From NCBI GenBank assembly GCA_027490985.1, contig JAIXXC010000205.1:1-41045 (forward strand): a stretch of 41,045 bases of DNA, read 5' to 3'. Below the pieces are notes generated by a model that was not told where the DNA came from, did no database searches, and worked only from the letters and a program-made list of their open reading frames with translations. A program made the translations under genes and the position numbers. Below are positions 1 to 41,045 of the stretch, in pieces. How positions within the stretch are numbered: position 1 is the stretch's first letter; the number at the start of each line of letters is the position of its first letter. This stretch comes from Verrucomicrobiales bacterium. GTDB taxonomy: Bacteria > Verrucomicrobiota > Verrucomicrobiia > Limisphaerales > UBA9464.

Positions 1-350
1 CCGTGCTGACGCAAGGGTACGGGCGGCTTGAGCACCTTGCCCGGCTCGCTCGTCGGCGCCTCGACCCGCAGACCCGAGCCCGGATCAAAGGACTGGCCGG
101 CCCGACGAAACAACTCCGGCTTGTGGTCGAAGAGGTCCATCTGGCTGGCACCGCCATTCATGAACAACTGGATCACCCGCTTGGCCCGGGGCTGAAAGTG
201 GGGACGATGACCGGCCGTCACCGGATCGATCCGCACCACCTCCGCCGCGACGAGTTGCCGGAGCGCCACCCCTCCGAAACCGGCCCCGAGATGCCGCACG
301 AACTCCCGCCGGCTGAACCCGCGACCGAGAGGCAATCCAGGGATGTTCAT
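1..350 (-). CDS. DUF1501 family exported protein, N-terminal part (cut by left edge)
   Basis: I read this frame directly: it starts at an ATG at 350 and runs off the window at base 1, giving about 116 residues. The N-terminus carries a twin-arginine-type export signal (residues about 12-30, with FSRREFVRHLG followed by a small, weakly hydrophobic stretch). It is followed by the typical DUF1501 opening, IQLFMNGGASQMDLFDHKPE, which places the protein in the sulfatase/alkaline-phosphatase-like DUF1501 family of Planctomycetes and Verrucomicrobia. The start overlaps the stop of the upstream DUF1553 gene in an ATGA quartet (350-347), so the two are almost certainly co-translated. This pairing is the standard arrangement of these families. 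The biochemical function is unknown, and the C-terminal half is not visible. Confidence 0.85.
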   Translation of the reverse strand, partial: MNIPGLPLGRGFSRREFVRHLGAGFGGVALRQLVAAEVVRIDPVTAGHRPHFQPRAKRVIQLFMNGGASQMDLFDHKPELFRRAGQSFDPGSGLRVEAPTSEPGKVLKPPVPLRQH

Positions 351-3001
351 GGCACGAAGAGAAACTCGTTGCTGTTGAAGATCAACCGGCAGGCATTGGC
401 CAGACCGTGCTTCCGGGCGTACCGGGTCCATTCCTGCTGTTCGGTGTCCGTGAGGGGGCGTCCCCAGGCCCACCATCCGACTTCCTTCCAAGATTCGCTG
501 CCGTCGCCACCCCGAGCCTGAAGGGATTCGGCCCAATGCTCCGCCTGCCGGAGGGAAAAGGCATTGTTCCAGAGCGCCAAGGCCTGCTGCAGGGTCACCG
601 AGTTGTTGCGCGCGGGCAGGAGTTGATCGCCCGCCGGACAATCCAGGGCCTCCATCCAGGGGTCGGGCAGCGTTCGAAACAGAAACCGGTAGACACTCCT
701 CCGTCGGCCCTCGGGCGCATCGCTGTCGAACCGGGTGTAGTCCACCCGGGGCGTCACATGAATGCCGGGCTTCAACTCGAACTGTCGATCACCGGGCCCT
801 CCCATACGCAGATCCAGCCGCCCATCGATCATCAGCATGGCATCCCGCACACATTCCGCATCGAGCCGGATTCGGTTCATCCGGCCCAGCCACCGGTTGT
901 CCGGATCGAGCAAGGCAACGGGGTCGCCCGAAGACTGGCTGCGCTGCCGATACGTCGCGCTGGTCACCAAGAGGCGGTGCAACGCCTTGAAAGAGCCCTG
1001 CGCATCATCCCGGAACCACACGGCCAGCCAATCCAGCAGCTCGGGGTGCGTCGGAGGGGTTCCCATCCGACCGAAATCGTTGGGAGTGGCCACCAAGCCG
1101 CGTCCGAAATGGTGAAGCCAGACGCGGTTGACGATGGATCTCCAAGTCAGCGGATGATCGCGATGGGACAACCACCGCGCCAGAGCCGCCCGACGCGCCC
1201 CTTCCTCGGATCCTTCGGGCACCGAAAACCGGGCGGGCAACCCATCGATGCAGGTCAAGGCTCCCGGCCCCACGGCTTCACGCGGTTGGGTGATTTCGCC
1301 GCGATTCAACCGGTGGATCGGTCGGGGCTCCAGCACCGGCTTGAGGCTGGCATCCGGCTCGAAATCACCGGCCACGGCATAGACTCGGGAGGGCTCGGGC
1401 AATCCGGCCAACTGGTCCCGGAGGCGTTCCCGAATCACGAACGACGCCACGGCGCGCGACTGCGCCTCGGTCCAACCTGCGACCGGGCGGTCGACAATCG
1501 AGGCGACCGGCTCGGGGATCACCCGGCTGGACTGGCCCGGCGCGTCGGTCATGGAGATCCGAAACCGGCCGATGACATGCGCTCCACCGTGGACCTGACG
1601 CAGCACCAGGCTCCACAGATCACCCGGACGAGCCTTCAGCGTCTCGGCCAGTTCGAAGACCGCTCGATGCGATTGCCCCTCCTTGGGGTGGATCCCCCAG
1701 GCCGTCTTGTCCCGACCATCGATGGCCTGGGCCACGGTCCACCCCTCCTGGTCGAAACTGGAGGTCGCCCGTGCCCAGGGCACCCGTCGAGGCGCGGTGG
1801 CCCCGGCCGAGAACACCCACAATTCCACCTCGCTGAGGTGCAGGTTGCCGTTGTCGACGTTCCTCCCCGGACCCCGATGCGGCAGCGAGTCATCGGGCAG
1901 CAGTTCCACCTGGATGGCCCTCACCGTGGGCGCCGGCGGCGACCCGGTCAGGGTGTAGGTATCCTGCTCCGGACTCGACCCACCGGCCTGAATCGAGCCA
2001 TCGGGCAGCCTCTTGAGCGTGGCGCCCCCGGCCGACAGGAAGGACGGGCTCTCCCAGGATTTCCAAGCGACCGGATGCTCCCGACGGCGCTTCAACCAGA
2101 GCGCGACCTCCGCGCGCGTCTGCGGGGATTCCAGCAACTCCGCCTCCTGACGCTCCACCTGACGGCGCTGATGCATCCAGTGCTGACGACGGACATGGAT
2201 CGACGGGTCGCGATCGAAGACCCGGTGGGCGCGTTCGACTCCGGAATACACGGCCTGCAGGGCGTAGTAATCGGCCTGCGGGATGGGGTCGAACTTGTGA
2301 TCATGACAGCGGGCGCAGTGGACCGTGGTGCTGTTGAAGACCGACACGACGGTGCTGATCATGTCGTCGCGATCCACATACCGGCCCAACTGGCGATCCA
2401 GGGTGTCTTCGCGGATGTCACGCAGGGTGCTCTCGTCCCACGGTCCGGCCGCCGCCATTGCCAGAGCCACCGTGGCTTCGGGACGATCCGGGAACAGCAC
2501 ATCGCCCGCCACCTGCTCCTGGATGAAACGCGCATAGGGGCGGTCTGCGTTGAACGCTTCGATCAGGTAATCCCGATAGGGCCAGGCCTGCTCCCGGATC
2601 CGGTCCTGGTCATGCCCGTGGGTCTCTGCGAAATGGACCGCATCCATCCAGTGCCGTGCCCAGCGTTCTCCGTACCGGGGCGACGCCAGCAGGCGATCGA
2701 CCTCCCGCTCATAGGCCTCCGGAGCAGGATCGGCCAGGAAACGCCGATGGTCTTCGGGCGACGGGGGCAGCCCGATCAGGTCGAAGTGGATCCGCCTCAG
2801 CAAGGTGGGGCGATCGGCCTCCGGCGCCGCGCGCAGACCGTGAGCCTTCAAACCGACCCGGATGAAGGCGTCCACCGGATGCGAAACCCCATCCTCGATC
2901 TCGGGGATCGAGGGCCGATCCAACGGCGCATAGGCCCAATGGGGCTCGACGGCCAGCAAGGCCATCCCCGTCCAGAACAGGGCCAGCGACAGAAACCTCA
3001 T
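347..3001 (-). CDS. DUF1549/DUF1553 (PSCyt2-PSD1) protein without the cytochrome domain
   Basis: This is an 884-residue exported protein. An N-terminal hydrophobic segment (about 1-24, ending HWAYA) acts as signal peptide. The DUF1549/PSCyt2 domain spans about residues 40-250, with the conserved block LLASPRYGERWARHWMD near 104-120 and a CARCHDHKFDP motif (C229, C232, H233) that has the form of a heme-binding CxxCH. The middle (about 330-510) looks like a carbohydrate-binding/discoidin-type insert. The DUF1553/PSD1 domain fills the C-terminal 300 residues, with WRSIVNRVWLHHFGRGLV as landmark. Unlike the homologue at 36321-39653 it has no N-terminal PSCyt1 domain. These proteins are abundant in PVC bacteria and their reaction is not established. 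The ATG at 3001 is preferred because the signal peptide begins there. The gene is coupled to the downstream DUF1501 gene by an ATGA overlap. Confidence 0.9.
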   Translation of the reverse strand: MRFLSLALFWTGMALLAVEPHWAYAPLDRPSIPEIEDGVSHPVDAFIRVGLKAHGLRAAPEADRPTLLRRIHFDLIGLPPSPEDHRRFLADPAPEAYEREVDRLLASPRYGERWARHWMDAVHFAETHGHDQDRIREQAWPYRDYLIEAFNADRPYARFIQEQVAGDVLFPDRPEATVALAMAAAGPWDESTLRDIREDTLDRQLGRYVDRDDMISTVVSVFNSTTVHCARCHDHKFDPIPQADYYALQAVYSGVERAHRVFDRDPSIHVRRQHWMHQRRQVERQEAELLESPQTRAEVALWLKRRREHPVAWKSWESPSFLSAGGATLKRLPDGSIQAGGSSPEQDTYTLTGSPPAPTVRAIQVELLPDDSLPHRGPGRNVDNGNLHLSEVELWVFSAGATAPRRVPWARATSSFDQEGWTVAQAIDGRDKTAWGIHPKEGQSHRAVFELAETLKARPGDLWSLVLRQVHGGAHVIGRFRISMTDAPGQSSRVIPEPVASIVDRPVAGWTEAQSRAVASFVIRERLRDQLAGLPEPSRVYAVAGDFEPDASLKPVLEPRPIHRLNRGEITQPREAVGPGALTCIDGLPARFSVPEGSEEGARRAALARWLSHRDHPLTWRSIVNRVWLHHFGRGLVATPNDFGRMGTPPTHPELLDWLAVWFRDDAQGSFKALHRLLVTSATYRQRSQSSGDPVALLDPDNRWLGRMNRIRLDAECVRDAMLMIDGRLDLRMGGPGDRQFELKPGIHVTPRVDYTRFDSDAPEGRRRSVYRFLFRTLPDPWMEALDCPAGDQLLPARNNSVTLQQALALWNNAFSLRQAEHWAESLQARGGDGSESWKEVGWWAWGRPLTDTEQQEWTRYARKHGLANACRLIFNSNEFLFVP

Positions 3002-3144
3002 GGGATTGCCGACACTGTGAGCGTTCCCGGTGAGGCTGACCAGTCAGGATGAGCCCAAGATGGGTTCTGCGCTGCGCGGGCACGCCCGCTCCGGGTTCGC
3101 CAGCCGGTCGCACCAGCGCACCTCGGCTCCCGAAGCGAGGCCTC

Positions 3145-4269
3145 TCAAGGACGCTCGTAGCGATGCCATCCGGGCGTCTGGCGGACTTCCACCGGACCGC
3201 GCGGGGCGTGCATGAGGAAGGCTTCGACCGGAAGCTTCCGGATGCGCTCGAAGCCCGAGTCCGGCCCCAACACACTCAAGACCTTCGACAAGGCGTCGGT
3301 GGTCATCGCCTCCGGTCCGATCAAGGTGACCTGACTGGGATGCGTCAGCGCCCAACCGGTGCGCGGATCCAACAGGTGCGAATAACGCACCCCACCCAGT
3401 TCCACCCGCTGGAACCGATCCCCCGAGGTCACCAGTGCGCGGTTTTTCAACCAAACCACGCGGCCCGGGGGCGCCTGGGGCACATCCAGCTCACCGATCT
3501 CCACCTTCCACCCCCGCTGGCCCGGCGGCGCTCCGGACGCGAACAAGTCGCCGCCTCCGGACACCAGCGAACAGCCGATCCCACGGGCCTTCAGCACCCG
3601 GGTGGCCTCGTCCAATGCATACCCTTTGGCGATGCCTCCCAGGTCCAAGCGCATTCCCGGCACCTTCAGGTGGGCCGTGGTCCGACCCGCCGCGTCACGC
3701 CCCAGAACCACCTGCCGCCAACCGGTGGCCGCTCGCGCCGCCTCCACCTTCGCCACTTCCGGGAGCATCCGCTGGCGCCGAGCCCGCTTCCAGACATCCA
3801 CCAAGGGACCCACGGTGATGTCGAAGGCCCCGTCGCTGAGCCGGGAAATCGACTCCGCCCGCTCGAGCACGCGGGCCAGATCCGGACTCAAGGGCACCAC
3901 CGCGCCGGTGCCGGAGGTCTTGGAGAGCCGGCTCAATTCCGAATCGGCCTCATAATCGCTGAGGATCCGGTTCAATTCGGCGATGCGCCCGAAGGCCGCC
4001 GCCGCGGCCTCATCGCCTGCGGCCTGGTCGGCCGCATAGAGCACGATCCGGAAGGGCATGCCCATGTGGGTCTGGCGGTATTCGCAACGGACTGCATCGA
4101 CCGCTGAACCGGTACGGCAACCGATGCCCGATAGGGCCAGGATCCAGACCAAGAACCCCGGCCAGAGGATCGCCGAGGCGGCCCTTCGAAGAACCTGCGT
4201 GGTGGGTGTGAGTCCCCTCCGGAACCGCGCCCAACCGCATTCGGATAACCCGGGATCTCCGGCCTTCAT
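3145..4269 (-). CDS. apbE: FAD:protein FMN transferase (ApbE), lipoprotein-like
   Basis: ApbE attaches FMN from FAD to Thr/Ser of exported or membrane flavoproteins (for example Nqr/Rnf subunits) outside the cytoplasmic membrane, using Mg2+. This protein has 374 residues, the usual family length. After a hydrophobic export segment (about 32-50, ending LSGIGC with Cys51, a non-classical lipobox) come the family motifs: HMGMPFRIVLY, the GGIAKGYALDEA loop, SGGGDLFASG, SHLLDPRTGW and the C-terminal metal/FAD motif TTDALSKVLSVLG. The start at 4269 is chosen because it forms an ATGA overlap (4269-4266) with the upstream transporter; a longer open frame upstream is a shadow of that gene. No obvious flavinylation target is encoded in the window, so the substrate is unknown. 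It is the last gene of the coupled block starting at 9545. Confidence 0.9.
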   Translation of the reverse strand: MKAGDPGLSECGWARFRRGLTPTTQVLRRAASAILWPGFLVWILALSGIGCRTGSAVDAVRCEYRQTHMGMPFRIVLYAADQAAGDEAAAAAFGRIAELNRILSDYEADSELSRLSKTSGTGAVVPLSPDLARVLERAESISRLSDGAFDITVGPLVDVWKRARRQRMLPEVAKVEAARAATGWRQVVLGRDAAGRTTAHLKVPGMRLDLGGIAKGYALDEATRVLKARGIGCSLVSGGGDLFASGAPPGQRGWKVEIGELDVPQAPPGRVVWLKNRALVTSGDRFQRVELGGVRYSHLLDPRTGWALTHPSQVTLIGPEAMTTDALSKVLSVLGPDSGFERIRKLPVEAFLMHAPRGPVEVRQTPGWHRYERP

Positions 4270-4691
4270 CGAGCCTGATCCACGGCGGAGACCCCGGGCT
4301 TGACCTGGGGCTTCACCTTTTCGGTGTAGGTGATGACTCCGGCTCCAAGGACGATGAGGCTCACCCCCAACCACCGCAGCGGGCTGACCGTTTCGTGGAG
4401 GACGAACCGGGCCGCGAGCGTGGTGAGCACGAATCCCAGCGACGTCAGCGGCCAGACGAAACTCACGTCGCCGTGGGACATGAGGAACAGCAGGCACCCG
4501 AAGAATGCCGCCTGGAAACCCACGCCCACGAGCAACGGCACATTGGTGAATCCCGACCGGATGAGCCGCAGCACCTCGGCGACGCTGACGCGGTCCATTT
4601 CGCCGATCTCCTTCAATCCGCGACTCAGGAACACGACTCCAATGGCCTCCATGCAGAGGCCCATGAGCAACACGAGGATCAGTCGATTCAT
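4266..4691 (-). CDS. Half-size EamA/SMR-like four-helix membrane transporter
   Basis: This 141-residue protein has four predicted membrane helices: about 2-22, 48-70, 76-98 and 103-124. The size and layout match small multidrug resistance proteins, ArnE/ArnF-type lipid-sugar flippase subunits and half-size EamA (DMT) transporters, which act as dimers. The first helix holds an acidic residue (MEAIGVVFLS, Glu16), the position of the essential glutamate in SMR proteins, though this alone does not assign substrate. The start at 4691 (MNRLILVLL) is favoured over 4712 because it overlaps the deacetylase stop as ATGA (4691-4688). Its own stop overlaps the ApbE start in the same way. Next to a YdjC/HpnK-type deacetylase and a squalene-type synthase, a role in moving a lipid or lipid-linked amino sugar is plausible. 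That role is inference. Confidence 0.75.
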   Translation of the reverse strand: MNRLILVLLMGLCMEAIGVVFLSRGLKEIGEMDRVSVAEVLRLIRSGFTNVPLLVGVGFQAAFFGCLLFLMSHGDVSFVWPLTSLGFVLTTLAARFVLHETVSPLRWLGVSLIVLGAGVITYTEKVKPQVKPGVSAVDQAR

Positions 4692-5509
4692 AGACAATCG
4701 GAATATCGGCACAACTGGATGCCCCGCGCCTCGATGACCCGGCGCACCCGGGGGCTGAGCAACGCCTCCAACTCATGCCGGTGGGCGTCCTCGTCGGCAT
4801 GACAATACAACTCCCAGGTGCCGGGCTGAAGCTCGGGCAGGAGTCGCAGCAGGTACTCCTCGGTCACGCGGCTGTTCTGGAGCAACCCGTAGGTGCAGGA
4901 GGCATGGCGCAGGTGGCGACGGGCCAGCAAGGGTTCGCTCCGACGCGACAAGGCTCCGAACACCGCCGCATGCGAAAGCCGGTAGAGGTATTCGCCGGAG
5001 GCCAGACGCAGGTTCTGGATCAGGGGGTCGCGGGTCAGTCGGACCGACCGGATCCCCAGGGCCTCGGCCTCGGCCAGCAGCACGCCGAAGACCCCGGGAT
5101 GCAGGTGAAAATTGAGATGCCCATTCACATGGTCCAACCCGAGCCCGGTCGCACGAAACCGTTCGAATTGGGCCAGGAGTTCCCGGCGCACCTGTCGCTG
5201 CAGCCCCGGCACGAAGAAATATCGGAGTCCCGCCACGACGGGCTGATCGGTGAACCGCCCCCGCGCGTCGACCAGTCCGGGGATCTCCGAGGGCGGCAGG
5301 ACCGATCGGCCGCAGACCAGAACCGAATGCAGCCCCACCCCCAGGCCGGGATTGTTTCGGGCCATCTGGACGGCCTGCTCGGCGGCCTCGCCGGCGACCA
5401 TGAGACTGGCCGAAGTCAGGATGCCCTCCCGATGAGCGCGCTCGATCGCCCGGTTGGCGCTTTCGGAGATTCCGAAATCGTCCGCGTTGACGATCAGTCT
5501 AACGGCCAT
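4688..5509 (-). CDS. YdjC/ChbG-family carbohydrate deacetylase, HpnK-like
   Basis: This 273-residue protein has the YdjC fold signature. It begins NADDFGIS (residues 8-15, metal-binding Asp at 10/11), continues with GVGLH (His61), and has the block LDHVNGHLNFHLHP (Asp126, His127, His131). The Asp/His/His set is the metal site of the family, which deacetylates N-acetylglucosamine-type sugars (ChbG on chitobiose; HpnK on GlcNAc-bacteriohopanetetrol). Its neighbour upstream is an HpnD-type synthase, so the HpnK-like reading is preferred, but no hopanoid glycosyltransferase or squalene-hopene cyclase lies in the window. The start at 5509 gives an 11-base overlap with the stop of that gene and places the NADD motif at the expected distance from the N-terminus. 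The stop overlaps the next gene as ATGA. Confidence 0.8.
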   Translation of the reverse strand: MAVRLIVNADDFGISESANRAIERAHREGILTSASLMVAGEAAEQAVQMARNNPGLGVGLHSVLVCGRSVLPPSEIPGLVDARGRFTDQPVVAGLRYFFVPGLQRQVRRELLAQFERFRATGLGLDHVNGHLNFHLHPGVFGVLLAEAEALGIRSVRLTRDPLIQNLRLASGEYLYRLSHAAVFGALSRRSEPLLARRHLRHASCTYGLLQNSRVTEEYLLRLLPELQPGTWELYCHADEDAHRHELEALLSPRVRRVIEARGIQLCRYSDCL

Positions 5510-6371
5510 AGCCCGTGACACGGAGCCCGAGTCGGGAACGCAGGACCGCATTGAGGATGATCCCGATCTTCCGTGCACGGGTGAGACGAAGCGGAGTCTC
5601 CTCCAACACGTGGAAGCGGGATCGCTCCAATCGCTCCAAGAGGCGCCAATAAACATTGCCCATCAACTCGGCCGAAACCATCGACGCCCGCTCGGACGGA
5701 GGCAACACGTCGCGGGCCTTCTGATAGAACCGACGGGCCCGACCATCGACCTCGAGCGCCAATTGATGGAACCGCTCCGACCACTCGCGCCGGAGGATCT
5801 CCTCGGGCGTCACCCGAAAGCGCTGCAGGTCGGACAGCGGCAGGTAGATGCGTCCGCGCGTCGCATCATTGCCGACATCGCGAAGGATGTTCGTGAGTTG
5901 CAGGGCCTTGCCCAGGGCATCGGCATAGGTGCGACAGGCCGGGTCGGTGTAGCCGAAGATCTCGATGCTCAACAACCCCACGACGCTCGCCACCCGATAG
6001 CAGTAGAGCTCGAGCTCGGCCGGATCGGAGTACCGGGTCTGGACCAGATCGGCTTCGACTCCGAGCAGGAGTTCGTCGAAGAGGCGGAAGGGCAACCGGT
6101 AGGTCTGGATGTGCGGAGCCAGTTCGCGGTTCACCGCCATCGAGGGCTCACGCCCTTCGCAGGCGGCGGCGATGTCGGCACGCCAAGCGGCCAGGGTCCG
6201 ACGCCGTTGGTCGACCGGGATGGCGTCTTCGTCGGCCGCGTCATCGACCTGCCGGCAGAATGCGTACAGGGCCGACATGGCCGTGCGCTTCTCGGGAGGC
6301 AGGAGAATGAAGGCAAGCGCCAGGTTCGAGGCGCTTTTCTGGGTGATCTGCTCGGAGACTCCCGAATTCAC
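5499..6371 (-). CDS. hpnD: HpnD-type presqualene/squalene (phytoene) synthase
   Basis: This 290-residue trans-isoprenyl diphosphate synthase condenses two farnesyl diphosphates head-to-head. The two Mg-binding aspartate motifs are intact: DDAAD at 43-47 and DVGND at 165-169. Other family marks are LPPEKRTAMSALYAFCRQV, YCYRVASVVGLLSIEIFGY and LQLTNILRDVGNDATRGRI. The wording of the last two blocks is closest to HpnD (presqualene diphosphate synthase of the HpnCDE route). Phytoene synthase (CrtB) cannot be excluded by eye, because HpnC and HpnE are not present here. The start is taken as GTG at 6371, which overlaps the upstream stop as GTGA (6371-6368). Upstream in-frame ATGs lie inside the preceding gene and give nonsense protein. 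The gene is probably expressed with the kinase/regulator block. Confidence 0.82.
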   Translation of the reverse strand: MNSGVSEQITQKSASNLALAFILLPPEKRTAMSALYAFCRQVDDAADEDAIPVDQRRRTLAAWRADIAAACEGREPSMAVNRELAPHIQTYRLPFRLFDELLLGVEADLVQTRYSDPAELELYCYRVASVVGLLSIEIFGYTDPACRTYADALGKALQLTNILRDVGNDATRGRIYLPLSDLQRFRVTPEEILRREWSERFHQLALEVDGRARRFYQKARDVLPPSERASMVSAELMGNVYWRLLERLERSRFHVLEETPLRLTRARKIGIILNAVLRSRLGLRVTGYGR

Positions 6372-6703
6372 AGCTCCGGCGGATTGAGATTCCCGGTGCC
6401 CTTGGCGGGCAGACCGCCCGTGTCGGCCAAGGTCGGATTCCGCGGACGGTCTTTGCTGTGACGACGACGGCGGCGACGCCCCGAACCCTTCGATTCGCTG
6501 ATCACGCCGCGGGCTTTCTGATTGTCGGACTTGCGGAAGAACACCGCCCAGATCACGCCCACGGCCAACACCAGCAACCCGGCGACGAAGGCCACGGTGG
6601 AGTCTCCGAAGGCCTTTTGGGTCTCGGCCTTGAAGCCGGAAGGCAGCTGCGGCGCCGTCGAGTCGGCCAGCATCAGAATCGATTGGGTAGACAAGAGACT
6701 CAT
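6368..6703 (-). CDS. Small single-pass membrane protein with Arg-rich tail
   Basis: I do not recognise a family for this 111-residue protein. A hydrophobic helix (about 35-55, VAFVAGLLVLAVGVIWAVFF) is followed by a strongly basic stretch (GSGRRRRRRHSKDRPRN, about 74-90) and a Pro/Gly-rich tail. The N-terminal 34 residues are polar with one weak hydrophobic patch. The positive segment after the helix suggests an N-out/C-in topology with the basic tail in the cytoplasm, where it could bind lipid headgroups, nucleic acid or an acidic partner; this is inference. It is held between the sigma-54 regulator (ATGA overlap at 6703-6700) and the HpnD-type gene (GTGA overlap at 6371-6368), so it is surely translated with them. 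Confidence 0.65.
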   Translation of the reverse strand: MSLLSTQSILMLADSTAPQLPSGFKAETQKAFGDSTVAFVAGLLVLAVGVIWAVFFRKSDNQKARGVISESKGSGRRRRRRHSKDRPRNPTLADTGGLPAKGTGNLNPPEL

Positions 6704-8127
6704 CGGAGGACAGAGCCTGTTCCGCTGTCCGTGTCTTCGTCAACGCCGCCGTCCACCCCCAGACCCAGGCGCCCCATGCGGTACCGCAGGGAATGGCGCG
6801 ACAGATCCAAGGCCGCCGCGGCCTTCGAGAGGCTGCCACCGCTGGTCTCGAGGGCCTCGAGGATCATCTCGCGCTCGAATCGCAACAGGGCCTCGGGCAG
6901 CGAGCCGCCATGCGCAGCGCCACCCTTCTCGACCGGCCCGTCCCGCAGGCGTGACTCCACCTCGAAGTCGGGGAGACTCGCCGGCTGGATCCATTCCGAA
7001 GTCTCCAGGATGACGGCCCGCTCGATCACGTTGCGCAATTCCCGGACATTGCCCGGCCAGCTGTGCGCCTGCAGCGCCTGCATCGCCAGGGGCGAGATGT
7101 CCTTCACCGAGCGGCCCAGCTTGGCCGCGAATCCGCGCAGGAAGTTGCGGGCCAGCAGCGGGATGTCGGAGCCCCGCTCGCGCAGCGGCGGCGGCCTGAA
7201 TTGCATGACATTGAGCCGGTGGAAGAGGTCTTCACGGAACTCTCCCTTCTTGATGGCCTCGACGATGTTGCGATTGGTGGCCGCGATCAGGCGCACCTGG
7301 ACCCGCAGCTCGTGGGTGCCACCCACCCGGGTGAACGAGCCATCCTCCAGAAAGCGCAGCAGCTTGGCTTGGAGCGGCCGGCTCATGTCGCCGATCTCGT
7401 CGAGGAAGATCGTCCCGCCGTCGGCCTCCTCGACATAGCCCCGCTTGGTCCGGTGGGCGCCGGTGAAGGCGCCCCGTTCGTAGCCGAAGAGCTCCGACTC
7501 CAGGAGCGTCTCGGGAATGGCCGCGCAATTGAGTCGGATGTACGGCGCCGAGGCCCGGTGGCTGTGGAAATGGATGGCCCCGGCGATCAGCTCCTTGCCG
7601 GTGCCGCTCTCACCGAGGATCAACACCGTGGCGTCGGTCGGCGCCACGGTCTGGATGAGTTGGCGCAACTCCCGCATCTTGGGCGACTCGCCCACGATGT
7701 TCTCGATGCGGATGCCGTTGCCGGCCCGGGCCTTGAGAGCGGCATTCTCGGCCAGCAACCGGTGGCGTTCGGCGCACCGCCCGACCGCGTGCAGCAATTC
7801 GTCGGGCTCGAACGGCTTGGCCAGATAATCGGTGGCTCCCGATTTGATGGCTTCGACGGCCAGCTTCGGCGTGGCGTAGGCCGTGATCATGATGACCGGC
7901 AGGTCCGGCCGCTTCTCCGCCACCGTCTTGAGGAACTCATAGCCGCTCATGCCGCCCAGGCGGGCGTCGGTGATGACCATGAAGAAGGGGTCCTGCTGGA
8001 TGAGCTTCAAGCCCGCCTCGGCCGAATCGGCCAAGCGGACCTCGTAAGACTCGCCCTCGAGCACCGTCTGCAGCGAAAGGCGCATGTTCTTCTCGTCGTC
8101 GACGACCAGCAGCGGAGGCAATTTCAT
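6700..8127 (-). CDS. NtrC-family sigma-54-dependent response regulator
   Basis: This 475-residue regulator has three complete domains. The receiver covers about 1-120, with the acidic pocket DDE at 10-12, phospho-acceptor Asp54 (VITDARLGG) and Lys104 (YLAKPF). The AAA+ domain covers about 140-380, with Walker A GESGTGKE at 172-179, the sigma-54 contact loop GAFTGA at 219-224, Walker B FLDEIGD near 241-247 and the arginine-finger region FREDLFHRLNV. The Fis-type helix-turn-helix is at about 428-455 (GGSLSKAAAALDLSRHSLRYRM). Everything needed for RpoN activation is intact. It follows the kinase with an ATGA overlap at 8127-8124, so the two form one two-component pair. I see no clear -24/-12 promoter (GGC-N10-GC with context) nearby, so its targets cannot be named. 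Confidence 0.93.
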   Translation of the reverse strand: MKLPPLLVVDDEKNMRLSLQTVLEGESYEVRLADSAEAGLKLIQQDPFFMVITDARLGGMSGYEFLKTVAEKRPDLPVIMITAYATPKLAVEAIKSGATDYLAKPFEPDELLHAVGRCAERHRLLAENAALKARAGNGIRIENIVGESPKMRELRQLIQTVAPTDATVLILGESGTGKELIAGAIHFHSHRASAPYIRLNCAAIPETLLESELFGYERGAFTGAHRTKRGYVEEADGGTIFLDEIGDMSRPLQAKLLRFLEDGSFTRVGGTHELRVQVRLIAATNRNIVEAIKKGEFREDLFHRLNVMQFRPPPLRERGSDIPLLARNFLRGFAAKLGRSVKDISPLAMQALQAHSWPGNVRELRNVIERAVILETSEWIQPASLPDFEVESRLRDGPVEKGGAAHGGSLPEALLRFEREMILEALETSGGSLSKAAAALDLSRHSLRYRMGRLGLGVDGGVDEDTDSGTGSVLR

Positions 8128-9545
8128 CGCAGTCGCATGAGGGTGCGTGCCGGAAGTGTGACGGTAAAGGCCGCTCCCTTGCCAGCCTCCGATTCCACCC
8201 GCACCCGCCCGCCGTACATCTCGGCGGTGTGCTTGACGATGGTCAGGCCCAGCCCGGTGCCCCGGTCTTTGGTGGTGAAGTAGGATTCCCAGATCCGCCC
8301 GACCACCTCGGCCGGGATGCCCGGCCCGGAATCCCGGACGGTCACCTGGACTCCGTAGTCCGGGGCCGGTCGCGCGGTGATCCAGATCTGCCCGCTCTGG
8401 CCCATCGCTTCCCGGGCATTGACCAGGAGGTTGGTGAAGATTTCGAGGAAATGGCCACGCTGTCCGAGCAAGACCGGCAGTGCCGCGGGCACATCGAGGT
8501 GCACCTGGATGGCGAAACCGGCCCCGGAAGGCAGCGCGACAGCCAGGGACTGTTCCAGGATCTCGGGCACGGTCACCCGCTCGACCCGCCCTTCGACCAG
8601 CCGGGCATACCCCATCAGATCGGTGATGATGCGGTCGGATCGGGCCACCTCTTCCCGGATGATGGAGATCTGCTGGGTGATGGTCTTGCCCTCGCGGACG
8701 GTCTTCTGAAGCGTGTAGGCGGCGTTGTTGATGATCCCCAGCGGATTCTTCAATTGGTGGGCGATCTCGGCGGCCAGCCGGCCGGCGGCCTCGAGCTGCT
8801 CCTGTTTGAGGGCGAATTCCTGGGTCTCGGCCTCGCGCTGCCGCTGACGGTCGATGAGGATCCGAAGTCCCAGGCAGACCACCGTCATGAGGAGCAGCAG
8901 CAGGACCCGGAGCATCAGGGCCTCGAAGGGCTCATTCGCCGACTCCGGAGCGCCTCCGCTCGACTGGAGCTGCGGCGTGTAGCTGTCCAAGACCTGGGTC
9001 TCCACCAGGTTGAGCCGGAGTTCCAGGACGCCCGAGAGCACGTAGAGTGCGCAGACGAACAGGTTCACCAGCACCTGGACCTCGGAACGCGGGATGATGG
9101 CGGCATTTCGGATCACCAGGCCGAGGAACACCCAGTAGAGGATGCTGTCGAAGCCTCCGCAGAAGAGGGTCACCGCGGCGAGAAAGGCCGTGTCGAGCAA
9201 CGAGATCACCGACACGACCCGCTCCAGGAGCGATGTGGAGATCTCATCCATGCCCCAAAGAAGGATCCCGGCGCCGATGTTCACCGCGGTCATCATCAGC
9301 GTGAAGGTCTGGAGGTATCCGAGGACGTCTTCACGGGGACCCGACACGCTCCCGAAGGTGCTGGGGTTGAACAGGAACCAGTAGATCACCGGCGCCAGCA
9401 TCAGCTTCACCCAGAGGCCGATGTTGCGCTCCACGAAGCGGATGCGCTGGCGGAAAAGGGCCAGGTCGGGCGGAGGTGCCTGGAAGACCTCGAAGAGTCC
9501 GCGCCACCTCGGACTTGCGGGATCGATGGTGGGGGCTTCGGCCAT
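8124..9545 (-). CDS. Membrane sensor histidine kinase (NtrB/AtoS-like output)
   Basis: This 473-residue kinase has an integral-membrane input domain of about five or six helices (roughly 44-60, 74-98, 108-150, 155-175 and 208-231), with no evident periplasmic ligand domain. A short linker leads to HisKA, with phospho-acceptor His263 in IAHQLKNPLG. The HATPase_c domain contains the N box NLLVNAREAM, G1 DSGPGIP and G2 GTGLGLTIVKHTAEMYGG. It is the cognate partner of the overlapping NtrC-type regulator. The signal is unknown; sensors with only membrane helices often respond to membrane state or a membrane partner. It lies 61 bases after coaC on the same strand, so it may be read through from the yicC promoter or have its own start in that gap, where I see no convincing promoter. 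Confidence 0.92.
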   Translation of the reverse strand: MAEAPTIDPASPRWRGLFEVFQAPPPDLALFRQRIRFVERNIGLWVKLMLAPVIYWFLFNPSTFGSVSGPREDVLGYLQTFTLMMTAVNIGAGILLWGMDEISTSLLERVVSVISLLDTAFLAAVTLFCGGFDSILYWVFLGLVIRNAAIIPRSEVQVLVNLFVCALYVLSGVLELRLNLVETQVLDSYTPQLQSSGGAPESANEPFEALMLRVLLLLLMTVVCLGLRILIDRQRQREAETQEFALKQEQLEAAGRLAAEIAHQLKNPLGIINNAAYTLQKTVREGKTITQQISIIREEVARSDRIITDLMGYARLVEGRVERVTVPEILEQSLAVALPSGAGFAIQVHLDVPAALPVLLGQRGHFLEIFTNLLVNAREAMGQSGQIWITARPAPDYGVQVTVRDSGPGIPAEVVGRIWESYFTTKDRGTGLGLTIVKHTAEMYGGRVRVESEAGKGAAFTVTLPARTLMRLR

Positions 9546-9606
9546 GGGCTAAATCGGGGATCTGAGGTCTGGGATGTGCGGTGCCTGACAAAGACCGCCC
9601 GAGGGC

Positions 9607-10143
9607 CTATTCCGGAACGACACCGACTTCGCGCAGGATCTCGTCGATCGGCGCCAGGCGCCCCAGGCCTTCGTAGCCGCAGGAGAGCATCCCCTCCCCG
9701 GGCCCGACCCACTGGACACCGCGCGACTCGAGCAGGGCCACATTGGCCTGGGTGGCCGGGTGGAGCCACATCTTGCCGTTCATGGCCGGGGCGATCAGCA
9801 CCCGGGCCTCGGGGCGCAGCGCCAGAGCGATGCAGCCCAGCGCATCATCGGCCAGACCGTGCGCCAGCTTGGCCAGGCAGTTGGCCGTGGCCGGAGCGAT
9901 CAACAACAGGTCGGCCTCATCGGCCAGGCGGATATGCGTGGGTTTCCAGCCCTCCTCCTCATCGTAGAGGTCGGTGATCACCGGCTGTCGCGTGAGGGTC
10001 TTGAACGGCAGCGGAGTGACGAAGCGCTGGGCATCGGCCGTGAGCACCACGTGGACCCGATGGCCCGCCCGGGTCAACTGACTGGCCAGATCGATGGACT
10101 TGTGGGCGGCGATCGATCCGGTGACGCCGAGGACGATATTCAT
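9607..10143 (-). CDS. coaC: Phosphopantothenoylcysteine decarboxylase, stand-alone CoaC domain
   Basis: This is a 178-residue FMN-dependent flavoprotein of the HFCD family, which decarboxylates phosphopantothenoylcysteine to phosphopantetheine in CoA synthesis. Motifs are the N-terminal GVTGSIAAHKS, the active-site THIRLADEAD (His), the PAMN motif (APAMNGKMW) and the substrate flap GMLSCGYEGLGRL with its Cys. In most bacteria CoaC is fused to the synthetase CoaB in a protein of about 400 residues. Here the gene stops cleanly after the CoaC domain and the next downstream gene is the kinase, so CoaB must be separate. It starts three bases after the gmk stop. The yicC-gmk-coaBC order is common, which supports the assignment. 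Confidence 0.88.
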   Translation of the reverse strand: MNIVLGVTGSIAAHKSIDLASQLTRAGHRVHVVLTADAQRFVTPLPFKTLTRQPVITDLYDEEEGWKPTHIRLADEADLLLIAPATANCLAKLAHGLADDALGCIALALRPEARVLIAPAMNGKMWLHPATQANVALLESRGVQWVGPGEGMLSCGYEGLGRLAPIDEILREVGVVPE

Positions 10144-10146
10144 GGT

Positions 10147-10800
10147 TCAAGACCTGCCAGACCCGCCATTGGCCGGTGCGGAGGATTCCCACCGGAAGGA
10201 GTTGCGCGAAGCCCGTGCCCGTTCGGCCTCGTAGATCGACCGGAGCAGGCCCAGGTCTTCTTCGCGACTCCGACTGACCAGAAGGTAGTCGAACTCGGCC
10301 CAGCGGGCCACCTCGGGCTCGGCCATGTCGAGGCGCCGGGCGATGGCCTGGGGCGCATCGGCATCGCGGCCCCGCAGGCGCGATTCCAGTTCTTCGCGGG
10401 ACGCCGGCGTGATGAACACCGTGACGAGGCGCCCGGCCAGGGCCGGATCGGCGGCCATCACGCGGCGGACGGTCTCGGCCCCCTGCACGTCGACACTCAG
10501 CAGCGCGTCCTTGCCCGAGGCCCAGTGCGCCCGGACCGACTCCTTGAGGATCCCCTTCCAATCGCCGTACACGTCGGCGTACTCCAGGAATTGGCCGGCG
10601 GCGATCCGGGCCTCGAATTCGGCGCGGGAAAAGAAGTGGTAATCCACCCCGTCCACCTCGCCCGGGCGCGGAGCCCGACTGGTGCAGGTGATGATGCGGC
10701 CGATGCGCGGGTGGGCGTTCATCAGGCCCTGACTCACCGTGGTCTTGCCCGCACCGGAGGGCGCGGAAATCAACAGGAGGAACGGAGCGGAATCGTGCAT
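10147..10800 (-). CDS. gmk: Guanylate kinase
   Basis: This 217-residue enzyme converts GMP and ATP to GDP and ADP. It shows the P-loop APSGAGKTT (about 13-21), the GMP-binding block TCTSRAPRPGEVDGVDYHF, and the downstream SVDVQGAETVR that matches the family's DIDVQGA. The ending is about 10-15 residues longer than usual and Ser/Gly-rich, which has no obvious meaning. The gene lies 33 bases downstream of yicC and 3 bases upstream of coaC, a widely conserved neighbourhood. The rpoZ gene often found after gmk is absent. Confidence 0.95.
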   Translation of the reverse strand: MHDSAPFLLLISAPSGAGKTTVSQGLMNAHPRIGRIITCTSRAPRPGEVDGVDYHFFSRAEFEARIAAGQFLEYADVYGDWKGILKESVRAHWASGKDALLSVDVQGAETVRRVMAADPALAGRLVTVFITPASREELESRLRGRDADAPQAIARRLDMAEPEVARWAEFDYLLVSRSREEDLGLLRSIYEAERARASRNSFRWESSAPANGGSGRS

Positions 10801-10833
10801 GGAATCGACCGGGGTTGCGACCGGAGCTGCCGG

Positions 10834-11721
10834 TCATTCGATATTTTGGACCTGTTCCCGGAATCGTTCCAGTTCCGTCTTCATGAGCACCACCTCGGCG
10901 GCGATCCGGGCGTCGTTGGCCTTGGAGCCGATGGTGTTGATCTCGCGGTGGAACTCCTGCGCCAGGAAATCCAGTTTCCGCCCGACGGCCTCCCGGCTCT
11001 TCCGGCAGTCGTCGTACTGTTGGAAATGGCTGTCCAGGCGGGCGATCTCTTCGGAGATGTCGGACCGGTCGGCAAAGACGACCAACTCGCGCAGGATGCG
11101 CTCATCGTCCACGGTGACCCCTTCGAGACCCGCGGCCTGAAGGCGCTGGGCCAGTTGTTGTCGGTAGCGGTTCACCACCTCGGGAGCCAAGGCCCGGACC
11201 CGGTCCAAGGCGCTGCGGATCTGGGCCAGACGCCCTTCCAGATCCCGCTCAAGGGCCTCGCCTTCGCGGCGCCGCATGCCATCGAAGGTGTCGAGGGCCG
11301 CGGACAACGCCGCCTGCGTGGCCGGCCAAGTGGCCTCGGGATCGACCGGCCGGGTTTGTGATTGCAGGACACCGGGGCACCGCGCCAACAACTCCAGACT
11401 GATCTGGGCGCCTGTCCCCGTCAGGCCCAACTGGGCGGCCACTTCCGACCATTCCCGCGCATAGGCCTGGGCCGCCTCGCGGTTGATGCGGTGGCCCGCC
11501 TGCCCGCCGTCGGCGACATCCAGCGACACCCGGATCTCGCAGCGCCCCCGCGAAACCACCCGCGCCACGGACTCGCGGATCCGGGTCTCGAGGACCTCCC
11601 AGGACGGCGGGAGCATCACCACCAATTCCGATTGCTTGCGGTTCACCGCCTTCAACTCCACCACCACCGTGGCCTCGGCGGCCGCGGAGTCTCCCCGCCC
11701 GTAACCGGTCATCGATTTCAT
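10834..11721 (-). CDS. yicC: YicC-family endoribonuclease
   Basis: The protein has 295 residues. The start at 11721 gives the invariant YicC opening MKSMTGYGRG; an earlier in-frame start would add twelve residues without family character. The C-terminal DUF1732 block is intact (ERILRELVVFADRSDISEEIARLDSH, then GRKLDFLAQEFHREINTIGSKAND). YicC proteins are now regarded as metal-dependent endoribonucleases acting in RNA turnover and are typically found just upstream of gmk, as here. This is the first gene of the ten-gene minus-strand run. Its promoter should lie in 11722-11965, shared with the divergent esterase gene. Confidence 0.93.
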   Translation of the reverse strand: MKSMTGYGRGDSAAAEATVVVELKAVNRKQSELVVMLPPSWEVLETRIRESVARVVSRGRCEIRVSLDVADGGQAGHRINREAAQAYAREWSEVAAQLGLTGTGAQISLELLARCPGVLQSQTRPVDPEATWPATQAALSAALDTFDGMRRREGEALERDLEGRLAQIRSALDRVRALAPEVVNRYRQQLAQRLQAAGLEGVTVDDERILRELVVFADRSDISEEIARLDSHFQQYDDCRKSREAVGRKLDFLAQEFHREINTIGSKANDARIAAEVVLMKTELERFREQVQNIE

Positions 11722-11965
11722 GCCGGAGTGTCGGGGGCAGGAGCGCGGTTTTGACAATCAATTCCCGGAGGGCCGCCCGGAAAACCCACCCCCACCCCGC
11801 CAGCGGATACCCTCGCCCGACGGCCTACCGACGCGGTCGCCCCAACCCTATGACCCAAGCTCTTGGAACGGCCTTGGGACGGTCCGAGGGTTCAGCCCCT
11901 GCCGACCCGCGAGGCACCGCGAGATTTAGACTTGTGTCCCAACGCCATTGGCGAGAACCAGAACC
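11722..11965. other. Divergent intergenic region between yicC and the esterase gene
   Basis: This 244-base stretch must hold the promoters for both neighbours. On the plus strand there is a perfect -35-like TTGACA at 11751-11756, but nothing resembling a -10 at 16-18 bases after it. A weak inverted repeat CCAAG-CT-CTTGG sits at 11854-11865. I could not support a gene or a structured RNA here. Confidence 0.35.
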
Positions 11966-13036
11966 ATGTCTCCGACGCGTTGTTCCGATTGGCGGTCTCC
12001 TTCACGGGTGCTGCCGGTGATCTTGTTGAGCCTCTTGAGCGGCTTGGGATGCCTCCATGGGATCCGGCCTGAAAACCCGGGTGCGAAGGGCGACGGCCAC
12101 TTCGTCGTGGGCCCGTCGTACCCCATCGACCCGGATCTGACCGACCGCGGCAACCCGAAGGGCCGCCAGTTCGAATTCTCGATGCGCCTGGCCGACAGCC
12201 GCATCTTCCGCGGCGATGATCCCACGCTCGAACCCGCCAAGAAGGCCGTGCGTACCGAGCGGAAGATCTTCGTGTACATCCCGGCGGCCTACCGCGACGG
12301 CACCGCGGCCCCCGTCCTCGTCACCCACGATGGCCCGAGCCAACTCAAGCTCGTCCGCAACGCTCTCGACAACCTGACGATCTCGAAAGACCCGGAGCGG
12401 AGTCTGCCGCCCTTCCTCGTGGTCTCCATCGAGAACGGAGGGAACGACGGCAAGAACAGCGAGCGGGGCCTCGAATACGACACGATGTCCGACCGCTTCG
12501 CGCGGTTCATCAACGACGAGGTGTTCCCCGCCGTCCTGGCCGATCCCGCGATCCGAGCCGCCTACCCGAAGCTGGCCATCACCGCCAATCCGTGGGGACG
12601 GGCCACGATGGGTTGCAGTTCGGGCGGCGCCGCCGCGATGACCATGGCCTGGTTCCGACCCGACCTGTTCCGGCGCGTCATCGCCTATTCCGGCACCTTC
12701 GTGGACCAGCAGGACGACGATGCCCCGGAAGAAGCCAAGTTCCCGCTGGGTGCCTGGGAATACCACTCGAGCCTGAAGCTCATCGCCAACAGCCCCAAGA
12801 AGCCCCTGCGTCTCTTCACCCATGTCTCGGAGAACGATCTCCGCTCCAAGGATGCCGAAGAGACCTACCACAACTGGGTCATGGCGGGCGAACGCACCGC
12901 GGCCGCATTGCGGGACAAGGGCTACCACTACCGGTACGTGTTCAGCCGGGCCACCGGTCACTGCGACTCGAAGGTCTTTGAGCACACGCTGGCCGACACG
13001 CTCGTCTGGACTTGGCGCGGTTACCGCGCGGACTGA
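11966..13036 (+). CDS. Esterase-family (alpha/beta hydrolase) lipoprotein-like enzyme
   Basis: This 356-residue protein belongs to the putative-esterase family related to enterochelin esterase, feruloyl esterase and antigen 85. A short export segment (about 14-28) ends LSGLGC with Cys29, so it may be lipid-anchored. The nucleophile elbow is GCSSG (Ser218), preceded by the family-like NPWGRATMG. Candidate acid and histidine residues are the Asp in HVSENDLRS and the His in ATGHCD near the C-terminus. The ATG at 11966 is chosen over a TTG at 11948 because it puts the hydrophobic stretch at the right distance; no clear ribosome binding site precedes either. The substrate is unknown: esters of plant polymers, siderophores or trehalose are all used by relatives. 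The gene stands alone on its strand and ends before a terminator at 13081. Confidence 0.83.
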   Translation: MSPTRCSDWRSPSRVLPVILLSLLSGLGCLHGIRPENPGAKGDGHFVVGPSYPIDPDLTDRGNPKGRQFEFSMRLADSRIFRGDDPTLEPAKKAVRTERKIFVYIPAAYRDGTAAPVLVTHDGPSQLKLVRNALDNLTISKDPERSLPPFLVVSIENGGNDGKNSERGLEYDTMSDRFARFINDEVFPAVLADPAIRAAYPKLAITANPWGRATMGCSSGGAAAMTMAWFRPDLFRRVIAYSGTFVDQQDDDAPEEAKFPLGAWEYHSSLKLIANSPKKPLRLFTHVSENDLRSKDAEETYHNWVMAGERTAAALRDKGYHYRYVFSRATGHCDSKVFEHTLADTLVWTWRGYRAD

Positions 13037-13065
13037 AGCCGCCACGGAGAGGTTTTCACCTCACC

Positions 13066-13079
13066 TGTTCGATCGAACA
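13066..13079. promoter_or_regulatory. Perfect 14-bp palindrome TGTTCGATCGAACA, LexA-operator-like
   Basis: The sequence is a perfect palindrome. It has the form TGTTC-N4-GAACA, which I recall as the LexA operator reported for Verrucomicrobia. It lies between two convergent genes, one base before a terminator hairpin, so it is not in front of either gene. It could equally be an incidental extension of the terminator structure. Confidence 0.4.
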
Positions 13080-13080
13080 C

Positions 13081-13100
13081 AGGCCGCCCGAGGGCGGCCT
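13081..13100. terminator. Strong hairpin between convergent genes
   Basis: A perfect 9-bp GC-rich stem (AGGCCGCCC / GGGCGGCCT) with a two-base GA spacer (in practice 8 bp with a four-base loop) is followed on the plus strand by GTTTCCGTTCC. It lies 45 bases after the esterase stop and 41 bases past the stop of the convergent epimerase gene. It therefore probably acts in both directions. The T tract is short. Confidence 0.7.
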
Positions 13101-13141
13101 GTTTCCGTTCCGCACCGAGTCCGCGACCGGCCTCGGGACCG

Positions 13142-14080
13142 TCAGGCCTGGTACCACCGCAAGGTGTCCCTGAGGCCTTCGTCCCATCCCACCTTCGGGT
13201 CGTACCCGAAGGCGCTGCGGGCCGCGCCGATGTCGGCCAGGGAATGCCGCACGTCGCCGGCACGGGCTTCACGGTGCCCCGCCACGATCGACTGCCCGAG
13301 GATCGCATTCAGGCTCGCCATCAATTGCAACAGGCTGACGCCCTCACCCCGGGCGATGTTGAACACCCGACCCGCCACGGCGAACTCGGGGGCCTCGGCC
13401 ACGGCGATGTTGGCGGCCACGACATTCGACACGTGCACGAAGTCCCGGGTCTGAAGTCCGTCACCGAACATCACCGGGGTTTCGCCCCGGAGCGCCTGGG
13501 TGCAGAAGCGGGCGATCACCCCCGAATAGGGCGAATTGAAGGACTGCCGCGGCCCGAACACGTTGAAGTACCGCAACGAGACGGTGGGCAACCCGTGGAA
13601 CTGGTGGAACATCCGCCCGTAGGTCTCGGCCGCGTATTTCTGGAGCGCGTAGGGCGACAGGGGTTCGGGCGGCAATCCCTCGTGCTTGGCCGGTGTCTCA
13701 TTGTCGCCATAGATCGCCGATGACGAGGCGAAGACCCAGCGACGCACCCCGGCCGCCCGAGAGGCTTCGAGCAACTGCACCGCCGCCGTCAAATTGGTGT
13801 GGTTCGACGAAACCGGTTCGGAGATCGACCGGGGCACGCTCGGCATGGCCGCCTCATGGAACACCCAATCGCACCCCTGCACCGCACGCCGCACCAAGGC
13901 CTCGTCACCCACATCCCCCTCCATCACCTGCACCGGGTCACCCGGGCGGATCCAGGCGAGGTTGTCGCGGGATCCGAGGGAGAAATCGTCCAACACCACC
14001 ACTTCATGTCCCCGGCGCACCAAGGCCTCCGACAAATGGGATCCGATGAATCCGGCACCGCCGGTGACCAATGCTTTCAT
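13142..14080 (-). CDS. NAD-dependent UDP-sugar 4-epimerase (extended SDR, GalE/WbpP-like)
   Basis: This 312-residue enzyme is an extended short-chain dehydrogenase. It shows the Rossmann GGAGFIGSHL (7-16), ASSSAIYG, the catalytic YALQK (Tyr and Lys), FNVFGPRQ and the C-terminal TRDFVHVSNVV. The details (EAAMPSVPRSI, SSAIYGDNETP) are most like WbpP/TviC-type UDP-N-acetylglucosamine 4-epimerases and related UDP-glucuronate epimerases. The exact substrate cannot be fixed by eye. A UDP-sugar dehydrogenase of the WbpO/TviB type lies 4 kb away, a natural partner for making UDP-N-acetylgalactosaminuronate. Upstream there is a possible promoter, TTGACC (14117-14112) and TTAGGT (14094-14089) with 17 bases between, only a few bases before the ATG; the -10 element is weak. 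Confidence 0.85.
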   Translation of the reverse strand: MKALVTGGAGFIGSHLSEALVRRGHEVVVLDDFSLGSRDNLAWIRPGDPVQVMEGDVGDEALVRRAVQGCDWVFHEAAMPSVPRSISEPVSSNHTNLTAAVQLLEASRAAGVRRWVFASSSAIYGDNETPAKHEGLPPEPLSPYALQKYAAETYGRMFHQFHGLPTVSLRYFNVFGPRQSFNSPYSGVIARFCTQALRGETPVMFGDGLQTRDFVHVSNVVAANIAVAEAPEFAVAGRVFNIARGEGVSLLQLMASLNAILGQSIVAGHREARAGDVRHSLADIGAARSAFGYDPKVGWDEGLRDTLRWYQA

Positions 14081-14200
14081 GAACCGCCACCTAAACGACT
14101 ACCAAAAACGAGGTCAAGGCCCGACCGCAAACCAGGCTCATTCCGCATGCGGTTCAAGCCTCCCCTTGGGAACGCATCGGGTCTCTGCCACAGTGTGCCC

Positions 14201-14902
14201 ATGAAGAACCTGATCCTGCGACGGTCGGCCGAACGCGGTCACGCCCAGCACGGCTGGCTCGATTCGCATCATACGTTCAGTTTCGCGGACTACTACGACC
14301 CACGGTGGATGGGCTTCCGTTCGCTGCGGGTGATCAACGACGACGTGATCCAGCCCGGCATGGGCTTCGGCCTGCATCCGCACCGGGACATGGAGATCAT
14401 CACCTACATCCTGCGAGGGCGCCTCGAACACCAGGACTCCATGGGCAATCGACGGGTCATCAGCACGGGCGATGTCCAGTACATGGCCGCCGGCACCGGC
14501 ATCCGCCACAGCGAGATGAACCCCTCGTCGGACGAAGCGGTGCACCTGCTCCAGATCTGGATCGTGCCGGAACGCCGGGGATTCGAGCCGCGGTATGCCG
14601 AACGGTCGATGGCCGACGCGGCGGGAGGCCGACTGCATCTGGTGACGAGCCACACCGGCCGGGAGGATTCGTTGGCCATCCATCAGGACGCCGACCTCTG
14701 GATCGGACGCCTGCAACCGGGTGACGCTGTGACCCACCGCCTCGCCCAGGACCGCCACGGATGGTTGCACGTGGCCGAGGGGGCGATCCGCCTCAACGGC
14801 GAACGGCTCGAAGCGGGCGATGCCGCGGCGATCACCGGTCCCGAAGACCTCGCCCTCGGCGCCGAAAGCGCCAGCCAGGTGCTGCTCTTCGATCTGGCCT
14901 GA
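14201..14902 (+). CDS. Pirin family protein (bicupin)
   Basis: This 233-residue pirin has a complete metal site in the N-terminal cupin: His59 and His61 (GLHPHRDMEI) and His103 and Glu105 (GIRHSEMN), matching the Fe/Ni-binding set of human pirin and E. coli YhaK/YhhW. The start at 14201 gives the usual MKNLILRRSAERGHA beginning; the open frame extends upstream only through the divergent gene. Some bacterial pirins have quercetinase activity and others bind transcription or metabolic partners, so the physiological role is open. It is a single gene, divergent from the epimerase and convergent with the DHS-like gene, whose stop is 22 bases away. Confidence 0.92.
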   Translation: MKNLILRRSAERGHAQHGWLDSHHTFSFADYYDPRWMGFRSLRVINDDVIQPGMGFGLHPHRDMEIITYILRGRLEHQDSMGNRRVISTGDVQYMAAGTGIRHSEMNPSSDEAVHLLQIWIVPERRGFEPRYAERSMADAAGGRLHLVTSHTGREDSLAIHQDADLWIGRLQPGDAVTHRLAQDRHGWLHVAEGAIRLNGERLEAGDAAAITGPEDLALGAESASQVLLFDLA

Positions 14903-14923
14903 ACCGCGAGTCGGCCAGGGATC

Positions 14924-16078
14924 TCAGCCCGGCGAAACCGCAGAAACCCCAGAAGCCGAACGGGCCACCGGGCCCACCAGCGCGTGGTGCAGGTGATGCA
15001 CCAGCGTGGCATTGTCGCATTGCAGGTACTGCATCGATCCGCCCATCCGCGAGAAGCTCTTGCAGAACCGCAGATAATAGGCGGGGTTGGTCTTGGGCGG
15101 TTCGCCCTGGGTCCAATCCCAGCCTCCCCCATCCTGCAGGTCCACCACGTAGATGGCATGACCAGACACGGGGCCTCTGCCCTGCTGGAAGCGCAGATTG
15201 TGGACGCAACTCAGGCTCTTCTCGAACACCTGCGGAGCCATGATCGCCGAGCCGATCGACAACACCACGCCCCCGTCGAGCGCCTCCACCGCGCCCGCGA
15301 AGGAGCGGAAGTCCTGGGCCGCGGCACGACCGATGACCGCCCCATTGAACATCGGGTGGCAGGAGATGATGTCGTATCCGATGCCCGGATGGACCGTCAC
15401 CGGCACCCCCAATCGCCAGGCCTGAGCCAGCAGACTGGCGTGTTTCCAGGCATGGGTCACCGAGTGCCGGCCCGCGGCCAACCCGTGGCGGGTCATGGCC
15501 GAAAGCAGTTCGCAGCAGGCTCCGGCCATGGGATCGGCCGGGAACTGCCCCACGATCTGGGCGAGGGTCTCCGGATCGGGCAAGTCGCACCCGTCTTCAT
15601 GGATGAATTTGCCCAAGGCCTGCCCGTAGCCCAACCCCTGGAGCGCCCCGGCCATGAGGGCCAGGTGAATGTTCCGGCCGGTCTCGTCCCAGGTCCCGAA
15701 GGTGCCCGCCGCGACATTCTCCTCGACCCCCTCGGTGGACCGGCCCAGCCACGCGTATTCCCAATCGTGGATCGTTCCGGCGCCATGGGTGGCCAGATGT
15801 TGGATGAACCCGGCCTCCATCAGGCCGGTCAGGAGTGGAACCGCCCCATTGCGGATCAAGTGGGCCCCGTACATGAGGATCACCGGAGCCCCGACCCGTC
15901 GGGCCGAGCGGATGGCCTCGACGAGAGCGCCCACGATCTCCGTCTGGGCCGTCGACAATGGCGCCGGGGTGCGATCGGTCGGGATCAGGATGTCTTCGAC
16001 CCGGGTCAGACTCCGACGTTCTTCCAGCGGTCGAACGCGCAACCGCATCAAATCCAAAGGGCCCGTCATTCGGATCAT
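14924..16078 (-). CDS. Deoxyhypusine-synthase-like protein lacking the catalytic lysine
   Basis: This conserved-looking 384-residue protein is not one I can name with certainty. The order of its motifs resembles deoxyhypusine synthase (DHS). LMEAGFIQHLATHGAG (86-101) matches the DHS strand ending in TTAGG. GVPVTVHPGIGYDIISCHP (224-242) matches the IPVF..D..LGDMIFFH region. LSIGSAIMAPQVFEKSL (273-289) matches ILGGG..KH.I..AN. HAIYVVDLQDGGGWDWTQGE (307-326) matches the YAVYINT.QE.DGS block. DHS has a catalytic Lys in a WGK segment shortly after; here the region reads PPKTNPAYYLRFCK, with no WGK. Bacteria lack eIF5A, so another NAD-linked activity is likely. The start is uncertain: 16078, 16069 and 16048 are all ATGs. 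The residue numbering used here assumes 16078. Confidence 0.55.
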   Translation of the reverse strand: MIRMTGPLDLMRLRVRPLEERRSLTRVEDILIPTDRTPAPLSTAQTEIVGALVEAIRSARRVGAPVILMYGAHLIRNGAVPLLTGLMEAGFIQHLATHGAGTIHDWEYAWLGRSTEGVEENVAAGTFGTWDETGRNIHLALMAGALQGLGYGQALGKFIHEDGCDLPDPETLAQIVGQFPADPMAGACCELLSAMTRHGLAAGRHSVTHAWKHASLLAQAWRLGVPVTVHPGIGYDIISCHPMFNGAVIGRAAAQDFRSFAGAVEALDGGVVLSIGSAIMAPQVFEKSLSCVHNLRFQQGRGPVSGHAIYVVDLQDGGGWDWTQGEPPKTNPAYYLRFCKSFSRMGGSMQYLQCDNATLVHHLHHALVGPVARSASGVSAVSPG

Positions 16079-16192
16079 TGGAAGACCCGACACCGGCAAT
16101 TGGAAGCCCACAATTCCGGGAGCCACACCCCTCCAGGAGCAACTCCCAGCACCGCGCACGGCGATCCGCTGGCGGGGCCCGGGTCCGGAACC

Positions 16193-16495
16193 TCAGGATT
16201 GGGAGGGCCCGTCCGGCTCGAAGTTGCCCACGACTTCGCCCATCACCACCGTGAAGGTGAGCCGACCGCTGCCCAAGTCGACGCCCGGCAGCCAATCCTG
16301 GTCCAACTCGGCCAAGAGCGCCGGCACCTGCTCGGCGCCCCAGGCGGCCCCCTTGAGCAAGGTCACCGTGCCGGCGACCGTGCCATCCGACAGGTAGTGG
16401 AGGTCCACCGCCGCGGTGTCTTGCCCGTCGCACGTGGCCAAGAGGCGCTCGGAATGGGGCGTGCGCAGGGTACGAGTCCAACGGAGAGGTTTCAT
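16193..16495 (-). CDS. Small hypothetical protein
   Basis: This 100-residue acidic protein has no signal peptide or membrane helix and belongs to no family I recognise. It starts MKPLRWTRTLRTPHSE and is otherwise a compact mix of predicted strands and one helix (GAEQVPALLAELDQDW). The coding nature rests on codon character, the absence of a better frame on either strand and the fit between its neighbours. The ATG at 16495 is preferred because upstream codons read into the start of a different gene. It precedes the DHS-like gene by 114 bases on the same strand and may be co-transcribed with it. Confidence 0.6.
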   Translation of the reverse strand: MKPLRWTRTLRTPHSERLLATCDGQDTAAVDLHYLSDGTVAGTVTLLKGAAWGAEQVPALLAELDQDWLPGVDLGSGRLTFTVVMGEVVGNFEPDGPSQS

Positions 16496-16583
16496 GATGC
16501 TGAGGCGGGAGTTGGAGTGAGTTTGAACCGCTGGGGAGGGATTGGAGAGCAAGTTCGTCGAAAATCGGCCATCACCACGACCG

Positions 16584-16844
16584 CTAGGCTCTCCATCGAA
16601 GAGCCCACCAGAGCAGGCTCGACCCCAGCCCCACACCGAGGGCCAAGGGCACGAGGCAACCCTGCTTGGAATCGGTCCGGTAACTCAGCCCGGTGCCCGG
16701 CACCGAGAACGTCGTGTAGCGCCGCCCGGACGGCGTCACCGTGGTGCGGACACCCCGGGTGCCCACCGACCACCCCACGCCGGCCTTGCTGGCATTGATC
16801 CGGAACGGCCCGAGGCGAATCGATTTGCGATAAGAGAATCCCAT
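16584..16844 (-). CDS. DUF4236 domain protein with C-terminal membrane helix
   Basis: This is an 86-residue protein. The start at 16844 gives MGFSYRKSIRLGPFRINAS, the recognisable opening of DUF4236 (aromatic and basic beta-rich repeat, ending in the motif GTGLSYR near residue 55). A hydrophobic helix follows (about 64-80, LVPLALGVGLGSSLLWW). DUF4236 is found at the N-terminus of many small bacterial proteins and its function is unknown. An ORF extension upstream would read into the tRNA gene and is not real. The gene follows the tRNA on the same strand. Confidence 0.8.
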   Translation of the reverse strand: MGFSYRKSIRLGPFRINASKAGVGWSVGTRGVRTTVTPSGRRYTTFSVPGTGLSYRTDSKQGCLVPLALGVGLGSSLLWWALRWRA

Positions 16845-16897
16845 GGCCTGTACGGCATGCAGCCGCCCCCGACGATCACGACGATCCAGAAAACCAA

Positions 16898-16974
16898 TGG
16901 CGCGCCCGACAGGATTCGAACCTGTGACCATCCGCTTAGAAGGCGGATGCTCTATCCAGCTGAGCTACGGGCGC
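16898..16974 (-). tRNA. tRNA-Arg, anticodon TCT
   Basis: Read on the minus strand it folds into a complete 77-base cloverleaf. The acceptor stem is a perfect 7-bp GCGCCCG/CGGGCGC. The D arm contains AGCTGGATA. The anticodon stem is TCCGC/GCGGA with loop CTTCTAA, giving anticodon TCT (reads AGA). The T arm is ACAGG-TTCGAAT-CCTGT, the discriminator is G, and CCA is encoded. It decodes a codon that is rare in this GC-rich genome. Confidence 0.97.
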
Positions 16975-17000
16975 ACTCCGCCGCAAAGCGGATCCTTTGA

Positions 17001-17029
17001 GGGTTACTCCTTGCCCCCATCGCTGTCCA
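17001..17029 (-). promoter_or_regulatory. Candidate promoter for tRNA-Arg
   Basis: On the minus strand TGGACA (17029-17024) matches the -35 consensus at five of six positions. It is followed after 17 bases by TAACCC (17006-17001), a poor -10. The predicted start would lie about 20 bases before the tRNA, which is sensible. Confidence 0.3.
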
Positions 17030-17140
17030 TCCCGTCGAGGCACCCCGGTCGGGGTGTTGGGGTGTTGGGATGTCGAACGGTTGCCGAGAACCCCGCGATG
17101 AAGTCCCGCTCGCTGGCTCCCCCCTTCCGGGTGATTTCCT

Positions 17141-17180
17141 CGGCCCAATCCGGCCCAATTCAGCCTGATTCGGCCTGACC
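17141..17180. repeat. Four degenerate 10-bp tandem units
   Basis: Consecutive units are CGGCCCAATC, CGGCCCAATT, CAGCCTGATT and CGGCCTGACC, in exact 10-base register. They lie in the 242-base gap between the tRNA and the hldD stop. No function is visible. Confidence 0.6.
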
Positions 17181-17199
17181 TCCGGCCAGGATCGCCAGA

Positions 17200-17226
17200 T
17201 TCAGGCGTTCAAAGGTTCAGGCGTTC
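17200..17226. repeat. 11-bp direct repeat at the 3' end of hldD
   Basis: TTCAGGCGTTC occurs at 17200-17210 and 17216-17226, a 16-base period. The second copy covers the hldD stop codon, so the end of the gene has been duplicated just downstream of itself. Confidence 0.6.
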
Positions 17227-18242
17227 CGACTCATCCACGCCACATAATCGGTCACGGCCTCCTCGAGAGAGGTCGGGACATACCTCACACCGGCTCTGGC
17301 CGTCTTGGCCATGGTGGCCTGAGTGAAATACTGGTAGCGGTCGCGCAGGTCGGCCGGCATGGGGATGTACTGGATCGAGGCCGGGCGCCCGAGCGCGGCG
17401 AACGTCGCTTCGATGAGATCCCGGAAGGAGCGGGCCTGGCCGGTCCCCAGATTGAACAAGCCCGACACCTCGCGCCGTTCCGCAAACGACAGCATCACGC
17501 GCACCACATCCTTGACGTAGATGAAGTCGCGCACCTGCCCGCCGTGGGCGTAGTCGGGGCGATGGGATTCGAAGAGGCGGACGCTGCCTTCGTTGAGGAT
17601 CTGGTGATAGCCGTGCCAGACCATCGAGGCCATGCGTCCTTTGTGACCTTCTCCGGGACCGAACACGTTGAAGAACTTGAACCCGACACTTTGCACCGGC
17701 TGCGGGACGCCGAGCCGGACCTGCTCTTCGACCCAGAGGTCGAAGTCGTGCTTCGACTTGCCGTAGAGGTTCAGCGGCTTCAGTCGTGACAGCTCGAGCG
17801 TGTCATCGAAGCCATTCTCCCCGTCGCCATAGGTGGCCGCGCTCGAGGCGTACAGCAGTCGTGCGCCGTGGGCCGCCGCCCAGGTCCACAGCTTCTGGGA
17901 GTAGCCCAGGTTGTTGTCGGCGAGGTAGTTCCAGTCGGTCTCGGTCGTGGAACTGCAGGCCCCGAGGTGGAAGATCAGCTCGGGACGCAGAATCCCGGCC
18001 GTCAGGGCCTCGAGGAACTGCGTGTGAGTCAGAAAACGGACACCCCCGAAGGCCTGATCCGCCGGGCCCATGTCGGGCTTCAACGGATGATCCACCGCCA
18101 GCAGTTCCGATGCGGCATGGAGGCCGCGCAGGGTATGCAGCAATTGGCCTCCGATGAATCCGGCCGCGCCGGTGACCACGATCCGAATGGGGGGCAGTCC
18201 GAGAGAGCGGGAATTCGGGGAGGTTTCGAGGGAGGCAGGCAT
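17217..18242 (-). CDS. hldD: ADP-L-glycero-D-manno-heptose 6-epimerase
   Basis: This 341-residue extended SDR makes the L,D-heptose precursor of the LPS inner core. Marks are the Rossmann VTGAAGFIG, the heptose-epimerase block HLGACSSTTETDWNYLADNN, ASSAATYG, the active-site YGKSK (Tyr, Lys), FKFFNVFGPGEGHKGRMAS and GGQVRDFIYVKDVV, which together are specific for HldD rather than GalE. The start is uncertain. ATG at 18242 leaves about 19 extra residues before the Rossmann strand and 18272 about 29; no Shine-Dalgarno sequence decides. Together with kdsB nearby it shows that the organism makes a Kdo/heptose LPS core. It lies downstream of the sugar dehydrogenase on the same strand, 74 bases away by the chosen start. 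Confidence 0.92.
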   Translation of the reverse strand: MPASLETSPNSRSLGLPPIRIVVTGAAGFIGGQLLHTLRGLHAASELLAVDHPLKPDMGPADQAFGGVRFLTHTQFLEALTAGILRPELIFHLGACSSTTETDWNYLADNNLGYSQKLWTWAAAHGARLLYASSAATYGDGENGFDDTLELSRLKPLNLYGKSKHDFDLWVEEQVRLGVPQPVQSVGFKFFNVFGPGEGHKGRMASMVWHGYHQILNEGSVRLFESHRPDYAHGGQVRDFIYVKDVVRVMLSFAERREVSGLFNLGTGQARSFRDLIEATFAALGRPASIQYIPMPADLRDRYQYFTQATMAKTARAGVRYVPTSLEEAVTDYVAWMSRNA

Positions 18243-18316
18243 GCGTGCAGGGCGCGTTGGAGTACGAAGCATGGGCCCGAGGTGGGCCTCTGTGAAGCAG
18301 AAGGCTCCGGAGCGCC

Positions 18317-19666
18317 TCAAAGCCGCCAGTAGCGACCGGCACCCCACCCCGTGACCTGCTCAGGACTGAAGAAGCCTTTGACATCGATGAGCACCGGAGG
18401 CTCGTCGCCCCCGAGTCGGCGCAGCACATCGAGCGGATAGCCCTCGACAAGGCTCCGATGCTTAACGGCCAGGATGATGGCGTCGTATGGGGCGCCCGCC
18501 TCGGCGGCATCCGAGAGAGTCACCCCGTATTCATGAAGCACCTCGGCCGGGTCGGCATGGGGATCCACCGGCAGGCACCGCACACCGTAGCTGTCGAGTT
18601 CGGTGACGATGTCGATGACCCGGGTGTTCCGCACATCGGGCACGTTCTCTTTGAAGGTCCACCCCAGAACGAGGACCTTGGCCCCTTTGACCGGGCGCTC
18701 GGACTGGATGAGCAGCTTGACCGTCTTCTCGGCGATGAATTTGCCCATCGAGTCGTTCACCCGGCGGCCGGCCAGGATCACGTCGGGATGGTATCCCAGA
18801 CTCTCGGCCTTGAAGGCCAGGTAGTAGGGATCGACCCCGATGCAATGGCCGCCCACCAAACCGGGGCGGAACGGCAGGAAGTTCCACTTGGTTCCCGCGG
18901 CCTCCAGCACGTCGAGGGTGTTGATGCCCTGACGATCGAAGATGAGCGCCAGTTCGTTCATCAGGGCGATGTTCAGATCGCGCTGGGTGTTCTCGATCAC
19001 CTTGGCGGCCTCGGCCGTCTTGAGGGTCGGGGCCACATGGATGCCCGCGGTGATCACCGTTCCGTAGATGCCGGCGACCAGCTGGGCCGTGGCCGGCAGA
19101 TCACCGGCAACGACTTTCTTGATCTTCTCGACGGTGTGCTCGCGATCGCCGGGATTGATCCGCTCCGGCGAGTAGCCGGCGAAGAATTCCTTGCGCCAGG
19201 TCAGGCCGCTCTCCCGCTCGATCACGGGGATGCAGTCCTCTTCGGTGCATCCCGGATACACCGTCGATTCGAACACCACGACGGTTCCGGCCTCCAGATG
19301 GCGACCGATCAAGGTGGAGGCCTTGACCAACGGCGTCAGGTCGGGGCGATGGTGCGCATCGATCGGGGTCGGGACCGTGACCACGATGAATCGGGAACGG
19401 GCGATGGCCGACGGGTCGGTGGTGAACTCGATCGGATGCCGGTGCAACTGGTCCGGGGTCAGTTCCAGGGTGCGGTCGTGACCCGCCTGCAGCTCCCGAA
19501 CCCGGACCGGATTGATATCGAATCCCAGGACCCGGAAACGGGAGGCGAAGGCCACCGCCAGAGGCAGTCCGACATAGCCCAAACCGATCACGCAAATCGA
19601 CTCCCGCCGATCGGTGAACGCCTCCAGCAACGGCAGCGGGCGCGCTTGGGTCTGGTCTGGGTTCAT
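18317..19666 (-). CDS. Nucleotide-sugar (UDP-N-acetylhexosamine-type) 6-dehydrogenase, WbpO/TviB-like
   Basis: This 449-residue enzyme of the UDP-glucose/UDP-ManNAc dehydrogenase family oxidises C6 of a UDP-sugar to the uronic acid with two NAD+. Features are the Rossmann ICVIGLGYVGLPLAVAFA, VTVPTPID, FESTVYPGCTEEDC, the FFAGYSPERINPGDREH block and the catalytic cysteine in GGHCIGVDPYYL. FRPGLVGGHCIG, ending TKWNFLPF before it, and the C-terminal LGWTFKENVPDVRNTRV are typical of the WbpO/TviB/WbpA group acting on UDP-N-acetylhexosamines. The ATG at 19666 is preferred to a TTG at 19681. A WbpP-like epimerase lies at 13142-14080, and together they could make UDP-GalNAcA for O-antigen or capsule. 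It lies 32 bases downstream of smc. Confidence 0.88.
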   Translation of the reverse strand: MNPDQTQARPLPLLEAFTDRRESICVIGLGYVGLPLAVAFASRFRVLGFDINPVRVRELQAGHDRTLELTPDQLHRHPIEFTTDPSAIARSRFIVVTVPTPIDAHHRPDLTPLVKASTLIGRHLEAGTVVVFESTVYPGCTEEDCIPVIERESGLTWRKEFFAGYSPERINPGDREHTVEKIKKVVAGDLPATAQLVAGIYGTVITAGIHVAPTLKTAEAAKVIENTQRDLNIALMNELALIFDRQGINTLDVLEAAGTKWNFLPFRPGLVGGHCIGVDPYYLAFKAESLGYHPDVILAGRRVNDSMGKFIAEKTVKLLIQSERPVKGAKVLVLGWTFKENVPDVRNTRVIDIVTELDSYGVRCLPVDPHADPAEVLHEYGVTLSDAAEAGAPYDAIILAVKHRSLVEGYPLDVLRRLGGDEPPVLIDVKGFFSPEQVTGWGAGRYWRL

Positions 19667-19698
19667 CTGGGTCGTGTTCAAGGGTCGATCGGGAAACG

Positions 19699-22600
19699 TT
19701 ACTGGGCCAGACTCAGGTCGCCCTCGGGCGCGCGCTCACCGCGAACGGCGTCGGCGATGTTGGCCGGTTCGCCGGCGGGGGTGGTCGCGCCCTCCTCCTT
19801 GTTGAAGCGCACGCTGACGATCTTGCTCACCCCGCGCTCCTGCATGGTCACGCCGTACAACACATCGGCCATGGAAATGGTGCGCTTGTTGTGCGTGATC
19901 ACCACGAACTGGCTGTGATCGAGGAAGCGTTTCAACACCGCGGTGAACCGGTTGATGTTGGACTCGTCGAGCGGCGCGTCCAACTCGTCGAGCACGCAGA
20001 AGGGCGACGGTTTGACCTGGTAGATCGAAAAGAGCAGCGCCACGGCGGTCATGGTCTGCTCTCCGCCCGAGAGCAGCGAGATGCTCTGGAGCTGCTTGCC
20101 CGGGGGCCGGGCCACGATGTCGATGCCCGCTTCGAGCACATCTTCGCCTTCGGTGAGCTTCAGGTCGGCGCGCCCACCCCCGAACATCTCGGTGAACATG
20201 GCCTGGAAGTTGGTGCGGATCTTCTCGAAGGTCTCGACGAACAGGCTCTTGGTCTCGGTGTTGATCCGGTTGATCACCTCCACCAACTCCGACTTGGCCT
20301 TCACCAGATCGTCGTACTGGGCCTGCAGGAAGGAGTGGCGTTGCTCGGATTCCTCGTACTCCTCGATGGCCACCAGATTCACCGGCCCGATGTCGTCCAC
20401 CTTCTTCTGGAGCGCGTGGATCTGGGCGGCCACCGCGTCCCAGTCGGTGGTCCAACCCTGCTGTTCCATCACGTCGAGAGGCACCACCTCCACCTTCGAC
20501 AACCCGTCGTCGGCCGGTTGGATGCGAAGGCCCTCGGGCCGAATGTCCTCCAGACTCACCTGGTACTTCTCCTGGATCCGCGTCCGCAGGTTCTCCAGCG
20601 TGAGGGTCTTCTGGGCCAACTCCACCTCGAGCTGGCTGCGCTGATTCTGAAGGGCCGCCACGCGGGCACGGCGTTCCTTCAGTTGTTCCTCGCGGCTGTG
20701 GATCTCGCCCTCCTGGAACTTCCGGTCTCCGAGCAACTGGTTGATCTGATCGGCCAGAACGGCCCGTTCGCCCGTGAGCCGCTCGATCTCGCGACGGCAC
20801 TGGCCGATGCCCGCCTCGAAGTTGGCCCGGCGATCCTCGAACTGCCCCTGCTCGGTCTGAAGCCGCTCGATGGCCGCGCTGAGTTCGCGGATGCGGGTCT
20901 CGAGCGGGCCGCGCTGGCGCTGGTGGGAGGCCAGCAACTGCTCCTCGGTGGCGAAGGCGATCTTGGCGTCGTTGAAGGTCTGGCTCGCGGCATCGCGCCG
21001 ATTGCGCAGCTCTTCCAAGCCACCGCTCAGTTCGGCGACCTGGGTCGTGGCATAGAGTTCGCGTTGCTCCCACTCGGCCACCTGGGCGGCGAGCGATTCC
21101 CGCTTCTGGACATTGCCCGACTCCTGACTGGCCAGGGCCTCGAGATCGCGATCGACCTGAGTCAGGCGCACTTCGAGCGACCGCTTGGAGGCCTGAAGCG
21201 CATTGAACTCGCCCTGACGGGTGGCCACGGCGACCTCCTGCTGGCGCAGTTCCACCCGCACCTGTTCGAGAGTCGACTGCAAGGCCGTCTGCTCGGCCTG
21301 GAGAGCCCCCTGCTTCCGACTGGCCTCGGCGATGCCGTCTTGCAGCGCGGTGATCTCGGTCTGGAGTTCGGCGATCTGATTCTTGCGACCCAGGATGCTC
21401 GCCGGCGCCTTGCCCGAGGCGCCTTGGGCTCCACCGGTGAATACGCCGAGCCGGTTGAGGATCTCGCCCGAGGTCGTCACGAAGTCCCAGCCGGCCCAAG
21501 CCCCGCCGGCCAAGGCCAGGGCGGTGTTCAGGTCGGGCACGATCAGGGTACGACCCAGCAGTCCCGCCACGAGGGGCGACACCGAGGCCTCGACCTCCAC
21601 GACCGCCAACGCCGCCACCACGCCCTCCGGCAAGGCGGGCACGGATTCGGCCGCGACCGATGACGCCAGCGACAACGCCGCGATGCTCGCCCGTCCCTTC
21701 CGGTTGGCGGAAAGGTCGGCCAGGATCTCCGAGGCGGCGGCGGGCTGCTCGGTGAGCACGATCTGCAGGTTGTTGCCCAGAGCCGCTTCGACGGCGAGCA
21801 CGTGGGCGTCGGGCACCTTCAAGCGGTCGGCCAGCGACCCGAGGACGTGCTTGCTCTGCTTGAGTGCAGCGAGCGCGCCGGCTCCGAACCCCTCATGCTG
21901 GGTGGCCAACTGCTCGAGCACTCCCAGCTTCGAACGCTTCTCGGCCTGCTGACGGAGCAGCGCATCCCGTTCCTGAGTCGCCTGCACGATCTCGGCCTGA
22001 AGGGCCTTCAGTCGTTGCTGGCTCTCCTCGAGCGTCATGCGGGAGGTCTGCACCTGGACCCGCTCGGCCTCCACCTGTTGGGTGAATTCCACTCCCTGCA
22101 TCTCGAGACGCATCCGTTCCTCTTCGAACTGGATCTTCTCGGAATTGAGCTTCTCCAACCGCACGACATTGCCCTGGAGCTGGAGGGCCAGCTGGTTGAT
22201 CTCGTTGCGGATGCGCCCCAGTCCCTGGGACGCCGCAAAGGCCTCGGCCTGGGCCTTGCGGAGGTCTTCCTGACGGATCGACAGTTCGCGTTCGACCGCC
22301 GACAAGGCGTCGCGCCGCACCGATTGCTCGACCCTCAGGCGTTCCACGGCCGCCTGCGAGGCCGCCGAACGCTCGCCCAGCGACACCAGCTCGGCCTCGG
22401 CGATGGAGCGGCGTTCGGTGAACTGCACCACATCGCTGCCGGCCCGGGCGTTCTGGTCGGCCAGCTCGGCCAACCGCTGCTGGTTGAAGCCGATCACGCT
22501 CTCCTGGCGATCGGTCTCGGCCTTCAACTCCAGACCCCGCTGCTGCTGCTGGGAGATCTGCTGCTCCAACTCGGAGAGCCGCGCCCGGAGCTGCAGAATC

Positions 22601-23421
22601 TCCTCCTCGAGCCGGATGACGGTCTCCTGCCCCACCTCGATCTCGAGATTCGAACGCTCCGCGGTCTGCCGACGCAGGAGGATCTCCTCGGTGAGCACGT
22701 CGAACTGACGGCGGGCCCACTGCGTCTCCAGATTCTGCAACTCGGACTGGAAGGCCTTGAAGCGGCGCGCCTTGCCCGCCTGCCGTTGGAGCGATCCGAT
22801 CTGGCGCTTCACCTCGCGGATGAGGTCTTCGACACGCAGCAGGTTCTGCTCGGTGCCCTCGAGTTTGCGCAGGGCCTCGCGTTTCTGCTGCTTGAATCGG
22901 GTGATGCCGGCCGCCTCCTCGAACACCAAGCGACGGTCGTCGGGCTTGCTCGACAAGATCTGGGTGATGTTGCCCTGGGCCATGATCGAGTAGCTCGTCT
23001 TGCCCATGCCCGTACCCGCGAAGAGTTGCTGGATGTCGCGGAGACGGCAGGAGGTCTTATTCAGGAAGTACTCGCTACCGCCATCGCGGTACACACGGCG
23101 GGTCAAGGTGACCTCGTTGAACTCCACCGGAATGCCCGCGGCGCGCAAGGGGTCGGCATCCACGCCCCCCAGGGTCAACGACACCTCGGCGAGGCCCAGC
23201 GGCCGTCGGGTATCGGTGCCATTGAAGATCACGTCGGCCATCTCCCCGCCGCGCAGCGCCTTGGCCGACTGCTCGCCCAGCACCCAACGGATCGCGTCCG
23301 ACACGTTGGACTTGCCACAGCCATTGGGGCCGACAATCGCCGTGACTCCCGGTTGGAAGTTCAGGCTGGTCTTGTCGGCAAAGCTCTTGAACCCGAGAAC
23401 GGTCAGGTTTTTGAGGTACAT
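19699..23421 (-). CDS. smc: Chromosome segregation ATPase SMC
   Basis: This is a full-length bacterial SMC of 1240 residues. The N-terminal head has Walker A GPNGCGKSN near residue 34, preceded by MYLKNLTVLGFKSFADKT. Two long coiled coils (about 170-490 and 680-1010, rich in Glu/Gln/Arg heptads) flank a hinge domain (about 510-660, with glycine-rich AGGAWAGWDFVTTSGEI). The C-terminal head carries the signature LLSGGEQTMTAVAL and Walker B VLDELDAPLDESN. It acts with ScpA and ScpB in origin-proximal condensation of the chromosome; neither partner is in the window. The ATG at 23421 gives the conserved N-terminus; an upstream ATG adds 17 residues without similarity. The promoter should be in 23422-23648. 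Confidence 0.96.
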   Translation of the reverse strand: MYLKNLTVLGFKSFADKTSLNFQPGVTAIVGPNGCGKSNVSDAIRWVLGEQSAKALRGGEMADVIFNGTDTRRPLGLAEVSLTLGGVDADPLRAAGIPVEFNEVTLTRRVYRDGGSEYFLNKTSCRLRDIQQLFAGTGMGKTSYSIMAQGNITQILSSKPDDRRLVFEEAAGITRFKQQKREALRKLEGTEQNLLRVEDLIREVKRQIGSLQRQAGKARRFKAFQSELQNLETQWARRQFDVLTEEILLRRQTAERSNLEIEVGQETVIRLEEEILQLRARLSELEQQISQQQQRGLELKAETDRQESVIGFNQQRLAELADQNARAGSDVVQFTERRSIAEAELVSLGERSAASQAAVERLRVEQSVRRDALSAVERELSIRQEDLRKAQAEAFAASQGLGRIRNEINQLALQLQGNVVRLEKLNSEKIQFEEERMRLEMQGVEFTQQVEAERVQVQTSRMTLEESQQRLKALQAEIVQATQERDALLRQQAEKRSKLGVLEQLATQHEGFGAGALAALKQSKHVLGSLADRLKVPDAHVLAVEAALGNNLQIVLTEQPAAASEILADLSANRKGRASIAALSLASSVAAESVPALPEGVVAALAVVEVEASVSPLVAGLLGRTLIVPDLNTALALAGGAWAGWDFVTTSGEILNRLGVFTGGAQGASGKAPASILGRKNQIAELQTEITALQDGIAEASRKQGALQAEQTALQSTLEQVRVELRQQEVAVATRQGEFNALQASKRSLEVRLTQVDRDLEALASQESGNVQKRESLAAQVAEWEQRELYATTQVAELSGGLEELRNRRDAASQTFNDAKIAFATEEQLLASHQRQRGPLETRIRELSAAIERLQTEQGQFEDRRANFEAGIGQCRREIERLTGERAVLADQINQLLGDRKFQEGEIHSREEQLKERRARVAALQNQRSQLEVELAQKTLTLENLRTRIQEKYQVSLEDIRPEGLRIQPADDGLSKVEVVPLDVMEQQGWTTDWDAVAAQIHALQKKVDDIGPVNLVAIEEYEESEQRHSFLQAQYDDLVKAKSELVEVINRINTETKSLFVETFEKIRTNFQAMFTEMFGGGRADLKLTEGEDVLEAGIDIVARPPGKQLQSISLLSGGEQTMTAVALLFSIYQVKPSPFCVLDELDAPLDESNINRFTAVLKRFLDHSQFVVITHNKRTISMADVLYGVTMQERGVSKIVSVRFNKEEGATTPAGEPANIADAVRGERAPEGDLSLAQ

Positions 23422-23648
23422 CGACGGGCAGACTGGAAAGCCCACCCCCCAGTGGCAAGCGGGAAGCCACAATCCCTAGGGGTAAGTTGTTCACAACAAC
23501 ACAAGATAAAGGGGTCGGTTGTGAATAACTGCCCCCGAGAACTCCTTGACGAAGACTCACAAGCCGCGAGAGCCCCCGCGCTGGACCGCACGCACCGCTG
23601 ATGCGCCACCCCCTTCCCAAGGAGCGCCCTGGAGTCCACCCTTGGGTC
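23422..23648. promoter_or_regulatory. Divergent smc/kdsB control region with AT-rich palindromes
   Basis: This 227-base gap contains the most AT-rich patch in the neighbourhood (about 23483-23530). It holds GTTGTTCACAAC (23486-23497) and, 32 bases on, GTTGTGAATAAC (23518-23529), two related imperfect palindromes in inverted sense. The first lies in TGTTC-ACAA-CAACA (23488-23501), one mismatch from TGTTC-N4-GAACA. The second contains TGTGAATAA, one mismatch from a DnaA box. A GATAAA (23505-23510) and its complement may serve as a -10 element. Operator function is inferred only. Confidence 0.4.
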
Positions 23649-24413
23649 ATGAAGCTGATCGGTGTCATCCCCGCGCGCTACGCCTCGACGCGGTTTCCGG
23701 GCAAGCCCCTGCACCCCATCGCCGGGATTCCACTGGTCCAACGCGTGGTGGAGCGGTGCCGATTGTCACCCGCCCTGTCCGAGGTCATCGTGGCCACCGA
23801 CGACGAGCGCATCGCCGCGTTTGCCCGGGGCTTCTGCCGGGTCGAGATGACCCGCGACGACCACCCGAGCGGCACCGACCGGATCGCCGAGGTGGCCTCG
23901 CGGGTGCCGGCCGACGGGTACATCAACATCCAGGGCGATGAACCGCTCATGGATCCGACCGTCATCGATGCGGTGGCCGAGGCGCTGCGCGACAGCGACA
24001 TGAGCACGGCCTCGACGCCGATCCGCGACCTGTCCGAGTTCGACAATCCCAATGTGGTCAAGGTGGTGACCACCGCAGGCGGTCGGGCCCTGTATTTTTC
24101 GCGCCGGACCATTCCCTACCTCCGCGACGCCGCCCAAAAGCCGCTGCCCGAACAATTGGCCGGCTATCCCTTCCAGAAGCATCTGGGCATCTACGGCTAC
24201 CGTCGGGACACCTTGCTGCGCTTGGTGGGATTCCCGGTATCCCCGCTGGAGGCCGCCGAAAAACTCGAGCAACTCCGCGCCCTCGAAAACGGCTTCTGCA
24301 TCTCGGTGGCCCGGGTGAACCACGACAGCGTGGGGGTGGATGTGCCGGGCGATGTGGCCCGGGTCGAAGCCTTGTTGGCGCTCGGGGCCTCGGCGGGTTC
24401 CCACCGCGCATGA
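23649..24413 (+). CDS. kdsB: 3-deoxy-manno-octulosonate cytidylyltransferase
   Basis: This 254-residue enzyme activates Kdo as CMP-Kdo for LPS inner-core synthesis in the cytoplasm. It has the CMP-Kdo synthetase start VIPARYASTRFPGKPL, the VATDDERI strand, TRDDHPSGTDRIAEV, INIQGDEPLMDP (metal-binding Asp), VVKVVTT, ALYFSRRTIPY, and the QKHLGIYGYRRDTL and PLEAAEKLEQLRALENG blocks. The start at 23649 is chosen because MKLIGVIPARY is the conserved N-terminus; the longer frame from 23601 is leader. It overlaps the following ABC transporter as ATGA (24410-24413), so the two are coupled. Confidence 0.96.
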   Translation: MKLIGVIPARYASTRFPGKPLHPIAGIPLVQRVVERCRLSPALSEVIVATDDERIAAFARGFCRVEMTRDDHPSGTDRIAEVASRVPADGYINIQGDEPLMDPTVIDAVAEALRDSDMSTASTPIRDLSEFDNPNVVKVVTTAGGRALYFSRRTIPYLRDAAQKPLPEQLAGYPFQKHLGIYGYRRDTLLRLVGFPVSPLEAAEKLEQLRALENGFCISVARVNHDSVGVDVPGDVARVEALLALGASAGSHRA

Positions 24414-26089
24414 AGTGGCTGATCCCCACCCTGCGGATCTACCGGCCCGACGCGCCCCGCTGCGCCGCGGCCCTGGCTCTGGTCGGGCTGACGACGGCCG
24501 CGGCGGTGATCAAGCCCTGGCCATTGGCCTGGATCCTGGACGCCCTGTCGGGCCGATCGGGCGACACCGGCTCCCTCACCCGCTGGACAGCGGCGCTCTT
24601 GGGCGCCCACCTGGTGCACGGATTCCTCGGAGCCGCCCAACAAAGCCTGGTGATCACCCTGGGTCTGCGGGGGCTCCAACGCGTTCGCCATCAGGTCTTC
24701 GAGCGCCTGCTGCGTCTGTCGCCCCGGGAAGTCCAGGGAACCGCGGCCGGTGATTGGATCTATCGGGCCACCTGGGACACCTACGCCTTCCAGACTCTCT
24801 TCACCCATGGCGTGTTCACCGGCCTCACCGCCGGGGCCGGCGTGATCGCCATGACCGTGGTGATGACCCGCATCCATGGACCGCTGACCGCCGTGGCCCT
24901 GGCCACCGTGCCGCCGCTCCTCATGGTGATGCGGGTGTTCGGACCCCGACTCGAACGCGCGGCCACCCGGGCCCAATCGGCCGATGCCGGCATCGCCGCC
25001 GCCGTCCAGCAGGCGGTGGCCAACCTGCCGCTCATCCAGGCCTTCACCCGCGAAGCGACCACCGCGGCCGATTTCGACCGGCAGGCCGGCGAGGCATTCG
25101 TCGCCCGACGGCACCAACACCGTTCCGAAGTGGTCTACCTGGCTGCCGTGGCCGCGATCCTGGCCGCCGGCACCGCCGGCATCGTGGCCTACGGATCCCG
25201 GGAAGTCGTGGCCGGCCGCCTGACCCAGGGTCAGTTGCTGGTGTTCCTGGCCTACCTGGCGCAGCTCTACGAACCGTTGAATCAGCTGTCGCACTTGGGC
25301 GGCACCATCTCCACGGCCCAGGCAAGCGCACACCGCGTGCTCGAATGGCTCGACACACCCGAGGCTTCCGATAGCGGCACCGGGTCGATTCCGAAGGCCT
25401 CTGAGGGCGTGGCTCTGGAATTCCACGACGTGGGCTTCGCCTACGAACCGGGCCGCCCCGTGCTGAATGGAGTCCATCTCAGTCTCAAGCCTGGTGAGAT
25501 CGTGGCCATCGTCGGCCCCAGCGGATCGGGCAAGACCACGCTGCTGCAATTGATTCCCCGGTTCTTGGAACCCCGATCAGGCAAGGTTCTCTGGAGCGGG
25601 CTCGACGTGAAGAGCCTGCGACGCGACCACCTCCGGCAGCAGGTGTCGTGGGTGTTGCAAGAACCCCTGCTCCTGCCCACGACGGTCGCCGAGAACATCG
25701 GGTTCGGACGCGACGGGGCGACCCGGGCGGAGATCGAAGCCGCGGCCCGGGCGGCCCAGGCCCATGAATTCATCCAGCGCCTGCCGCAGGGCTACGACAC
25801 CCGTGTGGGCGACGGGTCCGCGCGACTGAGCGTGGGTGAAAAACAGCGCATCCACCTGGCCAGAGCCTTCCTCAAAGACGCTCCGGTGTTGCTGCTCGAC
25901 GAACCCACCAGCGCGCTGGATGGACAGAGCGAGGCGGCCGTGATGGCGGCCATCCAGCAGCTCACCCGCGGCCGCACCACGCTCATGGTGGCGCATCGAC
26001 CGGAAACGCTGCACATCGCCCACCGCATCCTGCGATTGGAGGCCGGGACACTCACCGAAGTCACCCCAAGTCGGCCCTCCGGAGTCTGA
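24410..26089 (+). CDS. MsbA-like ABC transporter, fused membrane and ATPase domains
   Basis: This 559-residue type IV exporter has a membrane domain of six helices (about 1-320, starting with LALVGLTTAAAVIKPWPLAWIL) and a nucleotide-binding domain from about 335. Walker A is GPSGSGKTT near 367, the Q-loop is in WVLQEPLLLPTT, the C-loop is LSVGEKQRIHLARA near 473, and Walker B VLLLDEPTSALD is followed by the switch His in MVAHRPETL. The C-loop reads LSVGE in place of LSGGQ, a substitution seen in some lipid and peptide exporters. Coupling with kdsB by an ATGA overlap suggests export of lipid A-core or another glycolipid as a homodimer. The substrate is inference from context. Confidence 0.88.
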   Translation: MKWLIPTLRIYRPDAPRCAAALALVGLTTAAAVIKPWPLAWILDALSGRSGDTGSLTRWTAALLGAHLVHGFLGAAQQSLVITLGLRGLQRVRHQVFERLLRLSPREVQGTAAGDWIYRATWDTYAFQTLFTHGVFTGLTAGAGVIAMTVVMTRIHGPLTAVALATVPPLLMVMRVFGPRLERAATRAQSADAGIAAAVQQAVANLPLIQAFTREATTAADFDRQAGEAFVARRHQHRSEVVYLAAVAAILAAGTAGIVAYGSREVVAGRLTQGQLLVFLAYLAQLYEPLNQLSHLGGTISTAQASAHRVLEWLDTPEASDSGTGSIPKASEGVALEFHDVGFAYEPGRPVLNGVHLSLKPGEIVAIVGPSGSGKTTLLQLIPRFLEPRSGKVLWSGLDVKSLRRDHLRQQVSWVLQEPLLLPTTVAENIGFGRDGATRAEIEAAARAAQAHEFIQRLPQGYDTRVGDGSARLSVGEKQRIHLARAFLKDAPVLLLDEPTSALDGQSEAAVMAAIQQLTRGRTTLMVAHRPETLHIAHRILRLEAGTLTEVTPSRPSGV

Positions 26090-26122
26090 CGCCCTCCACA
26101 AGACCGAAACGGGCGGGGCTCC

Positions 26123-27721
26123 TCACCGCTGCACCACGAATCCCGCCTCGGCCCAGTCGGCGAAGTCTTCGCGAGAACCGTCACCGGCATCCATGGCCAC
26201 CAGGCTGATGCGCCGGGCTCCCGACGGAATGGGCACATCGAAATGCCACGCGGCCGACTTCACCCGCATCACCGGGCTCGCAGCGGCTTCGCGGCCATCG
26301 ATCAGCACCTTGAACACCACGCTGGGAAACCGGCCGAGATTGGACCCGTTGCTGGCCTCCAGCAGGTTCTCATCGGCCCCGGCCAGGGCCACGAAGCGGC
26401 GAAACTCCGGGCGCACCTCGTAGACCACTTCGCACGGGGCATGGACGCCCAGGCCGCGGGCGAAGGTGGTGCGATCGACCCGCAACGGGCCTCCCAGATT
26501 GGCCCGATCGGTCTGGGGCGCGCGGGTATTCCCCGAATAGCGCACTTCGCCGCCGTAGGTATGGCCGAAACCCACGCTGCGGACGGGCTTCAACTCCGAC
26601 AACGGCACGTCCGGCCGGGGCGGCGTCGGGCCGTTCCGGGCGAACACGCCCTCGGATTCGAGACACACCGCGCGTCCTTTCTGGAACGCCGTGGCCCGCA
26701 CCCGCGTGGACTCCGAGACCGGGAACGGTCGGGTGTATTTCGGGGATCGGGCCGTGGGAGCCGAACCATCCAGTGTGTAGCGGATCTCCGCCCCGGGCTG
26801 TAGCGGGGCCGTAAGCGTCACGGTGACGGGACGCTCGAAGACATGCGGCCGCATGCGGGTTCCCCAGGGGGTGATGCGCACCGGATCCACCACCCAGTCC
26901 TTCTTCCATCGCCCGAGCCGAGACAACTCCTCCTGGAACGAGATCGTGGGCGCCAGGTGCTTCTCGAAGTGCGCCACCACCTGCTCGGTGTTGAGGTCCG
27001 GCGTGAAGCCACGGGCCGGGTCGTAGCCCGGATGGGCATCGGTCATGTCGCGGGCCAGCATGCACTGGAGGCCCGCCGCCTTCATGGCGCGCAGGCCCAT
27101 GGGTTTGCCCAGCAGGCACACCTGAGTGTGGAAGCCGACGTAGATCAGATGGGTCAGGCCGTATTTTTGGCAGAGGGCGTAGACCTCGGCCTGCGTGTCG
27201 GGCATCCAATCGTTCGGGTCGATCACCAGGTCCGGATGCATGCCGTCCCATCCGTAATGGACGCCGCACCGCTCGGCCCCGCAGGCGCAGCCCCCGGCAT
27301 CGGGCACCGGCGGGCAGTTCACCGCCACCACCGAGGGCACCGTCACCTTCGGCAACTGGAACACCGCCTCCCGCTGCGGAGTCCCGACATAATTGTCCAC
27401 CACATCGCTCGGACACAGGAAGACCGGCATGCCCAGATCGCGAGCCGCCGCGAGGGCCTTGTTGATCCGCGGCACGAAGGCATCGACCCGCATCGTGGCC
27501 GTCTTGCACCAGTGGAAGTTCCAGATGTCCACCGCCACCACCCCGATGCGCGACGAGTCGACCACCTCGTGGGTCACCCGGACCTCGCCCGTCTGGGGAT
27601 CCCGGGTTTGCAGGCTCCAGCGGATGGGCACGGCACCGACCCGGGGCATCAGAGCCAGGCCGATCACGATGACGAAACCCAACCGGAGGGCGCCTTTCAG
27701 CACATGCGGGGACATGCCCAT
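26123..27721 (-). CDS. Exported isochorismatase-fold hydrolase with CHB_HEX and NPCBM domains
   Basis: This 532-residue protein has a signal peptide (about 8-30, GLALMPRVGA). An isochorismatase/cysteine-hydrolase domain follows (about 58-260), with the nucleophile-assisting Asp65 in VVAVDIWNFHW, a cluster CPPVPDAGGCACGAERCG, and the nucleophile-type Cys in GFHTQVCLLGKPMG. Next is a chitobiase/beta-hexosaminidase C-terminal-type domain (about 285-355, RYTLDGSAPTARSPKYT). An NPCBM carbohydrate-binding domain covers about 370-530 (GFGHTYGGEVRYSGN to VVFKVLIDGR). Isochorismatase-fold enzymes act on amides, ureides or vinyl ethers. Export together with a galactose/cell-wall-type binding module points to a polysaccharide or peptidoglycan-associated substrate. 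Start choice lies between the ATGs at 27721 and 27715. It is convergent with the ABC transporter gene. Confidence 0.8.
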   Translation of the reverse strand: MGMSPHVLKGALRLGFVIVIGLALMPRVGAVPIRWSLQTRDPQTGEVRVTHEVVDSSRIGVVAVDIWNFHWCKTATMRVDAFVPRINKALAAARDLGMPVFLCPSDVVDNYVGTPQREAVFQLPKVTVPSVVAVNCPPVPDAGGCACGAERCGVHYGWDGMHPDLVIDPNDWMPDTQAEVYALCQKYGLTHLIYVGFHTQVCLLGKPMGLRAMKAAGLQCMLARDMTDAHPGYDPARGFTPDLNTEQVVAHFEKHLAPTISFQEELSRLGRWKKDWVVDPVRITPWGTRMRPHVFERPVTVTLTAPLQPGAEIRYTLDGSAPTARSPKYTRPFPVSESTRVRATAFQKGRAVCLESEGVFARNGPTPPRPDVPLSELKPVRSVGFGHTYGGEVRYSGNTRAPQTDRANLGGPLRVDRTTFARGLGVHAPCEVVYEVRPEFRRFVALAGADENLLEASNGSNLGRFPSVVFKVLIDGREAAASPVMRVKSAAWHFDVPIPSGARRISLVAMDAGDGSREDFADWAEAGFVVQR

Positions 27722-27770
27722 GATGCAACCTGCAATCGGGCGCCCCCGCAAGCCGAGCCCGGGGCTTCGG

Positions 27771-28151
27771 TCAATCCCGGTCGGCCCCTGGATCCCGTGA
27801 GGCCGAAGGATCGTTCAGCAACGGCGGAGTGGCCTTGCGGATGTCCCGCAGGATCTGCAGGGAAGTCGCCAGGGACCACAGCCAGGCGCCGAGGAACAAG
27901 ACGCCACCCCAGAGCCAGCCGCGGGAGGTCGGCCAGGTGACCGAATCACCGGTCTGCACGGCGTCCCAGGCCAACCGCGCCAAATCCCAGAACCAAGCCA
28001 TGAGCGCGACGAATCCCGAGACCGCCATCGCCATCTGCAAGACACCCACCACGCGACGACCGGCCAAGTACGATCCCAACCCGGGCGTGGCCCCCAGGTT
28101 GATGGCCAACGCCGTCCAACCCATCGATCGACTACTCGGCTTTTCGGCCAT
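27771..28151 (-). CDS. Small membrane protein
   Basis: This 126-residue protein has about three hydrophobic segments (roughly 15-30, 36-60 and 82-105). The opening ALAINLGATPGLGSYLAGRRVVG resembles small PVC membrane proteins of unknown function that have a glycine-rich first loop. The start at 28151 (MAEKPSS) overlaps the end of the upstream GYF-type gene by 20 bases. A start at 28124 (MGWTALA) would avoid the overlap and cannot be excluded. The C-terminal tail is polar (NDPSASRDPGADRD). No function can be assigned; co-translation with the upstream membrane protein suggests a shared role. Confidence 0.65.
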   Translation of the reverse strand: MAEKPSSRSMGWTALAINLGATPGLGSYLAGRRVVGVLQMAMAVSGFVALMAWFWDLARLAWDAVQTGDSVTWPTSRGWLWGGVLFLGAWLWSLATSLQILRDIRKATPPLLNDPSASRDPGADRD

Positions 28152-29100
28152 GGATGACCGTCTCATAGGCGCACATCAACACCAGCATCGAGATGGGGAT
28201 CGTCACGACCAACCCCACCAGACAACACAACGTACCGGCGAAGTTCAAAATCGACGTCACCACCGACAGAGCCAGGCATGACCACCAGTGCCGTCTCACC
28301 TGCCGCCCACTCCGCTTCATGGCCGTCCAGAAGTCCAAGCGTTGATCCAGGATCATCGGCAACGCGAACATCCAATTGACCGTGAGGAAAACGGTCACCG
28401 GCAACCCAAGCAGGAACAGTCCCAGCCCCGGTGCCAACACCGCAAAACCTGGCCAACTGGCCGAACCCTTCGCCAATCCCATGATGGCGGTCAGACCCAC
28501 ACTGAAGAACAGGACGAGGATTCCCGCCAACAGTGGCACAAAGACCAAAATGGACGCCACCCATTGTCCCAGGAACAAATGGCCAAACATCTTCCGGAAC
28601 CCATCGAACAGGGATCCCAAAGGAGGCGTCTCTCCACGAATCACCCTCAAGTAAACGACATAGAGACCGGCCATCAGCGGTCCACCAATGACCATGCTGC
28701 AAAGGCTGAACAGGATACCGATGTAAGGGAGGGCTCCCAAAAACGTCAGACTCAAGCAGATGAGCACGTACATCATCGTCGGCCCGAAGAGCGTGGAGAA
28801 CTGCTGTTGGAACAGCCTCCAAGCCGTCGTCAGGCAAGCGACGATATCCAAGTCGTAGTCCCCGTCGAAATCCGATGGAATAGGACGAGCTTCCCCGGGC
28901 GCCGGGATCAACAGGGGCGCCACGATTGGCGGTTGGAGCAAGACCACCAATTCGGGCACTTCGCGCAAGGGGCGCCACTGGCCGTCCTCTCCCTGCACTC
29001 GGGTGTCACCGTCGACGCGTTTTTCACGGATCCATTGCCCCAATGGTTCGGAGGACACCGGGCCGTACTCTTTTCCGTCGCTGCCGAGGATTCGATACAT
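28132..29100 (-). CDS. GYF_2/DUF4339 domain multi-pass membrane protein
   Basis: This is a 322-residue protein. The N-terminal 50 residues form a GYF_2 (DUF4339) domain, MYRILGSDGKEYGPVSSEPL followed by the conserved WIREKRVDGDTRV and GQWRPLREV. A proline-rich linker leads to five or six membrane helices from about residue 95 onward (MMYVLICLSLTFLGALPYIG, LFSLCSMVIGGPLMAGLYVV, then three more). The membrane part resembles DUF975-type/integral membrane proteins with a beginning DIVACLTTAWRLFQQQ and FWTAMKRSGRQVRRHW. GYF_2 domains are thought to bind proline-rich peptides. The start at 29100 is fixed by the GYF domain. A possible promoter on the minus strand is TTCGGT with GATATT 17 bases later, inside 29130-29160. 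Confidence 0.75.
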   Translation of the reverse strand: MYRILGSDGKEYGPVSSEPLGQWIREKRVDGDTRVQGEDGQWRPLREVPELVVLLQPPIVAPLLIPAPGEARPIPSDFDGDYDLDIVACLTTAWRLFQQQFSTLFGPTMMYVLICLSLTFLGALPYIGILFSLCSMVIGGPLMAGLYVVYLRVIRGETPPLGSLFDGFRKMFGHLFLGQWVASILVFVPLLAGILVLFFSVGLTAIMGLAKGSASWPGFAVLAPGLGLFLLGLPVTVFLTVNWMFALPMILDQRLDFWTAMKRSGRQVRRHWWSCLALSVVTSILNFAGTLCCLVGLVVTIPISMLVLMCAYETVIHGRKAE

Positions 29101-29150
29101 GGTATGGGTTTGGAGGTGGGTTGAATCAGTAATATCCGGCAAACTGGGAT

Positions 29151-29176
29151 TTGACCGAACCGCGTTTGGCTATACT
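29151..29176 (+). promoter_or_regulatory. Candidate promoter upstream of the short frameshifted gene
   Basis: TATACT at 29171-29176 is the best -10 hexamer I saw in the window. TTGACC at 29151-29156 would be the -35, but the spacing is 14 bases, shorter than normal. The predicted start is about 29183, twenty bases before the ATG at 29202. Confidence 0.35.
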
Positions 29177-29201
29177 GAGGTCCATCATTGAACCTATCAA
29201 T

Positions 29202-29389
29202 ATGAGCTTCTGGCAACGATTGGAAACGTCGGGAGCGCAACCTTCCGACAGGTCTCGACACCGACGCCGGAAGGTCGCGAGAAGGACCCATCCCATCGGT
29301 ACCTCGCTCGGGGACCCATTCTCCGCCTCACGGGCGTGGCGGGCAGCGTGATCAACGGCGTGATTGCCCAGGTGGAAATCGAATCCTGA
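29202..29389 (+). pseudogene. Short gene with a probable one-base deletion near its start
   Basis: From about 29204 to a TGA at 29387-29389 the plus strand has a protein-like frame, LLATIGNVGSATFRQV then TPEGREKDPSHRYLARGP and GVAGSVINGVIAQVEIES, with codon use like its neighbours. It has no in-frame start: a TGA precedes it at 29189. The only nearby ATG (29202) is in another frame, and adding one base after it would join the two as M-x-LLATIGNVG, about 62 residues. It could be a frameshifted gene, a sequencing/assembly error, or a gene with an unusual start. I do not recognise the family. The frame read from the ATG as written (49 residues, Arg/Ser-rich) looks non-coding. Confidence 0.45.
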
Positions 29390-29464
29390 TCCTCCTCAAT
29401 TTTTTGTTGATCAGCCATCCGAGGCAACGAGCTTCTGAAAATCCTCCCGTCGCTTCCCAATTCC

Positions 29465-32400
29465 ATGGACCGTACCAACCTCGCCCCAGGCCGACTGATC
29501 CGTCTCTTGCGTCTGGGGGTCGCCCTCATTGCCGGCTTCGGTCTCGCCAGCCGCTCGATCGCTCTCGAGATCGTCCGCCCGCCCACCTCCCAGACGATCT
29601 TCCTGGGCGACCCGGTGAGCTTCCGTGTCGAGGCCCGGGGTGAACCGCCCCTCCAATACCGCTGGCTGCGCAACGGCAAACCGATGGAAGGGGTGTCCGG
29701 CCCCGATTGGACCTTCGTCACTTCAGCCGCGGATCACGACGCGACGATCACCGTCGAGGTCATCGACAGCACCCTCCGACTCACAAGCCCAGCCGCCCGG
29801 TTGACCATCGATCCTGGGCTTCCGGGTGCCTATCGGACCAATCGCCTGGTCGAGGTCGTCCACCCGTGGCAATACCGAGTGGACGGCGTGCTGCCCCACC
29901 CGCAGTGGCCAGTATGGAGCGATGCCAGCACCGGGTGGACCAACGGCGCCGGCGTGCTGTACGTCGAAGATGCCGAGCTTCCCGGCCCCAAGACGACCCT
30001 GCTGCCGGCGGCCGCCGGGAAGCTGCCCACGACGGCCTACTTCCGGACCACCTTTGTCAACCCGATCACCAACGCCCACTCCATCGAACTGGTCGCGAGC
30101 CTGCTGGTCGACGACGGAGCGCTGGTATTCCTCAACGGCTCCGAGGTCCAGCGCCTCGGCTTGGACGAAGGCACGGTGCTGCCGACCACCCAGGCCAGCC
30201 GGAGTGTCGGAAATGCCGCTTGGGAGGGTCCTTTCCCCTGGGCGGCCACCGGCCTGAAGCCGGGGACCAACGCGCTGTCCGTCGAGGTACACCAGTCGGG
30301 CACCGCCAGTTCCGACCTGGTGTGGGGACTCGTCCTCGATGCGGTCTGGCAGGAGCGGGTGCGCGATACGCTGGCCCCGAAGGTGGTCTCCGTCACACCG
30401 CCGCTCGGGTCCACCGTCGGGGCGGCGCCTCGACTCGAGGTCCTCTTCACCGAACCGGTCCAAGGCGTCACGGCCTCCGCCCTCCGACTCAACGGAGTGC
30501 CGGCCACGGTCGTGACTGAATTGAGCGCCAACCGCTACGCCTTCGATTTCGCCTCTGCTCCGGCAGGCACCGTTGCGCTGGCTTGGTCGACAGAACCCGG
30601 AATCACCGACCGTTCGGCCGGCGCGAACCGCCTCGACACCCGAAGTTTCTCGAACCCGGTCGAACCGGCGATCCCAGCCACCCGACTGGCCTTCGCCTCG
30701 GTAGGCCAGTCCAGCGACGCCTCCACCGACACCGCCGCGACGTTGGCCATCGACAATCGGGAGACCACCAGCAGCCGGACCGCCGATCTGCCTGGCAGCC
30801 ACTGGTGGGGACACCTGTCGCGCATCCACCGCTTGCAGCGCGTCGAGGGCGTCCAACCGGCCGCACCCGACGACGCACTCGGCCGGGGCTGCGTGCTGCG
30901 CCTCCTCCGCATGGACGACCAGGTGGTGTTCGAACAAGACCTGCCCGACGTCGGACCGGGCGGCACTTGGACCATCGACCTGCCGGCCGGGGTCATGGCC
31001 CGTACCGTCTGGATCGGACTCCCCGGCGAGCGAACCAACGGACGCGGCACCCGTCAGGTCGCCGTGGCCGAGATCCGCGTATCCGGGGTGCCGGATATCC
31101 CGTTCGGACCGCCGCCCCCGGTGACGGGGACGCCGCTCGACCGGTTGGTGGTCTCGAACAACCTGGCGTCCTTCAAACGCAGCACGATGCTGCGACTCAC
31201 CGATGGCCTCGCCCCGGCCGCCCGGGCCAACGACGACAAAGCCTCCACCGAGACCAAAACCACGGAACGGACGGTCGACGGCTACTGGGAGGTCGATCTT
31301 GGAGGCACCTTCGCCCTTCATGGCATCCGTACCATCGCCGCTTCCGGCATCGGCGGACGTCTCACCAACGCCACGGTCCGACTCTTCGACGAACAGCATG
31401 ACTCGGTCTTTTCCCGGAGGATTTCCGGCCGCCCCGACACCTTCGACACCGACTTCGGCGGGCCGGTCTTCGCGAGATATGTGCGGGTCGGGCTCGAGGA
31501 CAAGCGGCGGACGGACCCGGGCGGCGGCATCGAGTGGTACATCGGCTTCCGCGAGGTGGCCGTGTTCGGTCGACCCACCAACGAGGTCGGCATCCTGAGC
31601 TTCGAAGCCGATGCCAGCACGACCGGATCGACCCAACGAACCCTGTCGTGGCAGGTCGAGGACGTGCTCCGGTTGGAGCTGCATCCCAGCGTGGGCTCGG
31701 TGGGTTCACTCACTTCGGCCGACGGAAAGGGTCTGGTCCGGTTGACGCCTGCGCGGTCCACCGAGTACCTGCTCGTGGCCTCCAACACCGCCGGAATCTT
31801 CGTGCGCGCCGCCTCGGTGGAGGTCCCGGGTTCGTCTCTGTCGGTGGGCCTCGACGAGTTGGTCGCGGCCAATCGCTTTTCGTTGGCCACCGCCTCGGGC
31901 GACGCCACCGATTGGATCGAGCTCCGCAACCCGGGCAATCAGCCCGTGGACCTCGCAGGGTGGAGCCTGAGCGACGATCCGACCAAACCGCGCAAGTGGA
32001 CCTTCCCCCGTTGGGTGCTTGAACCGCACCAGTCGCGGGTCGTCTTCGCCTCGGGCAGCGACCGAGGCCTCGACGCGTCAGGCGACCTGCACGTGGGCTT
32101 CCGGCTGTCCCGGGCCGGCGGCACCTTGTTGCTCGTGCCGCCCGCCGCCTCGGGCGAGCCGCTGCAGCGGGTCGACTACCCCGCCCTTGGCGATGACCTC
32201 GCCTACGGCCGCGATCTGGCCGGCCAATGGCGGATGCTCGACCCGACTCCGGGCCGCCCGAACGTGGCTGCTGCCCACCAGGGATGGGTCCGCCAGCCCG
32301 ACTGGAGCCACAACCGGGGATTCCACGAGAGTCCCTTCCGCTTGTTGCTCACCGCCCCCGACCCCGATGCGACCATCCTCTATTCGACCAACGGGACCGA

Positions 32401-34732
32401 GCCGAGCCTCGTCTATTCCAACGGCCTGGATGTGGCGCGGACGATGTCCGTCCGCGCCCGTGCGGTCCGCCCCGGCGCCCGCCCCTCCCCGGTGCAGACG
32501 CGCACCTTCGTGTTCATCGAGAGTGTGGTCGCCGCGCCGTCGATGAACCGCACGATCACCCAGAATGCCGCCCTGGCCGCACGACTCCGAACCGGCCTGC
32601 GGGCGATCCCCACCATCGCGCTGTCGCTGCCCGGGCAGCCCGAGTACCAAGAGAAACCGGGGTCCTTTGAGATCCTCTGGCCCGACGGTCGGCCGTCGGT
32701 GCACGTCAACTGCGGCCTCTCCCGCTTCGGCAATGCCTGGACCTCGTTCGACAAGCGCAGCTTCCGGGTCAAGTGCCGCAACCGATACGGCGACGACGCG
32801 ATCCGGGCGCCCCTGTTCGACGGTTTCGACCACGGGACGACTCCGGTCCGTTCCTTCGACGAGCTCGACCTGCGATCCGGCTCTCACGACATGTCCGAGC
32901 GCGGCTTCTACATGGCCGGCCGATTCGTCGAGGACAGCATGCTCGACATGGGCAGCCTCAATCCCCATGGCCGCTTCGTGCACGTGTACGTCAACGGGGC
33001 CTACTGGGGGCAGTACGACTGCCGGGAGTTGCTCTCGGAGCGCTTCCTCGCCGACTACCTGGGTGGATCGCGCAACGACTACGGGGCGGTCATGGGCAAC
33101 GACAACGTGACCGACGATTTTGTCATCGGTGCCCCGGAGCCGCCCAACCTCGACCCCTGGGAGCGCGCCCGCGCCGACCGGAACAGCTATCAGCGGGTCC
33201 GCACCCGGCTCGACGTGGCCCACCTCATCGACTTCATGCTGCTCTGGACCTACGGCGACTGCGAGTCGGAATTCCGGAGCTGCGGCCCGCTTGAACCCGG
33301 CACCGGGTTCAAGTTCTGGATCGCCGACGCCGACGGCTTCTTGCGCACCAGCGCGCTCAACCTCAACCGGACCGACCGCGAAGGGCCCGGAGGGTTCTTC
33401 GGATCGCTGATCCGCGAGGGGAATCCAGATTTCCGCACCCTCTTGGCCGATCGAATCCATCGCCACTTCTTCAACGACGGCGCGATGACCCCGGCGGCCT
33501 TGGAAACCCGTCTCAATCTTCGCATGCGCGAGATCGCCGACAGCCTTGTGGCCGAGTCGGCCCGGTGGAACCAGCGCACACCGGCCTCGTGGGAAGGCGC
33601 TGCCGCCACGATCCGCACGCAGTTGTTCCCACGGCGCACGGCCACCCTGCTGGGCCAACTGCGCGCCCGGGGCCTGTACCCCAACTTCGACCCGCCGAAA
33701 TTCGATGTACGGGGAGGCACCGTCGCGTCGGGGTTCCGCCCGCAGCTCAGCGCACCCTCGGGCACCATCTTCTACACGCTCGACGGCAGCGATCCGCGGC
33801 TGCCCGGCGGGGCCGTCTCACCGACCGCAAAACTCTGGGCCGCCGACGCGCTGACGGTGGAGTCGGACCTGACCGTCACCACCCGCGTCCGTTCTTCGTC
33901 CGGCGCTTGGTCCGCCGTGGACGCCGCGACGTTCCGAATGCGCGCGCCGCGCCCACCAGGACCCGGCGACCTATTGCCCGTCGAGATCCACTACAACCCC
34001 TCGACCGGCGGCGAGTCCGAGTTCATCGAGTTGCGCAACACGACCGCCGACCCGCTCGACCTCTCACGCTGCACCTTGTCCGACGACGTCAGCCTGGTGT
34101 TCCCGAACGCGACCGTGGTGGCCCCCGGCGGATCTCTGGTCGCGGTGCGCGACCCGATCGCCTTCGCCGCCCGCTACCTGGCACCCGGCTCGGCCGGCGC
34201 CCGGGCAGGCATCCGCACGGTGGGACCGTGGGTCGGGGCATTGAACAACTCCGGCGAGCGCATCGCCCTGCTCGGAGCCGATGGCGTGGAACTCTGGTCG
34301 GTGACCTACGGCACCCAGGCCCCCTGGCCGGTACGCGCCGATGGGGACGGTCGCTCGCTGGTACTGGCCGAGCCCTCCAGCCCACCCACCACGCGGGATG
34401 CCATCAATGCCTACCTGGCCGACGGTCGACGATGGTTCCCGAGCCTCGCCGACCACGGCACTCCAGGGTGGACGGACCCGTTCCGGGCCTCGGTGACGGT
34501 GACCCCGGATGGACCCGAGCTCCAGTGGCCCGCCGTCTCCGGCGAGAGCTACCGCGTCGAGTCCACCGAGCGCCTGGCCGACCCTCTCTGGAGGGTTGTC
34601 GAACAGGGACCGGCACCCCGCGACGAGATCCGTCGTCGCCCCTTGCTGCCGGCCCCATCACCCGGATCGCCCGCCGGAGCCGACCCATTGGCCGACCCGG
34701 CGCGCTTCTACCGGGTTCTTTGGATCCGGTGA
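29465..34732 (+). CDS. Giant modular secreted protein with lamin-tail (LTD), discoidin-like and CotH domains
   Basis: This is a 1755-residue protein. Approximate order: signal peptide 1-34; Ig-like domain 35-115 (FLGDPVSFRVEARGEPPLQY); a jelly-roll region about 130-300 (TAYFRTTFVN); a Big_5/SbsA-type Ig-like domain about 305-400 (VVSVTPPLGSTV); two discoidin/galactose-binding-like regions about 405-560 and 570-715; first LTD about 794-940 (ATDWIELRNPGNQPVDLAGW); chitobiase C-terminal-type domain about 950-1020 (ATILYSTNGTEPS); CotH-type region about 1025-1390 (ELDLRSGSHDMSERGFYMAG, VHVYVNGAYWGQYDCRELL, FKFWIADADGF); second chitobiase-type domain about 1410-1490 (TIFYTLDGSDPR); second LTD about 1500-1640 (ESEFIELRNTTADPLDLSRC); C-terminal beta domain about 1660-1755. 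CotH proteins are secretory-pathway kinases in spores, but this arrangement is typical of PVC surface proteins of unknown role. The start at 29465 lacks a ribosome binding site. No anchor is recognisable. Confidence 0.85.
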   Translation: MDRTNLAPGRLIRLLRLGVALIAGFGLASRSIALEIVRPPTSQTIFLGDPVSFRVEARGEPPLQYRWLRNGKPMEGVSGPDWTFVTSAADHDATITVEVIDSTLRLTSPAARLTIDPGLPGAYRTNRLVEVVHPWQYRVDGVLPHPQWPVWSDASTGWTNGAGVLYVEDAELPGPKTTLLPAAAGKLPTTAYFRTTFVNPITNAHSIELVASLLVDDGALVFLNGSEVQRLGLDEGTVLPTTQASRSVGNAAWEGPFPWAATGLKPGTNALSVEVHQSGTASSDLVWGLVLDAVWQERVRDTLAPKVVSVTPPLGSTVGAAPRLEVLFTEPVQGVTASALRLNGVPATVVTELSANRYAFDFASAPAGTVALAWSTEPGITDRSAGANRLDTRSFSNPVEPAIPATRLAFASVGQSSDASTDTAATLAIDNRETTSSRTADLPGSHWWGHLSRIHRLQRVEGVQPAAPDDALGRGCVLRLLRMDDQVVFEQDLPDVGPGGTWTIDLPAGVMARTVWIGLPGERTNGRGTRQVAVAEIRVSGVPDIPFGPPPPVTGTPLDRLVVSNNLASFKRSTMLRLTDGLAPAARANDDKASTETKTTERTVDGYWEVDLGGTFALHGIRTIAASGIGGRLTNATVRLFDEQHDSVFSRRISGRPDTFDTDFGGPVFARYVRVGLEDKRRTDPGGGIEWYIGFREVAVFGRPTNEVGILSFEADASTTGSTQRTLSWQVEDVLRLELHPSVGSVGSLTSADGKGLVRLTPARSTEYLLVASNTAGIFVRAASVEVPGSSLSVGLDELVAANRFSLATASGDATDWIELRNPGNQPVDLAGWSLSDDPTKPRKWTFPRWVLEPHQSRVVFASGSDRGLDASGDLHVGFRLSRAGGTLLLVPPAASGEPLQRVDYPALGDDLAYGRDLAGQWRMLDPTPGRPNVAAAHQGWVRQPDWSHNRGFHESPFRLLLTAPDPDATILYSTNGTEPSLVYSNGLDVARTMSVRARAVRPGARPSPVQTRTFVFIESVVAAPSMNRTITQNAALAARLRTGLRAIPTIALSLPGQPEYQEKPGSFEILWPDGRPSVHVNCGLSRFGNAWTSFDKRSFRVKCRNRYGDDAIRAPLFDGFDHGTTPVRSFDELDLRSGSHDMSERGFYMAGRFVEDSMLDMGSLNPHGRFVHVYVNGAYWGQYDCRELLSERFLADYLGGSRNDYGAVMGNDNVTDDFVIGAPEPPNLDPWERARADRNSYQRVRTRLDVAHLIDFMLLWTYGDCESEFRSCGPLEPGTGFKFWIADADGFLRTSALNLNRTDREGPGGFFGSLIREGNPDFRTLLADRIHRHFFNDGAMTPAALETRLNLRMREIADSLVAESARWNQRTPASWEGAAATIRTQLFPRRTATLLGQLRARGLYPNFDPPKFDVRGGTVASGFRPQLSAPSGTIFYTLDGSDPRLPGGAVSPTAKLWAADALTVESDLTVTTRVRSSSGAWSAVDAATFRMRAPRPPGPGDLLPVEIHYNPSTGGESEFIELRNTTADPLDLSRCTLSDDVSLVFPNATVVAPGGSLVAVRDPIAFAARYLAPGSAGARAGIRTVGPWVGALNNSGERIALLGADGVELWSVTYGTQAPWPVRADGDGRSLVLAEPSSPPTTRDAINAYLADGRRWFPSLADHGTPGWTDPFRASVTVTPDGPELQWPAVSGESYRVESTERLADPLWRVVEQGPAPRDEIRRRPLLPAPSPGSPAGADPLADPARFYRVLWIR

Positions 34733-34826
34733 CCCGGCGAACAGTCACCCGAATAGCAACAGCTCACTCGGGCCGCCGCGGACCTGGAGCCGAGGACCAG
34801 CCCTGAAAGGCCGCCCCACGAGTTGC

Positions 34827-36176
34827 CTAAACCGATTCGGGGATCCGATAGCCTTTGCGGTAGGCGGGCTTGAGCAACGCATTGGCCGAAGAGTTGTTCG
34901 TGAAGCGCTCCCGCACCGGATCGAAGAACAACTGCTTCTGTCCAACCCGGTAAGAGATGTTCGCCATGTGGACCAGGCAGGCGCTCGGATGGACCCGCGC
35001 GATGTCGGCATTGGGTGTCTGCCGCGAGCGGATGCAGTCGATGAAGTTGGGCTGATGCCACTTGTCGGGAAAGTAACCCTTGTCTTGATCGATCACTCGC
35101 CCGCCTTCGACCACCACCTGCCATCCGCACCCATGGCGACCGAGGTACATCATCGCTTTCGTGCCGTAAATCTCGACCCGCGTGGCCGACGTCGGCCAGT
35201 GGGGCCACTGGTCTCCGTAGCGCACTTCGCTGGGGAACTTCCGCAGATACGGGGTGGCATTGCCGCTCTCGCAGGTCATGGAAAAGTGCCCGTAATCATA
35301 GGTGATGCACTGGAACTCCGGCACCTCGCGCTTCGACTGGAAGGCGTAATTGCCACCCGTGCAGAGCACTGAACGTGGGTGACCGGGATCGCCCAGCACC
35401 ATCCGGGTGAGGTCGATCTGGTGGCTGGCGTCATCGGCCAGCGTGCCGCCCTTGTAGTCCCACCACGGATGCCAGTTCATGTGACGCCCCGCATTGTACG
35501 GCACCTTCGGGGCCGGCCCCAGCCAGGCATCCCAATCGAGGCCTTCGGGAGCGGGCCCATCGGGCACCGGTTCCCATCGCGAACCCTCGAGCATGTTGTA
35601 CACCTTGACGTGGACGATGCGGCCCAACTTGCCGCTGGCGATGTAATCGCGGGCCGACGCCGCATACGGACCGCTCCGGTTCTGGAAACCCACCTGCACG
35701 ATGCGGCCGTATTTTCGGGCGGCCTCGATCATCTTGCGCCCCTCCCAGATGGCGTTGCAGGGGTTCTTCTCCACATACACGTCCTTGCCGGCCTGACAGG
35801 CCATGATGGCGGCCAGAGCGTGCCAATGTTCAGGTGTCGCGATGACCACGGCATCCACCTCGCGATCATCGAGGGCCACCCGCATGTCGGAGATGCGCCG
35901 CGGCGCGCGCTTCTGGACGCGGGTCAGGTCCTTCATGATCCCATCGCCTCGATCCTTCCAGATGTCGCACACGTACTTGAACTCCACCCCCGGCAGTCGG
36001 GACATCCCGGCCGTATGGTTGGAACCCCGACCACCGGCCCCGATCAGCGCGAGCACCACGCGTTGCGAAGCGGCCGATCCCACCGCGGCAGGAGTGGATG
36101 CGCGGGTCGAGACCGCGGCGACGCCGGCGGCGGAAGTCGCGAGGAACGCGCGCCGCGAAAACTTGGGAGAGCTCAT
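34827..36176 (-). CDS. Tat-exported Gfo/Idh/MocA family oxidoreductase
   Basis: This 449-residue NAD(P)-dependent sugar oxidoreductase family member has a twin-arginine signal (SRRAFLATSAAGVAAV, about 7-23). A Rossmann domain starts at VVLALIGAGGRGSNH, and the cofactor/catalytic block VYVEKNPCNAIWEGRKMIEAA has EKN where most relatives have EKP. The C-terminal alpha/beta domain contains the conserved NWHPWWDYKGGTLADDASHQID and TCESGNATPY. Exported versions occur in large numbers in Planctomycetes and Verrucomicrobia and are presumed to act on sugars or inositols in the periplasm. The ATG at 36176 is the start; the frame continues open upstream through the divergent gene, but that part is a shadow. 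It is divergent from the PSCyt1 gene, with a 144-base gap between them. Confidence 0.9.
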   Translation of the reverse strand: MSSPKFSRRAFLATSAAGVAAVSTRASTPAAVGSAASQRVVLALIGAGGRGSNHTAGMSRLPGVEFKYVCDIWKDRGDGIMKDLTRVQKRAPRRISDMRVALDDREVDAVVIATPEHWHALAAIMACQAGKDVYVEKNPCNAIWEGRKMIEAARKYGRIVQVGFQNRSGPYAASARDYIASGKLGRIVHVKVYNMLEGSRWEPVPDGPAPEGLDWDAWLGPAPKVPYNAGRHMNWHPWWDYKGGTLADDASHQIDLTRMVLGDPGHPRSVLCTGGNYAFQSKREVPEFQCITYDYGHFSMTCESGNATPYLRKFPSEVRYGDQWPHWPTSATRVEIYGTKAMMYLGRHGCGWQVVVEGGRVIDQDKGYFPDKWHQPNFIDCIRSRQTPNADIARVHPSACLVHMANISYRVGQKQLFFDPVRERFTNNSSANALLKPAYRKGYRIPESV

Positions 36177-36320
36177 GGGGATGATCGAAACTGGCAGACC
36201 CCACGACGCGATTCCATCCCGCAATCGTTCCGCCGGGCGATCCGTTCCCTGGCCACCGGGCGCCGAGAACTCGAGGTTTGTGGATGGCGCGGATCCGTCG
36301 GTTCCGCTAGAGGAAACCCG

Positions 36321-39300
36321 ATGCCCCGCGACTTGTGTTCCCTTCCGGGATCCGACCTCCCTCCCGGGGGCTTTGGCCGCGTCCTGGTCATCGCCGGGTG
36401 GCTGACACTGACGGCACTCGGTCTCAACGCCCAGTCGGGGGATGCCTCGAGCGAGTTCTTCGAGTCCCGGATCCGGCCTTTCCTGGTCACCGATTGCCAG
36501 GAATGCCACGGCCCTCAGCGCCAACGGGGCGGACTGCGGGTCGATTCCCGGGAGGCCCTGCTGCGTGGGGGCGATTCGGGTCCGGCCGTGCTTCCCGGCA
36601 ACTCCCGGGAAAGCCGGTTGATGCGGGCCATCCGGCATACGGAGCCCGATCTGCAAATGCCCAAGGAGCGCCCGCGCCTTCCGGAATCGGTCATCCGGGA
36701 TGTCGCCCGTTGGATCGATGACGGAGCGACCTTCCCGTCGGCCTCCGACCCCCGATCCAGCCCCGCCGACAGCACCGCGGCGTGGCCCCGGGTCTTTGAA
36801 GCCCGTCGGCAGTGGTGGAGCTTCCAGCCTCCCGTCGACACCGCCCTTCCCGCGGTCGACCGCGCCGACGACGCGGACCACCCGGTCGATCGGTTCATCC
36901 TGGCACGCCTCGAGGCCGAGGGACTGCGACCCGCGCCGCCGGCCCCGGCCCACGTCTGGTTGCGGCGGGTGCATGAAGCGATCACCGGGCTGCCGCCGGG
37001 GCCCTCCGAGATCGCGGCCTTCATGGCCGACCCGTCTCCCGACGCACGGGCCCGGGTGGTCGATTCTCTGCTGGCCTCGCCCCGCTTCGGGGAACGGTGG
37101 GCCCGTCACTGGATGGACCTGGTGCGCTTCGCCGACTCCTACGGCCATGAACAGGACTACACCATCCCCCACGCGTGGCGCTACCGGGACTACCTCATCC
37201 GCGCCTTCAACGCCGACGTGCCCTACGACCTGTTCGTACAGGAGCATATCGCGGGCGACCTTCTTCCGGACCCCCGACGGCATCCGGGCATGGGTTTCAA
37301 CGAATCGGTGCTGGCGACGGGTTTCTGGTACCTGCACCAGGCCACCCACGCTCCGGTCGATCCGCTGCAGGACGAGGCCGACCGCATCGACAATCAGGTC
37401 GACGTCTTTTCCAAGGCCTTCCTGGGCCTCACCGTGGCCTGCGCGCGTTGCCACGACCACAAGTTCGACGCCATCTCCACCCGGGACTACTACAGCATCA
37501 GCGCGTTCCTTCGCGCCTCCCGACAGGACATCGCCTGCCTCGATCCCGATGGAACGCTGGAACCCCGCCTCGATTCGCTGATCCGGGACCACCAAACCCT
37601 CTCCGGGAAGCTTCGACCGATCCTGGACCGGACCCTGAAAACGGCCCCGCCCCGCGTGGCCCCCTACCTGAGCCGAGCGCAGGAACTCATCCGCTCGAAC
37701 CTCTCGTCGAACGCCTGGCCCCGAGAGTTGCAGGCCACCGCACGACGCCATGGACTGGATGCAGGCCTGCTGGATCGATGGGTCTCCGAAGTGCGGACGG
37801 CGACCCCCGCGGCCTCCAAACACCCGCTGAGGCCATGGCTGGATGCGACGAACCCACCGGCGTCCACGGTCACACCCTCGAGCGGATCCAGGTCCAACCC
37901 GGCCGGCACCCAACCTCCCGCGTGGACCCTCCGACCCGATCCCGCGACCTGGAAGGACAGCGGGCAGGCATTCCGAAAGATCGGATCGGGACCCGGCCTC
38001 TGGCGGGTGGGTTCGTTGGGGCTCGAGTTCCTGCCCCACGACATCGCCCACAGTGGGCGGTGGGCTCCCAACCTGCAGGGCACCCTGCGCTCCCCCACCT
38101 TCCGGCTGACCCACGATCACCTCCATCTGCACACCGCCGGACGTGGCGGCCGGATCCGACTCATCATCGCCCGCTACGGCCTCCGGGAGTTCAACCCGTT
38201 GCTCTTCGAGGGAACGCAGATCGATGTGGAGACCGACGGGGAGTTCACCTGGCGTTCCATTTCCTCGGGACTCCACCGACATCGGGGACGGCTCGCCTAC
38301 CTCGAACTGATCGACGACGGCGACGGATTTGTCGCGCTCGAACAGGTGCACTCGTCGGACGATCCGAAACCTCCCCGGCATTCCTTCCCGATCCGGACTC
38401 CCGGCAGCGATGCCCCGGTCTCCTCGAACGCCGAGGCCCTCGAGCATGCGGTCCACGCCGGCCTGGATTCATGGACCCGGGGCACCCCCGACCTTCCGGG
38501 CTTGAACCTCGCCTCAGCCCTCTGGCGCCGCGGGCTCCTCGACTGGGGAACCACCGCTCCCACCCTCACCGACCTCATCGAACCGGTCCGCTCCGGCGCC
38601 CGACGACTCCCGGCTCCGATCCGTGCCCTGGCCATGGCCGATGGGACGGCGGAACCCACCCACGTGTTCGTCCGCGGCGAACCCCGGAATGTCGGGCCAC
38701 CGGTCCAACGCCGTTTCCTGGAGGCCGTCTCGGGGCCCGAACCCATGTCGATCCCGCAGGGCAGCGGACGTCTGGAATGGGCCCGGGCGGTCACCTCGCC
38801 CTCCAACCCCTTCCTGCATCGGGTGATCGTGAACCGGGTCTGGGCCCACCTCTTCGGGCGGGGCCTGGTCGAGACCGTGGACAACTTCGGCGCACTCGGC
38901 TCCCGCCCATCGCACCCCGAGTTGCTCGATCATCTGGCCCTGGAGTTCCGCCGCGACGGAGGATCCATCAAACGACTGGTCCGCCGCCTGTGCCTGACGC
39001 GGACCTTCGCCCGATCGAGCGATCCTCACGATCCGCAGGCCGAGAGCCGGGATCCTTCCAACCGGTTGCTGCATCGCCAGAACCTGCGCCGCTTGGAGGC
39101 CGAAGCGCTGCGCGATGCGATCCTGGCCACCGCGGGAAACCTGGATCAGCGGCAATTCGGTCCGCCGGTCCTGACCCACATCACTCCGTTCATGGGGGAT
39201 CGCATGTGGGTCCGCAACGCCAATGGACCCCTGGATGGGGATCGCCGGCGATCGGTCTACCAGGAAACCCGCCGCAACTTCCTGGCACCCCTCATGGTGA

Positions 39301-39653
39301 CCTTCGACCTGCCCATCCCGGACACCACCGTGGGCCGACGGAACCGATCGAATGTCCCGGCCCAGGCATTGGCCCTGATGAACGATCCCTTCGTGCGGAT
39401 GCAATCCACCGCCTGGGCCCGACGGATGCTGTCCGAAGCGGGTCCCCGGGCCACCGATCGCATCCACAGCCTTCATCTTCAGGCCTTCGGGCGTTCTCCG
39501 ACGGCGACCGAGATCCAGACGCTCCTGGATCTCCTGGCCCTGCAGACCCGGTCCTTGAACCCGCCCGATGGCGGAGCCGACGGTGAGCTCCGCCTCTGGA
39601 CGGAGATCTGCCACGCCCTGTTCCTCACCCAGGAGTTCGCCCATGTCCCCTGA
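36321..39653 (+). CDS. PSCyt1-DUF1549-DUF1553 exported cytochrome-like protein
   Basis: This is an 1110-residue protein. The start at 36321 has the best ribosome binding site in the window, GAGGAA at 36310-36315, five bases ahead of the ATG. A signal peptide (about 18-37, VLVIAGWLTLTALGLNAQ) is followed by the PSCyt1 domain with heme motif CQECH (C59, C62, H63). DUF1549/PSCyt2 covers about 185-400, with LLASPRFGERWARHWMDLVRFADSYG and a second CxxCH (CARCH, C374-H378). A concanavalin/discoidin-like insert spans about 500-680. DUF1553/PSD1 forms the C-terminus (NRVWAHLFGRGLVETVDNFG; QALALMNDPFV). It overlaps the downstream DUF1501 gene by 11 bases. The family is presumed to be extracytoplasmic and redox-active; its substrate is unknown. 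Confidence 0.92.
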   Translation: MPRDLCSLPGSDLPPGGFGRVLVIAGWLTLTALGLNAQSGDASSEFFESRIRPFLVTDCQECHGPQRQRGGLRVDSREALLRGGDSGPAVLPGNSRESRLMRAIRHTEPDLQMPKERPRLPESVIRDVARWIDDGATFPSASDPRSSPADSTAAWPRVFEARRQWWSFQPPVDTALPAVDRADDADHPVDRFILARLEAEGLRPAPPAPAHVWLRRVHEAITGLPPGPSEIAAFMADPSPDARARVVDSLLASPRFGERWARHWMDLVRFADSYGHEQDYTIPHAWRYRDYLIRAFNADVPYDLFVQEHIAGDLLPDPRRHPGMGFNESVLATGFWYLHQATHAPVDPLQDEADRIDNQVDVFSKAFLGLTVACARCHDHKFDAISTRDYYSISAFLRASRQDIACLDPDGTLEPRLDSLIRDHQTLSGKLRPILDRTLKTAPPRVAPYLSRAQELIRSNLSSNAWPRELQATARRHGLDAGLLDRWVSEVRTATPAASKHPLRPWLDATNPPASTVTPSSGSRSNPAGTQPPAWTLRPDPATWKDSGQAFRKIGSGPGLWRVGSLGLEFLPHDIAHSGRWAPNLQGTLRSPTFRLTHDHLHLHTAGRGGRIRLIIARYGLREFNPLLFEGTQIDVETDGEFTWRSISSGLHRHRGRLAYLELIDDGDGFVALEQVHSSDDPKPPRHSFPIRTPGSDAPVSSNAEALEHAVHAGLDSWTRGTPDLPGLNLASALWRRGLLDWGTTAPTLTDLIEPVRSGARRLPAPIRALAMADGTAEPTHVFVRGEPRNVGPPVQRRFLEAVSGPEPMSIPQGSGRLEWARAVTSPSNPFLHRVIVNRVWAHLFGRGLVETVDNFGALGSRPSHPELLDHLALEFRRDGGSIKRLVRRLCLTRTFARSSDPHDPQAESRDPSNRLLHRQNLRRLEAEALRDAILATAGNLDQRQFGPPVLTHITPFMGDRMWVRNANGPLDGDRRRSVYQETRRNFLAPLMVTFDLPIPDTTVGRRNRSNVPAQALALMNDPFVRMQSTAWARRMLSEAGPRATDRIHSLHLQAFGRSPTATEIQTLLDLLALQTRSLNPPDGGADGELRLWTEICHALFLTQEFAHVP

Positions 39654-41045
39654 CATCCGCCCCGCCCCCCGATGGTCGCCGCACGGTCTGAGCCGCCGCC
39701 GGTTGCTGCTGGACAGCGCCCTCGGATTCGGCGCTCTGGCCTTCTCCTCCCTGCTCTCCGAGGCGGCATCAGCGGAGCGCCCCGCACCCCACAGTCGCAC
39801 GGCCCCCTCCACCCGGGCTCACCACCGGGCCAAGGCGCGGAATGTCATCTTCCTGTACATGGATGGCGGTGTCTCGCAGGTGGACACCTTCGATCCGAAG
39901 CCGCGCCTGACCCGGGAGGATGGAAAGCCTTTCGGACTGCGCATGGAACCGACGCAGTTCGAGGACAACGGAGCCACACTGGGCAGTCCCTGGGCGTTCC
40001 GGCCTCGCGGTCAGAGCGGGCTGCCGATTAGCGATCTGTTCCCGCAGGTGGGATCCTGCGCCGACGACTTGTGCGTGATCCGCTCCATGGTGTCGCGGTT
40101 CTCAGAGCACAATGCCGCCAACTACTTCCTGCATTCCGGCAGCGGGATGGCCGGCCGGCCGAGCATGGGGGCCTGGACCACCTACGGCCTCGGATCGGAG
40201 AACAGGGATCTCCCCGGTTACGTGGTGCTCGATGGGGGACTGATTCCCTCCGGGGGCGTCGACTGCTTCGGACCCGGGTTCCTGCCGGCCGACCATCAGG
40301 CGTCGCTCCTGCGCAACGATCTGCCCGCGCTGGCCAACATCCAACCGCTCGAGACGTCACCGGGCCTCCAACGCGGCAAACTGGATTCGGTGCGCGCGCT
40401 CGACGCGGCCGCGCTCGGGCGGTTGGGAGCCCACGACGCCCTCGAGGCGGCCATCGCCAACGCAGAACTGGCTTATCGGATGCAGATGTCGGTGCCCGAG
40501 GCGACGTCGATCGCGGGCGAATCGGAAGCCACCCGACGCCTCTATGGCTTGGACTCCACCTCCGAACACACCCGCTCTTATGGCCGGCAATGCCTGGTGG
40601 CCCGGCGACTCATTGAGCGCGGCGTCCGATTCGTCGAACTCACGTGCACCCGGGCCCATGGCAACGCCCGTTGGGATGCCCACGGAGACCTGCGCAACAA
40701 CCACTCGGTCAACGCCCGGGCCATCGACCAACCCATCGCTGGCTTGCTGACCGACCTCAAGGCGCGCGGCCTGCTCGACGAGACCGTGGTCCTCTGGTCC
40801 GGCGAATTCGGACGCACCCCGTTCGCCCAGGGCCGGGATGGCCGCGACCACAATCCCCACGGATTCAGCCTTTGGATGGCCGGTGGCGGCGCTCGGGGAG
40901 GCATGGCCTATGGATCGACCGACGAATACGGCTACAAGGCCGCCGAGAACCCCGTCGAACTGCACGACCTCCACGCCACCCTGCTGCACCTCCTGGGCCT
41001 GGACCATGAGCGGTTGACCTACCGCTTCGGCGGCCGCGACTACCG
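39643..41045 (+). CDS. DUF1501 family protein, truncated at right edge
   Basis: I read this frame directly: it starts at ATG 39643 and is still open at the last base (about 467 residues visible). AGGAG at 39631-39635 precedes the start. The N-terminus has a Tat-like signal (LSRRRLLLDSALGFGALAFS). DUF1501 landmarks follow: NVIFLYMDGGVSQVDTFDPK, VIRSMVSRFSEHNAANYF, GRPSMGAWTTYGLGSE, the GVRFVELTC block and the C-terminal WSGEFGRTPFAQGRDGRDHN-type motif with metal-ligand-like residues shared with the alkaline-phosphatase superfamily. Only the last few residues are likely missing. It overlaps the upstream DUF1553 gene by 11 bases and forms the same pair as at the left edge. Confidence 0.93.
   Translation, partial: MSPDIRPAPRWSPHGLSRRRLLLDSALGFGALAFSSLLSEAASAERPAPHSRTAPSTRAHHRAKARNVIFLYMDGGVSQVDTFDPKPRLTREDGKPFGLRMEPTQFEDNGATLGSPWAFRPRGQSGLPISDLFPQVGSCADDLCVIRSMVSRFSEHNAANYFLHSGSGMAGRPSMGAWTTYGLGSENRDLPGYVVLDGGLIPSGGVDCFGPGFLPADHQASLLRNDLPALANIQPLETSPGLQRGKLDSVRALDAAALGRLGAHDALEAAIANAELAYRMQMSVPEATSIAGESEATRRLYGLDSTSEHTRSYGRQCLVARRLIERGVRFVELTCTRAHGNARWDAHGDLRNNHSVNARAIDQPIAGLLTDLKARGLLDETVVLWSGEFGRTPFAQGRDGRDHNPHGFSLWMAGGGARGGMAYGSTDEYGYKAAENPVELHDLHATLLHLLGLDHERLTYRFGGRDY

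Follow-up and report, generated by a model that had tools for sequence, protein, structure and literature searches.

A GSU2086-family protein with a predicted deoxyhypusine synthase-type fold and its probable role in heptose-type sugar-phosphate metabolism

Introduction

What would a bacterial protein do if it followed the block order of deoxyhypusine synthase (DHS) and had no lysine to offer for catalysis? The question is raised by a gene on a 41,045-nucleotide contig of a Verrucomicrobiales bacterium (GenBank assembly GCA_027490985.1, contig JAIXXC010000205.1), the whole of which is called the window in this article. DHS uses NAD catalytically, in that its substrate is oxidised, a group is moved by way of a lysine imine, and the product is re-reduced (PMC7780104); in the human enzyme the butylimine intermediate is carried by Lys329 (PMC7780104). 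The sections below consider the gene and its family, the predicted fold, the invariant residues, and the genes found beside relatives of the window gene, which together point to sugar chemistry. The new element is a DHS-fold enzyme tied to heptose-type sugar-phosphate genes, the family name itself being already in NCBIfam. In the collection of papers searched, nothing joined DHS with heptose, or ornithine with the nickel-pincer nucleotide.

The gene and its family

Positions 14924 to 16078 form one open frame of 384 residues on the minus strand, which the original prediction had not named, and the feature is defined by the open reading frame call, with its ATG start at 16078, and by a match to the NCBIfam model NF052581. 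An in-frame GTG at 16159 is a less likely start, because the homologs begin near 16078. Among 59 genomes close to that of the window, 55 have a homolog, and the GTDB collection has homologs in 279 stretches, from records labeled Verrucomicrobia, Planctomycetes, Acidobacteria, and Lentisphaerae. A Chloroflexota bacterium and Solidesulfovibrio carry homologs on plasmids as well. The dN/dS ratio of the window gene is 0.04–0.1 against close relatives (dN 0.05–0.07 and dS 0.7–1.7 for the closest) and 0.13–0.15 against more distant ones. This wide occurrence and the low ratios establish a real gene under strong purifying selection.

By its sequence match (334 bits against a cut-off of 250, with residues 7–365 aligned to profile positions 1–300), the protein is a member of NF052581, the "GSU2086 family protein", a named and uncharacterised family that takes its name from GSU2086 of Geobacter sulfurreducens and for no member of which the literature yielded any biochemistry. 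Within this family the window protein falls into a subfamily of longer proteins, distinguished by an extra segment at about residues 168–210 and by the block DGGGWDWTQGEPP.

The predicted fold

An AlphaFold2 model of the window protein, computed from 52 family sequences, reached a mean pLDDT of 90.4 and a pTM of 0.89. The closest solved fold is the C-terminal NAD domain of AgrE/ArgZ (VIA Z 19.2, rmsd 3.6, 221 residues aligned), and AgrE solved with ornithine and NAD+ follows at VIA Z 18.9, then MMP1218 (3c2q) at Z 17.7. Deoxyhypusine synthases match at VIA Z 16–17 over about 250 residues with an rmsd of about 4.1, and the human DHS–NAD complex in particular gives VIA Z 16.6, rmsd 4.1, and 254 aligned residues. 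Foldseek returned E values of about 1e-6 to 1e-5 for the same top structures (AgrE/ArgZ, MMP1218, and DHS), with DHS at about 1e-5. The DHS-like fold that had been proposed from sequence alone is thus borne out by the model, by Foldseek, and by VIA, the model with its pLDDT of 90 matching DHS at Z 16–17. As far as a predicted model allows, the DHS/ornithine-cyclodeaminase fold of the GSU2086-family protein is confirmed, with AgrE/ArgZ slightly nearer to the model than DHS, although a common fold by itself proves no function. An NAD-binding cleft in GSU2086 proteins is likely by analogy, because NAD is present in matched structures of both human DHS and AgrE, the latter holding ornithine and NAD+.

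The HMM–HMM comparison with DHS (HHalign) aligned only the N-terminal Rossmann part and the SLLAQA..VPVTVHPG segment, and left the region of K340, the lysine discussed below, unaligned. With AgrE/ArgZ, the window protein has in common a first-half pattern ending in GNAxAxHDxE or NGAGTIHDWE; however, it lacks the dihydrolase domain, lies in a sugar-gene context, and stays below the cut-offs of both PF21570, the Rossmann domain of ArgZ (20.6 bits against 27), and TIGR00300, ornithine cyclodeaminase (15.6 bits against 410.8).

Conserved blocks and the invariant lysines

All three blocks quoted in the original prediction are present in the protein, namely THGAGTIHDWEYAW at residues 97–110, DGGGWDWTQGEPP at 316–328, and PPKTNPAYYLRFCK at 327–340. 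Their conservation was scored over 54 aligned family members, which include the 320-residue members from two other phyla (Chloroflexota and Solidesulfovibrio, at 37–39% identity). The invariant residues comprise K340, K287, H73, H104, D105, E107, H230, D236, and H241, and exactly two lysines, K287 and K340, are among them. The view that these blocks are conserved features of the protein's own holds for THGAGTIHDWEYAW (15749–15790, minus strand), which lies in the first Rossmann half, is near-invariant in the family alignment with H104, D105, and E107 invariant, and aligns with TTAGGVEED of DHS and GNAIAVHDIE of ArgZ. The block DGGGWDWTQGEPP (15095–15133, minus strand), in the loop after the last-but-one strand, is characteristic of the long subfamily and mostly absent from the short 320-residue members.

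Moreover, the absence of a catalytic lysine, the central point of the original prediction, is probably wrong, as all 54 aligned members (54 of 54) keep both K340 and K287. The segment PPKTNPAYYLRFCK, taken earlier as a replacement of the WGK segment without a lysine, in fact ends in K340 (15059–15061, minus strand, in AYYLRFCK), so that the WGK of DHS becomes FCK in the window protein, and the short members have RPWK or RPYK at this point. K340 is placed by the model between the strand 308–313 and the strand 348–353, the latter followed by the last helix, and its surroundings repeat the DHS order of strand, WGK helix, strand, and helix. The aligned range to Pyrococcus horikoshii DHS ends with residue 371 on 336, which, if continued without gaps, places D355 on the conserved Asp D320; the lysine precedes this Asp by 15 residues in the window protein (K340 and D355) and by 13 in DHS. 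Since the order of secondary structure agrees with these ranges and spacings, K340 is, as inferred from the model, likely to equal DHS Lys329 within one or two residues, which makes it a candidate for the topological slot of the catalytic lysine. For a model of the protein cut at residue 342, the alignment ended at a discordant position (342 on human 320), but residues 337–342 have a pLDDT below 50 in that model. The second invariant lysine, K287 (15218–15220, minus strand), falls in GSAIMAPQVFEK, which takes the place of the GGG..KHH motif in the region corresponding to GGGVVKHH of DHS.

A lysine in the WGK slot together with the common fold could suggest a true DHS or a homospermidine-synthase-like enzyme, which would transfer an aminoalkyl group through a lysine imine. 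We regard this as very improbable: the Pfam profile search gave no match of the window protein to PF01916 (DS) at E ≤ 1, the homospermidine biosynthesis model NF001980 scores 13.3 bits against a cut-off of 450, the neighboring genes are sugar genes, and the same genome encodes a separate PF01916 protein (233 bits) with an SWGK motif. That the window protein serves as the cell's DHS is ruled out by the missing DS match and by this separate protein. The gene for the latter lies on another contig (C127; locus L112:1333-2556, minus strand), and the protein carries the motif AVSWGK.

Likewise, a non-catalytic protein that binds NAD or a metabolite and regulates the neighboring pathway would fit the facts that no reaction is known for the family and that some members are solitary. 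However, the polar residues that stay invariant from phylum to phylum number about 15, with two lysines and four histidines among them; they suit an active site better, and a purely regulatory protein is accordingly hard to credit.

Gene neighborhood in relatives

The neighborhood was surveyed in 80 GTDB loci, of which 76 had enough downstream flank and 75 enough upstream flank. In 52 of the 76, the next gene downstream, on the same strand, encodes an HldE-type PfkB kinase, and in 37 of the 75 the gene immediately upstream encodes a HAD phosphatase, with both present in 32 loci; when the window's own close relatives are excluded, the figures become 52/68 for PfkB and 37/68 for HAD. At one locus (L082) the PfkB gene is about 6 kb off instead of adjacent, and some GSU2086 members stand alone, without the genes of this module.

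The arrangement varies around the same set of functions. Four loci (L070, L078, L079, and L087) have a gene for a GmhA-like SIS protein ahead of that for the HAD, and in the first of them the order is SIS-HAD-GSU2086-PfkB. The Chloroflexota plasmid has HAD-GSU2086-PfkB-SIS, and the Solidesulfovibrio plasmid nucleotidyltransferase/PfkB-GSU2086-SIS, while another genome of the phylum has genes for a glycosyltransferase, a GmhB-like HAD, an SIS, a PMT-like protein, and a nucleotidyltransferase/PfkB together with GSU2086. In one case (L159:8507-10414) HAD and PfkB are fused into a single protein of 635 residues encoded beside the GSU2086 gene. In three other genomes (G172, G200, and G203) the HAD likewise lies within long frames. 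A fusion of SIS and HAD, suspected from long open reading frames at L070 and L078, was ruled out, the hits being in different frames and hence in adjacent genes.

The best models for the partner proteins are TIGR02198 (HldE kinase), TIGR00441 (GmhA), and TIGR02199 (HldE nucleotidyltransferase), and because all scores are below the equivalog cut-offs, the module resembles the ADP-heptose pathway and need not equal it. Of the 16 phylum genomes that carry GSU2086, 7 have a HAD of this kind (E < 1e-40), as against 0 of the 20 that lack GSU2086; the Fisher p of 0.0014 for this contrast is optimistic because the 36 genomes are related rather than independent.

The prototype from Geobacter sulfurreducens has a comparable setting, in which locus-tag order puts GSU2086 between hldE (GSU2085) and gmhA (GSU2087) (PMC5585712). 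The authors of that study place GSU2086 in an operon for sugar biosynthesis and call its product a hypothetical cytoplasmic protein, and their Tn-seq experiment on growth with electrodes gave values of −3.1 for GSU2085 (hldE), −3.2 for GSU2086, and −3.7 for GSU2087 (gmhA) (PMC5585712). These similar defects could include polar effects within the operon.

In several related genera a pair of genes for a Gfo/Idh/MocA dehydrogenase and a HAD precedes the GSU2086 gene (e.g., at L049 and L043). Because this same pair recurs, the module may include the dehydrogenase as well. The dehydrogenase is inositol-dehydrogenase-like and adjoins the HAD gene in several relatives, as it does in the window's own genome, there on a separate contig; the nearest fold to the model, moreover, is the ornithine cyclodeaminase half of AgrE/ArgZ. 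Both would fit an NAD-dependent cyclase that makes a carbocycle or another ring from a sugar phosphate, in the manner of ornithine cyclodeaminase. Gfo/Idh/MocA proteins, however, are very broad in substrate, and an SIS protein and an HldE-type kinase are not known as usual partners of cyclitol synthases, which leaves such a cyclase quite unlikely.

The window and the genome it belongs to

The window gene is flanked by a tRNA-Arg gene, a pirin-like gene, and a gene for a sugar epimerase, and, unlike in most relatives, it is not adjacent to a heptose-type kinase, phosphatase, or isomerase gene; it also stands outside any hldE/gmhA operon, which sets it apart from GSU2086 of Geobacter. The PfkB homolog of this genome is on a separate contig (C286) and the HAD homolog on another (C122; L136:7257-9120, minus strand), where the gene directly before it is that of the Gfo/Idh/MocA dehydrogenase; this HAD has only 42% identity to the GSU2086-linked form. 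In the window's lineage, then, the module is scattered.

In addition, the genome has the genes of a canonical heptose pathway. The window itself encodes an ADP-heptose 6-epimerase (HldD) of the canonical type at 17217–18347 on the minus strand (TIGR02197, 342 bits against a cut-off of 274.6), which lies near the window gene, any functional link between the two being conjectural. On other contigs there are an HldE kinase of the canonical type, together with a homolog of GmhB (C58), and an HldE nucleotidyltransferase domain (C5). Given this canonical set of HldE kinase, GmhB, and HldD, the GSU2086 module appears to form a second pathway alongside it. With the Escherichia coli GmhA as query, the genome gave no match, which does not imply absence, as matches to the SIS_2 family are present.

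These genes also bear on whether GSU2086 is an unrelated replacement of HldD, that is, an NAD-dependent epimerase acting, for example, at C6 of the heptose and completing a GmhA-HldE-GmhB set. HldD is an extended SDR, a fold class different from that of the window protein; what the two may have in common is a role in a heptose-type pathway and redox-neutral NAD(P) chemistry. The modules do hold GmhA-, HldE-, and GmhB-like functions, with an epimerase as the enzyme type not represented, and among the 22 GSU2086-positive genomes an HldD above the cut-off is absent from 15, the HldE nucleotidyltransferase domain being present in nearly all. The remaining 7 of 22, however, have a full-score HldD, among them the genome of the window and the two with the most Geobacter-like modules (G114 and G220), and this co-occurrence weakens a plain replacement; in the Chloroflexota module, moreover, no nucleotidyltransferase is annotated. 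Such a replacement is unlikely, if somewhat less so than the cyclase.

Proposed function

The window protein is probably an enzyme of the DHS/ornithine-cyclodeaminase fold that depends on NAD, catalyses a redox-neutral reaction, and works in a heptose-type sugar-phosphate pathway. This reading takes the family, the predicted fold, the invariant residues, and the neighborhood from the results above and the Tn-seq values from the literature, and from these we infer the use of NAD, the role of K340, and the class of substrate. The pathway role is probable because the relatives lie in operons with heptose-type enzymes. The earlier suggestion that it could be an NAD-dependent enzyme is still a fair one, and it is incomplete in that the protein is a member of NF052581 whose relatives stand beside heptose-type sugar-phosphate genes.

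In the proposed mechanism, NAD would be bound in the cleft between the two Rossmann-like halves, and NAD+ would transiently oxidise the substrate. The invariant K340, perhaps with K287, would act as a base or as a Schiff-base partner, and the hydride would be returned to the product, leaving the reaction redox-neutral overall. Ornithine cyclodeaminase, which has the same fold, is likewise redox-neutral overall. The substrate would most likely be a sugar phosphate or an activated sugar produced by the heptose-type module, i.e., by the GmhA-like SIS isomerase, the HldE-type PfkB kinase, and the HAD phosphatase, and the candidate reaction types are epimerisation, isomerisation, or cyclisation (ring closure).

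More tentatively, and as a possibility to which we give rather less weight, the DHS/ornithine-cyclodeaminase fold may have been recruited to sugar chemistry, with GSU2086 catalysing a step that depends on a lysine and on NAD, as part of a second and paralogous heptose-type pathway of the Planctomycetes-Verrucomicrobia, Geobacter-type bacteria, Acidobacteria, and Chloroflexota. If so, the DHS fold would extend from amines to sugars, and many environmental bacteria, electrode-respiring Geobacter included, would have an extra step in a sugar pathway. Taken together, the neighborhood and the Geobacter Tn-seq values give the GSU2086 family a concrete and testable role.

Other observations

Several MAG records titled Akkermansia muciniphila (L022, L032, L042, L044, and others) encode proteins 62–92% identical to that of the window, and their species labels look doubtful, the records being interleaved with others titled Verrucomicrobiales. 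Elsewhere in the window, the canonical HldD gene lies beside a UDP-sugar dehydrogenase gene (17217–19681, minus strand), and positions 29465–34732 hold an open reading frame of 1755 residues with lamin-tail and chitobiase-type domains, which probably encodes a large secreted protein.
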